From: Alphaproteobacteria bacterium
GTDB taxonomy: Bacteria; Pseudomonadota; Alphaproteobacteria; UBA8366
Reading direction: 5' to 3'
NCBI GenBank assembly: GCA_028281325.1
Contig: JANQKC010000026.1
Location: forward strand, 124,001 to 188,000
DNA: 64,000 nt
Shown: positions 1-64,000 of the stretch, piece after piece
Position numbering within the stretch: the stretch's first letter is position 1
How the letters are laid out: every line of letters begins with the position of its first letter
Program-made: the position numbers and the translations under genes
Notes under the pieces: model-generated
Database searches by the model: none
What the model was told of the DNA's origin: nothing
The model's input: the letters and a program-made list of their open reading frames with translations, nothing else

Positions 1-272
1 GTGGTGAGCAATGCGGTCACCGCGCCCTTGCGCTCGATCACCGTGTTGGCGACCAGGGTCGTGGCATGCGCGATGCGGTTGGTCGCCGCAATATGGCCGG
101 GGCATGGATCGTCGAAGGCGCGCAGCCCGGTGAACACGCCGACCGACGGGTCCGCCGGTGTCGTCAGCGACTTGGCGATGCGGATGGCCCCGTCACTCTC
201 GTCGAGCAGCACGAAATCGGTGAAGGTGCCGCCGACATCGACGCCCAGGCGGTACGGACGGTCAGACGGCAT
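1..272 (-). CDS. hyuA: Hydantoinase/oxoprolinase subunit A (N-terminus only)
   Basis: The reverse strand encodes about 90 residues beginning MPSDRPYRLGVDVGGTFTDF and running off the left edge. The glycine-rich DVGGTFTDF stretch is the first phosphate-binding loop of the acetate kinase/hsp70 fold in the HyuA/oxoprolinase family, and the later ATNRIAHATTLVANTVIERKG matches the family's second conserved block. The family uses ATP to open hydantoins, oxoproline or acetophenone-type substrates, normally with a HyuB subunit encoded just downstream, which would lie outside the window. A GGTGGA Shine-Dalgarno-like stretch precedes the ATG. It is divergent from the TauD gene at 500. Substrate cannot be told from the N-terminus. 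Confidence 0.85.
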   Translation of the reverse strand, partial: MPSDRPYRLGVDVGGTFTDFVLLDESDGAIRIAKSLTTPADPSVGVFTGLRAFDDPCPGHIAATNRIAHATTLVANTVIERKGAVTALLT

Positions 273-341
273 GACGGTTCCACCCCACACTGACTTGGAT
301 CGTCCTGGTTTCGATCGGCACGCGCCCCTCCCAAAATGATG

Positions 342-368
342 TCGCGCCGTCCTGGATTCGCGGCGCGA
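342..368. promoter_or_regulatory. Perfect 8-bp inverted repeat in a divergent promoter region
   Basis: Arms TCGCGCCG and CGGCGCGA, separated by 11 bases, lie between the divergent hyuA and TauD genes. An AT-rich stretch that could hold a promoter follows at about 375-402. It may be an operator or a 5' leader stem. No regulator gene is adjacent in the window. Confidence 0.3.
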
Positions 369-499
369 TCAGCCATTAATTATGTCATCTAAATCGCTTA
401 TGGAAAGTCCCGGCCGGTATTTTGGCCCGGTGCATGCCGATTTCTCCATCGCACGGCCCTGATCTACAATGGGGAACTGCGGCAATTCGAGAGAACGCC

Positions 500-1330
500 A
501 TGCCTTTGACGATCACGCCCTTTTCCGGCGCGCTCGGCGCCGAAGCGACCGGGATCGATCTCGCCGGTCCGGTCTCACGGGAAGACGTGGCGGCGATGGA
601 AGCCGCGCTCGACGAGCATCTGGTGTTGGTCGTGCGCGACCAATCCTATTCGCCGCCGCAGTATCTCGCGGCCGTCCGTCATTTCGGCGACACCATGCCA
701 CAACACCTGACCGAGATGCTGATGGACGACCATCCCGAGATCGCGGTGCTCGACAGCAGCAAGACCAGGGTCGGGCCGGACGGAATCTTCGCGCCGGTCG
801 GCGCGCGCGAATGGCATACCGACCACACCAACCACGAACGGCCGCCAAAATACACCGCACTCTATGCGGTAAAGCTGCCGGCGTCCGGCGGCGACACCGG
901 TTTCGCCAATATGCGGCGCGCCTATGAGGCGTTGCCCGCGGCCGAGCAAGCCGACCTCGCCGCCCACACCGTCGTCACCAAGATCGAAGACCACAATTAC
1001 GTCAGCGACGAAGCGCGGGAAAAATACGGCAAGCCGCGCACGCATCCGCTGGTCCGCACGCACCCCTCGACCGGCCGGAAGGCCCTCTATTTCCATCCGG
1101 GGAAGCTGCGCAACCTGGAAGGCATGGACCCGGAGAGCAGCACCGCCTTCATCGACGACCTGGTCGCGCGCACGATCACGCCCGACGTGACCTACCGGCA
1201 TAAATGGCGGCCCGGCGACATGGTGATCTGGGACAACCGCGCGGTCCTGCACATCGCGCATCGCGACTACGATCCGGCGGAAGGCCGCATCATGCACCGG
1301 GTGTTGATCCAGGGCGAGGTGCCGTTCTAA
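500..1330 (+). CDS. TauD/TfdA-family Fe(II)/2-oxoglutarate dioxygenase (1 of 4)
   Basis: This 276-residue cytoplasmic enzyme is expected to couple 2-oxoglutarate decarboxylation to hydroxylation of an unknown small substrate. The iron-binding facial triad is visible: WHTDHTNHERPPKYT supplies the His-x-Asp pair at about residues 106 and 108, and WDNRAVLHIAHRDY supplies the distal His at about 251. The C-terminal MHRVLIQGE fits the 2-oxoglutarate-binding arginine region. An in-frame extension to 422 exists, but MPLTITPF at 500 matches the usual family N-terminus, so I chose it. It resembles the TauD at 57887 (both WHTDHTN.ERPPK) more than the other two copies. Taurine is not implied; no sulfonate transporter is nearby. 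Confidence 0.9.
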   Translation: MPLTITPFSGALGAEATGIDLAGPVSREDVAAMEAALDEHLVLVVRDQSYSPPQYLAAVRHFGDTMPQHLTEMLMDDHPEIAVLDSSKTRVGPDGIFAPVGAREWHTDHTNHERPPKYTALYAVKLPASGGDTGFANMRRAYEALPAAEQADLAAHTVVTKIEDHNYVSDEAREKYGKPRTHPLVRTHPSTGRKALYFHPGKLRNLEGMDPESSTAFIDDLVARTITPDVTYRHKWRPGDMVIWDNRAVLHIAHRDYDPAEGRIMHRVLIQGEVPF

Positions 1331-1373
1331 AACGCGCCATCCGGGAAGACCCCGGGCAACAGCGGACAAATCC

Positions 1374-2015
1374 ATGGATTGGGACGTCGTCAGCCGTCTG
1401 GGTGAAATGGCGGGAACGGTCGCCTTCGCGGTCACGGCGGTTCTCGCCGTCGCCCCACAACGGGTCAGCCTGTTCACCGCCTGCGTCATGGGCACCATCA
1501 CGGCGGTCGGCGGCGGCACGATCCGCGACGTGATCACCGACCAACCGGTCTTCTGGTCGCTCGACCCCACCTATATCTGGGTCGCCCTGGCGGCCAGCAT
1601 CGCCGCCTTCTGGGCGCACCGGTTCTTCGCCCGGAGGAGCGTGTTCCAGACGATGCTCTATCTCGATGCGCTGGGCATGGCGCTGTTCGCGGTGCAGTCG
1701 GCCGGGGCGGTCTGGCGGCTGGATTTCGGCCTGCCGGTCGCGCCGGTCATCCTGGGCATCGTCACGGCGATCGGCGGCGGTCTGATCCGCGACGTGCTGG
1801 CCGGGCGGCAGACGCTGTTGATGAACGAGGAAATCTACGCGGTGCCGGTCCTGCTCGGCACCAGCCTGCTGGTCGTGCTGATGTCGATCTTCCCGGACAA
1901 TTGGGAGATCAATTCGGCGATCGGGTTCGCGATCATCTTCGGCATGCGCGCCGCCGCGATCCGCTGGAACTGGCGTTGGCCGGACTGGCTGAACAGCAAG
2001 CCCGACCAGGAGTAG
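1374..2015 (+). CDS. Trimeric intracellular cation (TRIC) channel family membrane protein
   Basis: The 213-residue product has six to seven hydrophobic segments arranged as two homologous halves. Each half carries the family signature GGGxxRD: AVGGGTIRDVITDQPVF near residue 45 and AIGGGLIRDVLAG near residue 130. This is the UPF0126/YicG/TRIC architecture. Bacterial members form trimeric potassium-permeable channels in the inner membrane, and some are annotated as glycine transporters. It lies 43 bases after the TauD stop and could share its transcript. A GGCGGCG/CGCCGCC stem at 2015-2037, overlapping the stop codon, separates it from the convergent gene. Confidence 0.88.
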   Translation: MDWDVVSRLGEMAGTVAFAVTAVLAVAPQRVSLFTACVMGTITAVGGGTIRDVITDQPVFWSLDPTYIWVALAASIAAFWAHRFFARRSVFQTMLYLDALGMALFAVQSAGAVWRLDFGLPVAPVILGIVTAIGGGLIRDVLAGRQTLLMNEEIYAVPVLLGTSLLVVLMSIFPDNWEINSAIGFAIIFGMRAAAIRWNWRWPDWLNSKPDQE

Positions 2016-2024
2016 GCGGCGCGG

Positions 2025-3416
2025 CTAGTCCGCCGCCACCGTCAACCCGACGAGCCGGTCCGCCCTCTCCAGCATGTCCAAGTCGCGGCAGGCGGCGATC
2101 AGATCCCGATACTGGCCTTCGGGAATCGGGATACCGGGGATGATCGGGCTGATCCGGCGCACTTCCTCCTCGAAGTCCCAGATGAACTCGCGCCCGGTGC
2201 CCGCCTTGGTGACGCTGCGGCCGTCCTTCAGATGGATCGTGACGCGCGGGCCGAACAAGGTATGCCGGTGCGACGGGACGATGGTCACGCGCTTCATCAT
2301 CTCCAGCACGGCGGGCGGGTCGTCGGGTCCAATGCCATGCTCGACGAATTTCAGCAACGGGAAGGACCGCTCAACCACGCCATAGGCGGAATAGTATTGC
2401 GTGCTGCCGACGGTCGGCTCGGTGCTGCGCGACGGGAAGGCCGGGCTGGGATATTCGGTCTCCATCCAGTTCACGACCGCCTCGATCCGCTCCACGTCTT
2501 CCGGCCGGATATCATGCTCTTCGCAGAGGGCGGCGGTGACGTCCACATGCGCGATGTTGTATCCGGCGGTCGAGTAGATCCGGTAGAGCGTCTCCAGGAT
2601 CATCCAATCCTTGCCGAGATTCTTGGTAATCTTGTCGAGCGAAGCGCGGTTGTCCGCCGTGAAGCTGTAGCGCAGCTCGCCCCGGTTGTTGCCGATGTAG
2701 GCGTGATAGAACCCGGCGTCGCCTTCGAGGGCCGTATCGCCGCCGCGCGCGCCGTGCCGGGCGAGCGCGACCGCCAGCAGCGCATTGCGCACCGCGCCGC
2801 CTTCGCGGAGCGACGTGCCGCCGCTGCGCATGTTTTCCAGATTGCCGCTGGCGAGGTTGACGCATTGCGCGATGGCGGTGTGAATCTGCTCCTCGTCCAG
2901 CCCGCCGATCTTCGCTGCCGCCACCGCCGCGCCGAAGATGCCGAACACCGGCCCGGAGTGGAACCCGCGCGACATCACCGTCGGGATGAAATCTGCCGCC
3001 ATGCGCTCCATCACCTCGTAGGCGGCGACGATGCCGGTGATGTAATCCTTGCCCGACGCGCCCTCGACCTCGGACGCCATCAGCGCCGCCGGCAGGATGG
3101 CGCAGCCGGGATGCGTCAACATCCGGAAGGTGTCCCACTTGCCGCCGAGGAACATCAGGTCCGAATTGACGTAGCAGGCCCCGCCCTTGGTCAGTTTCGC
3201 GCCATGCACCAGCACAGTGGCGACGCCCGCACCGCCCGCCTCTTCCTCCTGCATCATGGCGAGCGCCCTGTCGGTCTGCGGCCGGCCGTAGCCCAGCAAG
3301 GCCGAGGACAAGCCTTGCAGCGTCAGCCCCTTGGCCCGGTCGATCACCGCCGGCGGCAGGTCGTCATAGGTCAGTCCGGCCACCCAGGCGGCGAATTCTC
3401 TGCTCATCGATGCCAT
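2025..3416 (-). CDS. MmgE/PrpD family protein
   Basis: The product is 463 residues, the usual size for the MmgE/PrpD superfamily, which includes 2-methylcitrate dehydratase, cis-aconitate decarboxylase and iminodisuccinate epimerase. Recognisable family segments are FAAWVAGLTYDDLPPAVIDRAK at the N-terminus, a helical core with AAYEVMERM and HSGPVFGIFGAAVAAAK, and the C-terminal VTIHLKDGRSVTK. The ATG at 3416 has an AAGGAAC Shine-Dalgarno, and a second Met lies three codons in. It is divergent from the split TPP decarboxylase at 3581 across 164 bases, suggesting a shared regulatory region. Without PrpC or PrpB neighbours, 2-methylcitrate is unlikely to be the substrate. Confidence 0.88.
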   Translation of the reverse strand: MASMSREFAAWVAGLTYDDLPPAVIDRAKGLTLQGLSSALLGYGRPQTDRALAMMQEEEAGGAGVATVLVHGAKLTKGGACYVNSDLMFLGGKWDTFRMLTHPGCAILPAALMASEVEGASGKDYITGIVAAYEVMERMAADFIPTVMSRGFHSGPVFGIFGAAVAAAKIGGLDEEQIHTAIAQCVNLASGNLENMRSGGTSLREGGAVRNALLAVALARHGARGGDTALEGDAGFYHAYIGNNRGELRYSFTADNRASLDKITKNLGKDWMILETLYRIYSTAGYNIAHVDVTAALCEEHDIRPEDVERIEAVVNWMETEYPSPAFPSRSTEPTVGSTQYYSAYGVVERSFPLLKFVEHGIGPDDPPAVLEMMKRVTIVPSHRHTLFGPRVTIHLKDGRSVTKAGTGREFIWDFEEEVRRISPIIPGIPIPEGQYRDLIAACRDLDMLERADRLVGLTVAAD

Positions 3417-3580
3417 GTTTCGTTCCTTTTCTTTGTGTTGGCTTGATCGGGCTCGTACGGATTTGCCTGCGGACCGCCGGGTAGGCTACGACTCGTCTTA
3501 CGGCCCTATGGTATTCGAATTCGCCCGCCCGCCCTAACGGCGGGATTTTCACGCCGTCATTCGCAAGAAGAGGAAACCCC

Positions 3581-4099
3581 ATGAGTGATGAGCAAGCCGC
3601 CGTCCTGAGCCCGGAAAAGGTCCTCGAACAGATGAAGAAGAACGGCGTCACCGACGTCGTCTGGCTGCCCGACAGCGAGACCAATTGGCTGTTCCTGCTG
3701 ATGGAGGCCGAACCGAGCCTGCGCCTGGTCGGCGTCAGCCGCGAAGGCCACGCCTGTTCCATCGCGGCCGGCCTGTCCGCCGGCGGCAACACGCCGGTCG
3801 TCCTGATCCAGAACACCGGCATGATGGAATCCGGCGATTCGATCCGCGGCTGGCTCATAAGCCTGGAGATCCCCGTCGTGCTGATGGTCGGCTATCGCGG
3901 CTACACGCGGCACGGGGTCAACAAGGATACGGCCGCCGACTTCACCGAGCCGTTCATCAACGCCTTCGGTTTGAAATACTATCTCGTCGAGAATGACGGG
4001 GACGCCGAGCGCATCAGCGTCGCCTTCGAGGAGACCGAGCGTACCAAGAAACCCGTGGTCATCCTCGTCGCCGACGAGTTCCACGGCTTCAACCGGTAG
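3581..4099 (+). CDS. TPP-dependent 2-oxoacid decarboxylase, PYR-domain subunit (ComD-like)
   Basis: This 172-residue protein is only the N-terminal (pyrimidine-binding) half of a thiamine-diphosphate enzyme, like sulfopyruvate decarboxylase ComD or the N-half of phosphonopyruvate decarboxylase. SREGHACSIAAGLSAGG near residue 65 carries the Glu expected to activate the thiamine N1', and NTGMMESGDSIRGW follows the family pattern NSG.GNS. The Shine-Dalgarno is AAGAGGAAA. The gene at 4115, starting 15 bases after the stop, supplies the diphosphate-binding half, so the pair should form an alpha-beta complex. Known split homologues decarboxylate sulfopyruvate; the real substrate here is unknown. 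Confidence 0.85.
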   Translation: MSDEQAAVLSPEKVLEQMKKNGVTDVVWLPDSETNWLFLLMEAEPSLRLVGVSREGHACSIAAGLSAGGNTPVVLIQNTGMMESGDSIRGWLISLEIPVVLMVGYRGYTRHGVNKDTAADFTEPFINAFGLKYYLVENDGDAERISVAFEETERTKKPVVILVADEFHGFNR

Positions 4100-4114
4100 G
4101 AAGGAGACCCGACA

Positions 4115-4693
4115 ATGATGCACACTGCCGAATTGCTGAAGGTCTATAGGGAGCACCGGGGCGACGCGATCACCATCCCCGGCCGCGGCGGGCGGCATTG
4201 GGTGCCGATGAGCGACGAGCCGCACCGCGACGTGCCGTTGGGCGACCCAGCGATGGGCGGGCATTCGGGCTTCGGGCTCGGCCTCGCCCTGGCGCAGCCG
4301 GACCGCAAGATCGTGCTGTTCGACTCCGAGGGCGACCTGTTGATGAGCATGGGCATCCTGACCACCATCGCGGAGCAGAACCCGACGAATTTCTATCACT
4401 TCATGCTCGACAACGAATGCTACGCCACCACCGGCGGGCAACCGGTGCCGAACGCCAAGAATGTGGACTACGCCGCGATCGCCACGGCGTCGGGCTATCC
4501 CAAGGCGCATTCCTTCACCGAGATCGAGGATTTCACCCGCGAACTGCCCGGCATCCTGGACGCGCCGGGCCCGGTCTTCGTCGCGCTGAAGGTCTATCCG
4601 GAGATCCAGAACGAAGCCATCGGGAAACGCCGGCCATGGCAGGTGCGGTCGCGCACCGAAGTGGTCGGCGGGCTTCGCGACTCGCTCAAGTAA
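4115..4693 (+). CDS. TPP-dependent 2-oxoacid decarboxylase, PP-domain subunit (ComE-like)
   Basis: This 192-residue protein is the diphosphate-binding half of the split enzyme. GDPAMGGHSGFGLGLALAQP precedes the metal-binding motif, and LDNECYATTGGQP matches the downstream LDN..Y..TGGQ of sulfopyruvate and phosphonopyruvate decarboxylases. The usual Gly-Asp-Gly-Ser start of the TPP/Mg motif reads Ser-Glu-Gly-Asp here (FDSEGDLLMSMG, about residues 69-80), so the first metal ligand is Glu instead of Asp. Glu could still bind metal, but this may alter activity. AAGGAGA sits ahead of the ATG. The SDR gene follows 27 bases downstream, consistent with one operon. Confidence 0.83.
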   Translation: MMHTAELLKVYREHRGDAITIPGRGGRHWVPMSDEPHRDVPLGDPAMGGHSGFGLGLALAQPDRKIVLFDSEGDLLMSMGILTTIAEQNPTNFYHFMLDNECYATTGGQPVPNAKNVDYAAIATASGYPKAHSFTEIEDFTRELPGILDAPGPVFVALKVYPEIQNEAIGKRRPWQVRSRTEVVGGLRDSLK

Positions 4694-4720
4694 CCTCGCG
4701 CCAACCGAGAGGAGGCAGTC

Positions 4721-5539
4721 ATGGATTTCGGTCTAGCGGGAAAGAAGACCCTTGTCGCCGGCGGGTCGCGTGGGATCGGCAAGGCGATCGCCCTCGAACT
4801 CGCGCGCGAAGGCGTCGATATCGTGCTGACCGCGCGCAGCATCGGCCCGTTGGAGGATGCCGCGAAGGAGATCACGGCGGAAACGGGTGCGACGGTCCAC
4901 ACACTCGCCTGCGACGTGACCGACCGGGCCGCCGTCGACGCCACCGTCGAGGCGGCGGCAGAAAAACTCGGCGGGCTCCACATCCTGGTCAACAGCGCGT
5001 CGCTGCCGGGCGGATCGCCGAACGCCGTCGGCCGGATCGACACCATCGTCGACGAGGATTTCTTGAACGACTTCGACACGAAATACATGGGCGCGCTGCG
5101 CCTGACCCGCGCCGCCATCCCGCACTTGAAGGCGGCGGGCTGGGGCCGCGTGATCAATATCAGCGGCACGAACTCGCGCACGCCCGGCAACCTCAGCGGC
5201 GGCGCGCGCAACACCTCCCTGGTGCATTTCACGCGGACGCTGGCGATGCAGCTCGGCCGGGACGGGATCACGGTCAACTGCATCCATCCGGGCCTGACCC
5301 GGACCGAGCGCACGGCGATACAGCTCGCCGAGCGGTCGAAGGAAACCGGCCTGTCGCCGGAAGAGCTGGAAGCGCAGGATTACGCCGAGGACGCACCCCG
5401 CACGAATTCCATCGGCCGCATGGTCGATGCGTCCGAGGTGGCCTATGTCGCCGTCTTCCTGGCGTCGACCCAGGCGGCGGCGATGAATGGCGAGTTGCTG
5501 ATCCCGAACGGCGGCGCCGGCAAGGGCGTCTGGTACTAG
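4721..5539 (+). CDS. SDR-fold protein lacking the canonical YxxxK pair
   Basis: The 272-residue protein has an intact Rossmann NAD(P) site: GGSRGIGKAIAL near residue 14, DVTDRAAV near 65 and LVNSASLPGG near 90. The catalytic strand INISGTNS is present, but where classical SDRs read YSASKAAL this protein reads GGARNTSL before HFTRTLAMQL, so both the catalytic Tyr and Lys are absent. The C-terminus MNGELLIPNGGAGKG is family-typical. It is third in an operon with the split decarboxylase (AGGAGG Shine-Dalgarno). It could act on an acyloin or aldehyde product, or be a non-redox SDR. The fold is certain, the activity open. Confidence 0.85.
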   Translation: MDFGLAGKKTLVAGGSRGIGKAIALELAREGVDIVLTARSIGPLEDAAKEITAETGATVHTLACDVTDRAAVDATVEAAAEKLGGLHILVNSASLPGGSPNAVGRIDTIVDEDFLNDFDTKYMGALRLTRAAIPHLKAAGWGRVINISGTNSRTPGNLSGGARNTSLVHFTRTLAMQLGRDGITVNCIHPGLTRTERTAIQLAERSKETGLSPEELEAQDYAEDAPRTNSIGRMVDASEVAYVAVFLASTQAAAMNGELLIPNGGAGKGVWY

Positions 5540-5589
5540 CCGGCAACCTCTCAATCACTACACGGCGCATGCCGCGTCAGCGCGCCGTC

Positions 5590-6750
5590 CTAGTCGAGAA
5601 TGACGTGCGGGATGAAGCGGGAATCGTCGCCGGTGATGAGCGCCTTGTCCTCGCGCACGCACATGCCGGCGGCCTGACTGGCGATCAGCCAGCACCCGGT
5701 CATCGCGAAGTTGCCCTCGAATGCCGGCAGCGGATTGTAGGCTTGGACGATGTAGCCCTCGACGCCATACGGACCGTCGATGCTGTAATCCACCCGGCCG
5801 TTGCGCACGACCGAGATGTTCAGCCCTTCGCGGGAGAATAGCGGCTTGCGGATATAGGTGTCGCCCAGTTCGGAGGCTTTCGGATCGTCCTCGAAATAAC
5901 TGGGCAGCAGGTTAGGATGTCCTTCGAACATCTCCCACAGCAGCGGCAACAACCCCTTGTTCGACAGGATCGCCTTCCAGGGCGGTTCGAAAAACCGGGC
6001 GCCGCTTTTCGCGATGTTCTCGCCGAAATCCTCGGTCATGATCCATTCCCAAGGATAAAGCTTGAAGAGATCGGTGATGAGCCTGTCGTCCAGGTCGGTG
6101 AACTGCCCCATCTCGTCGATGCCGATCTCGTCCATCAGCAGCGACCGGGTATCCAATCCCGCCTGACGGGCGCAGTCGGCGATGTAGTCGATGGTGCCTT
6201 GGTCTTCCTCGCTGTCGCTGGCGCAGGCGAGGTGCAGCACCTCGTGGACGCCGAGTTGCGGCAAGGCCTCCAGCAGCTTTTCGTGGACCGAGTTGTATTG
6301 ATCGCAGCCCGCCGGGATCAGTTCCCGTTCCATCGCCTGTTCGAGCCAGACCCATTGGAAGATCGCCGTCTCGTACAGCGTGGTCGGCGTGTCGGCGTTG
6401 TATTCGAGCAGCTTGGCCGGTCCCTTGCCGTCATAAGCGAAATCCATCCGGCCGTAGAGGTTGCGGTCCTGCCGCCGCCAACTGTTGGCGACGAAATCCC
6501 AATAGAATTCCGGAATGCCGATCCGCCGCATCAGCTCGCTGTCGCCGACGACTCGGTCGACCACGTCGAAACAGAGTTTCTCGATTTCCTCGCTCGGCGC
6601 TTCGAGATCGTCCTCGATCTCACGCAAGGAGAATTTGTAATAGGCTGTCTCGTCCCAATACGGGTCGTTGTCGATCGAATGGAACACGAAGCCATGTTCC
6701 CGAGCGGTATCCTTCCAGTCCTGCCGTGCGGCGACGGGTATTCGTTCCAT
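5590..6750 (-). CDS. ygiC: Glutathionylspermidine-synthase-like ATP-grasp protein (YgiC family)
   Basis: The 386-residue product matches the synthetase half of glutathionylspermidine synthase without the amidase domain, as in E. coli YgiC/YjfC. Landmarks are GRMDFAYDGKGPAKLLEYNADTPT near residue 100 (family ATP-grasp block), KAILSNKGLLPLLWEMFEGHP near 265 and YIRKPLFSREGLNIS near 310, the metal/ATP-binding region. E. coli homologues do not make glutathionylspermidine and their ligase substrate is uncertain. It lies 25 bases downstream of the YgiB-like lipoprotein, the same order as in enterobacteria, so the pair probably acts together at the envelope. Confidence 0.88.
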   Translation of the reverse strand: MERIPVAARQDWKDTAREHGFVFHSIDNDPYWDETAYYKFSLREIEDDLEAPSEEIEKLCFDVVDRVVGDSELMRRIGIPEFYWDFVANSWRRQDRNLYGRMDFAYDGKGPAKLLEYNADTPTTLYETAIFQWVWLEQAMERELIPAGCDQYNSVHEKLLEALPQLGVHEVLHLACASDSEEDQGTIDYIADCARQAGLDTRSLLMDEIGIDEMGQFTDLDDRLITDLFKLYPWEWIMTEDFGENIAKSGARFFEPPWKAILSNKGLLPLLWEMFEGHPNLLPSYFEDDPKASELGDTYIRKPLFSREGLNISVVRNGRVDYSIDGPYGVEGYIVQAYNPLPAFEGNFAMTGCWLIASQAAGMCVREDKALITGDDSRFIPHVILD

Positions 6751-6775
6751 ATACTTTATTCTTGCTCGTCTTGGC

Positions 6776-7321
6776 TTATGAACGCCCGGTAAACCCTGTC
6801 GATCGGGCGCGCGCGCCGAACCCGCCGCGCGAGACGGTCGACGTCTTGAAGCTGGGGCTGCGCGTCGCCGACCTCGCCACCTTGGTCAGGCCGGTCTTCG
6901 CGCCGACCTTCTTATTGTCGGCCGTGCGAAAATTCTTGGGATCGTCGGTCGAACGATAGAGCGGCTGCGAGGCCACCGCGCCGCGGTTGCCCGCCAGCAT
7001 GCTGCCCATCATGTACCCCATCATCAGGGGCATGAAGACGCTGCCGCCGTTCTGCGTGCGAAACGGCGCCTGTTCGCACTGCTCGGCGCCGAAATCCGCC
7101 TCGCAATCCGCCTGCGACGTGTATTTCGGCGCGGCCTTCACATGCTGTTCTTGCGCCGCGGCGAACTCCGTCCGGCACTGACTTTCCGAGATGACGGGAT
7201 CGTTGATGCATTGCTCGAGCGTATCGAACACAGCCGCGTCCACCGTCGGTTCGCTGCATGCGGACAGGGCGATCGTGCTGGCGCTCATCATGACGAGCGC
7301 GATCGATTTCGATCGTTTCAT
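6776..7321 (-). CDS. ygiB: DUF1190 lipoprotein (YgiB family)
   Basis: The 181-residue precursor starts MKRSKSIALVMMSASTIAL and has a lipobox ending LSAC at about residue 25, so it should be lipid-anchored in the envelope. The mature part has several spaced cysteines (QCINDP, QCRTEF, DCEADF, QCEQAP), a Gly/Met-rich stretch PLMMGYMMGSMLAG, and a basic Ser/Thr/Arg-rich tail, which is the DUF1190/YgiB pattern. An upstream in-frame start at 7339 would add six residues before a good signal peptide, so I prefer 7321. It is the first gene of a two-gene unit with the YgiC-like ligase. Molecular function is unknown. Confidence 0.85.
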   Translation of the reverse strand: MKRSKSIALVMMSASTIALSACSEPTVDAAVFDTLEQCINDPVISESQCRTEFAAAQEQHVKAAPKYTSQADCEADFGAEQCEQAPFRTQNGGSVFMPLMMGYMMGSMLAGNRGAVASQPLYRSTDDPKNFRTADNKKVGAKTGLTKVARSATRSPSFKTSTVSRGGFGARARSTGFTGRS

Positions 7322-7374
7322 GGCTATCTCACAAGGCAAAGCGGCTGGGGCCAGCCGGATACGTATAACTTATG

Positions 7375-7405
7375 GCAGAAACACCCCGGTTTAAAGGGTT
7401 TCTGC
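7375..7405 (-). terminator. Stem-loop after the binding-protein gene
   Basis: Perfect 8-bp arms GCAGAAAC and GTTTCTGC flank a 15-base loop, just downstream of the leftward gene ending at 7411 and upstream of ygiB. There is no clear U-tract, so it may be a weak terminator or an mRNA-stabilising stem separating the two leftward units. Confidence 0.4.
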
Positions 7406-7410
7406 GCTCT

Positions 7411-8328
7411 TTACGCCCAAAGGCCGTTGAATTCTGCCGCGACCACCCGTTCATACGGCACCGGCCCGTCGAGCCACCCAAGCCCGGCCATGAATTCATT
7501 CATACCGAGAACGAAATCCTCGCGCACGGTTGGATCGTAATAAGGCAAGTCGCGGCGCACCACATCGACGATCAAATCGGCCTTGTCCGCCGGAAACAGA
7601 TCTTTTCCGACGCGCGCCGCGAGATCGACATCCGCCTTGAGCGCTTTTTGGGTCCGCACGACGGCGCGAATTGCGGCGGCCGCAGCCTCCGGGTCACGCT
7701 CGATCAGCGCCTCGGTGGTGATCAGGGACGGCATCGTGTAGTCGAACGCCTTCTTCGGCTCGTCGCCACGGCGGATATCGACCAGGATTTTCCCGACCCC
7801 ACGGCGCACGGCGGATTCCGCCCCCATGCCGTTCGCCCAGAAGGCGTCGATCTCCCCATCGGCCAAGGCATCCGCCGCCGCGACGCCGAAGGACACGCCC
7901 GGCTTCACGCGTCCTTCGGGCAGGCCGATCGACACATCCGCATCGGGATCGATTCCGACTTCGGTCAGCATCGCCCGCAACCCCAATTCGACGAAGGGAG
8001 CCGCGGCGATCCGCATGCCGCGCACCGCCTGGATGTCGCCGCGCTCGGCCTTCAGATCCTGCCGGACCACGAGCAACCAGTACATGCCCTGCGCCAGCGC
8101 GGCGAGCAGCTTGACGCCCCGCCAGTTCGGAAAGGCCGCCAGTGGCGCATGCGCCGATCCGGCGACGAAATCGACCGCGCCGTCGCGCAACGCCTCGCAG
8201 GATTTGTTGATCGGGAAAATATGCTCAAGCCGCAGGTCGAGACCTTCGTCCTCGAAACAGCCAAGCTGCAGGGCGGCAAGAGCCGGAAAGTAGGAATTGG
8301 AGACGAGGTCGGGAACGGCGATTTTCAT
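7411..8328 (-). CDS. NMT1/ThiY-like substrate-binding-fold protein without signal peptide
   Basis: This 305-residue protein has the periplasmic-binding fold of the SsuA/ThiY/NMT1 group: MKIAVPDLVSNSYFPALAA at the start, AGSAHAPLAAF near residue 60, MRIAAAPFVELGLRAML near 110 and DGEIDAFWANGMGAE near 150. Unlike exported members, it begins directly with the first beta-strand and has no hydrophobic signal. A GTG at 8337 adds only three residues and does not create one. No ABC permease or ATPase is adjacent. Its operon partner is the cupin 21 bases upstream. It may be a cytoplasmic sensor or enzyme, or an orphan whose export signal was lost. Confidence 0.75.
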   Translation of the reverse strand: MKIAVPDLVSNSYFPALAALQLGCFEDEGLDLRLEHIFPINKSCEALRDGAVDFVAGSAHAPLAAFPNWRGVKLLAALAQGMYWLLVVRQDLKAERGDIQAVRGMRIAAAPFVELGLRAMLTEVGIDPDADVSIGLPEGRVKPGVSFGVAAADALADGEIDAFWANGMGAESAVRRGVGKILVDIRRGDEPKKAFDYTMPSLITTEALIERDPEAAAAAIRAVVRTQKALKADVDLAARVGKDLFPADKADLIVDVVRRDLPYYDPTVREDFVLGMNEFMAGLGWLDGPVPYERVVAAEFNGLWA

Positions 8329-8349
8329 GAAGCCCACACCCGTCGGCCG

Positions 8350-8757
8350 TCAATCCGCCGCATCCGCGGGCGCATCGACGATGCGCGTCTCGAAATCCGC
8401 GGGCGCGACGACTTCCAACACCTCGAAATCGGCGGAACACGCGATCTCGCGATGCCGGATCCCGGGTGTCTGCAAGATGCAATCGCCTTTTTCCATCTTG
8501 CGCGCACCCTGACCCTCATACTCGAATTCGGCCCAACCGTTCAGCACGTAGACGAGTTGGAAGGTGCAATCGTGAATATGCCAATGCTGCACGTCGTCGG
8601 AATCGGCACGGTCGGTCGCGCGGATCACATGCGCCACGTAATCGCCGTTGGTTCCCTCGGCGACGCCGAGATCGCGATACTCGAATATCGTCCGCAACCC
8701 CTCGGCCCACATGGCGTCTCTCGCGCGATTGTGAACGAACGTCCAGTCTTCCGTCAT
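8350..8757 (-). CDS. Cupin-domain protein
   Basis: The 135-residue small beta-barrel protein has cupin motif 1, HWHIHDCTFQLVYVLNGWAEF (about residues 58-78), where two histidines and a later Glu/Gln/His bind a divalent metal. Motif 2 is GDCILQTPGIRHRE near 92-105. The ATG is preceded by GAGAGGA. The gene is first in a leftward pair with the NMT1-like binding-fold protein, and is divergent from the reductase at 8918. A CGCCCC-AAA-GGGGCG hairpin at 8834-8848 lies in the shared 160-base region. Substrate unknown; possible roles are ligand binding or a small dioxygenase. Confidence 0.8.
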   Translation of the reverse strand: MTEDWTFVHNRARDAMWAEGLRTIFEYRDLGVAEGTNGDYVAHVIRATDRADSDDVQHWHIHDCTFQLVYVLNGWAEFEYEGQGARKMEKGDCILQTPGIRHREIACSADFEVLEVVAPADFETRIVDAPADAAD

Positions 8758-8917
8758 CGCGTCCTCTCACGGTTTTCGTTGCGGAAGAGCGAGTATAGGC
8801 CGTGCGGCGACCGTTCGGAAACCTTGACCCGTCGCCCCAAAGGGGCGCACCATCCCCTCCCAAACCTACGCTGACTTCAGCGGTTTCTGTACCGAATAAC
8901 AATACGGGCTGGGAGGA

Positions 8918-9988
8918 ATGACGAATACCTACAACACCATGATCATGGGCGCGTCTTACGGATCGCTGCTCGCCATCAAACTCTTGCTCGCCGGCCATTC
9001 GGCGAAACTCGTGTGCCTTCCCGACGAGGCGGCGCTTTTCAACGAAGAAGGCGCGCGCGTGCGCATGCCGGTGAAGGCCCGCGACGATCTGGTGGAAATC
9101 GATTCTCGGACGCTGCCGGGCACCCTGTCCGCCGGCGGCACCGGCGATGTCGACCCCGCCGATTACGACCTGATCGTGCTGGCGATGCAGGAACCGCAAT
9201 ATCGGTCGCCCGGCGTGCGCGAATTGCTCGACGCGGTCGCGAAATCGGGCGTGCCTTGCATGTCGATCATGAACATGCCGCCGCTGCCCTATCTGGCGCG
9301 GATTCCCGGCCTCGACACCGATGCGCTGAAGAAATGCTACACCGACCCGACGGTCTGGCAGAGCTTCGACCCGGCCATGATCACGCTGTGCAGCCCGGAC
9401 CCGCAGGCCTTCCGGCCGCCGGAGGAAAAGACCAACGTGTTGCAGGTCAGCCTACCGACGAATTTCAAGGCGGCGCGGTTCGAATCCGACGAACACACCG
9501 CCATCCTGCGCCAACTGCAGGCCGACATCGAAGCCATCCGCTTCGACACCGGCGACGGCGAGATCGAATTGCCGGTCAAGCTCAAGGTGCACGACTCGAT
9601 CTTCGTCCCGCTCGCCAAGTGGGCAATGCTGCTGACCGGCAACTATCGTTGCGTCCAGGCCGAGGATATGCGCTCGATCCGCAAGGCGGTGCATAGCGAT
9701 TTGGAGAAGTCGCAGGCCGTTTACAACTGGGTCCGCGAAGTCTGCGAGTCGATCGGCGCCCCGTCCGACTCAATGGTGCCGTTCGAGAAATACGCGAATG
9801 CGGCGCAAGGATTGGCGAAGCCGTCTTCGGCCGCCCGCGCCTTGCTGGCCGGCGCGCCCAATATCGAGCGGGCCGACTGTCTCGTGAAGACGATCGCCGA
9901 AATGAAAGGCATGCGGAACGATACGGTCGACGAGACGGTGGCGCTGGTCGACGGCTGGCTTGCGCGAAACCGCGAGAAGGCCGGATAA
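8918..9988 (+). CDS. Ketopantoate reductase-like (ApbA/PanE fold) dehydrogenase
   Basis: The 356-residue protein starts with a Rossmann segment, MIMGASYGSLLAIKLLLAGH (about residues 8-27), in which the usual GxGxxG reads GxxxGS. A strand with DYDLIVLAMQEPQY around residue 80 resembles the cofactor-domain end of the ApbA/PanE family. The C-terminal half is helical (LPVKLKVHDSIFVPLAKW and SIRKAVHSDLEKSQAVY). It is larger than PanE (about 300 residues), and no other pantothenate genes are nearby, so it probably reduces or oxidises another oxoacid/hydroxyacid pair. Its stop lies six bases before the first 158-bp repeat. Confidence 0.7.
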   Translation: MTNTYNTMIMGASYGSLLAIKLLLAGHSAKLVCLPDEAALFNEEGARVRMPVKARDDLVEIDSRTLPGTLSAGGTGDVDPADYDLIVLAMQEPQYRSPGVRELLDAVAKSGVPCMSIMNMPPLPYLARIPGLDTDALKKCYTDPTVWQSFDPAMITLCSPDPQAFRPPEEKTNVLQVSLPTNFKAARFESDEHTAILRQLQADIEAIRFDTGDGEIELPVKLKVHDSIFVPLAKWAMLLTGNYRCVQAEDMRSIRKAVHSDLEKSQAVYNWVREVCESIGAPSDSMVPFEKYANAAQGLAKPSSAARALLAGAPNIERADCLVKTIAEMKGMRNDTVDETVALVDGWLARNREKAG

Positions 9989-9994
9989 CCCGCC

Positions 9995-10152
9995 TAGCAG
10001 GCTACTGAAAAGGTCATTTGATCCTTCGAGACGGGCCTACCGGCCCTCCTCAGGATGAGGAAAACAAGCATAAGCGTCATGGTGAGGAGGCGCGATAGCA
10101 CCGTCTCGAACCATGGAGACCGAAAATCATGATTGTTTCGACGGCCCGCTAG
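9995..10152 (+). repeat. 158-bp inverted-repeat element, copy 1
   Basis: It begins TAGCAGGCTACTGAAAA and ends with a diverged complement of that terminus (GACGGCCCGCTAGC). Inside lie CCTTCGAGACGGGCCTACCG and its near-complement CACCGTCTCGAACCATGG, flanking CTCCTCAGGATGAGG and ATGGTGAGGAGGCGCGA. The whole unit could fold into a long branched hairpin. It matches the copies at 25459 (inverted) and 36453 (same orientation) in length and layout. It sits between two convergent genes, and the TAG stop of the hydratase at 10149 lies in its right terminus. It is MITE-like and may act as a bidirectional terminator. Confidence 0.88.
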
Positions 10153-10952
10153 CGGCCTTTCCACTGCGGCGTCTGCTTGGTCACGAAGGACTCGACGCCG
10201 TGGTGGAAATCGTCGCTGCCGTAGCATTCGCGGATCAAGTCCTCGTCCACGGCGTTGGGATCGTCGCGCAGCCGCCGCAACGCCTGTTTCGTGACCTTCA
10301 TGGTCACCGGCGCATGGCCTTCGATCTTCTCGCAGAGCGCCTCGACATATTCGTCCAGCGCATCGGGCTCGACGACCGCCAGCAGATAGCCGTGGTCCAA
10401 TAATTCCTCCGCCGGCAGCATTTCGGCGAGCAACAACATGCGTTTCACCAGCGGCAGGCCAAAGGTCTCGGTCAGCGCATTCAGGCTACCGGCCGACAGG
10501 CAGTTGCCGAGCGTCCGGGCAATCGGCACGCCGAACTTCGATCCCGGTGTCGCGATCCGGAAATCGCAGGCATTGGCGATGGCGAGCCCGCCGCCAACCG
10601 CCCACCCTTCGACCACCGCGACGGTCGGCTGCGTCAGCTTCTCGACCTTATCGACATAGACATCGACCTTCTCTTCATAAGCGATGCCGTCCTCGCCGGT
10701 CTCGAATGCCCGGAACTGTGCGATATCGGTCCCGGCCACGAATGCCTTGCCGCCGGCTCCGCGCATCAGGACCGCACGGATCGAGGGGTCATCGGCAATC
10801 TGGTCGCAGGCCGCGGCCAAACCGTCATACATCGCCCAGGTCATCGCATTGCGCGCCTGCGGGCGGTCGAAGGTGATGCGGGCGACCGCGCCGTCGACCT
10901 GCAAGGTGGTTTGACCTTCCGGATTACTGGAAGCTTCTTTGCCGTCCGTCAT
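10149..10952 (-). CDS. Enoyl-CoA hydratase/isomerase-fold protein with non-canonical active site
   Basis: This 267-residue crotonase-fold protein has VARITFDRPQARNAMTWAMY (about residues 25-44), the oxyanion segment KAFVAGTDIAQF and the second oxyanion block EGWAVGGGLAIANACDFRIA near residue 120. Standard hydratases have a Glu after FGxP and another about 20 residues on. Here the first region reads FGVPIARTLG and the second LVKRMLLLAE, so both catalytic Glu positions appear replaced. It may be an isomerase, decarboxylase or hydrolase of the superfamily. The start MTDGKEASS at 10952 has GGAG ten bases upstream; the longer frame to 11087 lacks family similarity. The stop lies inside repeat copy 1. 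Confidence 0.85.
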   Translation of the reverse strand: MTDGKEASSNPEGQTTLQVDGAVARITFDRPQARNAMTWAMYDGLAAACDQIADDPSIRAVLMRGAGGKAFVAGTDIAQFRAFETGEDGIAYEEKVDVYVDKVEKLTQPTVAVVEGWAVGGGLAIANACDFRIATPGSKFGVPIARTLGNCLSAGSLNALTETFGLPLVKRMLLLAEMLPAEELLDHGYLLAVVEPDALDEYVEALCEKIEGHAPVTMKVTKQALRRLRDDPNAVDEDLIRECYGSDDFHHGVESFVTKQTPQWKGR

Positions 10953-11166
10953 CTGCCCGCTACTCCATTCCTGTTCCGATGTGCCGGTTCCCTGACCGCA
11001 GCCCTTTAATGCCTCACGCGCGTCGAAGCGCCAAGGGCGTGGAAACGGGCGGTTGGACGGACTGGCAAAATTCGAACCGCCGCACATTGACCGGGATCAA
11101 CGACCCGGGTAAGCAAACCTGCATTACGTTCCATCCGTACCGCACAACAATGCATGGGCCAATCCG

Positions 11167-11658
11167 ATGAACTTCAGCCTCAGCCGAGCAATCCTGTTTT
11201 TCGCCTTCGCCGCCGCCACAGTGCTGTTCCTGTCGGCGCCGGGCATGGCGGAAGACGACGGTGACTCGCGAATACGGGTCGCTTTTCCGGTAATCGATCC
11301 CGTCGAGGGGCAGAAGCTTTTCGTCACCGAAGGATGCGTGCTCTGCCATTCCGTGAACGGAGTCGGCGGGAAGGCCGGACCGACGCTGGATGCCGAGGAC
11401 GGCGCCAACGTCATCGACGTGTTCGAATTCACCGCGCGGATGTGGGCCGGCGCCTTCGCCATGGTCGAGTTGCAGTCGCAGGAAATGGGATATCAGTTCG
11501 ACGTGACCGGCGAGGAATTGGCCCACATCGCCGGTTTCGTCTACGACCGCAGACAACAACTGCTGTTCAAGGAAAGCGACGTGCCGGACCTGATCCGGGA
11601 CATGTTCATCCACACGCGCTACAACCTGGGCACCGATCCGTCCTCTCCGCCCAGGTAA
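11167..11658 (+). CDS. Exported monohaem cytochrome c-like protein
   Basis: The 163-residue precursor has a cleavable-looking signal (SRAILFFAFAAATVLFLSAPGMA, residues about 6-28) and one haem c motif, CVLCH, near residue 57, in the context GQKLFVTEGCVLCHSVNG. A Met candidate for the sixth haem ligand is in QSQEMGYQF near 106. It should be periplasmic and carry electrons. It is convergent with another CxxCH protein seven bases away, so the locus encodes two small cytochromes facing each other. No oxidase or dehydrogenase subunit is adjacent, and the redox partner is unknown. Confidence 0.83.
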   Translation: MNFSLSRAILFFAFAAATVLFLSAPGMAEDDGDSRIRVAFPVIDPVEGQKLFVTEGCVLCHSVNGVGGKAGPTLDAEDGANVIDVFEFTARMWAGAFAMVELQSQEMGYQFDVTGEELAHIAGFVYDRRQQLLFKESDVPDLIRDMFIHTRYNLGTDPSSPPR

Positions 11659-11665
11659 CGCCGGA

Positions 11666-12013
11666 TCAGTTCTCGCGCAGGCTCAGGATATAGGCGATGA
11701 CGTCGTCCTGCTCGTCCCGCGTCAGCATGAGGTCGGGCATTTCCCGGTGGGTCGACCGCAGGAAAACGCGGAGGCTCAGCGCCGTGGTCGAGCGCAGGGC
11801 CGCCACATCCCGGAAGCTGGGCGCGGCGTTCAGCGGAAAATCGCCGCCTTCGCGGGTGACGTCATGGCAGTCGCCGCATTCCTGCTCGGCGAAAATCCGT
11901 CCGGCCACCGGGTCGCCGGGAAGCGTTTCATCGGCCCACACGGCCGCCGCGTCGAACCCGACGAGCCATACCGCGCCCAACGCCGCGGAAAGGGGACGGG
12001 ATAACCCCGTCAC
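11666..12013 (-). CDS. Small exported cytochrome c
   Basis: The 115-residue precursor has an N-terminal hydrophobic signal (SAALGAVWLVGFDAAAVWA), the haem motif CGDCH in AEQECGDCHDVTREGG near residue 47, and a Met in REMPDLMLTRDEQDDVIAYI near 91, typical of the C-terminal Met ligand and helix of class I cytochromes c. The start is GTG, and its first bases overlap the stop of the upstream 90-residue gene as GTGA, so the two are translationally coupled. It is likely periplasmic or membrane-tethered. Confidence 0.85.
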   Translation of the reverse strand: MTGLSRPLSAALGAVWLVGFDAAAVWADETLPGDPVAGRIFAEQECGDCHDVTREGGDFPLNAAPSFRDVAALRSTTALSLRVFLRSTHREMPDLMLTRDEQDDVIAYILSLREN

Positions 12014-12282
12014 GAACCCTCCGGATGCTCGGGATGGGTCTGGATGAAGTGGCGCAGCGTCGCCCGTAACGTCAGCGCCCGCTCCAAATCGCCATGTTGC
12101 CGGGCATGCTTGATGTCATCGACGATCATCTTGCGGATCATCGGGACACCTTCCGGGCTATGAATGAGGTATTCGCCAAGTTCCAGCGCCACCATCCGCG
12201 GCAAATGCTCATGTTCCGCAATGGCGTCGATTTCCGCCTCGGTCAGGTCGCACAGACCGACACAATCCAGATAACTCAACAT
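12010..12282 (-). CDS. Small hypothetical protein coupled to a cytochrome c
   Basis: The 90-residue soluble, acidic, helical protein begins MLSYLDCVGLCDLTEAEIDA and contains HEHLPRMVALELGEYL and ARQHGDLERALTLRATLRHF. There is no signal or membrane segment. Two cysteines near the start (DCVGLC) and several histidines could bind metal, but this is speculation. The stop overlaps the GTG of the downstream cytochrome, which suggests coordinated expression and perhaps a shared redox task. I do not recognise the family with confidence. Confidence 0.7.
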   Translation of the reverse strand: MLSYLDCVGLCDLTEAEIDAIAEHEHLPRMVALELGEYLIHSPEGVPMIRKMIVDDIKHARQHGDLERALTLRATLRHFIQTHPEHPEGS

Positions 12283-12719
12283 TGCCTATCCCTAATGTCC
12301 ATGAGGCCAAGTTACAGTATCGGGCCTATCACGAATCCACGCATTGACACAAATCAGTAACAAACGGGCTCACACTCCGCAGCCGACCACGACGCAGGGG
12401 CGGCATCAACGGAAACACTCTTTTTGCTTGTATTAATAAAAAGAATTAAAACTTTGATTTATTTAAATCATTTTTATATTGTTTTAGCTCCTGGTGTATT
12501 CTTCTAAAAGTTATCTTCATACCAATTCGGTTCTATGACCTCCTCTGCCCTATCACTATTGGCGCGCCCTATTGACTTGGCCCGCAGGATTTTGCGGCCG
12601 GCGTCAGCAAATCGCGACGGTGCACTTGCCGTTTTGGAAGAAATGAAACGGGATAACGCGGAAGGACCCGATTTTGTCAACCCGGCGGGAATGGCGCGAA
12701 CACGGGACGAGGATGGGAC
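12283..12719. other. AT-rich intergenic region, possibly containing an out-of-frame N-terminus
   Basis: Positions 12415-12510 are strikingly AT-rich compared with the rest of the window and include a palindrome, TGATTTATTTAAATCA (12455-12470), followed by a T-rich run. From 12535 an open frame reads MTSSALSLLARPIDLARR and later VLEEMKRDNAEGPDFVNP before running out of frame with the methyltransferase at 12720. This could be the real N-terminus separated by a frameshift near 12690-12715, or chance. The base composition suggests transferred DNA or a silenced promoter region. Confidence 0.5.
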
Positions 12720-13556
12720 ATGCTGTCCAAAAAAATGGAGACCCTCATTCGCACCGAAGGGGTCTACGACGTCGAGGAGCAGCAGTTTAATCAATGGTTC
12801 GCCGGACCAGCACTCACATCACCAGCGAACTATTTCAACTACTGTTTCATGATCTACCGTCTCGTGAAACGGATGGACCGATGGCACGCCTTGGAGCGCT
12901 TCCGGTCCAATGAACCGCCGAGCCGGCGAGAAGTGGTTCTCGACGGACATAATCTCTCGTCGGACACACTGATGGCTCTCTATCAGGTTCTGTCCATAGC
13001 GGAGTTCGACGACTCAATCCTGCGCGAGAAACGAATCATTCTCGATTTGGGCGGCGGCTGGGGACGGATCGGATACGTCGTCACGCGCATCAATCCAAAT
13101 GCGATTTACCTGCACTGCGACATCCCGATCAGCAGTGTGCTGGCACAGTTCCATCTGCCGAGAAAGGCGCCGGAGGTGCCTGTCTTTCTCTATAAACACA
13201 GCAAGAAGATGAAACTCTCGACGCGCGAAGAGATGTTGGAACATCCCGGCGTGCATTTTATCGGCAGCCATGACCTTATTCGTTTCGAAGACAAGTGCTT
13301 TGATTTTTTCTTGAATATCGCATCTTTCCAAGAGATGCCGAACTACATGGTCGAATCCTATTTTTCCCAGATATCCCGAACGTTAGCGGGCTTGTTCTAT
13401 ATGAAGCAGTATGCGCTTCCGAACAGAAAGGACGGCTTCATCCCTGCCGGCGAAGACTACTACCCGTTTCCGAACTCCTGGGAAAAGCTCTTCTTGGCCG
13501 AGTCAAAGATTTCCTATCAATACTTCGAATCGCTTTACAAAGTACCGCTGCACTAG
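12720..13556 (+). CDS. Putative sugar O-methyltransferase
   Basis: The 278-residue protein has a class I SAM-binding loop, IILDLGGGWGRIGYVV (about residues 105-120), then CDIPISSVLAQF with the acidic ribose ligand region. Later segments SHDLIRFEDKCFDFFLNIASFQEM and SYFSQISRTLAGLFYMKQY follow the pattern of putative sugar O-methyltransferases found in surface-polysaccharide clusters. Homologues usually start further upstream, so the N-terminus may be missing because of a frameshift (see 12535 frame). Codon use and GC are lower than for neighbours, suggesting transfer. No other glycan gene is adjacent. Confidence 0.72.
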   Translation: MLSKKMETLIRTEGVYDVEEQQFNQWFAGPALTSPANYFNYCFMIYRLVKRMDRWHALERFRSNEPPSRREVVLDGHNLSSDTLMALYQVLSIAEFDDSILREKRIILDLGGGWGRIGYVVTRINPNAIYLHCDIPISSVLAQFHLPRKAPEVPVFLYKHSKKMKLSTREEMLEHPGVHFIGSHDLIRFEDKCFDFFLNIASFQEMPNYMVESYFSQISRTLAGLFYMKQYALPNRKDGFIPAGEDYYPFPNSWEKLFLAESKISYQYFESLYKVPLH

Positions 13557-13623
13557 AGACGGCACGGCGCGCGAAATAGCATCGCTCTTGCCGCAACCCG
13601 GTCTCAGCGAGTACACGAGGCGC

Positions 13624-15435
13624 ATGACGGCACCGCTTCTCATCCTGCGCGACATTCACCTGACCTTCGGCGGCACGCCGCTGCTGGAAGGGGCCGACCT
13701 GTCGGTTTCCGCCGGCGACCGGCTGTGTCTGGTGGGGCGCAACGGGTCCGGCAAATCGACCCTGTTGCGCATCGCCGCCGGGCTGATCGAGCCGGATGCG
13801 GGGGAGCGCTTCATCGATCCGGGCGCGACGGTCCGGTATCTGGCGCAGGAACCGGATTTTTCAGGCTTCGACACGACCCGCGGCTATGTCGATGCGGGTC
13901 TCACGCCAGGGGATGACCCCCATCGCGGACAGTTCCTGCTGGAAAAGCTGGGCCTGACGGGAGACGAGCACCCGGCGCATCTATCCGGCGGCGAGGCGCG
14001 CCGCTGCGCGCTGGCGCGGGTGCTGGCGGCCGAACCGGATATCCTGTTCCTGGACGAACCGACCAACCATCTCGACCTGCCCGCCATCGAATGGCTCGAA
14101 GCGGAACTCGGCGGATCGCGCTCGGCTTTGGTGCTGGTCAGCCATGACCGTCGCTTCCTGGAAACCCTGTCGAAGATCACAGTGTGGCTCGACCGGGGCG
14201 CGACACGACGCCTGGAGGACGGGTTCGCCAAGTTCGAATCCTGGCGCGACACCGCGATCGAGCAAGACGAGCGCGCCCGCCATGAACTGAACCGGAAAAT
14301 CGCCGCCGAAACCGCGTGGCTGCATAAGGGCGTCACCGCGCGCCGCAAGCGCAACCAAGGCCGGTTGCGGGCGTTGCACGCCCTGCGCGAAAAGCGCCGC
14401 ACGCAACGGGAAGCGGTCGGCGCCGTGAAGTTTTCCACGACCGAGGGCCTGCGCTCGGGCCGGCTGGTCATCGAAGCCGACCATATCTCCAAATCCTACG
14501 ACGACCTGGCGCTGGTGCGGGACTTCTCCCTTCGCGTGCAGCGCGGCGACCGGGTCGGCATCGTCGGCCCGAACGGCGCCGGCAAAACCACTTTGCTGAA
14601 CATGTTGACCGGCGTGCTGCCGCCTGACGAGGGGACGGTCCGTACCGGGTCCAACCTGCAAATGGTGACCCTTGACCAGCGGCGCGACAGCCTGGACCCG
14701 GACATGACGCTGTCCGATGCCTTGACCGGCGGCGGAAACACGGTTTCGGTCGCCGGCCAATCGCGGCATGTCATCGGCTATATGAAGGATTTCTTGTTCC
14801 TGCCGGAACAGGCGCGCACGCCGGTCGGGGTGCTGTCCGGCGGCGAACGCGGCCGGGTGATGTTGGCCCGGGCGCTGGCCCGGCCGTCCAACCTGCTGGT
14901 CCTGGACGAACCGACCAACGATCTGGATTTGGAAACCCTCGACCTGTTGCAGGAAATGCTGGCGGACTACGCCGGCACCGTTCTGTTGGTCAGCCACGAC
15001 CGCGACTTTCTCGACCGGGTCGCCACGTCGGTGATCGCCAGCGACGGTAACGGCGTCTGGACCGAATACGCCGGCGGCTACACGGACATGACGCGGCAGC
15101 GCGGCGACGGCGCAATGCCCGCGACGGCGAAACCCGGACGAAAAGAAAGAGCACCCGATACATCTGCGCCGGAGCGCCGAGCGAAATCGCCGCCGTCCCG
15201 CCTCACTTTCAAGGACAAGCACGCATTGGAAACACTGCCGGGCCGCATGGAGGCCTTGCAGGCCGACATCGAACGCCTCGGCCGGTCGCTCGCGGACCCC
15301 GAGTTGTTCGCTCGCGACCCCGCCGCCTTCGAAGCCGCCGCGGCGGCCCTGAAACAGGCGGAGACCGACCTCGCGGCGGCCGAGGAAGACTGGCTCGCGC
15401 TCGAGATCAAGCGCGAAGAGATCGAGGGCCGCTAG
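13624..15435 (+). CDS. uup: ABC-F ATPase Uup
   Basis: The 603-residue cytoplasmic protein has two ABC domains and no membrane segment. Domain 1 has Walker A GRNGSGKST near residue 38, signature LSGGEARRCALA and Walker B ILFLDEPTNHLD. Domain 2 has GPNGAGKTT near 318, LSGGERGRVMLA and LLVLDEPTNDLD. The inter-domain linker WLHKGVTARRKRNQGRLRAL is present, and the C-terminal about 75 residues (ALETLPGRMEALQADIERL onward) form the coiled-coil DNA/ribosome-binding domain that distinguishes Uup. Uup affects ribosome function and precise transposon excision. The start MTAPLLILRD at 13624 was chosen over a longer frame overlapping the methyltransferase. Confidence 0.95.
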   Translation: MTAPLLILRDIHLTFGGTPLLEGADLSVSAGDRLCLVGRNGSGKSTLLRIAAGLIEPDAGERFIDPGATVRYLAQEPDFSGFDTTRGYVDAGLTPGDDPHRGQFLLEKLGLTGDEHPAHLSGGEARRCALARVLAAEPDILFLDEPTNHLDLPAIEWLEAELGGSRSALVLVSHDRRFLETLSKITVWLDRGATRRLEDGFAKFESWRDTAIEQDERARHELNRKIAAETAWLHKGVTARRKRNQGRLRALHALREKRRTQREAVGAVKFSTTEGLRSGRLVIEADHISKSYDDLALVRDFSLRVQRGDRVGIVGPNGAGKTTLLNMLTGVLPPDEGTVRTGSNLQMVTLDQRRDSLDPDMTLSDALTGGGNTVSVAGQSRHVIGYMKDFLFLPEQARTPVGVLSGGERGRVMLARALARPSNLLVLDEPTNDLDLETLDLLQEMLADYAGTVLLVSHDRDFLDRVATSVIASDGNGVWTEYAGGYTDMTRQRGDGAMPATAKPGRKERAPDTSAPERRAKSPPSRLTFKDKHALETLPGRMEALQADIERLGRSLADPELFARDPAAFEAAAAALKQAETDLAAAEEDWLALEIKREEIEGR

Positions 15436-15888
15436 ATGTCGGACATCTACGTCGATGCCGACGCCTGCCCGGTGAAGGACGAGGTGATGCGAGTCGCCAA
15501 CCGGCATGGCCTGACCGTCCACATGGTCGGCAACACCTGGATGCGATTGAACAACGAGGTCGGCGTAAACCGGGTCGTCGTGCCGGAAGGGCCGGATGCC
15601 GCCGACGACTGGATCGCCGGGCATATCGCCGCGAACGACATCGCGGTCACCGCCGACATCGAGCTTGCCTCGCGCTGCCTCGACGCCGGGGCGCATGTCC
15701 TCGGTCCCACGGGCGACCCGTTCACGAACGACAATATCGGATCGGCGCTGGCGATGCGCGATCTTAAGAAACACTTGCGCGAAACCGGCGAGATCAGCGG
15801 ATACAACCGCGGTTTTACAAAAAAGGACCGGTCGACCTTCCTCGATAGGCTGGAACGCACGGTCCAATCCGCAAAAAGATCGCCGTAA
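15436..15888 (+). CDS. yaiI: YaiI/YqxD (DUF188, UPF0178) family protein
   Basis: The 150-residue protein begins MSDIYVDADACPVKDEVMRV, the signature start of the DUF188 family, and continues with GPDAADDWIAGHIAANDIAVTADIELASRCL, the conserved Asp-rich core of a PIN-like nuclease fold. The Asp at residues 7 and 9 and the DAADD cluster could bind metal. Its ATG abuts the uup stop codon without a gap, so it should be translated with Uup. The activity of this family is not established. Confidence 0.92.
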   Translation: MSDIYVDADACPVKDEVMRVANRHGLTVHMVGNTWMRLNNEVGVNRVVVPEGPDAADDWIAGHIAANDIAVTADIELASRCLDAGAHVLGPTGDPFTNDNIGSALAMRDLKKHLRETGEISGYNRGFTKKDRSTFLDRLERTVQSAKRSP

Positions 15889-15997
15889 CCTATCGCGCAT
15901 CGACTCAGATGCATGGCCCAGCGCCGAAAAATGGTATGCTCCGAAATCCATTAATTGGACCACATCAACAACGGATGCAGGGAGCGATCGAATCGTG

Positions 15998-16630
15998 ATG
16001 AAACTCTGGGGACGGGCCGACGGGTCCAACGTGATCAAGGTTACCTGGTGCCTGGGCGAACTCGGCGTCGAGTATGAGCGGATCGACTGGGGCGGCCCCT
16101 TCGGCGGCAACGACGATCCGGAATACCGCGCAAAGAACCCGATGGGCCGGCTGCCGACCCTGGAAGAGGAGGACGGCTTCACCCTTTGGGAATCGGGCGC
16201 GGTCACGCGGTATCTCTGCGCCAAATACAGCATGGGCGACATGTATCCCGAACCGCTGCGCGAACGCGCCGAAGCGGAAAAATGGATGGATTGGAGTTCG
16301 CTGAACCTCGCACCGTTCAATTCGGTTTTTCTGGATCATTTCTTCCGGCTACCGGAGGACCAACGCAGTCCCGACGCCATCGCCGCGGCGATCGAACGCG
16401 CCAGCGAGATGTACGACATCCTCGACAGGGTGTTGGCGGACCGGCCCTATCTCTGTGGCGACAAACTGACGATGGCGGATATCCCATCGGGCTCGCTGAC
16501 GCACCGTTGGATGACATGGACGCCCAACCGGCCGTCGCATCCGAATGTCGAGGCCTGGTACGAGCGGCTTGCGGCGCGGCCTGCGTATCAAGAGCATGTC
16601 ATCGCCAAGAACCGGCCCGCCCCCACATAA
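15998..16630 (+). CDS. Glutathione S-transferase
   Basis: The 210-residue cytosolic GST begins MKLWGRADGSNVIKVTWCLG, the thioredoxin-like domain with Ser/Asn in place of a catalytic Tyr near residue 10. NPMGRLPTLEEEDGFTLWES near 50-70 contains the cis-Pro glutathione contact and the ES γ-glutamyl site. The helical C-terminal domain carries the N-capping box LTMADIPSGSLTHRW. A GTG lies immediately upstream and either start gives the same fold. It may detoxify electrophiles or act in a catabolic ring or epoxide reaction. It precedes the amidohydrolase by 28 bases. Confidence 0.9.
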   Translation: MKLWGRADGSNVIKVTWCLGELGVEYERIDWGGPFGGNDDPEYRAKNPMGRLPTLEEEDGFTLWESGAVTRYLCAKYSMGDMYPEPLRERAEAEKWMDWSSLNLAPFNSVFLDHFFRLPEDQRSPDAIAAAIERASEMYDILDRVLADRPYLCGDKLTMADIPSGSLTHRWMTWTPNRPSHPNVEAWYERLAARPAYQEHVIAKNRPAPT

Positions 16631-16658
16631 TAACCCCCGACGCCGACGGAGCACCGCC

Positions 16659-18365
16659 ATGGCCGATCCCGCAACGATGATCCTGACGAACGGCAAGGTT
16701 CTGACGCTCGATCCGCGGGATACCGTGGCGGAAGCCGTCGCATTGTCCGGCGAGCGCATCCTCGCCGTGGGCGGCACGGCCGAGGTCGCCGCAATGGCGG
16801 ACGGTGCACCGTCGATCGACCTCAAGGGCCGGACCGTCGTTCCGGGCCTGATCGACGGGCACGCCCATATGGACCGCGAAGGCCTGAAAGACCAACTACC
16901 CTCGCTCGCCGGCGCGCGCAAGATCGACGATATCCTGCAGATCGTCGAGGCCGAGGTGAAGAACGCGCAGCCCGGCGACTGGATCATCACGATGCCGGTC
17001 GGCGATCCGCCGCAGTATTGGAACGTGCCCGAATGCCTGGCCGAAGGCCGCGTACCGAACCGGCACGACCTCGACCGGGTGTCACCGGACAATCCGGTCT
17101 ATATCCGCGCCATTTGGGGCCACTGGCGGAATACGCTCCCGCTCGTGTCGGTCGCGAATACGGCGGCGCTCGAAGCCGCGGGGATCACTCGGGAGACGGT
17201 TCCGCCCATCGACACCATCACCATCGAGAAAGACGAGTCCGGCGATCCCAGCGGCGTGATCGTCGAGCAGAACTACAAACCAATCGTCGAACACACCTTG
17301 ATGTCGGTGGTCCCCCGGTTCCTGCTGAATGACCGGGTCGCGGGACTGCGCAGGTCGATGCAGTATTACAACGCCTATGGTACGACCAGTATCTACGAAG
17401 GACACGGCATCAACTCGGAAGTGCTGGCGGCCTATCGGCATTTGCGGGACGCTGGTTCCCTGCCCGTGCGGTCGCATCTGGTCTACAGTCCGGCCTGGAC
17501 CAGCACCGACGTCGACGACGTGCGGGCCTTGCTCAACAGTTGGGCGACCTGGCTGTCCGGCAAGGGCCTTGGCGACGATTACCTGCGCGTCGGCGGTCTG
17601 TTCACTGAGCCGGTCCAGAACCGCGAGAACAGCCTGCGGGCGCAGACTTGCCCGTACGCCGGCTGGGCGGGGTTCAACTTCAATTGCGAACTGCCGGAAG
17701 ACGTGATGGTCGACATGATGATCGACGCGGCGCGCAACGGCATCCGGATCGCCGCCATTGGCATGGGCAACTTGCCGCATTTCGAACGGGTCAACGAGGC
17801 GGTGCCGATCGGGGATCAGCGGTGGACCATCGTGCATGTCGGCGTGATCGACGCCGATCAGATACAACGCATCAAGGATTGCGGCCTCGTCCTGACCGCG
17901 TTGACCAAACGCTATGTCCATGACGACGGCGAGAAACTGCGGGCCGAGCAGGGCGACGCGAAGGTCGATACGATCATGCCGCTGCGCGACCTGGTCGACG
18001 CCGGCGTCCATATCGCGCTCGCCACCGACAACACGCCACCGTCGATGTTCGAAACGGTCTGGCACGCGACCGCGCGGCGCACCCGCGAAGGCAACCTGCT
18101 GGCGCCCGACCAGGCGCTCACCCCGATGGAAGCCCTGGCCTGCGCCAGCCGCGAAGGCGCTTGGCTATCCTTCGAGGAAGACCGGAAAGGCACGATCGAA
18201 CCCGGCAAACTCGCCGATCTGGCCGTCCTGTCCGACGATCCCTTGACCGCGGACGAGGAAACCCTGCGCGCCATCACCGCCGACCTGACGATCACCGGCG
18301 GCGAGATCGTCTACGACCGCGCGAAAGACGGACCGCCCCGCCCCGGCGGCAGCGGCCCCGCCTGA
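16659..18365 (+). CDS. YtcJ-like metal-dependent amidohydrolase (Amidohydro_3)
   Basis: The 568-residue protein is an amidohydrolase-superfamily enzyme of the long YtcJ type. The N-terminal beta-sandwich strand MILTNGKVLTLDPRDTVAEA is followed by VVPGLIDGHAHMDREGL, which provides the first two metal-binding histidines near residue 67. Later are WTIVHVGVIDADQ (metal His) and HIALATDNTPPSMFE (catalytic Asp), then the C-terminal GTIEPGKLADLAVLSDDPL. Such enzymes hydrolyse C-N bonds of amides or formamides; the substrate is unknown. It lies 28 bases after the GST and converges on the NHL propeller gene. Confidence 0.9.
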   Translation: MADPATMILTNGKVLTLDPRDTVAEAVALSGERILAVGGTAEVAAMADGAPSIDLKGRTVVPGLIDGHAHMDREGLKDQLPSLAGARKIDDILQIVEAEVKNAQPGDWIITMPVGDPPQYWNVPECLAEGRVPNRHDLDRVSPDNPVYIRAIWGHWRNTLPLVSVANTAALEAAGITRETVPPIDTITIEKDESGDPSGVIVEQNYKPIVEHTLMSVVPRFLLNDRVAGLRRSMQYYNAYGTTSIYEGHGINSEVLAAYRHLRDAGSLPVRSHLVYSPAWTSTDVDDVRALLNSWATWLSGKGLGDDYLRVGGLFTEPVQNRENSLRAQTCPYAGWAGFNFNCELPEDVMVDMMIDAARNGIRIAAIGMGNLPHFERVNEAVPIGDQRWTIVHVGVIDADQIQRIKDCGLVLTALTKRYVHDDGEKLRAEQGDAKVDTIMPLRDLVDAGVHIALATDNTPPSMFETVWHATARRTREGNLLAPDQALTPMEALACASREGAWLSFEEDRKGTIEPGKLADLAVLSDDPLTADEETLRAITADLTITGGEIVYDRAKDGPPRPGGSGPA

Positions 18366-18395
18366 CCGCCCAAGCGGCGCAAGAGGGGGACGTGA

Positions 18396-19235
18396 TCAGT
18401 CGACGCGCGTCATCTTGGTGATCCGGGGCGGATCGAGTTCCGCCAGGAAAAGATCACCCGTCGAATTCCCCCATATCCCATGCCCGCCGATCCAAACCGG
18501 CTTGCACCGTCCCAACAGGCTGCCATCGGGCGCCAACAGGCTGAGACTCGGCGTCTGGTCGGTAACGAAAATCAGGCCCCGGTCGTCCACGAACACATCC
18601 ATCGGATGGTAGAAACCGGGCCACTCGGTCAGATAGATGCCGCTGCGGTCGAACACCTGGATGCGGTCGTTTTCCCGGTCGGCGACCAATACGCGATCAT
18701 GATGATCGATGTAGACCGCATGCGGCACGGTGAATGTGCCAGCCCCATCGCCGACGCCGCCCCAGCTCCGCACCAATGCGCCATCCGCGTCGAAGCGGTG
18801 CACCAGGGCGTTGCCGTATCCATCGGTGACATACATGTCACCATCGGCGGCGACGGCGACATCCGTCGGGTGGTTGAAGGGCGCGCCGAATTCGGGCCGG
18901 TGACGCGTCCCGAACCGCCGGACGACCGTTCCGTCCGGGGTGCATTCGAAAATCTCGTGCGCATCCCGGTCGACCAGAAAGACCCGGTCGTCGCCGGAAA
19001 TGAAGATGCCATGGGCATCGGCAATGAAATCTTCCCCCCAGGCGGACACGAACGCACCGTCGGCGTCATACACGACAACGGGGATCGATGCCCGGCGATA
19101 GGCGTAGACCCGGTCTTGGGAATCGACGGCAATGGCGCTGACCGCACCGGGCGGCACGTCGCCCTGCAACGATCCCCAATCGTGATCCACACGATAGCGC
19201 CGGTCACCGAGCCGTACGAAAAGGTTTTCTGACAT
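18396..19235 (-). CDS. NHL-repeat beta-propeller protein (PAL/SMP-30-like)
   Basis: The 279-residue protein is built of repeated about 45-residue blades: AIAVDSQDRVYAYRRASIPV, DAHGIFISGDDRVFLVDRDA, PTDVAVAADGDMYVTDGYGN, PHAVYIDHHDRVLVADRENDR and HPMDVFVDDRGLIFVTDQT. The pattern H/P-x-V-x-V-D-x-x-G/D-x-x-x-V-x-D is the NHL repeat as in peptidyl-alpha-hydroxyglycine lyase and SMP-30-like lactonases. No signal peptide is present, so it should be cytoplasmic. Its gene has its own Shine-Dalgarno (CAGGAA) and stands alone. A lactonase or lyase role is possible but unproven. Confidence 0.85.
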   Translation of the reverse strand: MSENLFVRLGDRRYRVDHDWGSLQGDVPPGAVSAIAVDSQDRVYAYRRASIPVVVYDADGAFVSAWGEDFIADAHGIFISGDDRVFLVDRDAHEIFECTPDGTVVRRFGTRHRPEFGAPFNHPTDVAVAADGDMYVTDGYGNALVHRFDADGALVRSWGGVGDGAGTFTVPHAVYIDHHDRVLVADRENDRIQVFDRSGIYLTEWPGFYHPMDVFVDDRGLIFVTDQTPSLSLLAPDGSLLGRCKPVWIGGHGIWGNSTGDLFLAELDPPRITKMTRVD

Positions 19236-19346
19236 TCCTGCTTCCTTGGCAGGTCGGCGAGAACGGTCTTCATCCGATCACGCGGTCCGTTAGCGGTCAA
19301 GTTGACGCTTCCCGGCGGCATCGACAGCCATCGCCATATAGACCGG

Positions 19347-19841
19347 TCAGATTGCGTGACCCGGAATTGGGCAGTCGCTGCACGTCCGGACGGCGCAGAG
19401 GCGACAAATGCGGTGTTTTGCCATTTCGGTTTCCGGCAGGTTCGTCAGAACCTTCGCGAGTAACTCACCGAGAACAAGCCGCTCGTCAGCGGTGAGACCC
19501 TTGAGGGCCGCCTCCAGCGTATCGAGACGGCGGTCCATCAACCGCTGACGTAGCTTGCCGCCCTTTGGCGTTAGATGCAGTGCTACCGCGCGGCCATCGG
19601 CGGCCTTGCGCCGCTCCACAAGGCCGTCCTCCGCCAGCCGGTCGATCAAACGCACGGTGCCGGGATGTGAAAGATCGAGAACCTGGCGGAGAATTTCGAC
19701 AGTGAGACCCGGGGCATAACCGAGCACGACGATCGCCGCGGCTGTTTCACCGGAGCGACCGAAAGTGTTTTTCATCCCGGACCTGATCCGGTCGGTGATT
19801 GCGAGGGCAAGCGCACCAAGCAAGTTCGTCGTACGGTCCAT
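19347..19841 (-). CDS. MarR-family regulator with Cys-rich C-terminal tail
   Basis: The 164-residue winged-helix protein carries LTVEILRQVLDLSHPGTVRLIDRLAEDGLVERRKAADGRAVALHLT (helix-turn-helix plus wing, about residues 47-93) in MarR order. The C-terminus has a CRLCAVRTCSDC cluster (CxxC-x4-CxxC) that could bind zinc or sense redox state. Longer starts at 19865 and 19910 exist; the 19910 start lies inside the palindrome at 19886-19922, so the short start MDRTTNLLGALALA, which matches relatives, is preferred. It is divergent from the SnoaL/DUF3237 pair and very likely represses them and itself. Confidence 0.87.
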   Translation of the reverse strand: MDRTTNLLGALALAITDRIRSGMKNTFGRSGETAAAIVVLGYAPGLTVEILRQVLDLSHPGTVRLIDRLAEDGLVERRKAADGRAVALHLTPKGGKLRQRLMDRRLDTLEAALKGLTADERLVLGELLAKVLTNLPETEMAKHRICRLCAVRTCSDCPIPGHAI

Positions 19842-19885
19842 GCCGGCAATGTATGCGCGCCGCATAAATCCTGCAATTGAAGGAT

Positions 19886-19922
19886 TGACGAATATATATG
19901 CGTCATGCATATATATTCGTCA
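19886..19922. promoter_or_regulatory. MarR operator with embedded divergent promoters
   Basis: Perfect 16-bp arms TGACGAATATATATGC and GCATATATATTCGTCA flank a 5-base spacer, GTCAT. Rightward, TTGACG at 19885-19890 and CATATA at 19908-19913 are 17 bases apart, like a sigma-70 promoter; the symmetry gives a similar leftward arrangement. A dimeric MarR bound here would block both promoters. The 5' untranslated regions this predicts are short for both the MarR gene and the gene at 19947. Confidence 0.85.
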
Positions 19923-19946
19923 GGTTTGGCTAGTCGAGGTCCAGCT

Positions 19947-20444
19947 ATGACCCCCGAACGCATGCATGAACTCGCCGCCGGATTGGGCGTCGCCAAGAAC
20001 CGGCAGGATGTCGCTGCCGCCCTCACTTTCATGCACGACGATATCGAACTGACCGCACCTGCCTGGGGCGCGATCGCCCGTGGGAAGGAAGAAAATGAGG
20101 CTCTGCTCACGCATTTCTTCGCCAACTATCCGGATTACGAAGTGAGCTTCGAAGGTCACGTTGCCGATGGTGAAATTTTCGTCGGTTGGGGCACGGTTCG
20201 CATGACAATGGCTGCCGAATCGAGCGATGCGAGCGGCATGTCGCCCAACGGGCGCCTGATCGCGATCCCGGTGACGATCCGAATGACCTTCAAGGACGAC
20301 CTGATCGCAACCGAGCATTTCATGTGCGATCTGGCGCAGATCGCCGCCCAGTCCGGCATTTCCATTGACGGTATGTGGAAAAACGTATTCGGCGCGTCGC
20401 GGACGTTAACAACGGCGTCAGGAAGAGAAATCAAAATTGATTAA
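19947..20444 (+). CDS. SnoaL-like (NTF2-fold) protein
   Basis: The 165-residue soluble protein has the small alpha+beta cone fold pattern: MTPERMHELAAGLGVAKNRQ, ALTFMHDDIELTAPAWGAI with the family's early Asp/Glu pair, and GHVADGEIFVGWGTVRMTM. The central IAIPVTIRMTFKDDLIATEHFMCDL strand pair resembles the SnoaL/polyketide cyclase-like ester cyclases. GAGG sits eight bases ahead of the ATG at 19947. The frame upstream to 19905 lies in the operator and is rejected. It is the first gene under MarR control and overlaps the next gene by eight bases. Confidence 0.8.
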   Translation: MTPERMHELAAGLGVAKNRQDVAAALTFMHDDIELTAPAWGAIARGKEENEALLTHFFANYPDYEVSFEGHVADGEIFVGWGTVRMTMAAESSDASGMSPNGRLIAIPVTIRMTFKDDLIATEHFMCDLAQIAAQSGISIDGMWKNVFGASRTLTTASGREIKID

Positions 20445-20955
20445 CAGCCTGAAATCAACTGCGGCGGATTGGGACGCGGACAGCCCGCCCCGTCTCGAGT
20501 TCCTGTTTGAGGCGCGCGTGAAGCTTCACCTTCCGGCCATGAATGTCGGACCGATGTCCGACGGCAACCGCGTGATCTTCCTGGTGAAGGGCGGCACTTT
20601 CGAAGGGCCTCACCTGCACGGACGCGTGGTACCGGACTCGGGCGCGGACTGGATTCGCATCCGCCCGGACGGAACGGGCGTACTGGACGTGCGCTTCTGC
20701 CTGGAAACGCATGACAACGCCTTGCTGTACCTTCATTGGAAAGGCCGGTTCTGGTCAGCGCCGGAAGACGCCGAATATGCGCTCGATGTTGAGAAACCGG
20801 ACGATCCGGCGAACGCATGGCGCTATTATTTTCGCGCGGCGCCGCAATTTGAAACCGGTGATCCGCGCTATGCGTGGCTCAACAACATTATCGCCGTAAC
20901 CAAATCCAGAACCGGCGACGGCGGCCCCATCCATCGTTTCTTCGCCGTTGCGTGA
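20437..20955 (+). CDS. DUF3237 family protein (TTG start)
   Basis: The 172-residue protein has the DUF3237 pattern: LEFLFEARVKLHLPAMNVGP, then GGTFEGPHLHGRVVPDSGADW, IRPDGTGVLDVRFCLETHDNALL and the C-terminal YAWLNNIIAVTKSR. It is a soluble beta-barrel of unknown activity, often found beside catabolic or cyclase-like enzymes. Translation starts at TTG, overlapping the preceding stop by eight bases, with AGGAAGAG upstream, so the two are coupled. Co-regulation by the MarR operator suggests a response to an aromatic or phenolic compound, but that is inference. Confidence 0.82.
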   Translation: MINSLKSTAADWDADSPPRLEFLFEARVKLHLPAMNVGPMSDGNRVIFLVKGGTFEGPHLHGRVVPDSGADWIRIRPDGTGVLDVRFCLETHDNALLYLHWKGRFWSAPEDAEYALDVEKPDDPANAWRYYFRAAPQFETGDPRYAWLNNIIAVTKSRTGDGGPIHRFFAVA

Positions 20956-21130
20956 GATAGTAGGGCATGCTCTTCCACGATCCGCGCACACCCGCTCGCT
21001 TGCCGGAATGCTCGGGCCGCTCGTCGTTGGTCGGAATCAAGAATCGACTTTCGACGTCCGTTTTGGGCTTACCGCGAAGCGCTTCTTAATGTCCCTGATG
21101 CCACAACCTAGCGATAAGAAGGTCCGGCCT

Positions 21131-21694
21131 ATGTATGAAACCAAAGCGCTGGATGAGAGAACCTGGCCGGATTTCGCGCGTCTGGTCGAATCGAACAACG
21201 GCGTCTGGGGCGGATGCTGGTGCATGTGGTACCACGGGAAGGACGCAAGCGCAGACGACTCTCCAGCTCAGAAGCGCAAGGCGAAAGAATGCCTCGTTCG
21301 CGAAGGCCGGGCGCATGCCGCGCTTGTATTCGAGGGGAAGCAGTGCGTGGGCTGGTGCCAATTCGGATCGCCAGAGGAGCTTCCGCGAATCCATAATCAG
21401 CGTGCCTATCTGGCGACCGATCCGACGTTACCTGACTGGCGGATCACCTGCTTCTTTTCAGGTAAGGGACATCGCGGCAACGGCGTCGCGTCGGTCGCAT
21501 TGAAAGGTGCAATTGAGCAAATCAGGGCGTTAGGCGGTGGGCGCGTCGAAGCGTTCCCGGAAAACACCGAGGGCCGAAAGCCCTCGTCTGCATTCCTTTT
21601 CAACGGCGCCCTGTCCATGTTCGAACGACACGGTTTCGAGCGATCAAGACAGATCGGGAAGCACAAGTGGGTGGTAACCAGGATCATCAAGTGA
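21131..21694 (+). CDS. GNAT-family N-acetyltransferase
   Basis: The 187-residue protein begins MYETKALDERTWPDFARLV and has GVWGGCWCMWYHGKDA near residue 25, a pattern of one GNAT subgroup. The acetyl-CoA pyrophosphate loop is ITCFFSGKGHRGNGVASVAL (about residues 104-123; Q/R-x-x-G-x-G/A), and the C-terminal FNGALSMFERHGFERSRQI gives the usual beta-5/alpha-4 end. The frame is open back to 20948, but the ATG at 21131 has AGAAGG and starts at the fold boundary. The acceptor substrate is unknown. 175 bases separate it from the DUF3237 gene, so it may have its own promoter. Confidence 0.85.
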   Translation: MYETKALDERTWPDFARLVESNNGVWGGCWCMWYHGKDASADDSPAQKRKAKECLVREGRAHAALVFEGKQCVGWCQFGSPEELPRIHNQRAYLATDPTLPDWRITCFFSGKGHRGNGVASVALKGAIEQIRALGGGRVEAFPENTEGRKPSSAFLFNGALSMFERHGFERSRQIGKHKWVVTRIIK

Positions 21695-21907
21695 TTTGCG
21701 GCGTTGGAGATCATCTTTGTCGCTTTACCGCCATCCGGAGGTGACCGAACAATCCCTGCAACTCCCCAATCGATACTCCCACGAATGTAAGTAGCTTGCG
21801 TTCGATCTTGCCTCGTAAGCGCGCCGAAAGCCGCGACGCCGATTGCATTTACCGCGCAAGCAGGCACAATCTAATTCTGAAAAAAAGAACGCTTGGTGGA
21901 GGGAAGC

Positions 21908-23356
21908 ATGGCCGAATTCGATCTGATCATCCGCGGCGGCACCGTCGCAACCGCATCCGATACGGTGCAATGCGACGTCGGAATCCGGAACGGCAAGGTC
22001 GTCGCCCTGGCCGACTCCCTCGACGACGGGGCAGAGGTCATCGACGCGTCCGGCAAGCTGGTGCTCCCCGGCGGGATCGACAGCCATTGCCACATCGACC
22101 AGCCGGGCTCGTCCGGGGTGGAATCAGCGGATGATTTCGAATCCGGCAGTATCTCGGCGGCCTGCGGCGGGACAACGACCATCATTCCCTTCGCCGCACA
22201 ATACCGGGGCCAATCGCTGCGCGCCGTGGTCGACGACTATCACAGCCGCGCGCGCGGCAAGGCGGTCATCGACTACGCCTTCCACCTCATCATCTCCGAC
22301 CCGACCGATCAGGTGCTGGGGCAGGACCTGCCCGCACTGATCCGCGAAGGCCATACGTCGTTCAAGGTCTACATGACCTATGACGCCTTGAAGCTGGACG
22401 ATTCGCAGATGCTCAAGGTGCTGTCGACCGCGCGGCGCGAGGGCGCGATGGTCATGGTCCATGCGGAAAACCATGACGTGATCAGTTGGCTGAGCGAACA
22501 GTTGGTCGCCGCCGGCCATGTCGAGCCGAAATACCACGCCGTGTCGCATGCCGCCCCGGCGGAACGCGAGGCGACCCACCGCGCGATCACCCTGGCCGAG
22601 ATCATCGACCTGCCGATGCTGATCGTCCATGTCTCGGGCCGCGAGGCGATCGACGAGATCGCCAAGGCGCGCCAGAAGGGGTTGCGCATCCATGGCGAAA
22701 CCTGCCCGCAATACCTGTTCCTGACCGCCGACGACCTGGACCGGCCGGGCTTCGAGGGCGCGAAATACATCTGCAGCCCGCCGCCGCGCGACGCCGCCAA
22801 CCAGGAGTTCGTCTGGCGCGGGATTGAGACGGGCACGCTGGACGTGTTCTCCTCGGACCACGCGCCCTATCGGTTCAACGACCCGGAAGGCAAGAAGAAC
22901 CATGGCGAGAACGCGCCCTTCACCAAGGTGCCGAACGGCGTGCCCGGCATCGAGATCCGCCTGCCGATGCTGTTCTCCGAAGGCGTCGGCAAGCAGCGTA
23001 TCTCGCTGAACAAGTTCGTCGACCTCACCGCAACCAACCCGGCGAAAATCTACGGCCTGTATCCGCGCAAGGGGACGATCGCTGTCGGCGCGGACGCCGA
23101 TATCGCGATCTGGGATCCGGACAAACGCGTCACCATCTCGATCGACATGCTGCACGACAATTTGGATTACACGCCGTATGAGGGCCGCGAGATCACCGGA
23201 TATCCCATTTTGACCTTGTCGCGCGGCGAGGTGGTGTGGGACGGTAAGGATCCCAAGGGCGATGCCGGCCGCGGCCAATTCCTGGAATGCGACCTGCCCA
23301 ACCCGCCGAAATCCGGCGGCCCCGCGATTCACGGCGTCCACCACGCCACCGAGTAA
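21908..23356 (+). CDS. hydA: Dihydropyrimidinase / D-hydantoinase
   Basis: The 482-residue protein is a cyclic-amide hydrolase of the amidohydrolase superfamily. VLPGGIDSHCHIDQPG near residue 60 gives the first two metal His; GHTSFKVYMTYD near 150 contains the Lys carbamylated in active enzymes. AMVMVHAENHD, MLIVHVSGREA and LDVFSSDHAPYRF carry the remaining metal ligands. It should open 5-substituted hydantoins or dihydropyrimidines to N-carbamoyl amino acids. The ATG at 21908 has GGAGGGA. It starts an operon with D-carbamoylase, racemase and an AtzH-like gene, which together make a complete hydantoin-to-amino-acid route. Confidence 0.94.
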   Translation: MAEFDLIIRGGTVATASDTVQCDVGIRNGKVVALADSLDDGAEVIDASGKLVLPGGIDSHCHIDQPGSSGVESADDFESGSISAACGGTTTIIPFAAQYRGQSLRAVVDDYHSRARGKAVIDYAFHLIISDPTDQVLGQDLPALIREGHTSFKVYMTYDALKLDDSQMLKVLSTARREGAMVMVHAENHDVISWLSEQLVAAGHVEPKYHAVSHAAPAEREATHRAITLAEIIDLPMLIVHVSGREAIDEIAKARQKGLRIHGETCPQYLFLTADDLDRPGFEGAKYICSPPPRDAANQEFVWRGIETGTLDVFSSDHAPYRFNDPEGKKNHGENAPFTKVPNGVPGIEIRLPMLFSEGVGKQRISLNKFVDLTATNPAKIYGLYPRKGTIAVGADADIAIWDPDKRVTISIDMLHDNLDYTPYEGREITGYPILTLSRGEVVWDGKDPKGDAGRGQFLECDLPNPPKSGGPAIHGVHHATE

Positions 23357-23403
23357 GACCGCGTCCCGGCGGTTCCATCAGTCGTTGCAGGAGGAAGTTG
23401 AGA

Positions 23404-24342
23404 ATGTCGAGAGTGGTAACCGTCGGCGCCGCGCAGATGGGTCCGATCCAACGCGCCGAAGGCCGCGCGGCGGTGATCGAACGTATGCTGGCGCTGCTGA
23501 AAAAGGCGCACGAAAAGAACTGCGACCTGGTGGTGTTCCCGGAACTGGCGCTAACCACCTTCTTTCCGCGCTGGTACATGGAGGATCAGGCGGAGGTCGA
23601 CACCTGGTTCGAATCCGCGATGCCGAGCAACGAGACGCAACCGCTGTTCACCGCCGCCAAGGAATACGGGATCGGCTTCTATCTCGGCTATGCGGAGTTG
23701 ACCGAGGAAGACGGCGCGCCGCACCGCTACAACACGGCGATCCTCGTCGACAAGGGCGGCGAGACGGTCCTCAAATACCGCAAGGTGCACCTACCCGGTC
23801 ATGATGAATACGACCCCGACCGCACGCATCAACACTTGGAGAAACGCTATTTCGAGGTGGGGAATCTGGGATTCCCGGTGGCACGCGCCATGGGCGGCGT
23901 CATGGGCATGTGCCTGTGCAACGACCGGCGCTGGCCCGAGACCTATCGCGTGATGGGGCTGCAAGGCGTCGAGATGCTGATGCTCGGCTACAACACGCCG
24001 ACGGTCAACTCGCTCTCCGACGAAGCGCCGCATCTGCGCATGTTCCACAACCACGTCACCATGCAGGCCGGCGCGTACCAGAACAGCACCTGGGTGGTCG
24101 GCGTCGCCAAGGCCGGCAACGAAGACGGTAACGACCTGATGGGCGGCAGCGTGATCATCGCGCCGTCCGGCGAGATCGTCGCGCAATGCCATACGCTGGG
24201 CGACGAGTTGATCGTCGCGGATTGCGATCTCGACGATTGCATCTTCGGGCGCGAGACGATCTTCAATTTCGCGGCGCACCGCCGCACCGAGCATTACGGG
24301 CTGATCACCGAACGCACCGGCGCGGTGCCACCGTCGGAATAA
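23404..24342 (+). CDS. N-carbamoyl-D-amino acid hydrolase, copy 1
   Basis: The 312-residue nitrilase-superfamily enzyme has the Glu-Lys-Cys triad in family context: VVFPELALTTFFPRWYMED near residue 45, KYRKVHLPGHDEY near 126 and GMCLCNDRRWPETYR near 172. These segments are characteristic of D-carbamoylases, which hydrolyse N-carbamoyl-D-amino acids to D-amino acids, CO2 and ammonia. The start MSRVVTVGAAQMG at 23404 has GGAGGAAG. It lies 47 bases after the hydantoinase. A paralogue sits at 29546 on the other strand. Confidence 0.93.
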   Translation: MSRVVTVGAAQMGPIQRAEGRAAVIERMLALLKKAHEKNCDLVVFPELALTTFFPRWYMEDQAEVDTWFESAMPSNETQPLFTAAKEYGIGFYLGYAELTEEDGAPHRYNTAILVDKGGETVLKYRKVHLPGHDEYDPDRTHQHLEKRYFEVGNLGFPVARAMGGVMGMCLCNDRRWPETYRVMGLQGVEMLMLGYNTPTVNSLSDEAPHLRMFHNHVTMQAGAYQNSTWVVGVAKAGNEDGNDLMGGSVIIAPSGEIVAQCHTLGDELIVADCDLDDCIFGRETIFNFAAHRRTEHYGLITERTGAVPPSE

Positions 24343-24348
24343 ACCGCC

Positions 24349-25017
24349 ATGGGCAATCGTATCGCCGTCATCAACCCGAACTCCTCGACCGGCGTCACCG
24401 ACGACATCGACCGTGCGCTCGACCCGCTGCGCAGCGACGGTGGCGAAACGATCGATTGCCTGACCCTCGCCGACGGCCCGCCCGGGATCGAGAGCCAGCG
24501 CGACGTGGACGGCGTGGTGGTCCCGCTCTGCGATCTGGTCAAATCGCAGGACAACGCCGCCTCGGCCTTCGTGATCGCCTGTTTCTCCGATCCGGGACTG
24601 CATGCCGTGCGGGAAACCACGGACAAGCCCGTCTTCGGCATTGCCGAATCGGGATTGCTGACCGCGATGACGCTGGGCGACCGTGTCGGGCTGATCGCGA
24701 TCCTCGCCTCGGGCGCGGCGCGGCATGCCCGCTATATCCGGGCGCTGGGAATCGAGAGCCGTTTCGCCGGCGAAGCGGCGGTCGGGCTCGGCGTTACCGA
24801 ATTGGCCGACGACTCCCGGACACTGGCGCGCATGATCGAAACCGGACAGCAGCTGCGCGACGACCATGGCGCCGACGTGCTGGTCATGGGCTGCGCCGGC
24901 ATGGCGCGCTACCGCGGCACATTGGAGGATACGCTCGGCCTGCCGGTGGTGGACCCGACGCAAGCCGCGGTCGGCATGGCGATCACCGCCGTGCGGCTCG
25001 GCTATCGCACGACATAG
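24349..25017 (+). CDS. hyuE: Hydantoin racemase (Asp/Glu racemase family)
   Basis: The 222-residue protein begins MGNRIAVINPNSSTGVTDDI, the HyuE/Asp-Glu racemase opening, and has the two catalytic cysteines on the two halves: FVIACFSDPGLHAVRE near residue 79 and VLVMGCAGMARYRG near 183. VFGIAESGLLTAM is also conserved. It should racemise 5-substituted hydantoins, letting the D-specific pathway consume both isomers. It starts six bases after the carbamoylase stop. Confidence 0.9.
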   Translation: MGNRIAVINPNSSTGVTDDIDRALDPLRSDGGETIDCLTLADGPPGIESQRDVDGVVVPLCDLVKSQDNAASAFVIACFSDPGLHAVRETTDKPVFGIAESGLLTAMTLGDRVGLIAILASGAARHARYIRALGIESRFAGEAAVGLGVTELADDSRTLARMIETGQQLRDDHGADVLVMGCAGMARYRGTLEDTLGLPVVDPTQAAVGMAITAVRLGYRTT

Positions 25018-25049
25018 AGACTCAACAAAAGACTGGAAGGAAGCGCATC

Positions 25050-25454
25050 GTGGACGACCGAACGCCGAACATCCCCGAGGTGGTGGCCGAAATCAGCGAA
25101 ATCTTCGAACGCTATGAACAGGCGTTGATCGACAAGAACGTGGACGTGCTCGACGCGACTTTCTGGGATAGCCCGCACACGATCCGCTACGCGCTGCACG
25201 AGAACGGCTACGGCTTCGAAGCGATCCACGGCCACCGAGTCGCCCGCGCGCCGGGGCCGGGCATCAAGGAGAAACGCATCCGTCTGGAAATCCTGACCCT
25301 CGGCCGCGACTTCGCGACGACGAATCTGGAATTCAAGGTCCGTGGCCGCGACACGATCGGCCGACAGAGCCAGACCTTCGTGCGCTTCCCCGATGTCGGC
25401 TGGAAGGTCGTGGCCGCCCATGTCTCGACGATGGAAGGCGACCCGCTCTGGTAG
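25050..25454 (+). CDS. AtzH/HpxZ-like NTF2-fold protein (GTG start)
   Basis: The 134-residue protein reads VAEISEIFERYEQALIDKN, then LDATFWDSPHTIRYALHENGYGFEAI, RIRLEILTLGRDFATTNLEF and SQTFVRFPDVGWKVVAAHVS, the pattern of the AtzH-like/DUF3225 group of SnoaL-fold proteins. Relatives accompany ureide, oxalurate and cyanuric-acid amidases. The GTG at 25050 is preceded by GAAGGAA; no in-frame ATG fits the domain. It ends the hydantoin operon four bases before repeat copy 2. It may assist the amidohydrolases or process a side product. Confidence 0.85.
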   Translation: MDDRTPNIPEVVAEISEIFERYEQALIDKNVDVLDATFWDSPHTIRYALHENGYGFEAIHGHRVARAPGPGIKEKRIRLEILTLGRDFATTNLEFKVRGRDTIGRQSQTFVRFPDVGWKVVAAHVSTMEGDPLW

Positions 25455-25458
25455 GACG

Positions 25459-25617
25459 CTAGCGGGCTGCTGAAAAAATCATGATCTTAGGTTTCCATGG
25501 TTCGAGACGGCGCTATCGCGCCTCCTCACCATGAGGCTTATGCGTGTTTTCCTCATCCTGAGGAGGGCCGGTAGGCCCGTCTCGAAGGATCCAAATGACT
25601 TTTCAGCAACCTGCTAA
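25459..25617 (-). repeat. 159-bp inverted-repeat element, copy 2 (opposite orientation)
   Basis: Termini CTAGCGGGCTGCTGAAAAA and TTTCAGCAACCTGCTAA are imperfect inverted repeats. The internal palindromic blocks match copies 1 and 3 read on the other strand. It fills the gap between the convergent AtzH-like and TauD genes, and the TAG stop of the TauD gene (25614-25616) is part of the terminus. Its long self-complementarity suits a bidirectional terminator. Confidence 0.88.
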
Positions 25618-26669
25618 ACCGGAATCCAGCTTCGCTTTTCACCGGCGTATTCGGGACCGGGGTTACCGCGCACGGTCGTCCGCCACATGACGCGCTGAAT
25701 GTTTTCCGCGTCGTACCAAGTGGCGGCGTGAACCAAGCTGCGGTTGTCCCAGATCACCAGGTCGTCGTCCTTCCATTCATGGACGTAGACGAATTCCGGC
25801 CGGGTGTAGTGCCGCATCAATTCATAGAGCAGCTTGCCGCCCTCGCCGTCGGGACCTGGTTCCAGACCGACGAACGGCCCGTCGACCCAGTCCATCTGGC
25901 CGGCCTCGCACATGTAAAGCGCCTTCTCGCCGGTAACCGGATGCGGGCGCACCACCGGCTGGCGCTGCGGCGCTTCGTGCGGCTGAATGTCCTTGGGCGG
26001 CTCACCGGCCCGGACGGCGTATTCCGTCCGGCCGATCGTCGAGCTGGCATGGATGCCGATCAAGCCATCGACCCGAGCCTTCAGGTCCGGCGAAAGCGCG
26101 TTGTAGGCCAGGATACCATTGGCGAACAGCGTCTGGCCTTGCCCTTCGGGCGATGCCTTCTTCGCATAGAACAGCGAGATATCGGGCGGCGGGCGGCGAT
26201 AGCTTTGATCGGTATGCCAGCCGCGCCGGTGCGGAAAACGCGTCGGTAACTTGCCGTCCTCGGTCAGCGGCGGGTTGGGCCGCGCCGGGGGCTTCTTATA
26301 GGCCGGCGGCACGTTCGAGACCATGAAGATTTCCGGCACGTCCTGGTGGACGTTGTTCTTCGCGACCAAGGTCTGGTTGTAATCCTCGACCTCCGACCCG
26401 AACAGGCGGCTGAGCCGGACCAGCAACTCCGGGTCTTCGGAAATGGCCCGCATCCCGCGCAACAGCAACAATCCCCGCGCCTCGTTCAAGGCTTCCGGCA
26501 GGGTATCCGGTTCCGCCTCGGCCGCGGCGATCGCGGCCCGCGCATCGGCGATGCCGGCGACCTCGACCATGCCGCCGAAATCGGCGCCCGGCATCGGTTG
26601 GACGTGAAAGCGGCTGGGCGGCATGCCGCCGTTTCCGCCTGCGTCGGTGGTGTTCGTCTTCAATGGCAT
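25614..26669 (-). CDS. TauD/TfdA-family dioxygenase (2 of 4)
   Basis: This 351-residue member is longer than the others, with an N-terminal extension and a Pro-rich insertion (PPAYKKPPARPNPPLTEDGK near residue 120). The iron ligands are in RGWHTDQSYRRPPPDISLFY (His-x-Asp about residues 151-153) and NRSLVHAATWYD (distal His). VMWRTTVRGNPG supplies the 2-oxoglutarate Arg region. It is probably a stand-alone gene, upstream of nothing in the same direction, and its stop is provided by repeat copy 2. Proximity to the hydantoin operon is not evidence of a shared pathway, because the genes converge. Confidence 0.88.
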   Translation of the reverse strand: MPLKTNTTDAGGNGGMPPSRFHVQPMPGADFGGMVEVAGIADARAAIAAAEAEPDTLPEALNEARGLLLLRGMRAISEDPELLVRLSRLFGSEVEDYNQTLVAKNNVHQDVPEIFMVSNVPPAYKKPPARPNPPLTEDGKLPTRFPHRRGWHTDQSYRRPPPDISLFYAKKASPEGQGQTLFANGILAYNALSPDLKARVDGLIGIHASSTIGRTEYAVRAGEPPKDIQPHEAPQRQPVVRPHPVTGEKALYMCEAGQMDWVDGPFVGLEPGPDGEGGKLLYELMRHYTRPEFVYVHEWKDDDLVIWDNRSLVHAATWYDAENIQRVMWRTTVRGNPGPEYAGEKRSWIPV

Positions 26670-26789
26670 TGAATCTGCTCCAGCGCTGAAGGTGGGAGGA
26701 ATTGCGCCAGCCTTGAGCAGTCCACTATAGCAGCGCGCCGCCCGGTTTCAACGCGAAGGCCGGGCTAATCGGCGGCGGCGTCGGTTTTT

Positions 26790-27992
26790 CTAGGGACCAA
26801 CAGGCTCTAGGCGGAGCAAATGGCCACTGGAGCTGTCGGTCAGCACGTAGATATTGCCGTCCGGCCCACTACGCACGTCCCGAATGCGGGCCCCCAGATC
26901 TTCGAGCAATTCCTCCTGGGCGACCACCTTGTCGCCCTCCATTTCCAAGCGCCGCAAATGGGTCTGCTTAAGCGCGCCGACGAAGATGTCGCCTTGCCAG
27001 TTCGGGAAACGGTCGCCGTCATAGAAGGCCATGCCGCTGGGCGCGATCGACGGGTCCCAATAAATGACGGGCTGCTCCATCCCCGGCGCCGACGTCTTGT
27101 CCGAAATCTTGCCGCCGCCATAGTCGACGCCGTACGTGATCACCGGCCATCCGTAATTCGCGCCGGGGCGCACAATATTGACCTCGTCGCCGCCTTGCGC
27201 GCCATGTTCGTGCATCCAAATCGTGTCCGTGCCCGGGCGCAGCACCATGCCTTGGCCGTTGCGGTGCCCATAGGAATAAATCTCGGGCCGGGCATCATCA
27301 CGCCCGACGAATGGATTATCCGGCGGCACCGAACCGTCGTCGCGAATCCGCAAGATGGTGCCGATGTGGTTCCCGAGATTTTGGGATTCTTGGATTTGAC
27401 GGCGATCGCCCGTCGTGATGTACAGCGTGCCATCCGGCGCGAAGACGAGACGGGAGCCGAAATGCCCGCTGCCGCGCGTCTTCGGGGTGGCGCGGAAGAT
27501 GACTTCGAGGTTCTCCAAGCGCTCACCCGTAAATTTGCCGCGCGCGACTTCGGTGTTCGAACCGCCTTGGCCACGGCCCGCATAAGACAGATAGACCAAT
27601 TGGTTGTTTTCGAAATCGGGGTGCAACACCACGTCGAGCAATCCGCCTTGCCCCGAGGCGGCGATGTTGTCGGGCACGCCGCTGATCGGTTTGGGATCGA
27701 GTTTCCCGTCGCGAACAACACGGAGCTGGCCGGACCGCTCGGTCACCAGCATGTCGCCGCCGGGCAGAAACGCGAGGCCCCAAGGGTGATCGAGCCCTTT
27801 GGCGACGCTAACGATACGGAATTCATGCTTGTCGGATTTCTCGACCTGGCTGTCCTTGATGTCCGAGCCGCCGAAAAACCCGAAAAGAAATACCGAGAGA
27901 CACAGGACCGATACGCCCCCGGCCAGCGACGTCGCCTTGCGCCGAACGACGCCATGACCGCCCGTTTCATTCACATCCTGTCGATTAAACAT
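26790..27992 (-). CDS. PQQ-dependent sugar dehydrogenase (YliI/sorbosone dehydrogenase family)
   Basis: The 400-residue precursor has an N-terminal hydrophobic segment (VSVLCLSVFLFGFFGGS) that should export or anchor it, then a six-bladed propeller: AKGLDHPWGLAFLPGGDMLVTER, GQGGLLDVVLHPDFENN, GSGHFGSRLVFAPDGTLYITTGDR, YSYGHRNGQGMVLRPGTDTIW with HEHGAQGGDEVN, and PSIAPSGMAFYDGDRFPNWQGD. These are the conserved blocks of soluble aldose sugar dehydrogenases that bind PQQ and calcium. The ATG at 27992 follows GAGGAATG. PQQ biosynthesis genes are not in the window. Physiological sugar unknown. Confidence 0.9.
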   Translation of the reverse strand: MFNRQDVNETGGHGVVRRKATSLAGGVSVLCLSVFLFGFFGGSDIKDSQVEKSDKHEFRIVSVAKGLDHPWGLAFLPGGDMLVTERSGQLRVVRDGKLDPKPISGVPDNIAASGQGGLLDVVLHPDFENNQLVYLSYAGRGQGGSNTEVARGKFTGERLENLEVIFRATPKTRGSGHFGSRLVFAPDGTLYITTGDRRQIQESQNLGNHIGTILRIRDDGSVPPDNPFVGRDDARPEIYSYGHRNGQGMVLRPGTDTIWMHEHGAQGGDEVNIVRPGANYGWPVITYGVDYGGGKISDKTSAPGMEQPVIYWDPSIAPSGMAFYDGDRFPNWQGDIFVGALKQTHLRRLEMEGDKVVAQEELLEDLGARIRDVRSGPDGNIYVLTDSSSGHLLRLEPVGP

Positions 27993-28183
27993 GCATTCCT
28001 CCACATCGCCGCGCGCTTCTATCCCACCGCACTAAGGTAGGATCGAATCCGCCCGATACAATCCTCTCCGGAAATTCTGCCGCAGATACTGGATATGGGC
28101 GCCTTCCTCCGCATATAACCCTTAACCACCTCGGCGCCAGGCGCCGTCACTCCAACCCGGCGGCGCCGACAAAGGAACAGGAT

Positions 28184-29536
28184 TTGCCTAGACGTTGCTC
28201 GCGCCGGAACGGGCGCTGGATTGCCGGGGCGGCCGCCGGTCTGATCGCACTGCTATCGGCGGGCGGCGCCAGCTTGGCCGACGCGGACCAGGACGGCCGA
28301 CTCATCCTGAAACCGCGCTTTGCCGATCCACTCCTGTCGGTCGGCAGTGGGGACCCGGCGGTCACGCTCACGCCCTACGGCCAGGCCAATTTTACCGCGA
28401 TCTTCTCCGACGACGGTATCGAAACCGATACCTTCGTCGTGGACAACAACCCGTCGAGTTCGCGGCTCGGGATCATCGCGCGGGTCGACCCCGGCACGGA
28501 TTGGTCGGTCAACTTCCAGTACGAAGCCGGATTCGACATTCCCGGCAGCACCACGGTCCGCGCGACGGACGAGTCGCGCACCCGCCCGTTCATCGACGGC
28601 GACGACGAGCCGTTCACGCGTCTGCTGCACGGCTGGATCGAAAGCCCGTACGGCAAGGTGACGATCGGCGAGAGCCTGCCGGTCATCGCCAATTGGACGC
28701 CCAATCCCGGGCGCACCTTCGCGACCGATCAGGCGGGCTTCTTTCTGGTCGGCGGCGGGTTCAATCCGGTGATCTCGAACGCCAGCGGGGGGCGAGACCG
28801 GATCGTCCGGCCGTGGAGCGCCTTCACAGCACCGATGCAATGGCCGCTGACGCAGCCGGTCCTGCTGTTCCGTTACGATTCGCCCAGCATCGGCGGCGTG
28901 ACCTTCTCCGCCGCCAAGGCGCGGACGGATATCTTCGACGTCGGCCTCCGGTACAAGGGCGACGTTTCGCGCTTCGCCGTCGACGCCTCGCTCGCCTTTC
29001 ACAAGAACCAGGACCCGGACTACGACAGCGCGCGGATCGGTTTCCCCGAATTCGAGGAAGCCTTGGTCGGCGGAATCGGACTGCGCGACCGGCCAACCGG
29101 ATTGTTCGGCGTCGTCGGCGCCAACTACCGGATGTTCGACGGATCGAACGCCAACGACTTCGACGGCGACGGGGCGCGGCGGCCGGACGATTTCGGGCTT
29201 TGGGGGCAGGTCGGGCTGCGGCGCAACCTGATCGGGATCGGCGACACGGTGCTCTACGGCGTCGTCGGATACGGTCACGACCGCGGCGAAGGCCGGTTCG
29301 TGCCGGGCACCGCCGGCGCCCGCTGGCTCGAAACCCGCGTGGTGATGGCCGGCATCAACGTCATCCAGGAAATCGACGTCGCCCGGGATTTCGGCACGCG
29401 GCTGGAACTCTATGCGGGATACCGGCAGTGGAACGGCGACTTCCTGCGCACCACCTCCGCCGCCGACGCGACGCCATTTCGCGAGGACGCCGACACGCTG
29501 CACCTGATCACCAGCGGGTTCCGGCTGCGCTTCTAG
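28184..29536 (+). CDS. Outer-membrane porin-like beta-barrel (TTG start)
   Basis: The 450-residue precursor starts at TTG with AAAGGAACAG upstream. An N-terminal signal (WIAGAAAGLIALLSAGGASLADA) is followed by amphipathic alternating strands such as VTLTPYGQANFTAIF, SSSRLGIIARVDPGTDWSVNF, LFRYDSPSIGGVTFSAAKA and GTRLELYAGYRQWNG. The chain ends GFRLRF with the terminal Phe recognised by the barrel-assembly machine. PYGQANFTAIF and SSRLGI are typical of trimeric porins with a constriction loop (the 150-200 region is loop-like). It probably admits small solutes into the periplasm. It is divergent from the sugar dehydrogenase gene. Confidence 0.82.
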   Translation: MPRRCSRRNGRWIAGAAAGLIALLSAGGASLADADQDGRLILKPRFADPLLSVGSGDPAVTLTPYGQANFTAIFSDDGIETDTFVVDNNPSSSRLGIIARVDPGTDWSVNFQYEAGFDIPGSTTVRATDESRTRPFIDGDDEPFTRLLHGWIESPYGKVTIGESLPVIANWTPNPGRTFATDQAGFFLVGGGFNPVISNASGGRDRIVRPWSAFTAPMQWPLTQPVLLFRYDSPSIGGVTFSAAKARTDIFDVGLRYKGDVSRFAVDASLAFHKNQDPDYDSARIGFPEFEEALVGGIGLRDRPTGLFGVVGANYRMFDGSNANDFDGDGARRPDDFGLWGQVGLRRNLIGIGDTVLYGVVGYGHDRGEGRFVPGTAGARWLETRVVMAGINVIQEIDVARDFGTRLELYAGYRQWNGDFLRTTSAADATPFREDADTLHLITSGFRLRF

Positions 29537-29545
29537 CCTGCCCTC

Positions 29546-30484
29546 TTACTCCGGCGGTTCGACGCCGGTTTGGCTGGTGATGCGGCCGTAGTATTGCGGC
29601 CGGCGGTGCTGCGCGAAATTGAACATGTTCTCTTTGCCGTGCGCGCAAAGATCCAGGTCGCAGTCGTGGACCAGCAGCTCGTCCTCGGTCGTTTCCGCCT
29701 GCGCCACGATCTGACCGTTCGGATCGACGATCACGCTGGAGCCGATCAGCCCCGCGCCGTCCTCGATTCCGGCCTTGGCCACGCTGACCACCCAGGTCGC
29801 GTTCTGATACGCCCCGGCCTGCGCCGCGAGATTGCTGTGGAAGACCCGCCGGTCGTAGCTCTCCTCGCCGCCGTTCGGATCATGCGCCGCCGAGTTATAG
29901 CCGATCATCACCAGTTCGACGCCCTGCAACCCCATCACCCGGAAGGTTTCGGGCCAGCGCCGGTCATTGCAGATCGCCATGCCGAGGATGCCGCCCATCC
30001 CCTTGAACACCGGGAAACCCAGATTGCCGTAATCGAAATAGCGCTTTTCCAACTGCTGCCATTTCAGCGCCGGGCGCAGTTCTTCCGACCCCGGCAAATG
30101 GATCTTCCGGTACTTGCCGATGATCTTGCCGTCGGGTCCGACCAGGATCGCCGTGTTGTAATGCCGGGTCTCGCCATCCTCCTCGGTCAATTCCGCATAG
30201 CCGAGGTAGAACCCCATGCCGAGCCGCACCGCTTCGTCGAACAGCGGTTGCGTGTCCGCATTCGGCATCTCGCGTTCGAAATGACGGTCGATTTCCGCCT
30301 GATCCTCCATGTACCAGCGCGGGAAGAAGGTGGTCAGCGCCAGTTCGGGAAAGACGATGAGTTGCGCCCCGCGGTCATGGGCGGCGCGCATCAGGTCGAT
30401 CATGCGTTTGACGGTCTGCTCGCGCGTGTGGTTGCGCGAGATGGGGCCGAGTTGACCCGCGGCGACACGGACGATCCGGGACAT
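29546..30484 (-). CDS. N-carbamoyl-D-amino acid hydrolase-like, copy 2
   Basis: The 312-residue paralogue of the gene at 23404 has the same length and triad blocks: LIVFPELALTTFFPRWYMED, KYRKIHLPGSEELRP and GMAICNDRRWPETFRVMG. Differences lie in substrate loops (for example PGSEELRPALKWQQLEKRY against PGHDEYDPDRTHQHLEKRY), so substrate preference may differ. GGAG precedes the ATG. It is divergent from the TPP enzyme/PuuE-like/TRAP unit at 30612, suggesting it acts on the compound that unit imports or makes. It converges on the porin gene with nine bases between stops. Confidence 0.9.
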   Translation of the reverse strand: MSRIVRVAAGQLGPISRNHTREQTVKRMIDLMRAAHDRGAQLIVFPELALTTFFPRWYMEDQAEIDRHFEREMPNADTQPLFDEAVRLGMGFYLGYAELTEEDGETRHYNTAILVGPDGKIIGKYRKIHLPGSEELRPALKWQQLEKRYFDYGNLGFPVFKGMGGILGMAICNDRRWPETFRVMGLQGVELVMIGYNSAAHDPNGGEESYDRRVFHSNLAAQAGAYQNATWVVSVAKAGIEDGAGLIGSSVIVDPNGQIVAQAETTEDELLVHDCDLDLCAHGKENMFNFAQHRRPQYYGRITSQTGVEPPE

Positions 30485-30611
30485 GGTTGGTCTGTTCTCC
30501 TGTGTGATGATTTCCGGCGGCCCATCCTATACCACAAGGACCGTATTACGCCTGCTTGAGCATTCGTGATAAAAGGGGCGAAAACCAACAACAACCAATC
30601 GGGAGCGCCCC

Positions 30612-32246
30612 ATGGCGGAAATGACCGGCGGCCAAGCGATCGTCCGCACCCTCGTCAATCACGGTATCGACACCATCTTCGGCCTGCCGGGCGTTCAACT
30701 CGACAACACGTTCGACGCACTCTACGAGGCCCGCAATCAGATCCGCACGATCCACACACGCCACGAACAGGGCGCGGCTTACATGGCGCTCGGCTATGCG
30801 CAGGCCAGCGGGAAGGTCGGCGCCTGCATCGTCGGCCCCGGCCCCGGCCTGTTGAACACGGGCGCCGCGCTCTGTACCGCCGATGGCTCGAACGTGCCGG
30901 TGATCTGTATCGCCGGGCAGATTCCGTCGCATCAGATCGGCGTCGGCATCGGCGCGACCCATGAAATCCGCGATCAGACCAACGCGATGCGCGGCGTGGT
31001 GAAATGGGTCGGCCGCGCGGAAACGCCTTCCGATGCGCCCGCCGTGCTGGAAACGGCGTTCGGCGAAATGCTCGGCACCCGCCAACAACCGGTCGTGTTC
31101 GAAATGGCCCCGGACATGATGGGCAAGGTCGAAGACGTGGCGCTGATCGACCCGGCGGACTACGACGCGGCCCCCGAGCCGGATGAGGACCTGTTGGAGA
31201 CGGCGGCGGAAATGCTCGGCAAGGCGAAGAAACCGATGATCTTCGTCGGCAGCGGCGTCTTCGGCGCGGAAGCCGAACTGCAAGCCATCGCCGAAACGCT
31301 GGAAGCGCCGGTCGTGATGAGCCGGACCGGCCGCGGCGCCCTGACCGACCGCCATTACCTGGCGCAGACGATGATCGCCGGGCAGACAGTCTGGGAAGAC
31401 GCCGATGTGGCGTTGGTGGTCGGCACGCGATTCTCGTCGCCCGCCCTCGCCTGGGGCCGCGAAAAGGAGGTCAAGCTGATCCGCGTCGATATCGATCCCC
31501 GGCAGGCCAAGCTGCCGCGCGAGGCCGATGTCACCGTCATCTCCAGCGCCAAGAAAGCGCTGCCGGTGCTGACCGACAAGATCGGTCGCCACAACACGAA
31601 GCGCGAGTCGCGCGAAAGCGAATTGAACGCGATCAAGGCGGACACCAACGCGAAGCTCGAAGGCCTGCACCCGCAATACGGCTTCGGCAAGGTGATCCGC
31701 GACGCGCTGCCGGAAGACGGTATCCTGGTCACCGACGTGACGCAGATGGCGACCTTCATGCAGAACTGGTGCCCGGTCTACCAGCCGCGCACGCTGATCA
31801 CGCCCGGCTATCAGGCGACGCTCGGCTACGGCTTCCCCACCGCGCTCGGCGCGAAGGTGGCGATGCCGGACAAGAAAGTCGTCTGCATTTCCGGCGACGG
31901 CGGTTTCATGTTCAACGTGCAGGAGCTGTCCTCGGCGGTCGCGCACGGCATCGATTTGGTGACCATCGTTTTCGCCGACGCCGCCTACGGCAACGTCAAA
32001 CGCTTCCAGAAGGAAGGCTACGGCGGCCGCCACATCGCGGTCGAGCTGCACAACCCGGACTTCGCCAAAATGGCCGAAACCTACGGCGCGCGCGGCATCC
32101 ACGCCGACGGCCCCGAAGAACTCGCCGCCGCGCTGAAGGAGTCGCTGGACGCCAAGGGCCCGACGCTGATCGAGGTGCCCATCGGCGAGGTGCCGAACAC
32201 CTGGTCGCTGGTCAAACGTCCGTCCTCAGCCGGCGCGAAAACGTAA
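30612..32246 (+). CDS. Acetolactate synthase-like TPP enzyme
   Basis: The 544-residue protein has all three domains of the acetolactate synthase/pyruvate oxidase family. The N-terminal TPP-pyrimidine domain has HGIDTIFGLPGVQLDNTFDA and the catalytic Glu in TRHEQGAAYMALGYAQ near residue 52. The middle Rossmann-like domain has KAKKPMIFVGSGVFGAEAEL. The C-terminal domain has VCISGDGGFMFNVQEL near 430, the intact GDG metal motif. Glyoxylate carboligase lacks the catalytic Glu, so this is not a typical Gcl. It is followed five bases later by the PuuE-like gene. The acceptor and donor substrates are unknown. Confidence 0.88.
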   Translation: MAEMTGGQAIVRTLVNHGIDTIFGLPGVQLDNTFDALYEARNQIRTIHTRHEQGAAYMALGYAQASGKVGACIVGPGPGLLNTGAALCTADGSNVPVICIAGQIPSHQIGVGIGATHEIRDQTNAMRGVVKWVGRAETPSDAPAVLETAFGEMLGTRQQPVVFEMAPDMMGKVEDVALIDPADYDAAPEPDEDLLETAAEMLGKAKKPMIFVGSGVFGAEAELQAIAETLEAPVVMSRTGRGALTDRHYLAQTMIAGQTVWEDADVALVVGTRFSSPALAWGREKEVKLIRVDIDPRQAKLPREADVTVISSAKKALPVLTDKIGRHNTKRESRESELNAIKADTNAKLEGLHPQYGFGKVIRDALPEDGILVTDVTQMATFMQNWCPVYQPRTLITPGYQATLGYGFPTALGAKVAMPDKKVVCISGDGGFMFNVQELSSAVAHGIDLVTIVFADAAYGNVKRFQKEGYGGRHIAVELHNPDFAKMAETYGARGIHADGPEELAAALKESLDAKGPTLIEVPIGEVPNTWSLVKRPSSAGAKT

Positions 32247-32251
32247 GCGGC

Positions 32252-33163
32252 ATGACACGCGATCTCATCGGATACGGACGCGACCGGCCGGCCATCCAGT
32301 GGCCGAACGGGGCGATGGTCGCGGTGTCGATCGTCGTCAATTTCGAGGAAGGCGCGGAATTCTCGATCGAACAGGGCGACCCTGCCGCCGAGCGTGTCGG
32401 CGAGGTGCAGAGCGTCGTGCCCGCTGGCGTGCGCGATATCGGAATGGAACAAATTTTCTCCTACGGCATGCGGGCCGGCCTGTGGCGGTTCCTCGACGCG
32501 CTGGACCGCCACAACCGGAAAACCACCTTCTTCATGTGCGGCCGCGCGATCGAACGCGTGCCGGAACTGGCGGCCGAGGTCGTCGCGCGCGGACACGAGC
32601 CCGCCTGCCATAGCTGGCGCTGGACGACCCATGCGGAATTCACGTCGGAATCAGAGGAACGCGCCGTCCTGGAACGCTGCATCGCGGTCACCGAGGCGGC
32701 GACCGGGGAGCGCCCTTACGGCTTCTTCTGCCGCGGCAGCGAGAGCATCCACACCCGCAAGCTGCTGTGCGATCTGGGCTTCGAATACAATTCGAACGCC
32801 TTCGACGACGACCTGCCCTACTACGATCACGACGCCGGCAGGCACCCGCTGCTGATCCTGCCCTATTCGCTCGACAGCAACGACATGAAATTCTTCCACC
32901 CGAACGGTTTCGCCCGGTCGGCGGAATTCGTCGACTATGTGATCGACGCGCTCAACGTGCTGATCGAGGAAGGACGGCGCGGCGAACCGAAGCTGCTCAA
33001 CATCGGCCTGCACCTGCGGATCACCGGCAGACCCGGCCGGTTCGCGGCGGTCGAGGAAATCCTGAACCATCTCGATGGTTTGGGCGACCAGATCTGGGTC
33101 GCGCCGCGACTGGAGATTGCGCGCTACTTTAAGGCACACTATCCGCCGCTGCTTAAAGATTGA
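32252..33163 (+). CDS. PuuE-like polysaccharide-deacetylase-fold hydrolase (allantoinase-like)
   Basis: The 303-residue protein begins MTRDLIGYGRDRPAIQWPNG and has AVSIVVNFEEGAEFSIEQGD, IFSYGMRAGLWRFLDALDRH, RKTTFFMCGRAIERVPELAAEV and GHEPACHSWRWTTHAEF, the order seen in PuuE-type allantoinases and related NodB-fold enzymes. Those act on ureides or formamides and not on polysaccharide. There is no signal peptide, in keeping with a cytoplasmic catabolic role. It starts five bases after the TPP enzyme and 254 bases before the TRAP transporter genes. A true allantoinase would need allantoin-pathway partners, which are not visible. Confidence 0.85.
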   Translation: MTRDLIGYGRDRPAIQWPNGAMVAVSIVVNFEEGAEFSIEQGDPAAERVGEVQSVVPAGVRDIGMEQIFSYGMRAGLWRFLDALDRHNRKTTFFMCGRAIERVPELAAEVVARGHEPACHSWRWTTHAEFTSESEERAVLERCIAVTEAATGERPYGFFCRGSESIHTRKLLCDLGFEYNSNAFDDDLPYYDHDAGRHPLLILPYSLDSNDMKFFHPNGFARSAEFVDYVIDALNVLIEEGRRGEPKLLNIGLHLRITGRPGRFAAVEEILNHLDGLGDQIWVAPRLEIARYFKAHYPPLLKD

Positions 33164-33417
33164 GCAACGAGGCGTATCCGACGCGAGCGCCATCTGTCCC
33201 AGACACCCGCGCCGATGCGGAAAGATGAATGCATGCAACGGGTTACGAACTTAATCCCCGTTGGCATGCGCCTTGAATAATAGAGAACCGAGAGTTGGGC
33301 CGACGATACGGTCCGCGTATACGGCCCCGACGCCATCCCGCGATCCTGCACCGGATCGTAGGTGGTGCATACGGAGCGGGCCGTTCAACACGGTCGTTTT
33401 GTGCAGGGAGAAAAATA

Positions 33418-34476
33418 ATGCCAAGACATCTAAAGAAATTGGCGCTGGCATCCGCCGTCGCCATCGGCATCGGTGGCCTCAGCGGCGTCGCCGCGGCCGA
33501 CACGCTGCAGCTTCGCGCCAGCGGCCTTGTGTCCACCCACAAATTCCATATCGCGTTGGAGAAGGAATTCTACGGCAGCCTGGCGGAGAAGACCGGAATG
33601 GACGTCGCGGTGAACTACAACCCACTGGACGTGGTCGGAATCAACATGCAGGACACGTTGCGCATGGTGAAGAGCGGCGCGTTCGACATCGTCGAGACGA
33701 CGATCGGATCGGCCGCGCGCGACGACCCCTTCCTCGAAGGCATCGACCTGATCGGTATCTCGACGACGATGGATGAACTGCGCGAGTCGATCGACGCCTA
33801 TCGCGATGCCTTCTCGAAGCGGGTCGAGGAGCGGTTCAACGCCAAAACGCTGACGCTTTGGCCCTACGGCCCGCAGGTCTTCTACTGCAAAGCGGAGATC
33901 AAGGACCTGAGCGACTTCAAGGGACTGAAGATCCGCTCCTACACGCCGTCGATGTCGGCCTTGGTCAGCTATCTCGGCGCAACGCCGGTGACCTTGCAGT
34001 TCAAGGAAGTGTACCCGGCGCTGCAACGCGGCGTGGCCGACTGCGCCATCACGTCCCCCACGTCGGGCAACACGGGCAAGTGGCCGGAGGTGACCACCCA
34101 CTTCCTGCCGCTCGGCATCAGCTGGTCGGTCAACGGGCATTTCATGAATCTGGACAAGTGGAACGCCCTGTCCGCCGACGAGAAGACGAAAATGACCGCC
34201 GCCTTCAAGGAGTTCGAGGAAGGGTTCTGGACCCTGGCGAAACAGAACAACGGCTGGGCCATCGCCTGTAATACCGGCGGCGAAGGGTGCAAGAACTATC
34301 AAAAGTTCAACATGAAGCTGGTCACCCCGTCCGCGGCGGACCGGGCCATGGTCCAGAAAGCCGCGGTGAAGGAAATCCTGCCGAAGTGGAAGGAGACTTG
34401 CGACGGCGTCTACGCCGAGTGTTCAAAGATTTGGGACGCGACGATCGGCAAGGTCCGGAACGTCGCCGCCCCGTAA
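33418..34476 (+). CDS. dctP: TRAP transporter solute-binding protein (DctP family)
   Basis: The 352-residue precursor has a signal peptide (MPRHLKKLALASAVAIGIGG, cleavage near ADT at about residue 27) and the DctP fold: VSTHKFHIALEKEFYGSLAE, DVVGINMQDTLRMVKSGAFDIVE, LTLWPYGPQVFYCKAEI and LKIRSYTPSMSALVSYLGATPVTLQFKEVYPALQRGVADCAI, which carries the Arg that usually binds a substrate carboxylate. It should capture an organic anion in the periplasm. CAGGGAGAAAA precedes the ATG. DctQ and DctM follow. Confidence 0.93.
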   Translation: MPRHLKKLALASAVAIGIGGLSGVAAADTLQLRASGLVSTHKFHIALEKEFYGSLAEKTGMDVAVNYNPLDVVGINMQDTLRMVKSGAFDIVETTIGSAARDDPFLEGIDLIGISTTMDELRESIDAYRDAFSKRVEERFNAKTLTLWPYGPQVFYCKAEIKDLSDFKGLKIRSYTPSMSALVSYLGATPVTLQFKEVYPALQRGVADCAITSPTSGNTGKWPEVTTHFLPLGISWSVNGHFMNLDKWNALSADEKTKMTAAFKEFEEGFWTLAKQNNGWAIACNTGGEGCKNYQKFNMKLVTPSAADRAMVQKAAVKEILPKWKETCDGVYAECSKIWDATIGKVRNVAAP

Positions 34477-34578
34477 CGATCGCGATCTAACCCAGAAAAC
34501 GCATCGAATGTCCCGTTCCCAACGGAGCGGGGCATTCGGCGCGGCGGCGCACCCGGACGGCCCCACCCGAGGACGAAC

Positions 34579-35151
34579 ATGGATCGTTTGAGATCATTCT
34601 TGCATGGCGTCGCCATCATGGCCGGATACGCCTTCTTTGCGCTGTCGATCTTCATCGTCGTGGAAATCCTCGCGCGCAAGCTGTTCAACCATTCTTTCCA
34701 GGGCGCGGACGAAATCGGCGGCTATGTCTTGGCGGCGGGCACCGCCGGCGGGTTCGGCTTCGCCCTCATTCACCGCAGCCACACGCGGATCGACCTGCTG
34801 GTGTCACGGCTGTCGGGGCGGCCCCAGGCGGTCTTCAACCTGTTGGCCTATCTCTCGCTCGCCGCCTTCGCGAGCTTCATGGCGTGGCGCGCTTGCGCGA
34901 CGCTACAGCAAAGCATCGAGTTCGGCAGCCTCGCCAGCACACCGTTGCAGACGCCGCTGTGGATTCCGCAAAGCCTGTGGGCCGGCGGGCTGGTCGTTTT
35001 CGCGGCCACCGCGCTGATCCTCGCCGGACGCGCCATTCTCGCCTTCTGCCGTGACAGCGCCGCCGTGAACCGGGAATTCGGCCCCTTCACGATCCGCGAG
35101 GAGGTGGAGGAGAAAGTCCATGATCTCGCGACATCCCGGCGGGACATCTAG
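34579..35151 (+). CDS. dctQ: TRAP transporter small membrane subunit (DctQ family)
   Basis: The 190-residue protein has four hydrophobic segments (VAIMAGYAFFALSIFIVVEI; GGYVLAAGTAGGFGFALIH; VFNLLAYLSLAAFASFMAW; SLWAGGLVVFAATALILAG), typical of DctQ. RKLFNHSFQGADEIGGY and RSHTRIDLL match conserved loop positions. The C-terminal tail is charged and cytoplasmic. CGAGGAC precedes the ATG, and the DctM start is three bases after its stop. Confidence 0.9.
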   Translation: MDRLRSFLHGVAIMAGYAFFALSIFIVVEILARKLFNHSFQGADEIGGYVLAAGTAGGFGFALIHRSHTRIDLLVSRLSGRPQAVFNLLAYLSLAAFASFMAWRACATLQQSIEFGSLASTPLQTPLWIPQSLWAGGLVVFAATALILAGRAILAFCRDSAAVNREFGPFTIREEVEEKVHDLATSRRDI

Positions 35152-35154
35152 ATC

Positions 35155-36456
35155 ATGATCGATTTCACCGGCGCGGTGCTCGGATTCCTGTTGATGCTGG
35201 GCCTGATGTTCTGCGGCATCCACATCGCCACGACGATGCTGGCCGTGAGCGTGGTCGGCGCGGCGATCTATCTCGGCCCGGCAACCATCCTGGCCTTCGG
35301 CACGAATCTCTGGGCGGTGATGAACGACTTCCTGCTCACCGCGATTCCGCTTTTCGTGCTGTTGGGCGAACTGCTGCTGCGCAGCGGCATCACCAAACGC
35401 ATGTATGACGGGCTGGCCGATTGGCTGAGCGTCCTGCCGGGCGGGTTGCTGCACACCAATATCGGCGCTTGCGGTCTGTTCGCCTCGGTCTCCGGCTCGT
35501 CGGTCGCGACGGCCGCGACGATCGGCACGGTAGCTCTGCCGGAATTCAAGCACCGGCAATACAACGAACGCCTCGTGCTCGGCACGATCGCCGCCGGGGC
35601 CACGCTCGGCATCCTGATCCCGCCCAGCGTCAACCTGATCATCTACGGCGCCTTGACGAACACGTCGATCGGACAGCTCTTCGTTGCCGGGATCGTGCCC
35701 GGACTGCTGCTGGTCAGCCTGTTCATGATGATCGTCGTGATCGCCTGCGTGCTACACCCAGCCTTCGCCGGCACGCGGGAGGCGCGCGCGCCGCTGGGCG
35801 AACGCCTTCGCAGGCTCGGCGCGCTGCTGCCGCCGCTGGCGATCTTCGCCGTGGTGATGGGCAGCATCTATTTCGGCTGGGCGACCCCGACCGAGGCCGC
35901 GGCCATCGGCGTGGTCATGGCCGCCGTGCTTGTCGCCGCCAACGGCAAATTCACAATATCGACGCTACACGAAGCCTTCGCCTCGACGGTCAAAACGACC
36001 GCGCTGATCCTGCTGATCATCGTCGCCGCCTTCTATCTCAACTTCATCGTCGGCATCCTCGGCGTGCCGCAGGCGATGACAAATTTCGTCGCGGCGGTCG
36101 GCGTCGACACGATCACCACGATCTGGCTGCTCGTGCTGTTCTACCTGATCCTCGGGTGTTTCCTGGAGACGCTGTCGATGATGGTGGGGACGATTCCGGT
36201 GGTTTTCCCGATCGTGCTGCATCTCGGCATCGATCCGGTCTGGTTCGGCATCTTCCTGGTGCTGATGATGGAGATGGCGCTGATCACGCCGCCGGTCGGC
36301 ATGAACCTCTATGTCGTGCAAGGCGTGCGCGGCGGCGGCCCCGTAACGGACCTGTTCTACGGGGTCACGCCGTTCATCCTGATGCTGTTCCTCATGGTCT
36401 GCATCATCATACTCTACCCGCCGCTCGTCACCTGGCTGCCGGGGCTCTTGTATTAG
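35155..36456 (+). CDS. dctM: TRAP transporter large permease (DctM family)
   Basis: The 433-residue inner-membrane protein has about twelve hydrophobic segments and DctM landmarks: FLLTAIPLFVLLGELLLRSGI, GLFASVSGSSVATAATIGTVALPEF, GTIAAGATLGILIPPSVNLIIYG and the second half with LMMEMALITPPVGMNLYVVQGV. It is the sodium-coupled translocation channel working with DctP and DctQ. Its stop codon TAG falls within the left terminus of repeat copy 3, so the C-terminal codons Leu-Tyr may have been set by insertion of the element. Confidence 0.93.
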   Translation: MIDFTGAVLGFLLMLGLMFCGIHIATTMLAVSVVGAAIYLGPATILAFGTNLWAVMNDFLLTAIPLFVLLGELLLRSGITKRMYDGLADWLSVLPGGLLHTNIGACGLFASVSGSSVATAATIGTVALPEFKHRQYNERLVLGTIAAGATLGILIPPSVNLIIYGALTNTSIGQLFVAGIVPGLLLVSLFMMIVVIACVLHPAFAGTREARAPLGERLRRLGALLPPLAIFAVVMGSIYFGWATPTEAAAIGVVMAAVLVAANGKFTISTLHEAFASTVKTTALILLIIVAAFYLNFIVGILGVPQAMTNFVAAVGVDTITTIWLLVLFYLILGCFLETLSMMVGTIPVVFPIVLHLGIDPVWFGIFLVLMMEMALITPPVGMNLYVVQGVRGGGPVTDLFYGVTPFILMLFLMVCIIILYPPLVTWLPGLLY

Positions 36457-36611
36457 CAGGCTACTGAAGGAGTTATCTGGATCCTTCGAGACGGGCCTAC
36501 CGGCCCTCCTCAGGACAAGGAAAACAAGTAAAAGCCTCATGGTGAGGAGGCGCGAGAGCGCCGTCTCGAACCATGAAATCCTAAGATCATGATTTTTCAG
36601 CAGCCGATTAG
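36453..36611 (+). repeat. 158-159 bp inverted-repeat element, copy 3
   Basis: It begins TTAGCAGGCTACTGAA and ends TTTTTCAGCAGCCGATTAG, near-perfect inverted termini, with the same internal arms as copy 1 (CCTTCGAGACGGGCCTACCG and CGCCGTCTCGAACCATG). It lies between the convergent dctM and aldehyde dehydrogenase genes and donates the dctM stop codon. The right end falls 28 bases short of the aldehyde dehydrogenase stop. Confidence 0.88.
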
Positions 36612-36638
36612 AGCAGCCGGCCCCGCCCGGCAGGAGGA

Positions 36639-38099
36639 CTACCACCGCATGTGGACATTCTTGATGCGGGTGTAGCTGAGCATCTCGTCGAAGCATTCTT
36701 CCTGGCCGAGGCCGCTCGACTTCCAGCCGCCGTAGGGCGCGCCGAGATAGCGGCCGTTGGCGTTGATCCACATGTAGCCGGCTTCGACACGCTCTACCGT
36801 CTCCATCGCGGTGCGGTAGGATTCGGTCACCACCAGCGCGGTCAGGCCGTATTCCAGGCCGTTCACCTCGGAGAGCATGGTCTCGTAGTCGTTCCAGGTG
36901 ATGATCGACATGACCGGGCCGAAGATTTCCTCGCGCGCGATCCGCATGTCCGACGTGACGCCGTCAAAGACGGTCGGCTGCACGAAGAAGCCGTTGGCCA
37001 GTTCGGCCGAACCGGGTGCGCCGCCACCGGTCAGCAGCTTGGCGCCTTCGGATTGCCCGGCGTCGATCAGACCCATGACCCGCTTATGCTGCTTGTCCGA
37101 CACGATCGGGCCAAGTTCCTTGTCATCCTGCCACGGCAGGCCGACCGGCAAAGCATCGGCCAGTTTGACCAGTTCCTCGGCGACCGCGTCGTGCAGGCTT
37201 TCGTGGACGAAGACGCGCGACGTGGAACTGCAGGACTGGCCCTGACGGTTCAGGTTCATGCCCTTCACCGCCAGCGACGCCGCCTTTTTCGGGTCGGCGT
37301 CCGGGAAGATGATGATCGGGTTCTTGCCGCCGAGTTCCAGGCTGACATGTTTCAGATCGTCGGCCGCGGCCTTGGCGATCGCCTTGCCCGTCGCGACCGA
37401 CCCCACGACGCCGACGCGCCGTACGTCCGGATGCGTGACCATCGCGTTGCCCGTGACCGCGTCGCCGGTCACCACGTTGACCACGCCCGGCGGCAGCACC
37501 TCGTCGCAAATCTCCGCGAAACGCAAGCTCGACAACGGGGCCTGTTCCGACGCCTTGACCACCACCGTGTTGCCGGTCGCGAGCGGCGCGGCCGATTTCT
37601 CGGCGCAGAAGCGGAACGGATGGTTGAACGGGTTGATCTTCGCGACCACGCCATAGGGTTGGCGGCGCGTAAAGTTCAGATGCCCCGGCTCCTGCGAGAA
37701 GGTCTCGCCCTTCACCTCGCGAACCAGTCCCGCGAAATAGCGCAGCGTATCGGTCGTCCAATCCACGTCGCCGACCATCCCGGCGAGCTTGTTGCCGGAA
37801 TCGACGCAATCCATCATGCCCAGTTGATCGCGGTTGGCGTCCAACCGGTCGGCCAGCTTCTCCAGCAGGGAGGCCCGCTCGACGATCGGGGTGCGGCTCC
37901 AATCCTTGAAGGCGGATTTGGCCGCCGCGACCGCGCGGTCGACATCGCTTTCATCGGCCATCGGCACCTCGCCGAGGTCTTCGCCGGTCGACGGGTTGAT
38001 CGTGCCGAAAGACTTTCCGGAGGCACTCTCCTGCCATTCGCCGCCGATGTAGAGACCCTTCGGTGAGAACTTGAGATCGGGACTCGCTTGCTGTGTCAT
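36639..38099 (-). CDS. NAD(P)-dependent aldehyde dehydrogenase, candidate phosphonoacetaldehyde dehydrogenase
   Basis: The 486-residue protein is a full ALDH: GVVAKINPFNHPFRFCAEKS with the oxyanion Asn near residue 154, KASEQAPLSS, the cofactor loop GSVATGKAIAKAAA, the general base Glu in VSLELGGKNPIIIF near 253, the nucleophile Cys in NRQGQSCSSTSRVFVHES near 287 and EEIFGPVMSII near 386. It is last in the phosphonate operon, 14 bases after the alcohol dehydrogenase. In organisms with phosphonoacetate hydrolase, an ALDH (PhnY) makes phosphonoacetate from phosphonoacetaldehyde. Context supports that role here, but the sequence alone does not prove it. Confidence 0.9.
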   Translation of the reverse strand: MTQQASPDLKFSPKGLYIGGEWQESASGKSFGTINPSTGEDLGEVPMADESDVDRAVAAAKSAFKDWSRTPIVERASLLEKLADRLDANRDQLGMMDCVDSGNKLAGMVGDVDWTTDTLRYFAGLVREVKGETFSQEPGHLNFTRRQPYGVVAKINPFNHPFRFCAEKSAAPLATGNTVVVKASEQAPLSSLRFAEICDEVLPPGVVNVVTGDAVTGNAMVTHPDVRRVGVVGSVATGKAIAKAAADDLKHVSLELGGKNPIIIFPDADPKKAASLAVKGMNLNRQGQSCSSTSRVFVHESLHDAVAEELVKLADALPVGLPWQDDKELGPIVSDKQHKRVMGLIDAGQSEGAKLLTGGGAPGSAELANGFFVQPTVFDGVTSDMRIAREEIFGPVMSIITWNDYETMLSEVNGLEYGLTALVVTESYRTAMETVERVEAGYMWINANGRYLGAPYGGWKSSGLGQEECFDEMLSYTRIKNVHMRW

Positions 38100-38113
38100 G
38101 TTACCCCCTCCCC

Positions 38114-39208
38114 TTAAGGCACGATGGCCGCCCGCAGCACCGACCGGTCGCCGGCGCAGGCGAACGCCTCGTTCAATTGATCCAGTGAAAATTTGGAATC
38201 GACCATGTCCGCGAACGGGAACCGGTCGCGGTTGGCCATCACGAAATCCAACGCCTGAATGAGATGGCGCGGATGATAGTTGTGGACGCCCTTGATGCTG
38301 ATCCAGCCGCGCAGAATGGCGTTGCCGTCCAACGTGAAATTCGACTCCGGATTGACCAGACCGCCGATCACGTAGCGACCGCCGATGCGCAGCATGCGGA
38401 TGCCGACCGGCACCGCCTCCGGATAGCCGCAGACCTCGATGCAGACATCGGCCCCGTCCGGCGGACAATCGGCGCGCACGGCGGCGACCAGATCGTCCTC
38501 GGCCATCGCCGAAATGTCGTAGGTGATATCCGCCCCGAACTTTTTCGCCAACGCCAACCGGTCCGCCACGGCGTCCAAACCGATCACGCGGCGCGCGCCC
38601 CGCGCCTTGGCGATGGCGCAACCGTACAGCCCGAGCAGCCCCAGCCCCTGCACGACGACGGTGCCGCCGACATCGATCTCCGCCGCCTCGGTCACCGAGA
38701 TCATGGTCGCGACGCCGCAGTTCAGCGGCGTCGCTTCCTCGTCGGAAATCTCATCGGGCAGCTTGAGGATCCCCGTCCCCGGCAGGATGTAGCAATAGTC
38801 CGCGAAGCCGCCGAGGAAGTGCGGATCGTCCTCGACCAGGTCATGGCCGTATTTGCGCAGACCCGGCGCCTTCTGCGGCATGTCGTGGACGTCGCGGTAA
38901 TAGGAGTCGCCTTGGCGAAAAAACTCGGTCCAGGTCACCCGGTCGCCCACGGCCAGCGGGTCGCCCCGCATATCATGGGTAATCGTCTCGCCCAACTGTT
39001 CGATTACGCCGATGATCTCATGCCCCAGGATTCCGGGGCACGGGTTCGGCCGGTGCCCGAGATAAGAGTGGATGTCGGACCGGCAGATCGTGGACATCGT
39101 GATCCGCGCAAGCCCCTCATCGGGTTTCACGTCCCGGACCGGGTATTCCCGGACCACGAAGGGTGTGTTGGGGGCGTCATAAACGACCGCCCGTCCTGTC
39201 TTCGCCAT
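38114..39208 (-). CDS. Phosphonate-catabolism-associated zinc-type alcohol dehydrogenase
   Basis: The 364-residue medium-chain dehydrogenase has the catalytic-zinc Cys in TMSTICRSDIHSYLG near residue 42 and His in PGILGHEIIGVIE near 63. The dinucleotide site is TVVVQGLGLLGLYGCAIAKA near 185. The four-Cys structural zinc loop of classic ADHs is not evident. It matches the alcohol dehydrogenases often encoded with phosphonate transporters and phosphonoacetate hydrolase. Placed between phnA and the ALDH, it would logically oxidise a hydroxyalkylphosphonate to the aldehyde. GGAGGAG precedes the ATG. Confidence 0.87.
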   Translation of the reverse strand: MAKTGRAVVYDAPNTPFVVREYPVRDVKPDEGLARITMSTICRSDIHSYLGHRPNPCPGILGHEIIGVIEQLGETITHDMRGDPLAVGDRVTWTEFFRQGDSYYRDVHDMPQKAPGLRKYGHDLVEDDPHFLGGFADYCYILPGTGILKLPDEISDEEATPLNCGVATMISVTEAAEIDVGGTVVVQGLGLLGLYGCAIAKARGARRVIGLDAVADRLALAKKFGADITYDISAMAEDDLVAAVRADCPPDGADVCIEVCGYPEAVPVGIRMLRIGGRYVIGGLVNPESNFTLDGNAILRGWISIKGVHNYHPRHLIQALDFVMANRDRFPFADMVDSKFSLDQLNEAFACAGDRSVLRAAIVP

Positions 39209-39227
39209 CAGCGGCTCCTCCGTTTCC

Positions 39228-40481
39228 TCAATTCACACCGTTGAGCACAAAGTCGAACAGCTCATGGCTGCGCAGCCCGCCGGCCGCCCCCCGCGACGCG
39301 TAGGCCTCGTTCAGCGGATCGCTGATAACGAAGGGCACGTTCGCTTCGTGCAGGCTGCCGTGCGTGCGCAACCGCGTGCCCTTGAGCGCAGACAGATCGT
39401 GATCGACCTGGCGGCCGCCGATGACGGTCTTCTTGTCGCCCATCACGGCGACATCGCCCTCGCGGTCCCGCGGCTGTTCCAGTTCCTTGACCACCGCATC
39501 GGCGGACCAGACATTTTCGATCCCCGGCGTACCGTCGATGGCGCCGATCACGCGGTCCGCATCCGTGCCGTTGTGGCAATACACCCGGACGAACCCGCCC
39601 AGCGCGCCGTGATGGCCGACGAAGGCGTCGGTGATCGGGCAGATAACGGTGCAGGCGCCGTCGCCCAAGGCATCGTCCAAGATATCCTGCAACCAGATGA
39701 CGTTCGGCTCGCCGTTGTCGTCGGCCTTGTCGCCCATGCCATGGTCGGCGGTCAGGGCCACGACCGCGCCCAACTCCTTGAGCCGCCCGAACCGCGCGTC
39801 GAGGTCGCGGTAGAACTGGTCCGCCTCCGGCGCGCCCGGTGCGTGCGCATGCTGGATGAAGTCGGTCAGCGACAGGTAGAGGATATCCGGCCGCCGTTCC
39901 TCCAGCAGCTTGATGCCCGCGTCGAGAACGAACAGCGACAGTTCGGCCGAGTACATGTCCGGATGCGGCTGCCCGACATAATCGAGGACATTCTCGATGC
40001 CGTTCTCGGCCATCGTGCATTGGTCGGCGAACTGCGTCGAGAAACTGACCGATCCGTTGGACAGGTCCATGTCCTTCTGCAGTTGCTGGCGCAGCTTGTC
40101 CTTCGCCGTCACCGAGGCGACCTTCAACCCGTGCCGCGAGAATTCGGACATTACCGACCGGGCGCGCAACAGTTCCGATCCGGTCATCACGACCGGCTCG
40201 TTGGTCGCGCGGTCGAGATAGAAGTTGCCCGAGATACCGTGCACTTCGGGCTCGGTCCCGGTCACGATCGACATGTTGTTCGGGCAGGTGAAGCTGGGCA
40301 TGCTGCCCCGCGCCACGGCGTAGAACCCGTCCTTCGTGAAGCGTTCGATGTTCGGGATGATCCCGGACTTCAAGCCGTGATCGAAGTATTCCGGATCGCC
40401 GCCGTCGATACAAACGACCGCGACCGGCCGGGCCGGCTTGGCATAAGTGACGCCATTCAACTCGATGCTGTCACTACTCAT
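39228..40481 (-). CDS. phnA: Phosphonoacetate hydrolase
   Basis: The 417-residue enzyme belongs to the alkaline-phosphatase superfamily and cleaves phosphonoacetate to acetate and phosphate. VAVVCIDGGDPEYFDHGLKS has the first zinc Asp, SMPSFTCPNNMSIVTGTEPE has the Thr nucleophile near residue 64, LSLTDFIQHAHAPG gives Asp and His ligands near 205, VALTADHGMGDKAD gives Asp-His near 246, and LRTHGSLHEANVPF the last His near 375. Its Shine-Dalgarno (AGGAGA) lies inside the small ORF at 40478-40543, whose TGA overlaps this ATG. The gene follows the phosphonate transporter genes, so import and hydrolysis are co-transcribed. Confidence 0.94.
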   Translation of the reverse strand: MSSDSIELNGVTYAKPARPVAVVCIDGGDPEYFDHGLKSGIIPNIERFTKDGFYAVARGSMPSFTCPNNMSIVTGTEPEVHGISGNFYLDRATNEPVVMTGSELLRARSVMSEFSRHGLKVASVTAKDKLRQQLQKDMDLSNGSVSFSTQFADQCTMAENGIENVLDYVGQPHPDMYSAELSLFVLDAGIKLLEERRPDILYLSLTDFIQHAHAPGAPEADQFYRDLDARFGRLKELGAVVALTADHGMGDKADDNGEPNVIWLQDILDDALGDGACTVICPITDAFVGHHGALGGFVRVYCHNGTDADRVIGAIDGTPGIENVWSADAVVKELEQPRDREGDVAVMGDKKTVIGGRQVDHDLSALKGTRLRTHGSLHEANVPFVISDPLNEAYASRGAAGGLRSHELFDFVLNGVN

Positions 40482-40543
40482 ATAAAAAGTCTCCTATTTT
40501 CAATCGTTAGGCGCCTTTCAAGGCTTTCATAGGCGCCGCTCAT
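40478..40543 (-). CDS. 21-codon coupling ORF between phnE and phnA
   Basis: The reading frame starts ATGAGC at 40543, overlapping the TGA of phnE as ATGA, and ends TGA at 40478, overlapping the phnA ATG, again as ATGA. The peptide starts MSGAYESLERRL and ends ENRRLFI. It includes GGCGCCT and AGGCGCC, a 7-bp inverted repeat that could form a hairpin, and the phnA Shine-Dalgarno. Terminating ribosomes could re-initiate at each junction, so it may be a translational bridge and not a functional protein. Conservation is needed to tell; it could be chance. Confidence 0.5.
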   Translation of the reverse strand: MSGAYESLERRLTIENRRLFI

Positions 40544-41385
40544 TTCATCTTCATGACAACGTTCCGCGCCCAAGCCGAAATCAACTCCGAAATCAGCACC
40601 AATACAATGATCGAAAGGATGATCGCCGCCACGCGCTCGGTCTCGATCTGCATGACGTTTCGTTTCAGGTACCAGCCCATGCCGCCGGCGCCGAAGAACC
40701 CCACCACGGTGGCCGCGCGGAACGCGACATCCCATGTGTAGATGCCGATCCCGGTGAAGGCGACGCGCACCTGCGGAAAGACGCCGAACACCATGACCTG
40801 GAACAGGTTCGCGCCGGTCGCCCACATCGCCTCCACCGGCCCCATGTCGATCGCCTCGATTTCCTCGGCGAACAGCTTGGCGGCGAAGCCGGCGCTGAAC
40901 AATGTCAGCGCCAGCACGCCCGGCAGCATGCCGAAGCCGAGGATCGAGACGAACAGGATCGTCCAGATCGTTTCGTGCACCGCGCGGCACGACATGCTGA
41001 GGAAGCGTGCGCCCGGATACACGAACAGCCGGCTCGGCGTCATGTTGTAGGCGGCGAACCAGGCCAGCGGGACCGTGATCAGCAGGCCGAACAATGCGCC
41101 GAGATAGGCCATTTGAATCGTTTCGACGACGGACCCGATATAGTCCACGTCCATGATGTAGTCGATGTCCACGGGGTAATAGCGGTTGGCGAGGATTTCC
41201 CCCATCCGGCCGAACATACCGAGCACCCGGTCGAGCGGAATCTCCAGATATTCGATGCTGTAGACGATCACCGTGAACGCGATCAACCAAGACCCGTAGG
41301 AGACCAATGAGTGCGGATAGCGGAAGCGACGCCATTCCCGTGGCGCTTCGGCGGCGGTCGCTATGCTCATGTCCCGTGGCGTCAT
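40540..41385 (-). CDS. phnE: Phosphonate ABC transporter permease (PhnE family), second
   Basis: The 281-residue inner-membrane protein has about six hydrophobic segments (SYGSWLIAFTVIVYSIEYLEI; LGALFGLLITVPLAWFAAYN; ETIWTILFVSILGFGMLPGVLAL; the C-terminal AAIILSIIVLVLISELISAW). The ABC-coupling EAA loop is EAMWATGANLFQVMVFGVFP near residue 165. SCRAVHETIWTILF and GFFGAGGMGWYLKRN are PhnE-specific. It pairs with the other PhnE (41396) to form a heterodimeric channel. It lies 10 bases downstream of it. Confidence 0.92.
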   Translation of the reverse strand: MTPRDMSIATAAEAPREWRRFRYPHSLVSYGSWLIAFTVIVYSIEYLEIPLDRVLGMFGRMGEILANRYYPVDIDYIMDVDYIGSVVETIQMAYLGALFGLLITVPLAWFAAYNMTPSRLFVYPGARFLSMSCRAVHETIWTILFVSILGFGMLPGVLALTLFSAGFAAKLFAEEIEAIDMGPVEAMWATGANLFQVMVFGVFPQVRVAFTGIGIYTWDVAFRAATVVGFFGAGGMGWYLKRNVMQIETERVAAIILSIIVLVLISELISAWARNVVMKMK

Positions 41386-41395
41386 CGCCCGCCCC

Positions 41396-42232
41396 TCAGA
41401 TCATGCGCCGGCGAATCGCATGCGAAATCGCCTCGCCCAGCAGGATGATGATCAGGATCGCGAGGATCACCGTGGTGACCCCGTGATAGTTGAAGGTGTT
41501 CATCTGACGGAAGAACACCAGACCCAGCCCCCCGGCCCCGACCAGACCCAGGATCGCCGACCGCCGGATATTGATCTCCCATTCGAAGATCACGACGCCG
41601 ATGATCTGCGGCAGCACCTGCGGCAGGACGGCATAGAAAAAGACCTGAAACGGACCGCCGCCGACCGCGCGGATCGCCTCGACCGGGCCGTGATCGATAT
41701 CCTCGATCGCCTCCGCCGACATCTTCGCGATGAACCCGACCGAGCGCACGGCGATGGCGAAGACGCCCGGCATCGCCCCCAACCCCATGACCGCGACGAA
41801 GAACAAGGCCCAGACGATCTCATGGACCGACCGGCTCAGGGTCATCATCAAACGCGCCAGCGGATAGGTGATCGGCTTGAACGGCGTGATGTTCATCGCC
41901 CCGAACCACGCGGCCGGAATGCAGATGATCACGCCCAGGAAGGTGCCGAGACAAGCGATCAGCAGGGTTTCGATCGCCGGCCCGAGCAAGGTCGGGAACA
42001 AGTCGACGTCGATCCCGATGAACCGGTTGGTCGCCTCCAACACGTTGCCGACGCTGCCGATCCGTTCCCAGTCGGTGTCCTTGACCACGGTGACGTCGAC
42101 GCTCCACACCACCAGTGCCAGCAACACCGTGGTGACGATCGCGGAAACGAGCCGCTTACGCCGCCGCGTGACGAGAACTGTCTCGGTCGATAAGCCGAAA
42201 GACGCGGTATCGCTGGATGCGGTCACCGGCAT
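41396..42232 (-). CDS. phnE: Phosphonate ABC transporter permease (PhnE family), first
   Basis: The 278-residue inner-membrane protein has an N-terminal helix (LVSAIVTTVLLALVVWSVDV), then LIACLGTFLGVIICIPAAWFG, SRSVHEIVWALFFVAVMGLG and the EAA loop EAIRAVGGGPFQVFFYAVLP near residue 178, followed by RRSAILGLVGAGGLGLVFF. It is homologous to the permease at 40540. It starts five bases after the phnC stop. A longer frame running through phnC out of phase is a shadow and was ignored. Confidence 0.92.
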   Translation of the reverse strand: MPVTASSDTASFGLSTETVLVTRRRKRLVSAIVTTVLLALVVWSVDVTVVKDTDWERIGSVGNVLEATNRFIGIDVDLFPTLLGPAIETLLIACLGTFLGVIICIPAAWFGAMNITPFKPITYPLARLMMTLSRSVHEIVWALFFVAVMGLGAMPGVFAIAVRSVGFIAKMSAEAIEDIDHGPVEAIRAVGGGPFQVFFYAVLPQVLPQIIGVVIFEWEINIRRSAILGLVGAGGLGLVFFRQMNTFNYHGVTTVILAILIIILLGEAISHAIRRRMI

Positions 42233-42237
42233 TCCCT

Positions 42238-42990
42238 CTAAAGGACTTCCATGGCGTAGATCTCGTCGAGCGTCGCTTCGTTCATCTGTTCGGTCGGGCC
42301 GGAGAACATGGTGACGCCGTCCTGAAGGCCGATGATCTTGTTGCAGAACTCCATGGCCAGCTTGACGTCGTGGATGTTGCAGAGGCAGGGAACGTTCAAT
42401 TCCTGCGCCATCGTTTTGACGAGCCCCATGATCTCGCGCGAAATCTTCGGGTCCAGCGCCGAGGTCGGCTCGTCGAGCAGCATCAGTTTCGGATTCTGCA
42501 TCAACGCACGGGCGATGCCGACGCGCTGGCGCTGACCGCCCGACAATTCGTCCGCCCGCTTGTCCACATGATCGGACAGGCCGACCCGGTCGAGCAGCCG
42601 GAGCGCATGGTCGATATCGTCGCGCGGGAAGGCGCGGAACAATGTCCGCAGGTTGCCGGTGTAGCCGAGCCGTCCGGACAGCACGTTGTCCATCACGCTC
42701 ATCCGGTTGATCAGGTTGAATTCCTGGAAGATCATGCCGATGTCGCGCCGCGCCCGGCGCAAGTCCTTGCCCGAGAGGGCCGTCATCTCCTGGCCGTCGA
42801 AAACGATACGGCCCGATGTCGGCGTCACCAAGCGGTTGATGCAGCGGATTAACGTCGACTTGCCGGCGCCGCTGGGCCCGATGATCGCGAAGAAATCGTC
42901 GCCTTCGACATCGAACGAAATTCCCTTGAGAATGTCGGGACCCTTCGCGCTGTACCGCGCGTACAAGTCTGACACTTGCAATACTGCCAT
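42238..42990 (-). CDS. phnC: Phosphonate ABC transporter ATPase
   Basis: The 250-residue cytoplasmic ATPase has Walker A GPSGAGKST near residue 38, the Q-loop FQEFNLINRMSVMDNVLSG, signature LSGGQRQRVGIARAL near 150 and Walker B KLMLLDEPTSALD, followed by the switch His in CNIHDVKLAMEF. FQEFNLI..MSV..NVL is typical for PhnC. The start MAVLQVSDLYARYS at 42990 has AGGA upstream; a frame extending to 43065 lacks similarity. It powers the two PhnE permeases. Confidence 0.94.
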   Translation of the reverse strand: MAVLQVSDLYARYSAKGPDILKGISFDVEGDDFFAIIGPSGAGKSTLIRCINRLVTPTSGRIVFDGQEMTALSGKDLRRARRDIGMIFQEFNLINRMSVMDNVLSGRLGYTGNLRTLFRAFPRDDIDHALRLLDRVGLSDHVDKRADELSGGQRQRVGIARALMQNPKLMLLDEPTSALDPKISREIMGLVKTMAQELNVPCLCNIHDVKLAMEFCNKIIGLQDGVTMFSGPTEQMNEATLDEIYAMEVL

Positions 42991-43101
42991 ATCCGATATT
43001 CCTGCCTCGTCGCCGCACGCCGCACCGATGGCCGTAGCGGCGGAGAAAACGGCCGACTCCGCCATTGGCGTGATCGCGGAAGCCGGCCGAAAAGGCCCTA
43101 C

Positions 43102-44046
43102 CTAGCCTTTTTTCTTTTTCCGCGCGTCCTTGGCTTTCTTCAAGTCACGGATGATGTCGTAATCCGACGAGGACATGGGAACGAACTTGTCGGATTTGAC
43201 GTTATCCAGGAACTTCTTCGCATCGCCCTTCTTGGTCAGACCGAGGAAGGTCTCGCGGATATTCTTCTTGATGTCGTCGCACAACGTGTTGCGGTAGACG
43301 AACGGATCCTGCGGGATCGGCGCCGACTGCCAGAGGATCTTCACGTCGGACAACTTCATCTCGCCCTTGTTCACCGCGTTGTCGAACCGATGCGTCGCGA
43401 CGAAGGCGGCGTCGACCTTCCCTTTGTAGACGGCGACGGAGGACAGCTCGTGGCTGCCGGTATAGGCGACCTTGCCGAAATACTTGTCGATATCCATGCC
43501 GACGACCTTCGAGAACACGATGCGCGGCATCAGGTTGCCCGACGTGCTGCCCGGATCGGTCAAGCCGATCGTCGCGCCCTTCAGGGATTTGATGTCGGTG
43601 AACTTCGTGCCGATTTTCGAGATCAGCGCGGCGCGGTACCCGGGCCCTTCTTCCTGCAGATGACCCTTGCGCTTCGCATAGGTGGCGAACACCTCGACGC
43701 TCGGGTCTTTCGAGTTGGCGATGACATAGGTGTATGGACCCAGCACGGCGACATCGACGAACTTGCTCAGCAATCCTTCCACCACCGAGGCGTAGGAAGT
43801 CGGCATGAAGAACTCGATCTTCTTGCCCGTCAGTTTCGCCATGCGGTCGGTGACCGGCTTGTAGAGTTGCAGTTCGGCGATGGTTTCTTCTGTCGGCACC
43901 ATCGCGAAGGTGAGCGCCTTGGGATTCTCGCATTGCGCCATCGCGGTGCCGGCGCCAGCCAGCAACACGGTGGCCACGGCCAAACCGCCGGCGACCCTTC
44001 TGCCGAATTGCGACCGGGATAGTCTCTTGTTCTGCATGATCTTCAT
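43102..44046 (-). CDS. phnD: Phosphonate-binding periplasmic protein
   Basis: The 314-residue precursor has a signal peptide (FGRRVAGGLAVATVLLAGAG, cleavage after AMA near residue 37; an RR pair is present but the motif is not a convincing Tat signal). Mature segments KALTFAMVPTEETIAELQLY, FFMPTSYASVVEGL, VDVAVLGPYTYVIA, IGLTDPGSTSGNLMPRIVF and SHELSSVAVYKGKVDAAFVATHR are PhnD-like, with Tyr/Ser/Thr phosphonate contacts. The tail is very Lys-rich (KDARKKKKG). GGGAGAGA precedes the ATG at 44046. It is first in the leftward phosphonate operon. Confidence 0.93.
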   Translation of the reverse strand: MKIMQNKRLSRSQFGRRVAGGLAVATVLLAGAGTAMAQCENPKALTFAMVPTEETIAELQLYKPVTDRMAKLTGKKIEFFMPTSYASVVEGLLSKFVDVAVLGPYTYVIANSKDPSVEVFATYAKRKGHLQEEGPGYRAALISKIGTKFTDIKSLKGATIGLTDPGSTSGNLMPRIVFSKVVGMDIDKYFGKVAYTGSHELSSVAVYKGKVDAAFVATHRFDNAVNKGEMKLSDVKILWQSAPIPQDPFVYRNTLCDDIKKNIRETFLGLTKKGDAKKFLDNVKSDKFVPMSSSDYDIIRDLKKAKDARKKKKG

Positions 44047-44470
44047 TGGGTCTCTCCCTAATCTTGTTTCGAGCGGCCCACCCACGGTCATTCAATCGTT
44101 GGGCGGCGGCTCAATAACCCTTTTTGTATGGGCGCTGCTTTTTGTTTATGCGCCCCGGGGTTCACATACAGGTCGTGCGCTTCAGGCCCGGCGGGGCCCT
44201 CCTCGACCGATGGAATGTGCATGTATCGGGGCCGACCGGCCGGAAGGATGCCGTGACGAACTGTCGGCGCGGCGCTCGGGATCGCCGCACCCGTCGCCCT
44301 CTCGCGACGGCGGCCTTGCGGTTCCGAGAGAGACGCCTGCGTCCGGCATTGTCACCCCTTCACAGCCTGATTTGCCGATTGGCTGCTTACGATCCTGTAG
44401 GCGACGATGATCCTACGACGGCACCTATTGGACAAATGGAAAAAAAATATAGTATCTATTGATTAAACCA
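44047..44470. promoter_or_regulatory. Divergent control region of phnD and the LysR gene
   Basis: There is no convincing gene in these 424 bases. The right end (44430-44470) is AT-rich and contains ATTG-N7-CCAAT at 44458-44472, running into the LysR start codon, and TATAGTAT, a possible -10 region. A LysR-type dimer could bind in this region, repress its own gene and activate phnD. A -10-like and T-rich block also lies at 44115-44150 on the phnD side. Short inverted repeats in the middle (GGCCGACCGGCCGG) may add structure. Confidence 0.45.
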
Positions 44471-45340
44471 ATGATATTCACGCAACTCAGAACCTTCCAT
44501 GCGGTGGCGGCGGAGCGGGGGTTTACCGCCGCGTCGCGCGTGTTGAATATCGGCCAACCGACCCTGACCAGCCAGGTGCGCGCGCTGGAACAGATGTTCG
44601 ATGTCGAACTCTTCCATCGCCGCGGCCGGCGGATCGAATTGACCGAAGCCGGCGCCGCCCTGTTCGAGATCACCCGGCGGATCATGGATCTGGAAGGTCA
44701 GGCGCGCGACACGCTCAGCGCCTTCGGCGGGTTCCATCGGGGCACGCTGCATGTCGGCGCGGTCGGCCCGTATCACGCGACGGAAATGCTGAGCGCCTTC
44801 AGCGAACGCTATCCCGGCGTCCATCTCGCCGTGACGGTCGGCAACTCGCAGGAAATGGTCGACCAACTGCTCGACTATTCCGCCGATGTCGCCGTCCTGG
44901 CCCATGTGGAAGACGACGACCGAATCTTCGCCATGCCCTACAGCCGGCACAAGGTCGTGGTGTTCGTGCACACGGGGCACCGCTTCGCGAAACGAAAGAA
45001 GATCCCGGTCGAGGCGTTACAGGGCGAGCGCATGGTCATGCGCGAAAGCGGTTCGGCGACCCGCCTCGCCTTCGAAGACATGCTGCGCCGGCATAAGGTC
45101 GAGATCGATCCGGTGATGGAGATCGGCAGCCGCGAGGCGGTGTGGCTGGCGGTCGCGCGCGGGATCGGGATCGGCTTCGTGTCGGAGATCGAGTTCATCC
45201 CCCATCCCGACCTGCGCACCGTGGAAATCTCAAACGCGGAGGTCTACACGACCGCCCACGTTAACTGCCTGATGGAGCGCCGCAGCGCGCAGCTCATCGA
45301 CGCCTTCTTCGACGTGGCGAAACTGACCAAGCGGTTGTAG
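44471..45340 (+). CDS. LysR-family regulator, phosphonate-associated
   Basis: The 289-residue protein has an N-terminal winged helix-turn-helix (FTQLRTFHAVAAERGFTAAS, LNIGQPTLTSQVRALEQMF) and a LysR effector domain (FHRGTLHVGAVGPYHATEML, VHLAVTVGNSQEMVDQLLDY, SREAVWLAVARGIGIGFVSE). The pattern matches LysR proteins associated with aminoethylphosphonate loci. An upstream TTG at 44459 would add four residues; ATG at 44471 gives the usual family start. Divergence from phnD implies that it controls the phosphonate operon. It converges on the hydrolase gene with 14 bases between. Confidence 0.9.
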   Translation: MIFTQLRTFHAVAAERGFTAASRVLNIGQPTLTSQVRALEQMFDVELFHRRGRRIELTEAGAALFEITRRIMDLEGQARDTLSAFGGFHRGTLHVGAVGPYHATEMLSAFSERYPGVHLAVTVGNSQEMVDQLLDYSADVAVLAHVEDDDRIFAMPYSRHKVVVFVHTGHRFAKRKKIPVEALQGERMVMRESGSATRLAFEDMLRRHKVEIDPVMEIGSREAVWLAVARGIGIGFVSEIEFIPHPDLRTVEISNAEVYTTAHVNCLMERRSAQLIDAFFDVAKLTKRL

Positions 45341-45354
45341 CGTCCGGCGCCTTC

Positions 45355-46104
45355 CTACGCCGGCGCGTTCGCGTTGAGAAAACTGCGCAGGTGGCGTACG
45401 GCCAAGGGAACCCTCGCCGGGTCGTCCTTCCAGGGGAAGAAGGTCATCTGGCCGTTCGGCGCCAGCATCGCCGATTCCTCCGCCACGGCATAGGGGTGCG
45501 GCTCGGTATCGTCGGGCATGACCAGGACCGGCGTGGCGACGCTTCGCACGAAATCGCGCGTCACGCTGAAGACGAAGTCGTTATTCTCAAGATACATCTT
45601 CCGGAGGAAGGCGTCGCACGTCTCCATCGTAACATCGCTCCGCGCCTCGCTAAGCGGGGCGGCCCATCGCGCCATGTTGTTCCGATGAAACAGATCGGGC
45701 ACTTCGGGGCGAAAGCCGCTCGGCTGCGACGGGACGGCGGCGATGACGCGCTCGGGCGCGCGCTCCAGCAACTTCCAGATGAAGGGACCGCCGATGCAGA
45801 AGCCCAGCACCAGGAATTCGCCGATGCCCAAATGATCCATCAGGTTGAGCTGATCGTCGATATACGAGTCCCAGGGCCGGTCGACCTCCACCGGGCCGGA
45901 GGAGCGGCCGCCGACCGCGTTCCGCAAGTCCGACGTGATGCAGTGATATTCGTCGCTGAGGACTTCCATCGGGTTGAACGGCACGCGTTCGGAGAGATAA
46001 GGGATCGCGGCATTCAGCCCGCCACCCGGAATCACCAGCAGCGGAAAACCGGACCCGGCCTCCTCGTAGTAAATCTCAACGTCGCCGTTCTTATAGATGG
46101 ACAT
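45355..46104 (-). CDS. Alpha/beta hydrolase with Cys in the nucleophile elbow
   Basis: The 249-residue protein has the alpha/beta-hydrolase layout: EEAGSGFPLLVIPGGGLN with the oxyanion GGG near residue 28, SDLRNAVGGRSSGPVE, the nucleophile elbow FLVLGFCIGGPFIWKLL near residue 102 and a C-terminal VRHLRSFL with the His. The elbow is G-F-C-I-G, so the nucleophile is Cys as in dienelactone hydrolase, not Ser. The acid could be in VLVMPDDTEPHP. It is last in the leftward CoA-catabolic cluster, 81 bases after the CoA-transferase. A thioesterase or lactone hydrolase role is possible. Confidence 0.83.
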   Translation of the reverse strand: MSIYKNGDVEIYYEEAGSGFPLLVIPGGGLNAAIPYLSERVPFNPMEVLSDEYHCITSDLRNAVGGRSSGPVEVDRPWDSYIDDQLNLMDHLGIGEFLVLGFCIGGPFIWKLLERAPERVIAAVPSQPSGFRPEVPDLFHRNNMARWAAPLSEARSDVTMETCDAFLRKMYLENNDFVFSVTRDFVRSVATPVLVMPDDTEPHPYAVAEESAMLAPNGQMTFFPWKDDPARVPLAVRHLRSFLNANAPA

Positions 46105-46185
46105 GGCGGGTCTCCTTTATCGGCATCGGGTTGTCCGAAGCTTTCGCGCCCTGCCGGCCCTTATGGCGCGTCCGGCAATGACATT

Positions 46186-47397
46186 CTATCCCTCTCGCGT
46201 CTCCACCGCCGACGCCGCCTGCAGGTCGGCGATCTCCGCATCCGAATAGCCGGCGTCGCGCAGCACCGCTTGGGTGCTTTCGCCCAGATTCTCGGCATGG
46301 CCGTAGTAGCCGCCCGGAGTCTTCGACAGATGCACCGGGACCTTGAGATGGCGGATGCGGCCTTCGGTCGGGTGTTCGACTTCCGGAAACATGCCGACCG
46401 CAGTCAGGTGCGGGCAACTGAACAAGTCTTCCAGCGTGTTCATCGGCAGCACCGGGATGTCCGCATCCTCCAGCGTCTCGATCCATTCCGCCGTGCTGCG
46501 GGTCGCCATCACACCAGCGACGAATTCGTACAGCGCGTCGATATTCTTGGACCGCGACGGTTGGTCGGCGAAGCGCGGGTCGTCGGCCAAGTCGGGCTGG
46601 CCCGCGACCGCGAAGAACGTCTTCCAGTGCTTGTCGTTATAGGGCATGACGCCGACATAGCCGTCGGTCGTCGCGTAGGGCCGGCGGTGCGGGCTCAGCG
46701 CCCGCGCGTATCCGGCCTCGCCGATCGGCGGTTCGAAGGCGCGGCCTTGCATATGCACGTTGATCAGAAACGCCGTGAAGCACTCGTACATCGGCACATG
46801 CACCCGCTGTCCCTCGCCGGTCCGTTCGCGATGGAACAAAGCCATCATGATCGCATTGGACAGGAACAAGCCGGTGGTCTTGTCGGCCAGCACCGACGGC
46901 CCGTAGCGGGGCGTGCCGGTGACCATCCCGTTCAACGCCGCCATGCCGGACGCCCCCTGGATCAAATCGTCATAGGCGGGCTTGTCGACATAGGGGCCGC
47001 TTTCGCCGTAGCCGGTCGCCGCAGCGTAGACGATGTCCGGCTTCCAGCACGAGATCGTCTCGTAGTCGATGCCGAGCCGGGCCGCGGCCTTGGGCCGGAT
47101 GTTGTGGACGAAGACATCGGCGCTTTCGACCAGCCGCTTGAACGGCGCCTTGGCCGCCGGGTTCTTGAGGTCGAGCACGACACTCCGCTTGTTCCGGCCC
47201 TTCAGCAAATGGGACGCCGACATGCCGGGCGTCTTGGCGGCGCCGGTCCACCGGCCGATGTCGCCGCCGGGCGGCTCGACCTTGATCACATCCGCCCCCA
47301 TCTCGCCCAGCATCATGGTGGCGAACGGCCCGAGCATGACACTGGTCAGATCGATGACCCGGACCCCTTCGAGGGGCCCTCGCGGTTTCTCCGTCAC
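46186..47397 (-). CDS. CaiB/BaiF family CoA-transferase (GTG start)
   Basis: The 403-residue class III CoA-transferase begins with GPLEGVRVIDLTSVMLGPFA, then GEMGADVIKVEPPGGDIGRW, KRSVVLDLKNPAAKAPFKRL, RLGIDYETISCWKPDIVYAA and the Asp-containing KPAYDDLIQGASGMAALNG near residue 158, the family's catalytic Asp region. It should transfer CoA from a donor such as succinyl-CoA to an organic acid. The GTG start is a few bases after AGAAAG; no ATG fits. The gene follows the acyl-CoA dehydrogenase pair by 47 bases. Confidence 0.92.
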   Translation of the reverse strand: MTEKPRGPLEGVRVIDLTSVMLGPFATMMLGEMGADVIKVEPPGGDIGRWTGAAKTPGMSASHLLKGRNKRSVVLDLKNPAAKAPFKRLVESADVFVHNIRPKAAARLGIDYETISCWKPDIVYAAATGYGESGPYVDKPAYDDLIQGASGMAALNGMVTGTPRYGPSVLADKTTGLFLSNAIMMALFHRERTGEGQRVHVPMYECFTAFLINVHMQGRAFEPPIGEAGYARALSPHRRPYATTDGYVGVMPYNDKHWKTFFAVAGQPDLADDPRFADQPSRSKNIDALYEFVAGVMATRSTAEWIETLEDADIPVLPMNTLEDLFSCPHLTAVGMFPEVEHPTEGRIRHLKVPVHLSKTPGGYYGHAENLGESTQAVLRDAGYSDAEIADLQAASAVETREG

Positions 47398-47444
47398 GTA
47401 TAGGACTTTCTGTTGTTGTTCTTCACGGGCAGTTCCGCCGCGGT

Positions 47445-48701
47445 TTATGAGACGGTGTTCCGCGGTACGTCGCGGAACGGCCGGTCGGTGTCGACGCGCG
47501 TTTCCTTCGGCATCTTGAGGACGCGTTCGGCAATGATGTTGCGCTGAATCTCGTCCGTGCCGCCCGCGATCGAAATCGCGGGCACCGAGATCAAGACTTC
47601 GGCGATCACCCCCTCCATCGGACCGTCTTCGCCGGTCAGCATGGCGTCGGCGCCAGCGATCTCCGTATGGACCCGCGCCGCCGCGCGCGCCACGTTGCTG
47701 GCGGCCAGCTTGCCGAGCGAGCCTTCCGGCCCTTGCGGGCGGCCCTGATCCTGCGCGGCGCGCGCCCTGAGCGCCGTCCATTCGGCGGTCTTCAGCATGG
47801 TCAGCACCTTGGCGATTTCCTGTCGGATCGCCGGATCCTCGATCTTGCCGGTCTCCCGCGCGCGCTCGATCAGCAGGTCGGCGCGGCCGCCCCGCTGCGG
47901 ATACCATTTATACGGTTCGAGCTGGTGGTCGATCTCTACCTTCTCTTCGGCGTAGATGCGGCCTGGCCGCTCCTTCGCCTCGGCATAGCGGCGCAGGCTG
48001 TCGGCGCCGCGCCGTTCGTGCATCAGGGTCGTGGTCGCGATCTTCCAACCTTCGCCGGGCGCGCCGACCATGAATTCCGGCGAGATTTCGGCGTCGGTCA
48101 TGAAGACCTGGTTGAAGGAGGCATGCCCGTTCATCTGACGCAACGGCTGCACGTCGACGCCCGCCTGCTCGATGTCGAGGATGAAGAAACTCAATCCCTT
48201 GTGTTTCACTTCGTCCCAATCGGTCCGCGCGAGCAGCAGCCCGTATTGCGCGTGATGGGCGCTGGTGGTCCAGACCTTCTGACCGTTGACCACCCATTTG
48301 TTGCCCTTGAGATCAGCCCGGGTCGTCGCCCCCGCCATGTCGGAGCCGCTGCCCGGCTCGCTGAACAACTGGCACCAGGTATCCTCGCCGGTCAGGATGC
48401 GGCGCAGGAATTTCTCGCGCTGCAGATCGGTGCCATGCGCCAGCAGGGTCGCGGCGGCCAGATTGCGGATGCCGACACGGCATACGGTGACCGCGCCGAT
48501 CCGGTCGAACTCCTCGTCGACCACGCGGCCCAGCGGGTCGGAATAGCCCTTGCCGAACCATTCCACCGGCCATGTCGGCGCGGCCCAGCCGCCGTCGATC
48601 AGCTTGTTGCGCCACTCGACGAGGCCGAGGTCCGGATCGAAATTCGCTTCGAGCCAGGCGCGCACCTCGGCGCGGACGCTCGCTTCGGTCAGTTCGCTCA
48701 T
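47445..48701 (-). CDS. Acyl-CoA dehydrogenase, larger subunit of a coupled pair
   Basis: The 418-residue flavoprotein has ACAD blocks: TWPVEWFGKGYSDPLGRV, CQLFSEPGSGSDMAGATTRA (FAD/substrate contact), KWVVNGQKVWTTSAHHAQYG and the C-terminal VPAISIAGGTDEIQRNIIAERV. The position of the usual catalytic Glu in YEGTNEIQ is Gly here (IAGGTDEIQ), a feature of the heteromeric FadE26/ChsE-like group. Its ATG overlaps the stop of the upstream ACAD as TGATG, so the two should be made in equal amounts and may form an alpha2beta2 enzyme. Confidence 0.9.
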   Translation of the reverse strand: MSELTEASVRAEVRAWLEANFDPDLGLVEWRNKLIDGGWAAPTWPVEWFGKGYSDPLGRVVDEEFDRIGAVTVCRVGIRNLAAATLLAHGTDLQREKFLRRILTGEDTWCQLFSEPGSGSDMAGATTRADLKGNKWVVNGQKVWTTSAHHAQYGLLLARTDWDEVKHKGLSFFILDIEQAGVDVQPLRQMNGHASFNQVFMTDAEISPEFMVGAPGEGWKIATTTLMHERRGADSLRRYAEAKERPGRIYAEEKVEIDHQLEPYKWYPQRGGRADLLIERARETGKIEDPAIRQEIAKVLTMLKTAEWTALRARAAQDQGRPQGPEGSLGKLAASNVARAAARVHTEIAGADAMLTGEDGPMEGVIAEVLISVPAISIAGGTDEIQRNIIAERVLKMPKETRVDTDRPFRDVPRNTVS

Positions 48702-49849
48702 CAGGCGGCACTCCTTTCCATCGCATCCCAATTCTCGATCAGCCGTTCCCGGTGCTCGTTGGCCGTGCCGAGGAAGACCTCGGAACTCTTCGCCCGTTTG
48801 AACCAGAGATGCGTATCGTTGTCCCAGGTGAAACCGATGCCGCCATGCATCTGCACGGTCGTGATCGCGGCCTGCGTGTAGGCATCGGCCGCCGCCGCCT
48901 TGGCGAGCGACACCGCCGGGATCAGGTTTTCGGCATCGTCATCGGCCGCCGCGGTGGCGTAATAGGCCGCCGACTTGGCCATCTCGACCTCCAGCAGCAT
49001 GTCCGCCGACCGGTGTTTGATCGCCTGGAAGGAGCCGATGGCGCGGCCAAATTGGACGCGAAGCTGGGAATACTCCAGCGCCGATTCCCGCAAGCGCTCG
49101 GCCCCACCGACCATTTCGTTGGCGAGACAGGCGGTCGCCTGATCCAGCGTCTTGGCCATCGGCGCGGCCGCCGTCCCTTCGTCGCCGATCAATTGCGCCT
49201 CGACATTCTTGAAGGCGAGCCGCGCCTGCTTGCGCGTCGGATCGAGAGTCTGCAACAGGCTGCGGTCGAGCCCCGGCGCATCGCCCTTCACGGCGAACAG
49301 CGACAATCCCTCGTCGCCGGCCGTGCCGGGCGTGCGCGCCAGCACGACGATCAGGCCGGCGGTATGGCCGTCGAGCACGAAGCTCTTGTGACCGTCGAGC
49401 GTGAAGCCGTCGCCGGACGCGGCCGCCGTCATCGCGACGCCATCCGACCCGGTACGCCCGTCATCCTCGGCGAAGGCCAGGGTCGCGATCGTCTTGCCCG
49501 ACGCGATGTCCGGCAGCAGGGTTTGTTTCTGTTCCTCGGTCCCGGCGTTCAGGATCGCCGTCGCCGCCAAGACCGTCGAGGCGAAATACGGGGCGCACAG
49601 CAGGGCGCGGCCCATCTCCTCGACGACGATCCCGAGTTCGACGAAGCCGAATCCCTGTCCGCCATACTCCTCGGGGATATGGACGGCGGTCAGCCCGAGG
49701 TTCTGGCAAATCTGCCGCCAGACCTCCGGGTCGTAGCCTTCGTCGGTTTCCATCAGCCGCCGGACCTCGGTGGTCGGCGACTTGTCTTCGAGGAAGCGCC
49801 GCAAGATGCCGCGGAACTCTTCCTGCTCTTCGGTGAAACTAAACTGCAT
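48701..49849 (-). CDS. Acyl-CoA dehydrogenase, smaller subunit of a coupled pair
   Basis: The 382-residue ACAD-fold protein starts MQFSFTEEQEEFRGILRRF and has IPEEYGGQGFGFVELGIVVEEMGRA, GDGFTLDGHKSFVLDGHTAG and the C-terminal QMHGGIGFTWDNDTHLWFKRAK with FLGTANEHRERL. The catalytic-Glu position (YEGT) is Leu (FLGT). Together with the 47445 subunit this resembles FadE27/FadE26-type heteromers in which one active site is formed per pair. It is preceded by a 157-base gap after the flavoprotein gene, so a separate promoter is possible. Confidence 0.9.
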   Translation of the reverse strand: MQFSFTEEQEEFRGILRRFLEDKSPTTEVRRLMETDEGYDPEVWRQICQNLGLTAVHIPEEYGGQGFGFVELGIVVEEMGRALLCAPYFASTVLAATAILNAGTEEQKQTLLPDIASGKTIATLAFAEDDGRTGSDGVAMTAAASGDGFTLDGHKSFVLDGHTAGLIVVLARTPGTAGDEGLSLFAVKGDAPGLDRSLLQTLDPTRKQARLAFKNVEAQLIGDEGTAAAPMAKTLDQATACLANEMVGGAERLRESALEYSQLRVQFGRAIGSFQAIKHRSADMLLEVEMAKSAAYYATAAADDDAENLIPAVSLAKAAAADAYTQAAITTVQMHGGIGFTWDNDTHLWFKRAKSSEVFLGTANEHRERLIENWDAMERSAA

Positions 49850-50006
49850 GCCAGCTCCCTGATTGGCTGATTGGCGCACCGGCTTGGCGTGGTCGCACGC
49901 GTAGCCCGCCCGGATGCCGGACCGGGCCGTCGGCGTTCAATCGTCTCGTAAAGATCGTGCGTCCGCAGTATATGGCGGGAACGCCGCACACCCAAATCGC
50001 GGCGCT

Positions 50007-51500
50007 TCAGTCCCAAGGCGCCTCCGCCGCGGCGTTACGGCCGGCGATGCGGCCGAAACCGAGGCATTCCCCGATGTTCCCGGTGCCTTGATAGAGATAG
50101 CTGTAGATCGAGCCAAGCTCGCCTGCGCTGTAAAGCCGCGGGATCGGATCGCCATTCGGCTGCAAGACCTCGCTGCGCTCGTTCCGGCGGGGACCGCCCT
50201 GCGTGTTGAGCATCGACGGCGACAACTCCACGGCGTAGAAGGGTGCCCGCGCCAGCGGCTGAAGCATCAGCGTGCGGCCGAAATCCGCATCCGCGCCGGC
50301 GGCGCAGTGATCGTTCCACCGAGCGACCGTGGCCTCCAGCGCGGCTGGGTCGAGGCCGACCGTTTCCGCCAGCCTCGCCACTGTCTCCGCCGACTTGATC
50401 CAACCCTTGGCCAGCTCGGCGCTGTTATCGTCGCTCCAGTCGTATTGCTCGACGACCGGGTTCCAGCCGTGGCTCGGGTTCTTGTCGTAAAGCGGCCCGG
50501 CCGACATCATGTCCTGATCGAACACCAGGAACATCGGCGTCGGCGTCGCCAACGGTTTCCATTTGCCGTTCATCGGCACCTTGCCGTGGCGTGTCTTGAA
50601 CTTCTCGTCGGCGAACCGGTTGCCGTCCGGTCCGACGACGATCATGCCGCCCGCCATCACCTTGCTGAAATGCAATGCCTGCATCGAGAAAGTGGTGGGG
50701 TATTCCGGCACCTTGAGCGCCATCGACGGTCCGGCGAAATTGTTCATATGCCAAAGGTCGGCGCCCACGGCCATCGCCATGGTGATCCCGTCGCCCTCGT
50801 TGTAGGGGCTGCCCGACGTGTAGCAGTACGGCATGCCCGGCAGATAGTTGCGGATCATGTCCTGATTGTTCTCGAACCCGCCACAGGTCAGCACGACCGC
50901 CTTGTGCGCCTTCACCGCGATCCGTTTGCCGTCTTGCTCCGCATGGATACCGAGAATCTCGCGCGTGATGCGGTTCTGGATCAACTCGCGGCCCGGCGTC
51001 TCGTAAAGAATCTCGATCGGCCGTTCCTTCACCAGACTCTCGAACCGCTTCCAGGTCAGCGAATAGCCGTAGGTCGGGCCGTCGTGGAACTTGTGGACGC
51101 AGTCGGAGCCGGGCAAATCCGGGAACTCGATCCCCTCCGGCGGATGCTGATGCTCCTGCGGATCGCCGCCCAGGCTCGCGAGCCATTCGTTGTTGCGGCA
51201 CATTTCGTCCGCCCAGACGCGGATCATCTTTTCCGGCACCGTGTAGGGCCCGCACAGCGCGGTCAGGTAGGTCGCCGCGCTCTCCGCCGAGGATGTGTTG
51301 AGATAGCCCTGCCCCGCGACCCGCGTGTTGCCGCCCTCCTGACCCTCGGGCGCCTTCTCCAGGATCAGCACCTTGTCGCCCAGGTCGTGCGCGGTCACCG
51401 CCGCCGCGACGCCGGCCGCGCCGAACCCGACGACCACGACATCCGCCTCGCGGTCCCATGTTTCGGGCGCGAATTGCGCGTGCCCGTTTGCGTTCGCCAT
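50007..51500 (-). CDS. FAD-dependent oxidoreductase (KstD/fumarate reductase flavoprotein-like)
   Basis: The 497-residue flavoprotein has the FAD dinucleotide motif ADVVVVGFGAAGVAAAVTAH near residue 20 and the second FAD strand DKVLILEKAPEGQEGGNTRV. AHKAVVLTCGGFENNQDM near 230, PYCYTSGSPYNEGDGITMAMAVGADL near 260, and the C-terminal RLYSAGELGSIYSYLYQGTGNIGECLGFGRIAG are typical of the FAD-binding-2 family (tricarballylate dehydrogenase, 3-ketosteroid Δ1-dehydrogenase). It should introduce a C=C bond or act on an enoate. The ATG at 51500 precedes ANANGH. It is 14 bases after the hydroxyacid dehydrogenase. Confidence 0.9.
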   Translation of the reverse strand: MANANGHAQFAPETWDREADVVVVGFGAAGVAAAVTAHDLGDKVLILEKAPEGQEGGNTRVAGQGYLNTSSAESAATYLTALCGPYTVPEKMIRVWADEMCRNNEWLASLGGDPQEHQHPPEGIEFPDLPGSDCVHKFHDGPTYGYSLTWKRFESLVKERPIEILYETPGRELIQNRITREILGIHAEQDGKRIAVKAHKAVVLTCGGFENNQDMIRNYLPGMPYCYTSGSPYNEGDGITMAMAVGADLWHMNNFAGPSMALKVPEYPTTFSMQALHFSKVMAGGMIVVGPDGNRFADEKFKTRHGKVPMNGKWKPLATPTPMFLVFDQDMMSAGPLYDKNPSHGWNPVVEQYDWSDDNSAELAKGWIKSAETVARLAETVGLDPAALEATVARWNDHCAAGADADFGRTLMLQPLARAPFYAVELSPSMLNTQGGPRRNERSEVLQPNGDPIPRLYSAGELGSIYSYLYQGTGNIGECLGFGRIAGRNAAAEAPWD

Positions 51501-51514
51501 ACCGTCTCGCTCCG

Positions 51515-52480
51515 TCAATCTTGCAGTTCGGGCACGACCCACAACGGCGCTTCGCCGCGCGCCACCCGCTGCACGTTGTCGAACGCGTTCCGCACGCGCG
51601 CCGTGTTGCTTTCGAAGGTCGGCCCCGCGAGATGCGCCGTCAGGATGACGTTCTCCAGACCGAACAACGGATTATCCGCTTGCGGCGGCTCCTGTTCGAA
51701 CACGTCCAGCCCAGCCGCGGAGATCACGCCGGTGGTCAATGCGGTGTACAGCGCCGCCTCGTCGACGACGGAGCCGCGCGCCGTGTTCACCAAGATCGAC
51801 GTCGGCTTCATCAACGCCAATTCCTCCGCACCGATCAGGTGACGCGTGGAGTCGTTCAGCGGCGTGTGCAGCGTCACCACGTCGGACAACTGCAGCAGCT
51901 CGCGCAACAAGCGGAACCGCACCTTGAGCGCGTCTTCCTCATCCTCGCGCAGACGCGCGATGTCGTAATAGATGACATCCATGCCGAAGGCCTGGCCGAG
52001 ACGGGCCGTCTTCTTGCCGATGGTGCCGAGACCGACGACGCCGAGCGTCTGGCCGCGCAATTCATGCAGGCGCGGCGTTACGTTGCCGCGCCAGCGCCCG
52101 CCGGTCACGCTCTTGTGCTGATGAACCAATTTTCGAGATACGGCCAGCGCCAGCAGGATCGCGTGTTCCGACACGGCGACCGCGTTCGCGCCGCCGTTGT
52201 TGGCCAGCGGTACCCCGGCCCGTCGCGCGGCCTCCAGGTCGGCCTTGTCGTATCCGGCGCTCAGCACTTGCACCAGTTTGAGGTTGGGCGCGGTCTTGTA
52301 GAGTTCGTCACGCACCAAGCCATCGACGAAGCCGACCAGGAACTGCGCCTCGGCCATCGCCTCTTCGTATTCAGCACCGCCGGCTGGGGCGACGACGAAA
52401 TCGAAACCCTTCGGCGCCATCTCGCGCGCGACATCGGCGGCGTCCGGAAAATCGGTCACGAAAACGATCTTAGGATCCAC
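51515..52480 (-). CDS. D-2-hydroxyacid dehydrogenase (GTG start)
   Basis: The 321-residue NAD(P)-dependent enzyme has LRGQTLGVVGLGTIGKKTARLG near residue 143 (GxGxxG), the catalytic Arg in ILVNTARGSVVDEAAL near 232, Glu in GLDVFEQEPPQADNP near 261 and His in NVILTAHLAGPTFESN near 281. These are the Arg-Glu-His triad of formate/D-lactate/hydroxypyruvate-type dehydrogenases. Only VD precede PKIVFV, and CAGGAGGATTC sits upstream of the GTG. It heads the cluster that continues through the flavoprotein, ACAD pair, CoA-transferase and hydrolase. Confidence 0.92.
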   Translation of the reverse strand: MDPKIVFVTDFPDAADVAREMAPKGFDFVVAPAGGAEYEEAMAEAQFLVGFVDGLVRDELYKTAPNLKLVQVLSAGYDKADLEAARRAGVPLANNGGANAVAVSEHAILLALAVSRKLVHQHKSVTGGRWRGNVTPRLHELRGQTLGVVGLGTIGKKTARLGQAFGMDVIYYDIARLREDEEDALKVRFRLLRELLQLSDVVTLHTPLNDSTRHLIGAEELALMKPTSILVNTARGSVVDEAALYTALTTGVISAAGLDVFEQEPPQADNPLFGLENVILTAHLAGPTFESNTARVRNAFDNVQRVARGEAPLWVVPELQD

Positions 52481-52599
52481 GAATCCTCCTGAAGCTCTTC
52501 ATTTTTCAAGGGACACCCTTCGGGAGCCGGCAACCGCAAGCGTTGCCGCCGAACACTGGAATTGCAGTATAGGATGGGCGCGCGCATCGACCCAAATCA

Positions 52600-52629
52600 G
52601 GTACGGCGGCAACGGGTACGGCGGCAACG
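52600..52629 (+). repeat. Two tandem copies of a 15-bp unit
   Basis: GTACGGCGGCAACGG is repeated twice head-to-tail (52601-52615 and 52616-52629, the last base differing). It lies in the gap between the leftward TauD and hydroxyacid dehydrogenase genes. It is probably slippage; a protein-binding site is possible but not supported by symmetry. Confidence 0.6.
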
Positions 52630-52631
52630 CG

Positions 52632-53510
52632 CTATGGCGCCGCCGGCCGGTCGCCGCGCACCTGCGTACGCCGCATGTAGCGCCGGTACTTGTGGTCGTT
52701 GTAGGGCGTGGCGCGATGCATCGTGCAACGGTTGTCCCAGACGACGAGATCGCCGTCGCGCCATTTGTGGCTGTAGACGAATGCATCCTGTGTCGCGAAG
52801 TCGATCAATTCGTCGACCAACGCCAACGCCGCGGCGCGATCCATCCCTTCGATATCCCGAATATCCGACAACGCCAGGAAAAGGCCGAGCTGGCCGGTTT
52901 CCGGGTGACGCCGGACCAGCGGGTGCGACACCGGCGGCACCTCTTTCAATTGTTCCGGCGTCAACGGCGGCCGGTCGGGATAGCGTTCGGCATAGCTGAA
53001 ATTACGGTCGTGGATCGCGACAAGGCCGTCGATCCGCTCTTTCATCGCGCCCGGCAACGCGGCATAGGCCGCGGTCATGTTGGCGAATTGCGTGTCCCCG
53101 CCTTCCGGCGGACAATCGTCGCCCAGCAGGAACGTGGCCAGCATCGGCCGTTCCTTGAACGACTGATCGGTATGCCAGACCATGCCGGACTTATGCGCGC
53201 CGACATACTCCCCTTCTTTCTTGTCGTTGCTGAGAATACGGATTTCGGGTTGCGACTTCTTTAAATGCTCCGCCAGATGATGGATGTCCATCGGACCGAA
53301 CCGCGCGGTGAAGGCCAGCAATGCCGCATCGTCCAAGTCTTGGTCGCGAAACACCAGAACCGCATGTTCAAGGAATAGCGCCCGCACCCGCTCGAAATCG
53401 GCGTCGGACAGCGGTCGCGACAGGTCGAGCCCCCTGATCTCGCCGGCAAACGTGGGCGTTAGCCGCCGGGCGGTCCCGGCCCAAATCACTGTTTTTTCGC
53501 TGGTCGGCAT
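52632..53510 (-). CDS. TauD/TfdA-family dioxygenase (3 of 4)
   Basis: The 292-residue protein has MVWHTDQSFKERPMLATFL (His-x-Asp near residues 113-115), NRCTMHRATPYND (distal His near 263) and RYMRRTQVRGDRP (2-oxoglutarate Arg). The N-terminus LTPTFAGEIRGLDLSRPLSD is the usual TauD/TfdA opening. It is upstream of, and in the same direction as, the hydroxyacid dehydrogenase-to-hydrolase cluster, with a 151-base gap, so it may feed it with a hydroxylated substrate. Its exact substrate is unknown. Confidence 0.9.
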   Translation of the reverse strand: MPTSEKTVIWAGTARRLTPTFAGEIRGLDLSRPLSDADFERVRALFLEHAVLVFRDQDLDDAALLAFTARFGPMDIHHLAEHLKKSQPEIRILSNDKKEGEYVGAHKSGMVWHTDQSFKERPMLATFLLGDDCPPEGGDTQFANMTAAYAALPGAMKERIDGLVAIHDRNFSYAERYPDRPPLTPEQLKEVPPVSHPLVRRHPETGQLGLFLALSDIRDIEGMDRAAALALVDELIDFATQDAFVYSHKWRDGDLVVWDNRCTMHRATPYNDHKYRRYMRRTQVRGDRPAAP

Positions 53511-53566
53511 GGCGTCGGTCCCCGTTCCGATGATGAACGGACCGCATTATACCAGGAAATCGAGTC

Positions 53567-54811
53567 TCAGGTGTGACGCGGCGCCGCGTCGCTTTCCGCC
53601 GGCGGCGTGCTGCAACCGACGTCGCCATCCCGGTTCCGCCCCGCCCGTGCGTTATCGATGGCTGCTCGATAGATTTTCATGAACGAGTCGAAGTTTCGGT
53701 TCGTGGTGTATTTGTCCATGAAATCCTGACGCGCAGCGTCCCGCATCGACGCTCGATCGACATTCCCCGCGAATGCCCGGCCAACCGCCGCCGCGAAATC
53801 CTCGGCGTCGCCCGGCCGAAACAAGAAACCGGTCCGGCCATCCGCGATCATCTCCGCGGCGGCACCAATCCCCGCCGCGATCACGGGCGTTCCCTTCGCG
53901 AGCGACTCGATAATGACGCGGGGACACCCCTCGTACCATTGCGAGGGAAAGACCAGGTATTCGGCACGGCTAAGCAACGCCATAACGTCGGCCGGTTCTC
54001 GCCAGCCCAGCACCTCGACATTTCCGTCCTGTTCGGCCCGTTGCTCCACCTCGGCGGTCAGGGGCCCCGTCCCCACGATCTTCAAGGGGATATCGGCATC
54101 CAGCCGCTTCCACGCATCGAGCATGGTATCGACACCCTTCACAGGCGCGAGCCGCCCGATGAAAAGGGCGTATCCGCCGCCGCCTTCCCCGACGGCCGGC
54201 GTCGGATGGATGGAATTGCTCTTGAAATGGACCTTGTCGGCGGGAAGCCCACCTTCCACGAACTTGTCGCGCGAGAACCGCGTCAGGGCAATATACGCAT
54301 CGACCTTGTCTTGCCAGGTTCCCAACGCCTTGTTGAACGTCAGCATGGAGGCAACGGAAAACGACCCGACCACGGACCCGCGGTAGCACCCGCGCACGAC
54401 GCCCCGCCAGGGCACGGCCTTACCGACGCAATCCTCGCAGACACTGCCATTCCTCGACAGCGTTCCCGGCAAACAAAGCAGTCGAAAATTCCGAAGCGAT
54501 TGCACCACGGCGACCCCTTCCTTCGACGCCGCGTAATAGGCGGACGGGGATATAAGGGGGAAGAAATTCTGCACATGCATGACGTCGAACCGGTCCTTGC
54601 GCAGAATCTCGCGGATCTTGCGATAGGAGTGCGGAGACCAAACCGAGCCGGCGGCTGTTCGGAGTTTGCCGATGTCGGCAATGCGCACGTTGTCCTCTTC
54701 ATACGTGACGACATCGCAGCCGTTACTGCGAAGGAGGTCCGCTTCCATCTGAAAGGACGTGTCTTCACCACCCCGTTCCAGGTAACGGTTATGGAGCATC
54801 AATATGCGCAT
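53567..54811 (-). CDS. Family 4 glycosyltransferase
   Basis: The 414-residue GT-B enzyme begins MRILMLHNRYLERGGEDTSF, with the N-terminal Gly-rich loop after strand 1, then FDVMHVQNFFPLISPSAYYAA. SLRNFRLLCLPGTLSRNGSVCEDCVGKA near residue 105 contains a CxxC. The C-terminal domain has YALFIGRLAPVKGVDTMLDAWKRL, LKIVGTGPLTAEVEQRA and the donor-binding LVFPSQWYEGCPRVIIESLAKGTPVIAA with the E-x7-E motif (EGCPRVIIE) near residue 310. It should add a sugar from a nucleotide donor to a surface glycan. It is divergent from the TupA-like gene. The last about 35 residues are disordered. Confidence 0.92.
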   Translation of the reverse strand: MRILMLHNRYLERGGEDTSFQMEADLLRSNGCDVVTYEEDNVRIADIGKLRTAAGSVWSPHSYRKIREILRKDRFDVMHVQNFFPLISPSAYYAASKEGVAVVQSLRNFRLLCLPGTLSRNGSVCEDCVGKAVPWRGVVRGCYRGSVVGSFSVASMLTFNKALGTWQDKVDAYIALTRFSRDKFVEGGLPADKVHFKSNSIHPTPAVGEGGGGYALFIGRLAPVKGVDTMLDAWKRLDADIPLKIVGTGPLTAEVEQRAEQDGNVEVLGWREPADVMALLSRAEYLVFPSQWYEGCPRVIIESLAKGTPVIAAGIGAAAEMIADGRTGFLFRPGDAEDFAAAVGRAFAGNVDRASMRDAARQDFMDKYTTNRNFDSFMKIYRAAIDNARAGRNRDGDVGCSTPPAESDAAPRHT

Positions 54812-55097
54812 TGTCTTCCAATGGTAACGGCTGGACGCCCGTTTTGGTTCGATCTGATCATGCAGGTCGCGCGCGTCGCAATCGGCCTAGCATCCTGACG
54901 CCGTTCCTGCGCCAATGACGAATAGAGCATGTGAGTCCGACGAATACTATTGGCGTGTTCGGGACAGAACATACCGCCAAAGTATTAATCAATTGTACTT
55001 GATAGATTTTTCCCTGACCCTGGGTGCATGCTCACCGACAGAGCCGTCATCGGAGATTTGGCGGCACACCGACCATTATCGTAACCAGTTAAAAAAT

Positions 55098-56030
55098 ATG
55101 CATAAAAATATCTGGGCTTTCTTTCTCGCGATTATCCCGCGCAACCGGTTCGGCGATTGTGTCGCCGGATTGCTTCATTTCGTTCTGCGCCACCGCCGCA
55201 TTCCCAATCTGCTAAATCCCACGCGATATAACGATTTCCTTATCCGCATTAAAATCGACGGGACGCTTCGGCAGCCGCTGCGCCGCGCCATCAGCGACAA
55301 ACACGGCGTGAAGGCCTATCTGGAAAAGAAGGCCGGCCGCTGTTTCCCGCGGACGATTGCCTTGCTGGACTCGCCGGAAGCCATCCAGGCCTACGATTTT
55401 TCCGCCGGCTGCATCGTCAAACCGGCTCATTCGTCCGGCGCCGCCATCCGGGTCGAGTCGGACCGCCAGGACATTCCGCGGGACGAGATCGCCGGCTGGC
55501 TGCACGATGACCTGTACTCACGGACACGGGAAGCGAACTACCAAACCGTCAAAAAACGCGTGATGGTCGAGGAACTCATCGATTTCGGCGATGGCGCGCT
55601 GGTCGACTACAAGGTCCACTGCTTTGCCGGGAAACCGCAGCTCATCGAGGTGATTCGCGGCCGATTCACCAAGATGACGGAAAACTATTACTCGACAAGT
55701 TGGAAGCAACTGCCCGTCGCCTTCATTAAAAACAGGCAGGCCTACAAAACGCATGCGCCGGACGCGCGCCCCGCCAATCTGCAAGATATGCTCAGGCTGT
55801 GCGAACGATTGGCGGAAGACTTTCCGTTCATCCGGGTCGACTGCTACACGGACGGCAAGACGATCTATGTCGGCGAACTCACCAACCTGCCGCAAAACGC
55901 GGCGGAGGGCTTGGAGCGGCCGGAAATGGAACGTCAACTGGGCCGGCTGTTCCTGGGCGAGGATGCCGACGACATTTTTCGCGAGGATGATGACCAACCA
56001 TTCCCATCCGTCGCGACCGCCCGCGCCTGA
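55098..56030 (+). CDS. TupA-like ATP-grasp protein
   Basis: The 310-residue protein reads IWAFFLAIIPRNRFGDCVAG, LRHRRIPNLLNPTRYNDFLI and AISDKHGVKAYLEKKAG at the N-terminus, and GCIVKPAHSSGAAIRVES (ATP-binding), VMVEELIDFGDGALVDYKVHCF and PFIRVDCYTDGKTIYVGELTNLP later, the order of TupA-type ATP-grasp proteins of teichuronopeptide or surface-polymer synthesis. The open frame extends to 54915, but the family opening is at 55098. The upstream 250 bases are AT-richer than average, suggesting transfer with the divergent glycosyltransferase. Confidence 0.85.
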   Translation: MHKNIWAFFLAIIPRNRFGDCVAGLLHFVLRHRRIPNLLNPTRYNDFLIRIKIDGTLRQPLRRAISDKHGVKAYLEKKAGRCFPRTIALLDSPEAIQAYDFSAGCIVKPAHSSGAAIRVESDRQDIPRDEIAGWLHDDLYSRTREANYQTVKKRVMVEELIDFGDGALVDYKVHCFAGKPQLIEVIRGRFTKMTENYYSTSWKQLPVAFIKNRQAYKTHAPDARPANLQDMLRLCERLAEDFPFIRVDCYTDGKTIYVGELTNLPQNAAEGLERPEMERQLGRLFLGEDADDIFREDDDQPFPSVATARA

Positions 56031-56061
56031 CGCCTCGAACGCTGAACACGTTTCCCGGTTT

Positions 56062-56080
56062 CGGGCGAAGGGTTCGCCCG
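56062..56080. terminator. Hairpin between convergent genes
   Basis: Perfect 8-bp arms CGGGCGAA and TTCGCCCG with a three-base loop GGG lie between the convergent TupA-like and DUF4387 genes. No clean U-tract follows on either strand, so it may stop transcription weakly or with Rho. Confidence 0.5.
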
Positions 56081-56129
56081 GGGCGTGCCGCGCGAAAACG
56101 GATCGAGGCTGATTAAGGAGAAAAGGCCG

Positions 56130-56441
56130 TCAGATCGGAATCTCGACCTCGATCAACGGCGCATGTTGTTGCGCGCCGTAAACATCGGTGTCGCCCAGGT
56201 CCCCCGCCGAAACCAGGCGCGGCAGCGTCGCCTTGAAGGCCAGCCCCGGCTCGTAAACGGTGAACAGGATATCGTCGACCGACACATTGTAGAGCTTCGC
56301 GAACAGTTCCGGGCAAATCACCCCGGTCGCCTGCACCTTGTCAAATGTCTCCTTGTCGCCGAAGACGGCGTCGATGGTCAGTTCGAAGGGTCCGGCATTC
56401 TTGCTCTTGCAGACGACGGCGATATCCTTGAGTTTCGGCAT
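56130..56441 (-). CDS. DUF4387 protein
   Basis: The 103-residue protein reads MPKLKDIAVVCKSKNAGPFE, then LTIDAVFGDKETFDKVQATGVICPELFAKLYNV and the C-terminal DTDVYGAQQHAPLIEVEIPI, the conserved blocks of DUF4387. Small proteins of this family are encoded directly after AtuA-like DUF1446 proteins; here the gap is three bases. They likely form a complex, or one catalytic unit. Activity is unknown. Confidence 0.88.
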   Translation of the reverse strand: MPKLKDIAVVCKSKNAGPFELTIDAVFGDKETFDKVQATGVICPELFAKLYNVSVDDILFTVYEPGLAFKATLPRLVSAGDLGDTDVYGAQQHAPLIEVEIPI

Positions 56442-56444
56442 CGG

Positions 56445-57815
56445 CTACCCGCGCACGTCTTCGTAGTCGATCGGAAACATCTCGGTCGGCGTCTTGGGTT
56501 CGACGATATGATAGACGTTGAACCGATAGGCCGGACCGCACTCGATGTCGGACGGCGAGAAGGGAAAGGCCATATTCCCCTCGCGGCAAAGACGCCCCGG
56601 AAAATCATTATGCATCGTGTTGACCCGCGCCACCGCCAGGACGGCGTTGGCCGATTCCTGATCGTCGGCGATGACCTCGACCAGCAACCCGAGTTCGTGA
56701 CTCGGCGTGCCGCTCAGCGGTTCCCGTTCGGCCATGACGCCGTCGCGGCCATAGGTCCGAAAGTTGAGATGATAGCTGTCGGGCGGGAAGCCGAGGCCCT
56801 CCGCCTTCTGCGCAATATTCTCGCGCACGATATCGATGTAATTGTCATACCCTTCAATCAGCACCGGGTCGCGCGTGCCGCAGATCGTGATCGTGCGATA
56901 GCCGATCAGTTCGGCCCCTTCGATCTTGACCGTGTATTTGTCGTCTGGCGTCCATTTCATCCCGGAAATTCGCGTCGCGCGATCGGATACCGCCTCGAAC
57001 ACGCAATCGGATGCATCGAGCACGCCGCCCGGCTCCTGGAAGATCGTCGGACTGGAATTCTCGTGCAGGCTCTGGTTGGCAATCGACTCCGGCGTACAAT
57101 AGCGGATCGGGTTGGGGGATTCGCAGACCACGCCGCCGTCGTCCGTGATCGTGACATGGATACAGTCATGCGCCTTCGGCCAAGCGCCCGCACCGCCGCA
57201 TTCGAGCATCTTGCCCGCATACCACGCCGGCGCGGGCTCGGCCTGCGCGCGCATCGCGCAGGCGGCGAAAGGCGCAGGGTCGGTGCTGCGGCCGCCGAGA
57301 ACGACCAAAGCGCCCTGATCCAATGCCTCCATATAGGGTTCGGGTCCCATGCAGCCGACGATCCGCTCCGCCTTGTCGACCGTTTCGGCGTCGAGCGGCG
57401 GCACGTTGCGCATCGACTTCACCGTTCCCGCATCCAACTGTTTCTTGACCCAGGCCTTGTCCTGCTCGGCATGGATCGTCGCCATCTTGAAGGACAGACC
57501 GTCCTCGCGGGCGATCTCGCGCACGATATCGGCCATGACTTCCAGGTGCGGCTCGCCGCCCGCACCGCCGCAGGTGCCGACGGTGACGGGAATGTTGTGT
57601 TGCACCGCGGCGCGCAGCATCAACCGAATGTCGCGCTTCATCGCCTGCCGCGAATTCAGGGTCTTGCCCGAGCCGAGGTAGTGCGGTCCCGGATCGACGC
57701 TGCCGCCGTCGACGCCCAGCATGTCGACCCCCATTTCGATGCCGCGCTCCAGCGACTCCTCGGGATAGCCGTATCCCAGGATTCCGCTGGTCGAAAGCAG
57801 CCGGTAGTCGCCCAT
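56445..57815 (-). CDS. AtuA-like (DUF1446) acyclic-terpene-utilisation family protein
   Basis: The 456-residue protein has MGVDMLGVDGGSVDPGPHYLGSG near residue 29, NIPVTVGTCGGAGGEPHLEV near 76, PPLDAETVDKAERIVGCMGPEPYMEALDQGALVVLGGRSTDPAPFAACAM near 138-187 and AWPKAHDCIHVTITDDGGVV near 210, which are the AtuA/DUF1446 blocks. AtuA is needed for citronellol/geraniol use in Pseudomonas, but similar proteins occur in other acid catabolic clusters without terpene genes. No atu carboxylase is present here. It lies between TauD (71-base gap) and DUF4387. Confidence 0.88.
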   Translation of the reverse strand: MGDYRLLSTSGILGYGYPEESLERGIEMGVDMLGVDGGSVDPGPHYLGSGKTLNSRQAMKRDIRLMLRAAVQHNIPVTVGTCGGAGGEPHLEVMADIVREIAREDGLSFKMATIHAEQDKAWVKKQLDAGTVKSMRNVPPLDAETVDKAERIVGCMGPEPYMEALDQGALVVLGGRSTDPAPFAACAMRAQAEPAPAWYAGKMLECGGAGAWPKAHDCIHVTITDDGGVVCESPNPIRYCTPESIANQSLHENSSPTIFQEPGGVLDASDCVFEAVSDRATRISGMKWTPDDKYTVKIEGAELIGYRTITICGTRDPVLIEGYDNYIDIVRENIAQKAEGLGFPPDSYHLNFRTYGRDGVMAEREPLSGTPSHELGLLVEVIADDQESANAVLAVARVNTMHNDFPGRLCREGNMAFPFSPSDIECGPAYRFNVYHIVEPKTPTEMFPIDYEDVRG

Positions 57816-57886
57816 CGCATGCGCTCCGCGTCGGTTATGTCGGACGGTCAGGATAGTCGAACCGGTATCGGGGTGGCAAAACGGCC

Positions 57887-58756
57887 TCAGTACGGCCGGT
57901 CGCCCCGGACGAGCGCCCGGTAGAGCATCCGATGCTGCGAGTGATCGTAGTCGAACCGAGCCTGGTGCATCGACGACCGGTTGTCGACGATCAGCATATC
58001 GCCGAGCTTGTATTCATGGGTGTAGGAGAATTCCGGCTTGATCGCGGTTTCCACCAACTCGGCCAAGAATTCCTGTGTCTCTTCCGGCTCCATGCCGAGG
58101 ATCCTCTCGGTCTTCCCGGTGTGGAACCAGATCGCCTTGGTGCCACGCTCCGGATGGGTGCGGATCAGCGGCTGGATCATCAAGCCTGCATCGGACTCCT
58201 GCTGCTCCTTGACGATATCGGGGTTCGCGATCTTCATGCGCGCGCTGCTGACCAGGGAATTGGCCGTCTGCATCTTATCGAGCCGCGCGCGCAGATCCTC
58301 GGGCAGCGCCTCGAAAGCGGCGTGCGTATTACACACGGCGGTGCCGCCGCCGCTGTCCGGCAACGCCACGGGATAGAGCAAGGTGAATTTCGGTGGTCGT
58401 TCCTGGTTCGTATGGTCGGTGTGCCAGGTCGCATTCTTCGCCACCTTGGCCGGCTTGCCCGCGCTGTCCTTGTGCCGATTCGACAACACGCTGATCAACG
58501 GCTCGCCGTCCGCGAGATAGAGGCGGTTCTGATCCTCCATCAACTCGCCGAACTGTTCGGCGGCGGCCCTGAACTGCGACGCGGTGAAATGCTGGTCCCG
58601 AATGACCAGCACAACATGATCGACCAGCGCCTCGTACAGTCGGTCGCGCGTTTCGTCGTCGAGCGGTCTCGTCAGGTCGACGCCGGTCACCTCGGCGCCG
58701 ATCTGATCCTTGATCTTGGTGATTTTCAGGGGGCGGTCTTCGGCAAGAACGCTCAT
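57887..58756 (-). CDS. TauD/TfdA-family dioxygenase (4 of 4)
   Basis: The 289-residue protein starts MSVLAEDRPLKITKIKDQIG with GGAGGAAT upstream. The iron triad is in ATWHTDHTNQERPPKFTLLY (His-x-Asp near residues 109-111) and DNRSSMHQARFDYDHSQHRM. It is closest to copy 1 at 500 within the window. It forms a leftward unit with AtuA and DUF4387, so the dioxygenase probably prepares or finishes the AtuA substrate. A longer frame to 58975 has no family support. Confidence 0.9.
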   Translation of the reverse strand: MSVLAEDRPLKITKIKDQIGAEVTGVDLTRPLDDETRDRLYEALVDHVVLVIRDQHFTASQFRAAAEQFGELMEDQNRLYLADGEPLISVLSNRHKDSAGKPAKVAKNATWHTDHTNQERPPKFTLLYPVALPDSGGGTAVCNTHAAFEALPEDLRARLDKMQTANSLVSSARMKIANPDIVKEQQESDAGLMIQPLIRTHPERGTKAIWFHTGKTERILGMEPEETQEFLAELVETAIKPEFSYTHEYKLGDMLIVDNRSSMHQARFDYDHSQHRMLYRALVRGDRPY

Positions 58757-59104
58757 GGAACAATTCCTCCGGATCGTGGGCGGTAAAACAGTATCGCATA
58801 TTCTGCGCCTTTCTGCCGAATGCGGCCGTCCGTGATAGATATCCAGCCCGCGCGGCAGGAATGAATCGCCATGAGACGCAGGCAATTCGACCCAGAACGG
58901 CATTGTCCCGACAATCGGCTGTCGGTCCGGTGCGACGGCGCGCAACCCCACTTCTGAATCGCGTTCCGCCGCCATTCTTCACAAAACAGTAGTGATCCGT
59001 TCCGGCAAGCGCGCCGTAGCACTCATGATAACGCAGCCTGCGAGTGATTATCACTAACGCCCCGCGGGCCGTCATTCTTTTCACATCGCACGGGAGAGAC
59101 TTTC
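58757..59104. promoter_or_regulatory. Divergent region with AGTGATTATCACT palindrome
   Basis: No gene is evident in these 348 bases between TauD and the fasciclin gene. A 13-bp palindrome, AGTGATTATCACT (59043-59055), lies 50 bases upstream of the fasciclin ATG, next to CACTCATGATAA at 59020-59031, a partly matching half. It could be an operator for the secretion locus. GGGAGAGA just before 59105 is the ribosome-binding site. Confidence 0.45.
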
Positions 59105-61012
59105 ATGTCGCATACCGATACGTCGCTCACCATTGCCGGACTTGTCGCCGGTTCGGATGACTTCAATATTCTCTTCAAGGCGGTCGTCGCCGCGGGTCTC
59201 GACGACGACCTGGCCGCGCCGAACGCCGATCTGACCGTCTTCGCGCCGACGGACGACGCCTTCGTACAATTGGCGAAGGATTTCGGTTTCGACGGCGACC
59301 CGCATGACGAAGACGCGGTCTTCGACGCGATCGCCGGCGCGCTGGCCGGGCTTGCGCCCGACGGCAACCCGATCCCCGTGTTGACCAACGTTCTGCTGTA
59401 CCACGTCTCGCCGGGCGCGAAACCCTTGGCCGAGGTGGCGGCGCTGGACAATGTGCCGACCTTGCTGAGCGGCGCGACCTTCTCGCCGGACGGCACGACC
59501 CTGGTCGATAACGAACCGGACCTTCCGGATCCGTCTCTGATCCAAACCGATGTCCCCACGGCCAACGGCATCGTCCATGTCATCGACCGCGTGTTGATCC
59601 CGCTGGATATCCCCGGCAACGAGTCGAACGAGTTGGTCATCGAAGCGGAAGATTTCCATTTGTCCGGCTACAAGGTCGAGCATGACGGCGATGCATCCGG
59701 CGACGCCTTGATCAAGCTGTCATCCCATACGGGCAGCGCGACGACGGTGTTCGAGGGCCCGACCGGGCAATATGACCTGACGCTCGATTACTTCGACGAA
59801 ATCGACGGCAACGCCATGATCGACGTCCTGATCGACGGCGAGCCGGTAAAGCAGATTTCGTTGGACCAGGAGCTGGGCGGGAGGTTTGCGTCGGCGGAAA
59901 ACGCAACCTCGATTACCATCGAAGGTCTTGAGCTGGAAACCGGGTCCACGATCGAATTGGTCGGCCGGCGCGACGATAACGAATTCGCGCGGATCGACAA
60001 GGTCACGCTGACGCCCGCCGAACCTTCCGATCCGGGCGAACCGACGGAGCCCACGGAGCCGCCGACCATCGCCGAGATCGCGACCGACGACGGCAACTTC
60101 GGCATCCTGTTGAAAGCGCTGGAAGCGGCGAACCTGACCGCGCCCTTCGTCGACCCCGACTCCGACCTGACGGTCTTCGCGCCGACCGACGACGCCTTCG
60201 CGCAACTGGCCAGGGATTTCGGGTTCACCGGCGACACGTCGGATGACGACGCCGTCTTCAACGCCATCGCCGAAGCGTTGGCGGGCCTCGCGCCGGACGG
60301 CGATCCGATCCCGGTGTTAACCAATGTGCTGCTCTATCACGTGTCGCCGGAGGCCAAGCTGCTTGCCGAGGTCGCGGCGTTGGAAAATGTCCCGACCCTG
60401 CTTGAAGGGGCGACCTTCTCGCCGGACGGCACGACGCTGGTCGACAACGAGCCGGACCTCCAGGACCCGACGCTGGTCGACACCGATATCGAGGCGTCCA
60501 ACGGCGTCATCCACGTCATCGACCGCGTCCTCATCCCGCTCGACATTCCCGGCAACGAGCCGGCCGAAACCGTCGTCGAAGCGGAGGATATGCACCTGTC
60601 CGGCTACAAGGTGGAGCATGAAAGTGACGCCTCGGGCGATGCGTTGATCAAGCTGTCAAGCCACGAAGGCACCGCATCGACGACATTCGACGGCCCGTCG
60701 GGCGCATACGACCTCAAGCTGCATTATTTCGACGAGATCGACGGCGAAACGTCCATCGCGATCTATGTCAACGACGACCGGGTCGAACAGTTCCATCTCG
60801 ACCAGGAGTTGGGCGGACGGTTCGCCAGCACGGAAAATGCGGCATCGATCACGATCGAAGGGCTCGAACTCGAACAGGGAGACTCGATCAAGTTTCTCGG
60901 CGTTCGGGACGACAACGAGTTTGCGCGGATCGACAAATTCGTGCTGTCGCCTTCGATTTACGACGACGAGTCCCCCGACGTCATTTCCGTGACCGAAGAC
61001 GCACTCGTCTAA
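59105..61012 (+). CDS. Duplicated FAS1 plus carbohydrate-binding-like protein, predicted type I secretion substrate
   Basis: The 635-residue, very acidic protein is an internal tandem duplication. Each half has a fasciclin (FAS1) domain (residues about 1-175 and 320-490: LTVFAPTDDAFVQLAKDFGF, VLTNVLLYHVSPGAKPLAEV, IVHVIDRVLIPLDIPGN) followed by a beta-sandwich like CBM6/35 (residues about 176-302 and 491-615: VIEAEDFHLSGYKVEHDG and NEFARIDKVTLTP). A Pro/Glu-rich linker (about 304-320) joins the halves. There is no N-terminal signal peptide. The extreme end, SVTEDALV, has acidic residues followed by hydrophobic ones, like C-terminal type I secretion signals. The genes that follow encode such a transporter. 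Likely a cell-surface or matrix adhesin. Confidence 0.88.
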   Translation: MSHTDTSLTIAGLVAGSDDFNILFKAVVAAGLDDDLAAPNADLTVFAPTDDAFVQLAKDFGFDGDPHDEDAVFDAIAGALAGLAPDGNPIPVLTNVLLYHVSPGAKPLAEVAALDNVPTLLSGATFSPDGTTLVDNEPDLPDPSLIQTDVPTANGIVHVIDRVLIPLDIPGNESNELVIEAEDFHLSGYKVEHDGDASGDALIKLSSHTGSATTVFEGPTGQYDLTLDYFDEIDGNAMIDVLIDGEPVKQISLDQELGGRFASAENATSITIEGLELETGSTIELVGRRDDNEFARIDKVTLTPAEPSDPGEPTEPTEPPTIAEIATDDGNFGILLKALEAANLTAPFVDPDSDLTVFAPTDDAFAQLARDFGFTGDTSDDDAVFNAIAEALAGLAPDGDPIPVLTNVLLYHVSPEAKLLAEVAALENVPTLLEGATFSPDGTTLVDNEPDLQDPTLVDTDIEASNGVIHVIDRVLIPLDIPGNEPAETVVEAEDMHLSGYKVEHESDASGDALIKLSSHEGTASTTFDGPSGAYDLKLHYFDEIDGETSIAIYVNDDRVEQFHLDQELGGRFASTENAASITIEGLELEQGDSIKFLGVRDDNEFARIDKFVLSPSIYDDESPDVISVTEDALV

Positions 61013-61024
61013 TTCGCCATGGCA

Positions 61025-61066
61025 TTGCGCCGGCGGCCGGCATTTATTCGCCGCCCGCCGGCGCAA
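61025..61066 (+). terminator. Strong GC hairpin between substrate and transporter genes
   Basis: Perfect 12-bp arms TTGCGCCGGCGG and CCGCCGGCGCAA are separated by an 18-base loop. There is no U-tract, so it may attenuate, stabilise the 3' end of the adhesin mRNA, or act with Rho. It lies 12 bases after the adhesin stop and 46 before the ABC gene, a position suited to setting substrate levels above those of the transporter. Confidence 0.65.
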
Positions 61067-61112
61067 TCCGAAAACACGGCCAATAAGCCAAGACTAAGCC
61101 AGGGAGGGCGTC

Positions 61113-62870
61113 ATGGCAGCGAATTCCAATCGACCCGAAACGACACATGAGCTTTCTAAAGCTATCGCCGCCAGCCGCGGCCTGTTGGCGGCGGTGGCGA
61201 TTTTCAGCGTGTTCGCGAACCTGCTGATGCTGACCGGCCCGCTCTTCATGCTGCAAGTCTACGACCGGGTACTCGCCAGCGGGTCGATCGAAACCCTTAC
61301 CGCCTTGTTCCTGTTGGTGACCGGCCTGTTCCTGATCTTTGGTTTGCTGGACTTTGCGCGCGGCCGATTGATGGGGCGCGTCGGCGCGCGCGCGCAGACA
61401 CTGTTGGGCCGCCGCGCGGACGGCATCGCTATGACCGGCGCGATATCCGGCCCCTCGCCCGACCCGAATATCGATGTCCGCACCGCGCCACGCGATCTGA
61501 CCGCATTGCAAAAGGGGTTGGCGGGAGGCGCTCCCTTCGTCTTTTTCGATATGCCGTGGGTGCCGATCTTCCTGGCCGCCATGTTCGTTTTCCATCCCTG
61601 GCTCGGCATTCTCGGCTGCGTCGGCGGCCTCGTGATGGTCGCGGTGACCGCCCTGAACCAGTGGCGCACGCGGGCCGCGCTGAACGACGCGCAAAGCCTG
61701 GACCACCATGCGACGCGGCTTTCGGATGCCGCGCAGCAGGATGCCGGCGTGATCAAGGCGCTCGGCATGAAGGAAGCGATCCTGGCTCGGCTGGGCGCGG
61801 CCCGGCAGGACGCGCTGGCCGCCGGCACCGCCGCCAGCGACCGGTCGGGGGCATACACCTCGGCCTCCAAATCGCTGCGCTTCTACTTGCAATCCGCCAT
61901 CCTGGCGCTCGGCGCGGCGCTCGCCATCGCCGGCGACATCACGCCGGGTGCGATGATCGCCGCGTCGATCCTGATGGGCCGGGCCCTCGCCCCGGTCGAA
62001 CAGGGCATCGCGCAATGGCCGACGATCCAACACTGCCTGACGGCATGGCGGCGGCTCAAAGCCACCTTGGCCGAATTCCCGGCCGAACCGGAAAAGACCG
62101 AATTGCCCGCGCCGCAGTCCCGGCTGGAAGTCCGGAACCTGACCGTGGCCGCGCCCGGCTCGGATGCGTTGGCGGTCATCGGGCTGACCTTCGATCTCGC
62201 GCCCGGCGAGTCCATGGGGGTCATCGGGCGCAGCGCCAGCGGGAAATCCTCGCTGGCGCGCGCGCTGGCCAATATCTGGGAACCGGCGGCGGGTTCGGTC
62301 CGGCTGGATAGCGCGACCTACGACCAATGGCCCGCCGACGCGCTCGGCGCGCATATCGGGTATCTGCCGCAGGACGTGACACTGATGTCCGGCACCGTCG
62401 CCGAGAACATTGCCCGCATGCAGCATCCCGTCGACGCGCGGGGCGTCATCGCCGCAGCCAAGGCGGCACGGGCGCATGAGGTCATCCTGCGCCTGCCGCA
62501 AGGATACGAAACGCCGGTCGGCGACGGCAGCAGCACCTTGTCCGGCGGACAGCGGCAGCGCATCGGGCTCGCGCGCGCGCTCTTCGGCGATCCCGCGCTG
62601 GTGATCCTGGACGAACCCAACGCCCACCTGGATTCCGACGGCGAGACGGCGCTCATCGAGACCATCACGGAATTAAAGCAACGCGGGAAGGCGGTCGTCG
62701 TCATGGCGCACCGGCCGAACGGCATTGCGGCCTGCGATACGTTGCTGGTCCTCGACAAGGGACGGCAGCGGGGCTGGGGTCCGCGCGACGAGATTCTGCA
62801 ACAGTTCGGAAAACCCCGCGCGCCCGTCGAAGACAATGACGCGCTGCGCCGGGCAACGGGCGGGAGCTAG
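61113..62870 (+). CDS. Type I secretion ABC transporter (PrtD-type permease-ATPase)
   Basis: The 585-residue protein fuses a membrane domain to an ATPase. LLAAVAIFSVFANLLMLTGPLFMLQVYDRVL near residues 24-54 is the signature of PrtD-type exporters. The ATPase has Walker A GRSASGKSS near residue 371, signature LSGGQRQRIGLARALFG near 478, Walker B ALVILDEPNAHLD near 498 (Asn where Thr is usual) and switch His MAHRPNGIAACD. It should export the upstream adhesin directly from cytoplasm to outside with an HlyD-like adaptor and a TolC-like porin. GGGAGGGC precedes the ATG. Confidence 0.93.
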   Translation: MAANSNRPETTHELSKAIAASRGLLAAVAIFSVFANLLMLTGPLFMLQVYDRVLASGSIETLTALFLLVTGLFLIFGLLDFARGRLMGRVGARAQTLLGRRADGIAMTGAISGPSPDPNIDVRTAPRDLTALQKGLAGGAPFVFFDMPWVPIFLAAMFVFHPWLGILGCVGGLVMVAVTALNQWRTRAALNDAQSLDHHATRLSDAAQQDAGVIKALGMKEAILARLGAARQDALAAGTAASDRSGAYTSASKSLRFYLQSAILALGAALAIAGDITPGAMIAASILMGRALAPVEQGIAQWPTIQHCLTAWRRLKATLAEFPAEPEKTELPAPQSRLEVRNLTVAAPGSDALAVIGLTFDLAPGESMGVIGRSASGKSSLARALANIWEPAAGSVRLDSATYDQWPADALGAHIGYLPQDVTLMSGTVAENIARMQHPVDARGVIAAAKAARAHEVILRLPQGYETPVGDGSSTLSGGQRQRIGLARALFGDPALVILDEPNAHLDSDGETALIETITELKQRGKAVVVMAHRPNGIAACDTLLVLDKGRQRGWGPRDEILQQFGKPRAPVEDNDALRRATGGS

Positions 62871-62873
62871 GCT

Positions 62874-64000
62874 ATGAACGGTACTGACCCCCAAAACGAT
62901 GCGGTGCGCCAATGGCGCGGCGCCAAACATCTTCTGATCGGCGGGTTCGCCTTGGTCATTCTGCTTGGCGGATTGGCCGGCTGGTCCGTGCTGGCGTCGA
63001 TTTCCGGCGCGGTCATCGCGGCGGGCCAATTGCAGGTCGAGGCGAACCGGCAGGTCGTGCAGCATCCGGACGGCGGCGTGATCCAGGAAATCCTCGTCGA
63101 GGACGGCGACGTCGTGGAAGCAGGCCAGGTCCTGGTGCGATTCGACGGATCCCTGCTGAGCACCCAGTTCTCGATGCTCGACAATCAGCTTTACGGCACG
63201 CGCGCGCGCATCGCCCGCCTCATCGCGGAACGGGACGGACGCGCGGCGGTCGCTTTCGACGAGGCCCTGCGCGCCGACGCCGCGGAGAAATCCGACCGCC
63301 AAGATCTGTTGGATGCGCAGATCAGCCTGTTTACCGCGCGCGCCGAGACCCTGAGCCGGCAACTCGCGCAACTGCGCACGCGGCAAGACCAATTCAAACG
63401 CGAGATCAGCGGCCTTGAGGCGCAAAAGAAATCGACCGAGCAACAACTCGCGCTCATCGGGCGCGAGCTGGCCGGCCAGCGTCAACTCTTCGACAAAGGC
63501 CACGCCCGGGCGGTGCGCGTCTATCAGCTGGAACGCCAAAAGGCGGAGCTTGCGGGACAACTGGGCGAGCGCGAGTCCGACATCGCGCAATCGCAAGGGC
63601 GGATCGCCGAAATCGAGATCGAAATGCTGCGCCTCGCCGCCACCCGGCGCGAAGACGCGATCACCCAACTGCGCACGCTCCGGGCGGAGGAGTCGGATCT
63701 GGTCGAACGCCACCGCGCGACATCGACGATGCTGTCGCGGCTGGAGGTCCGTGCGCCGCGCGCCGGCACGGTCCTCGACCGGTCGGTTCACGCCCTGCGG
63801 TCGGTGGTCCGGCCTGCGGACCCGATTCTGTATATCGTCCCGTCGGATTCCACGCTGGTCGTTCAAGCGCGGGTCAGTCCGGCAAATGTCGACGACCTGT
63901 ACCCCCGGCAAACCGCGAAACTACGCTTCTCCTCCTTCAACGCGCGGACCACGCCCGAACTGGAAGGCGTGGTCCAAACGATCTCCGCCGATGCGCTGGT
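62874..64000 (+). CDS. HlyD-family periplasmic adaptor (C-terminus beyond window)
   Basis: At least 375 residues are encoded. An N-terminal membrane anchor (HLLIGGFALVILLGGLAGWS, about residues 19-38) is followed by the lipoyl/barrel domain (AGQLQVEANRQVVQHPDGGVIQEILVEDGDVVEAG, typical of PrtE/HlyD), a long coiled coil (about residues 105-280) and RLEVRAPRAGTVLDRSVH, VVRPADPILYIVPSDSTLVV. It starts three bases after the ABC gene and is the second component of the type I exporter; the outer-membrane part is not visible. Confidence 0.93.
   Translation, partial: MNGTDPQNDAVRQWRGAKHLLIGGFALVILLGGLAGWSVLASISGAVIAAGQLQVEANRQVVQHPDGGVIQEILVEDGDVVEAGQVLVRFDGSLLSTQFSMLDNQLYGTRARIARLIAERDGRAAVAFDEALRADAAEKSDRQDLLDAQISLFTARAETLSRQLAQLRTRQDQFKREISGLEAQKKSTEQQLALIGRELAGQRQLFDKGHARAVRVYQLERQKAELAGQLGERESDIAQSQGRIAEIEIEMLRLAATRREDAITQLRTLRAEESDLVERHRATSTMLSRLEVRAPRAGTVLDRSVHALRSVVRPADPILYIVPSDSTLVVQARVSPANVDDLYPRQTAKLRFSSFNARTTPELEGVVQTISADAL

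Follow-up and report, generated by a model that had tools for sequence, protein, structure and literature searches.

Gene organization and relatives of the locus

The window, the whole 64,000-nucleotide stretch of DNA that was analysed, contains a gene for a MarR-family regulator on the minus strand and genes for a SnoaL-like and a DUF3237 protein on the plus strand, in the divergent layout described by the first-pass annotation. The genes and the features between them are:

19347..19841, minus strand: marR, a 164-aa MarR-family regulator with its ATG at 19841 (MarR_2, 3.3e-09)
19848..19876, minus strand: predicted marR promoter (TTGCAG 19871-19876, 17-nt spacer, TACATT 19848-19853)
19852..19866, no strand: O2 core site TATGC-N5-GCATA, exact in 14 of 16 loci, with one mismatch in L005 and L008
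19885..19915, plus strand: predicted target promoter (TTGACG 19885-19890, with CATATA 19908-19913 after a 17-nt spacer or TATATA 19910-19915 after 19 nt)
19886..19922, no strand: 37-bp perfect palindrome (16-nt arms around a 5-nt spacer) that extends O1 in a lineage-specific manner
19897..19911, no strand: O1 core site TATGCGTCATGCATA, inside the 37-mer, exact in 15 of 16 loci, with one mismatch in L013
19947..20444, plus strand: SnoaL-like protein, first predicted target (SnoaL_2, 1e-14)
20437..20955, plus strand: DUF3237 protein, second predicted target (2.4e-37), overlapping the SnoaL end, with a TTG start in the ORF list
21131..21694, plus strand: GNAT acetyltransferase, a recurrent cluster member and possible further target (also in L008, L018, L019 and L067)

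Next to the divergon, at 21908-25454, lie genes for a dihydropyrimidinase, a carbon-nitrogen hydrolase and an Asp/Glu/hydantoin racemase, together with a further SnoaL-looking frame that we take to be AtzH-like. Judged from the predicted proteins, this would be a hydantoin or ureide breakdown cluster. The dihydropyrimidinase, the hydrolase and the racemase have no match in the locus stretches of the relatives.

A scan of species genomes returned 18 loci. Fifteen of the MarR proteins are 77-92% identical to that of the window, two (from Leisingera) are 47-48% identical, and one, which lacks the tail described below, is 38% identical over part of its length. The 15 close relatives, which are not independent of each other, come from records named Rhodobiaceae, Hyphomonadaceae, Sphingomonadaceae, Kordiimonas, Halieaceae, Exilibacterium and other Proteobacteria. 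One of them (L005) is from a MAG labelled Anaerolineae; its flanking genes are for the most part those of the alphaproteobacterial MAG L006, and the label is thus probably a binning error. The 10 other genomes available from the window's own family gave no match at E 1e-20. Relatives of the window MarR (P0001) are uncommon: at E 1e-12 they occur in 15 of 385 genomes of the class, and with the profile at E 1e-20 in nine of 397 genomes of the phylum, the own genome being counted in both. This patchy presence suggests horizontal spread.

The regulator and its cysteine tail

The winged-helix domain of the regulator is recognized by PF12802 (37.2 bits, cut-off 27), and PF01047 scores 21.7 bits, under its cut-off of 24.6. 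None of the 10 NCBIfam models listed reaches its cut-off, those for the named equivalogs (MarR, SlyA, HpaR, OhrR, MprA, FabT, BilQ) included; the best match is BilQ with 36.4 bits against 125. The protein ends in CRLCAVRTCSDCPIPGHAI. The CxxC-x4-CxxC tail noticed at first is present as CRLCAVRTCSDCP (CRLC-x4-CxxCP, residues 146-158) and contains the only four cysteines that the protein has.

An alignment of 27 proteins, 30-91% identical to the window MarR, has 13 invariant columns, six of which lie in the tail (C146, R147, C149, C154, C157 and P158). The tail is thus invariant in 27 of 27 proteins, a result that could be favoured by picking the set by similarity to the window MarR. We refer to the subfamily with CRxC-x4-Cx(2-4)CP at the C terminus as Cys4-tailed MarRs (Cys4-MarRs), a name coined here. 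The tail is found in none of 30 control MarR loci from the same class, which were returned among many more matches. Among the best 60 of 118 solved structures none covers the tail, all of them ending at or before profile position 142 of 167, and a structure prediction of the regulator from 18 close sequences, with a disordered tail, is too poor to be of use (pLDDT 50). From the sequence pattern, the tail cysteines most likely hold a metal, with zinc preferred and an iron-sulphur cluster less likely. The proposal of a metal or redox input through the tail fits the comparison.

Beyond the clade, 182 plasmid records contain P0001 relatives, none of which reaches 60% identity and a minority of which were checked for the tail. 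A search of viral contigs returned one member, on a contig of 23,392 bases. The own genome carries a second, distant Cys4-tailed MarR gene on contig 15 (L078:5977-7114), followed by a gene for a hexapeptide-repeat protein; a similar-looking pair is present in L075. A MarR paralogue on a Klebsiella plasmid (L044:2713-3306) keeps only the first CxxC of the tail.

The palindrome and the paired core sites

The perfect palindrome reported by the first-pass annotation is confirmed, with arms at 19886-19901 and 19907-19922 that are 100% complementary and a 5-nt spacer, GTCAT. With gaps of up to 10, it is the sole perfect inverted repeat in the window with arms longer than 10; the next-best have arms of 10, and first-order shuffles of the window (n=12) reach at most 11. 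A palindrome search allowing three mismatches gave one match in the window and none in 100 shuffles. In the relatives, perfect arms centred on O1 measure 12 nt in L018 and 7-8 nt in L008, L009, L010, L011 and L014; in the remaining ones, none reaching 7 nt was found. As none of the 15 relatives has arms as long and perfect as those of the window, the 37-mer is O1 with a local extension, and the special function ascribed to its length is not borne out. Its perfection may stem from selection or from replication or repair. A reading as a hairpin or attenuator was set aside because the palindrome ends close to the predicted target start.

The element conserved across the relatives is a 15-bp core, TATGC-N5-GCATA, which occurs twice in each of the 16 loci, the window among them, when these are aligned on the ATG of marR. 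O1 begins at -68 to -71 relative to the ATG. O2, which had been missed, begins 25 bp before the ATG (27 bp in L013) and falls between the two hexamers of the predicted marR promoter. The spacing between O1 and O2 is 43-45 bp over the 16 loci and 45 bp, centre to centre, in the window. An exact core anywhere in the 200-bp upstream region occurs in 0.35% of 2000 shuffled upstreams, and two matches with at most two mismatches occur in 3.45% of the shuffles; both are seen in 16 of 16 real loci. The own genome (5.12 Mb) has three exact cores, two at the divergon and one at C33:43924, and the same number was obtained with a reversed-pattern control.

In the marR direction, TTGNNN-N17 keeps its position in 15 of 16 loci, with O2 in the spacer, and TACATT is six bases before the ATG in 11 of 16. 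Therefore, the marR start is predicted at or next to the ATG, and the transcript is probably leaderless. The target strand has a TTGAC next to O1 in every locus except L006 (15 of 16). The hexamers after 17 nt are TATAGT, TATATT, TATTAC and TATATT in the four loci with 43-bp spacing, and CATATA or CATACG in the 45-bp loci with TTGAC, including the window. In most of the 45-bp loci, the hexamer two bases later looks better by eye. The target -10 element of the window is poor at 17-nt spacing, and TATATA requires 19 nt. A generic sigma-70 scan of the window found no promoter above threshold, so that the two promoters are predicted from comparison. Only the predicted SnoaL/DUF3237 promoter is overlapped by the 37-mer; the separate predicted marR promoter (19848-19876), which contains O2, is outside it. 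The coverage of both promoters that had been claimed for it does not hold. The idea of a MarR divergon whose target promoter contains an operator fits the comparison, and the single operator is replaced by two core sites, one in each predicted promoter. A palindromic site in both the own and the target promoter is a feature of the MarR family, seen here by sequence conservation. The two-operator architecture is well supported by these comparisons.

Distant members (L020, L021, L031-L034, L036, L041 and L042) also have two boxes by eye, some of them imperfect. L031 and L032 have a 19-bp form, TATGTGCG-N3-CGCACATA, with a second, 17-bp copy ~32 bp on, and L042 and L043 have TATG-N7-CATA twice. 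TATG-N7-CATA lies within 1.5 kb in 28 of 46 Cys4-MarR loci, compared with none of 30 other MarR loci. Subtraction of the window's clade, with all 16 of its loci counted, leaves 12 of 30. As a universal site, exact TATG-N7-CATA was rejected: within ~150 bases upstream it occurs in only nine of 30 members outside the clade (0.6% in shuffles), and the others have the 19-bp form, imperfect copies or none. The tail members L002, L037-L040 and L055-L057 have no boxes even at one mismatch.

Neighbouring genes in the clade and the subfamily

The DUF3237 domain of the window protein is clear (PF11578, 128.4 bits, cut-off 24). DUF3237 is the most constant neighbour, present in 14 of the 16 loci (window included) and absent from L018 and L019. 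A similar SnoaL gene is found in seven of 16 loci, again with the window included, and only in part in L013. Other recurrent neighbours are glyoxalase-like (L009, L015), PEP-mutase-like, MFS and GNAT genes. These counts are not independent of each other and are partly circular, because the query genes came from the loci themselves.

A gene for an O6-methylguanine-type methyltransferase (MGMT) is found in L008, L017, L018 and L019, a minority of the clade, and also in L067. The sequences from L008, L017, L018 and L067 have a PCHR motif, which we take to be the active site of this enzyme type. In L067, MarR is only 46% and DUF3237 85% identical to the window proteins; comparable genes thus go with another regulator from the subfamily. 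In L070, an AraC-methyltransferase fusion is encoded close to a further Cys4-MarR. The own genome has no close MGMT homologue at E 1e-30. Among 20 MGMT homologues, one has a Cys4-MarR within its ~3.5-kb stretch, and a further one adjoins a PEP-mutase gene in a genome that holds a Cys4-MarR. The link to MGMT becomes weaker beyond close homologues.

A DUF3237 search at E 1e-50 returned seven of 385 class genomes. Six of these, the own genome among them, encode a Cys4-MarR on the stretch that carries DUF3237. The remaining one (L138:5279-6462) has its DUF3237 gene, whose product is 62% identical to that of the window, 68 bp downstream of an Ada_Zn_binding and AraC-type gene with equal orientation. 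In another sample from the phylum (359 genomes, some of them already in the first set), DUF3237 matches at E 1e-40 were confined to the own and the L138 genome. The DUF3237 protein, described at first as being of unknown role, can be narrowed down. In the available part of its report, PinX has a DUF3237 domain, shares 42% identity with the decarboxylase PhcG and 38% with PhcF, also a decarboxylase, and is itself predicted to be one (PMC12607616). An enzymatic role of DUF3237 is therefore likely by analogy.

Other subfamily members have different neighbours. DUF417 genes lie within 1.5 kb in seven of 46 Cys4-MarR loci (the query's own locus included) and in none of 30 control MarR loci, and MsrA, MsrB or OsmC genes are found near some members. 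The window MarR has no DUF417 match within 1.5 kb. The Cys4-MarR genes of L044 (Klebsiella plasmid, typed conjugative), L049 (Sphingomonas plasmid) and L072 stand beside MsrA, OsmC-hydrolase, DUF417 or thiosulphate-transporter genes, and L049 also has a ZIP zinc transporter gene next to its Cys4-MarR. For E. coli CFT073, the available part of the report names RcrB, which is a DUF417 protein, as the major defence against HOCl (PMC9600549). Because of the methyltransferase and Ada links, the DUF417, MsrA, MsrB and OsmC neighbours and the role of RcrB, the neighbours point, only by association, to thiol-reactive stress.

Proposed mechanism and alternatives

Comparison of the loci brought out both core sites, their pairing, their placement relative to the ATG and the promoter hexamers, the invariance of the tail and the recurrent neighbours. 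With moderate confidence, we propose an autorepressing MarR switch with two operators that is released by thiol-reactive attack on the tail, which is probably metal-bound. One MarR autorepressor would control the two divergent promoters through two copies of the 15-bp operator. A MarR dimer on O1, between the -35 and -10 elements of the SnoaL-DUF3237 promoter, would block transcription, and a second dimer would occupy O2, between -35 and -10 of marR's own promoter. Attack on the tail thiolates by an electrophile, an alkylating agent or an oxidant would release both operators and switch on a small detoxification or repair module. A more specific form, which is rather doubtful, takes the tail as a metal-thiolate trap, in which irreversible alkylation or oxidation of one cysteine would free the paired operators, as in the zinc site of Ada but in a repressor. 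If this were true, the Cys4-MarRs would be a class of electrophile sensors, partly carried on plasmids and with paired TATG...CATA boxes as their DNA signature, and the DUF3237, SnoaL and GNAT genes of the clade would form a new alkylation-defence module.

A possible but less probable alternative is a ligand-binding MarR with two operators, whose inducer would be a substrate or product of the DUF3237 or SnoaL protein, such as an aromatic acid, the tail being a structural metal site. MarRs commonly bind aromatic acids, and DUF3237 is the neighbour present in 14 of 16 loci. The likely enzymatic role of DUF3237 also feeds this alternative, as PinX is predicted to act in lignan breakdown and resembles PhcF and PhcG in the available part of its report (PMC12607616). 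However, the neighbours vary (SnoaL, glyoxalase, MFS, PEP-mutase) while the tail is constant in the 27 aligned proteins, and the DUF417 and Msr neighbours of other members are stress genes rather than catabolic ones. It is unlikely that the tail, with an iron-sulphur cluster or labile zinc, reports iron-sulphur or zinc status or oxygen rather than electrophiles. The four invariant cysteines and the following proline are a ligand set fit for either, and one member adjoins the ZIP transporter; however, no recurrent metal-uptake or cluster-assembly neighbour was noticed among the annotated minority of neighbour genes. That the upstream repeats encode an N-terminal extension of MarR (MHDAYIF...MRRAYIAG), with the palindrome as a by-product, is highly improbable: an open frame runs between O1 and the ATG in 14 of 16 loci, but not in L007 and L013, the distant L031 has a stop between O2 and the ATG, and the codon-position entropy over 11 ungapped loci is 0.54/0.67/0.79 upstream compared with 0.29/0.12/1.00 in the coding part.

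The subfamily is recognizable by its tail, and its site can be read from the DNA, often twice. Target genes can thereby be predicted in further Proteobacteria and on plasmids from Klebsiella and related bacteria, on which a member adjoins oxidative-damage repair genes. DUF3237 and SnoaL proteins are linked to a regulator and, at some loci, also to genes for DNA alkyl repair.

Comparison with known systems

PinX and the window protein have the DUF3237 domain in common, as far as the available part of the PinX report goes (PMC12607616). The likeness to PinX, PhcF and PhcG is by this shared domain, and no lignan gene is found among the annotated neighbours. The HOCl defence of E. coli by RcrR/RcrB and RclC is similar in its redox-inactivated repressor and through the DUF417 genes beside other Cys4-MarR members. 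However, RcrR is described as a TetR-family protein in the available part of its report (PMC9600549), and the window MarR lacks a DUF417 neighbour within 1.5 kb. The Ada alkylation response resembles the present system in its cysteine-rich regulator, in the methyltransferase genes at some loci and in the DUF3237 gene downstream of Ada_Zn_binding in L138. Ada carries a zinc site. In contrast, the window regulator is without an Ada domain (no Pfam match to Ada_Zn_binding) and is a MarR, most likely a repressor. OhrR-type thiol MarRs have the sensing cysteine near the N terminus, whereas all four cysteines of the window MarR are in the C-terminal tail.

In the general scheme of MarR divergons, a divergent neighbour is combined with palindromic promoter sites. 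The window resembles the divergons of the MarR, OhrR, HpaR and SlyA types in its MarR domain, its divergent neighbour and the palindromic sites in the predicted promoters. Divergons of this kind are already known. Literature on the tail, its context and MarR with alkylation, covered as titles and abstract beginnings with few subscription papers, yielded no Cys4-tailed MarR. Within that literature, the tail-defined subfamily, the paired sites and the neighbour links appear to be new. Compared with the known MarR-family divergons, the subfamily of the window MarR adds the invariant C-terminal CRxC-x4-Cx(2-4)CP tail.

Follow-up and report, generated by a model that had tools for sequence, protein, structure and literature searches.

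A FAS1 and CBM-like protein without RTX repeats, encoded in an operon with a PrtD/HlyD exporter: a candidate type I secretion substrate in an alphaproteobacterium

Organization of the operon

The window analyzed here, a 64,000-nucleotide stretch of an alphaproteobacterial contig, ends in three consecutive genes on the plus strand. The first (59105..61012) encodes a 635-aa protein, hereafter the substrate, and is preceded by a Shine-Dalgarno-like GGGAGAGA at 59092..59099 on the same strand, read from the sequence. It is followed after 100 bp by prtD (61113..62870), which encodes a 585-aa type I secretion permease/ATPase matching TIGR01842 at 620 bits (cut-off 510), and after a further 3 bp by hlyD, which encodes a periplasmic adaptor matching TIGR01843. 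The hlyD gene starts at 62874 and is cut by the window edge at 64000; its in-window part scores 260.6 bits against an NCBIfam cut-off of 209, and the complete 440-aa ORF is present in the whole genome (L005), ending at the equivalent of 64196. The interval 59105-64000 thereby leaves out 196 bases of hlyD that lie past the window. The three genes form a compact operon, and the secretion system that it encodes is in itself an ordinary one.

Between the substrate gene and prtD lies an inverted repeat with 18-bp arms and an 8-nt loop (61024..61067, plus strand) that folds far better than shuffled versions of itself (z of -3.95, 0 of 200 shuffles). Since this strong fold is followed by no T-run, the repeat may tune the cargo-to-exporter ratio instead of terminating transcription.

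The neighbors of the operon, a TauD-family dioxygenase gene upstream and a D-2-hydroxyacid dehydrogenase gene downstream, are both on the opposite strand. The wider surroundings consist of TauD-type dioxygenase, AtuA-family and D-2-hydroxyacid dehydrogenase genes (window 51515-53510 and 56445-58975; L005:6221-7228), two of these three types being present twice, and the operon is possibly an insertion into a catabolic cluster.

Domain structure of the substrate

The substrate is built as FAS1-CBM-FAS1-CBM-tail, all on the plus strand. Two copies of the FAS1 domain were detected with Pfam PF02469 (E 7e-41, 139.7 bits; cut-off 22), at residues 8-172 (59126..59620) and 319-482 (60059..60550), and each is followed by a CBM-like domain, at residues 175-306 (59627..60022) and 485-613 (60557..60943). 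The two CBM-like domains are 68% identical, and the whole FAS1-CBM modules show 71% protein and 72% DNA identity over aligned positions, so that the protein represents a real duplication. It has a pI of 4.05 and contains no cysteine or tryptophan. Its reading frame is unbroken over 635 codons, with a GC3 of 82% that is near that of the exporter genes.

No N-terminal Sec signal is present, as judged from the N-terminal sequence and a scan for upstream start codons. The ATG is separated by 19 codons from the in-frame stop upstream of it, at 59045; as none of these codons is ATG, GTG or TTG, a signal peptide is not supplied by an alternative start, and a longer, Sec-targeted form of the protein was rejected.

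RTX repeats were likewise not found in the substrate, either as PF00353 in Pfam or in an RTX pattern scan (0 matches); the substrate is not an RTX protein. Its last 50 residues are acidic (net charge -9), and the protein closes with a 22-residue acidic tail ending in TEDALV (60944..61009, plus strand), a candidate uncleaved type I signal. An [FLI][VAI] ending has been reported for RTX cargo (PMC8861453) and occurs in 11 of 23 RTX proteins versus 32 of 1262 other ORFs, an approximate contrast as the controls include spurious ORFs. The final LV of the substrate fits this pattern, which alone is weak evidence.

Sequence-level assignment of the CBM-like module to a Pfam family or a solved CBM failed, and fold comparison alone succeeded. 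The CBM-like segments have no match in Pfam, including its CBM families, and a profile search of PDB sequences with such a segment returned marginal matches only, with CBM6, CBM35 and CBM36 entries absent. An AlphaFold model of CBM-like domain 2, made from the two window copies only and with a mean pLDDT of 66, was then compared to the PDB using Foldseek, which matched it to CBM6, CBM36 and CBM35 structures with E-values of 2e-7 to 1e-5 and a TM-score of about 0.6. A second AlphaFold model, of an entire FAS1-CBM module, is confident in the FAS1 part and moderate in the CBM part. These matches to solved structures mean that the label "CBM-like" holds at the level of the fold, and at the moderate confidence of the model the module is a predicted beta-sandwich of the CBM6/35/36 type.

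The earlier note, made from the sequence alone, had described a signal-less acidic protein of two FAS1 plus CBM-like modules, without a visible RTX nonapeptide and ending in EDALV, with a PrtD-type exporter and an HlyD-type adaptor directly downstream. All of these points stand, the CBM part at fold level, and the structure prediction that the note called for yielded the beta-sandwich described above.

Relatives of the two halves of the substrate

Relatives of the FAS1 half or the CBM half were found in 58 of the 395 Rhodobacterales genomes searched. These searches were samples of genomes, and statements that the linkage of a FAS1-CBM protein to an exporter is absent elsewhere hold for the matches listed.

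RTX repeats are present in 23 of the 27 proteins examined that carry this FAS1 subtype, drawn from these genomes and further loci and nearly all of them from Rhodobacterales, and 22 of the 27 contain no cysteine. Leader-like N-termini occur in more distant FAS1 relatives, from Acidimicrobiales, Oleiphilus and Phycisphaerales (L072, L073, L074). With both RTX-type and leader-bearing relatives, this FAS1 subtype is found with either export route. The notion of FAS1 proteins as atypical type I cargo thus fails for this subtype, and Sec-like leaders among homologs, which would have counted against type I export, are confined to the distant relatives and not seen in the alphaproteobacterial ones. 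Two further FAS1 cases were also noted: a two-FAS1 protein of this subtype has a hydrophobic, membrane-anchor-like end in place of RTX (L066:7141-8403), and FAS1 domains are encoded on contigs of a viral collection (L151-L170). No CBM relatives were found in viral contigs.

Five of the 23 CBM proteins (L069, L240, L305, L306 and L311) are free of RTX blocks and of cysteine and terminate 7-10 residues past their last CBM in short, hydrophobic tails (ADALFA, SDLLA, SDLMIA, NDELIA and NDEPIA). Stray matches to the RTX pattern occur in the two large ones, two in L240 and one in L311, neither amounting to an RTX block. Two of the five (L069:10654-12861 and L240:3278-9541), with no evident signal, are encoded on the 58-kb plasmid pQS-1 of Parasedimentitalea psychrophila, which also bears polysaccharide genes and a PrtD. 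The remaining CBM proteins are mostly cysteine-rich and of a different build. Separately, a Rhodobacterales family (L300, L302, L303, L308, L309, L319, L321, L324 and others) has an N-terminus like YEWTAFTEADLL, a CBM-like domain, many cysteines and a conserved QPFI...DCLC ending, with SdrD-B and cadherin-like domains detected by Pfam on L302, the one member so analyzed.

The prevalence of RTX among nearly all of the nearest FAS1 relatives could also mean that the cargo lost an earlier RTX block and that its export is now inefficient or absent. The intact 635-codon frame, the well-kept duplicated modules and a GC3 near that of the exporter genes argue against such decay, and the same CBM ends other proteins that are free of RTX; we consider this course of events quite unlikely.

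FAS1 and this CBM were not found together in one protein among the 27 FAS1 and 23 CBM proteins. The FAS1-CBM/exporter linkage was not found in the same order or in the Rhodobacterales loci fetched, and no PrtD or HlyD was present in the flanks of 40 Rhodobacterales loci, inspected over about 4-10 kb per side. The linkage of cargo and exporter therefore rests on one genome together with a related case in Rhodobacter CZR27 (L260), where a cysteine-containing CBM protein, which belongs to the YEWTAFTEADLL family, adjoins a PrtD/HlyD pair and an exosortase E gene. In a literature search for fasciclin with type I secretion, the two topics occur together in PMC4390845, unrelated to each other.

Origin of the exporter

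In a maximum-likelihood tree, the PrtD of the operon falls outside its own order and groups with exporters of Rhodobacterales and Rhizobium (support 100/100). Several members of this group adjoin RTX proteins and polysaccharide genes, and the same bacteria are also those that carry relatives of the FAS1 and CBM halves. In a genome of the same genus, no comparable PrtD was found, and the CBM half had no match. The tree placement, combined with the lack of a comparable PrtD in that genome, suggests that the operon was probably acquired horizontally.

Within the same order, the gene immediately before prtD encodes an RTX protein in 4 of 10 prtD loci, arranged as in the operon studied here, and in none of the other 6. 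The substrate gene thus occupies the slot usually taken by cargo. Conservation of the exporter beside RTX cargo had been named as an observation that would refute the proposal; it does apply to the exporter family, and it does not contradict export of the substrate.

These data also bear on whether the adjacency is accidental, with the FAS1-CBM protein remaining in the cytoplasm or leaving by another route and PrtD/HlyD having lost an original cargo gene. Such an accident would account for the lack of RTX in the substrate, for a linkage seen in one genome only and for the RTX cargo served by most related exporters. It fits poorly with a substrate that has neither a signal nor an upstream start, with genes that are closely spaced on one strand, and with a cargo slot shared with related operons. 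Furthermore, the relatives of each half resemble extracellular cargo that does not use Sec, which counts in favor of export of the substrate, and we regard accidental adjacency as unlikely.

Other type I secretion components in the genome

The PrtD of the operon is the only one in the genome above the cut-off. The operon lacks a TolC-type outer membrane protein; one is encoded on contig C12 (TIGR01844, 324.7 bits, above the cut-off), in surroundings that read as ordinary chromosomal genes, and it is most likely the outer membrane partner of PrtD/HlyD. Two RTX proteins, at C13:76493 (L197) and C16:69031 (L198), have no exporter in the adjacent sequence seen; the former reaches the contig end, leaving its neighborhood partly unseen, and the latter also carries FecR and DUF4114 domains. 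A second, divergent exporter ABC protein is found at C39:65612-70048 (L196) with a TolC-like protein close by.

With a single PrtD above the cut-off and two unlinked RTX proteins, the exporter may be shared. The description of the system as dedicated to the substrate is not earned, also in view of the RTX cargo of related exporters. The exporter could instead be a generalist comparable to the Rhizobium PrsDE, which exports many unlinked proteins (PMC5061743; PMC9298526), and here it would carry both the FAS1-CBM protein and the RTX proteins of C13 and C16. On the other side, the divergent C39 exporter with its own TolC-like protein could serve the RTX proteins, and the neighborhood of the C13 protein was seen only in part. 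We give a general exporter slightly less than even odds.

Proposed export and function

Taken together, we favor, with a probability of roughly 70%, an acquired substrate-prtD-hlyD operon whose RTX-less cargo is exported by PrtD, HlyD and TolC as a matrix protein or adhesin. In such a system the 635-aa protein would remain in the cytoplasm in an unfolded or loosely folded state until the PrtD ABC transporter recognizes its uncleaved C-terminus, and it would then pass in one step from PrtD through HlyD to a TolC-type protein encoded elsewhere, probably that of C12. Outside the cell, the acidic FAS1 and CBM-type beta-sandwich domains would fold, probably assisted by calcium, and might attach to extracellular polysaccharide or to a different surface. 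That the operon encodes a non-RTX type I substrate next to its exporter, as the earlier note proposed, is well supported; the role of this substrate in adhesion or matrix binding is one that we infer.

It is the cargo that is unusual, in that FAS1 is joined to a CBM, the RTX block is missing and a CBM lies near the C-terminus. The new element here is the combination of domains and, possibly, the use of a CBM-type module in place of the RTX block. A more tentative extension, which we think rather doubtful, is that a calcium-folding CBM6/35 beta-sandwich near the C-terminus replaces the RTX block as the module whose folding outside the cell is tied to export and, together with a short acidic-hydrophobic tail, would define an RTX-free class of alphaproteobacterial cargo including the substrate, L069, L240, L305, L306 and L311.

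RTX repeats guide searches for type I cargo, and the operon and its RTX-free, CBM-ended relatives suggest that a set of extracellular polysaccharide-binding proteins escapes this approach. FAS1 proteins that are closely related but differ in the presence of RTX would provide a natural pair for testing what the RTX block contributes to export.

Comparison with known systems

RTX repeats are not essential for exporters of the PrtD class, as seen with RTX-free cargo of the HasA type, although HasA is a haemophore and is unrelated to the substrate in sequence and purpose. The FAS1-RTX proteins of Rhodobacterales (such as L064, L076 and L290) share with the substrate the same long FAS1 subtype, at up to 61% identity, and are also acidic, mostly cysteine-free and without an evident Sec signal. 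They differ in possessing RTX, in lacking the CBM and in having no exporter beside them in the loci fetched. The five CBM-ended Rhodobacterales proteins resemble the other half of the substrate, with a CBM-like module near the C-terminus, a short hydrophobic ending, and no RTX block, cysteine or evident signal. Their N-terminal parts are beta-helical or unassigned rather than FAS1, and their tails are 7-10 residues long compared to 22 in the substrate, export being putative for both.

The Rap/PrsDE system of Rhizobium leguminosarum uses, like the operon, an alphaproteobacterial exporter of the PrtD/HlyD type. Its substrate RapA2 depends on PrsDE, folds with calcium and binds exopolysaccharide, and is listed apart from the RTX-labeled PrsDE substrates (PMC5061743; PMC9298526). 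RapA2 resembles the substrate in being a small cargo of two like domains, with a role in the biofilm matrix. RapA2 is not known to carry RTX repeats. Rap proteins are composed of cadherin-like (Ra/CHDL) domains, whereas the substrate consists of FAS1 and CBM; no Ra/CHDL domain was found in the substrate by Pfam, so it falls outside the Rap family. Many rap genes are located apart from prsDE, unlike the substrate gene, which adjoins prtD, and calcium and ligand are proven for RapA2 and putative for the substrate. By analogy, the best reading is that the substrate would work as RapA2 does, as an RTX-free type I cargo that binds matrix or polysaccharide.
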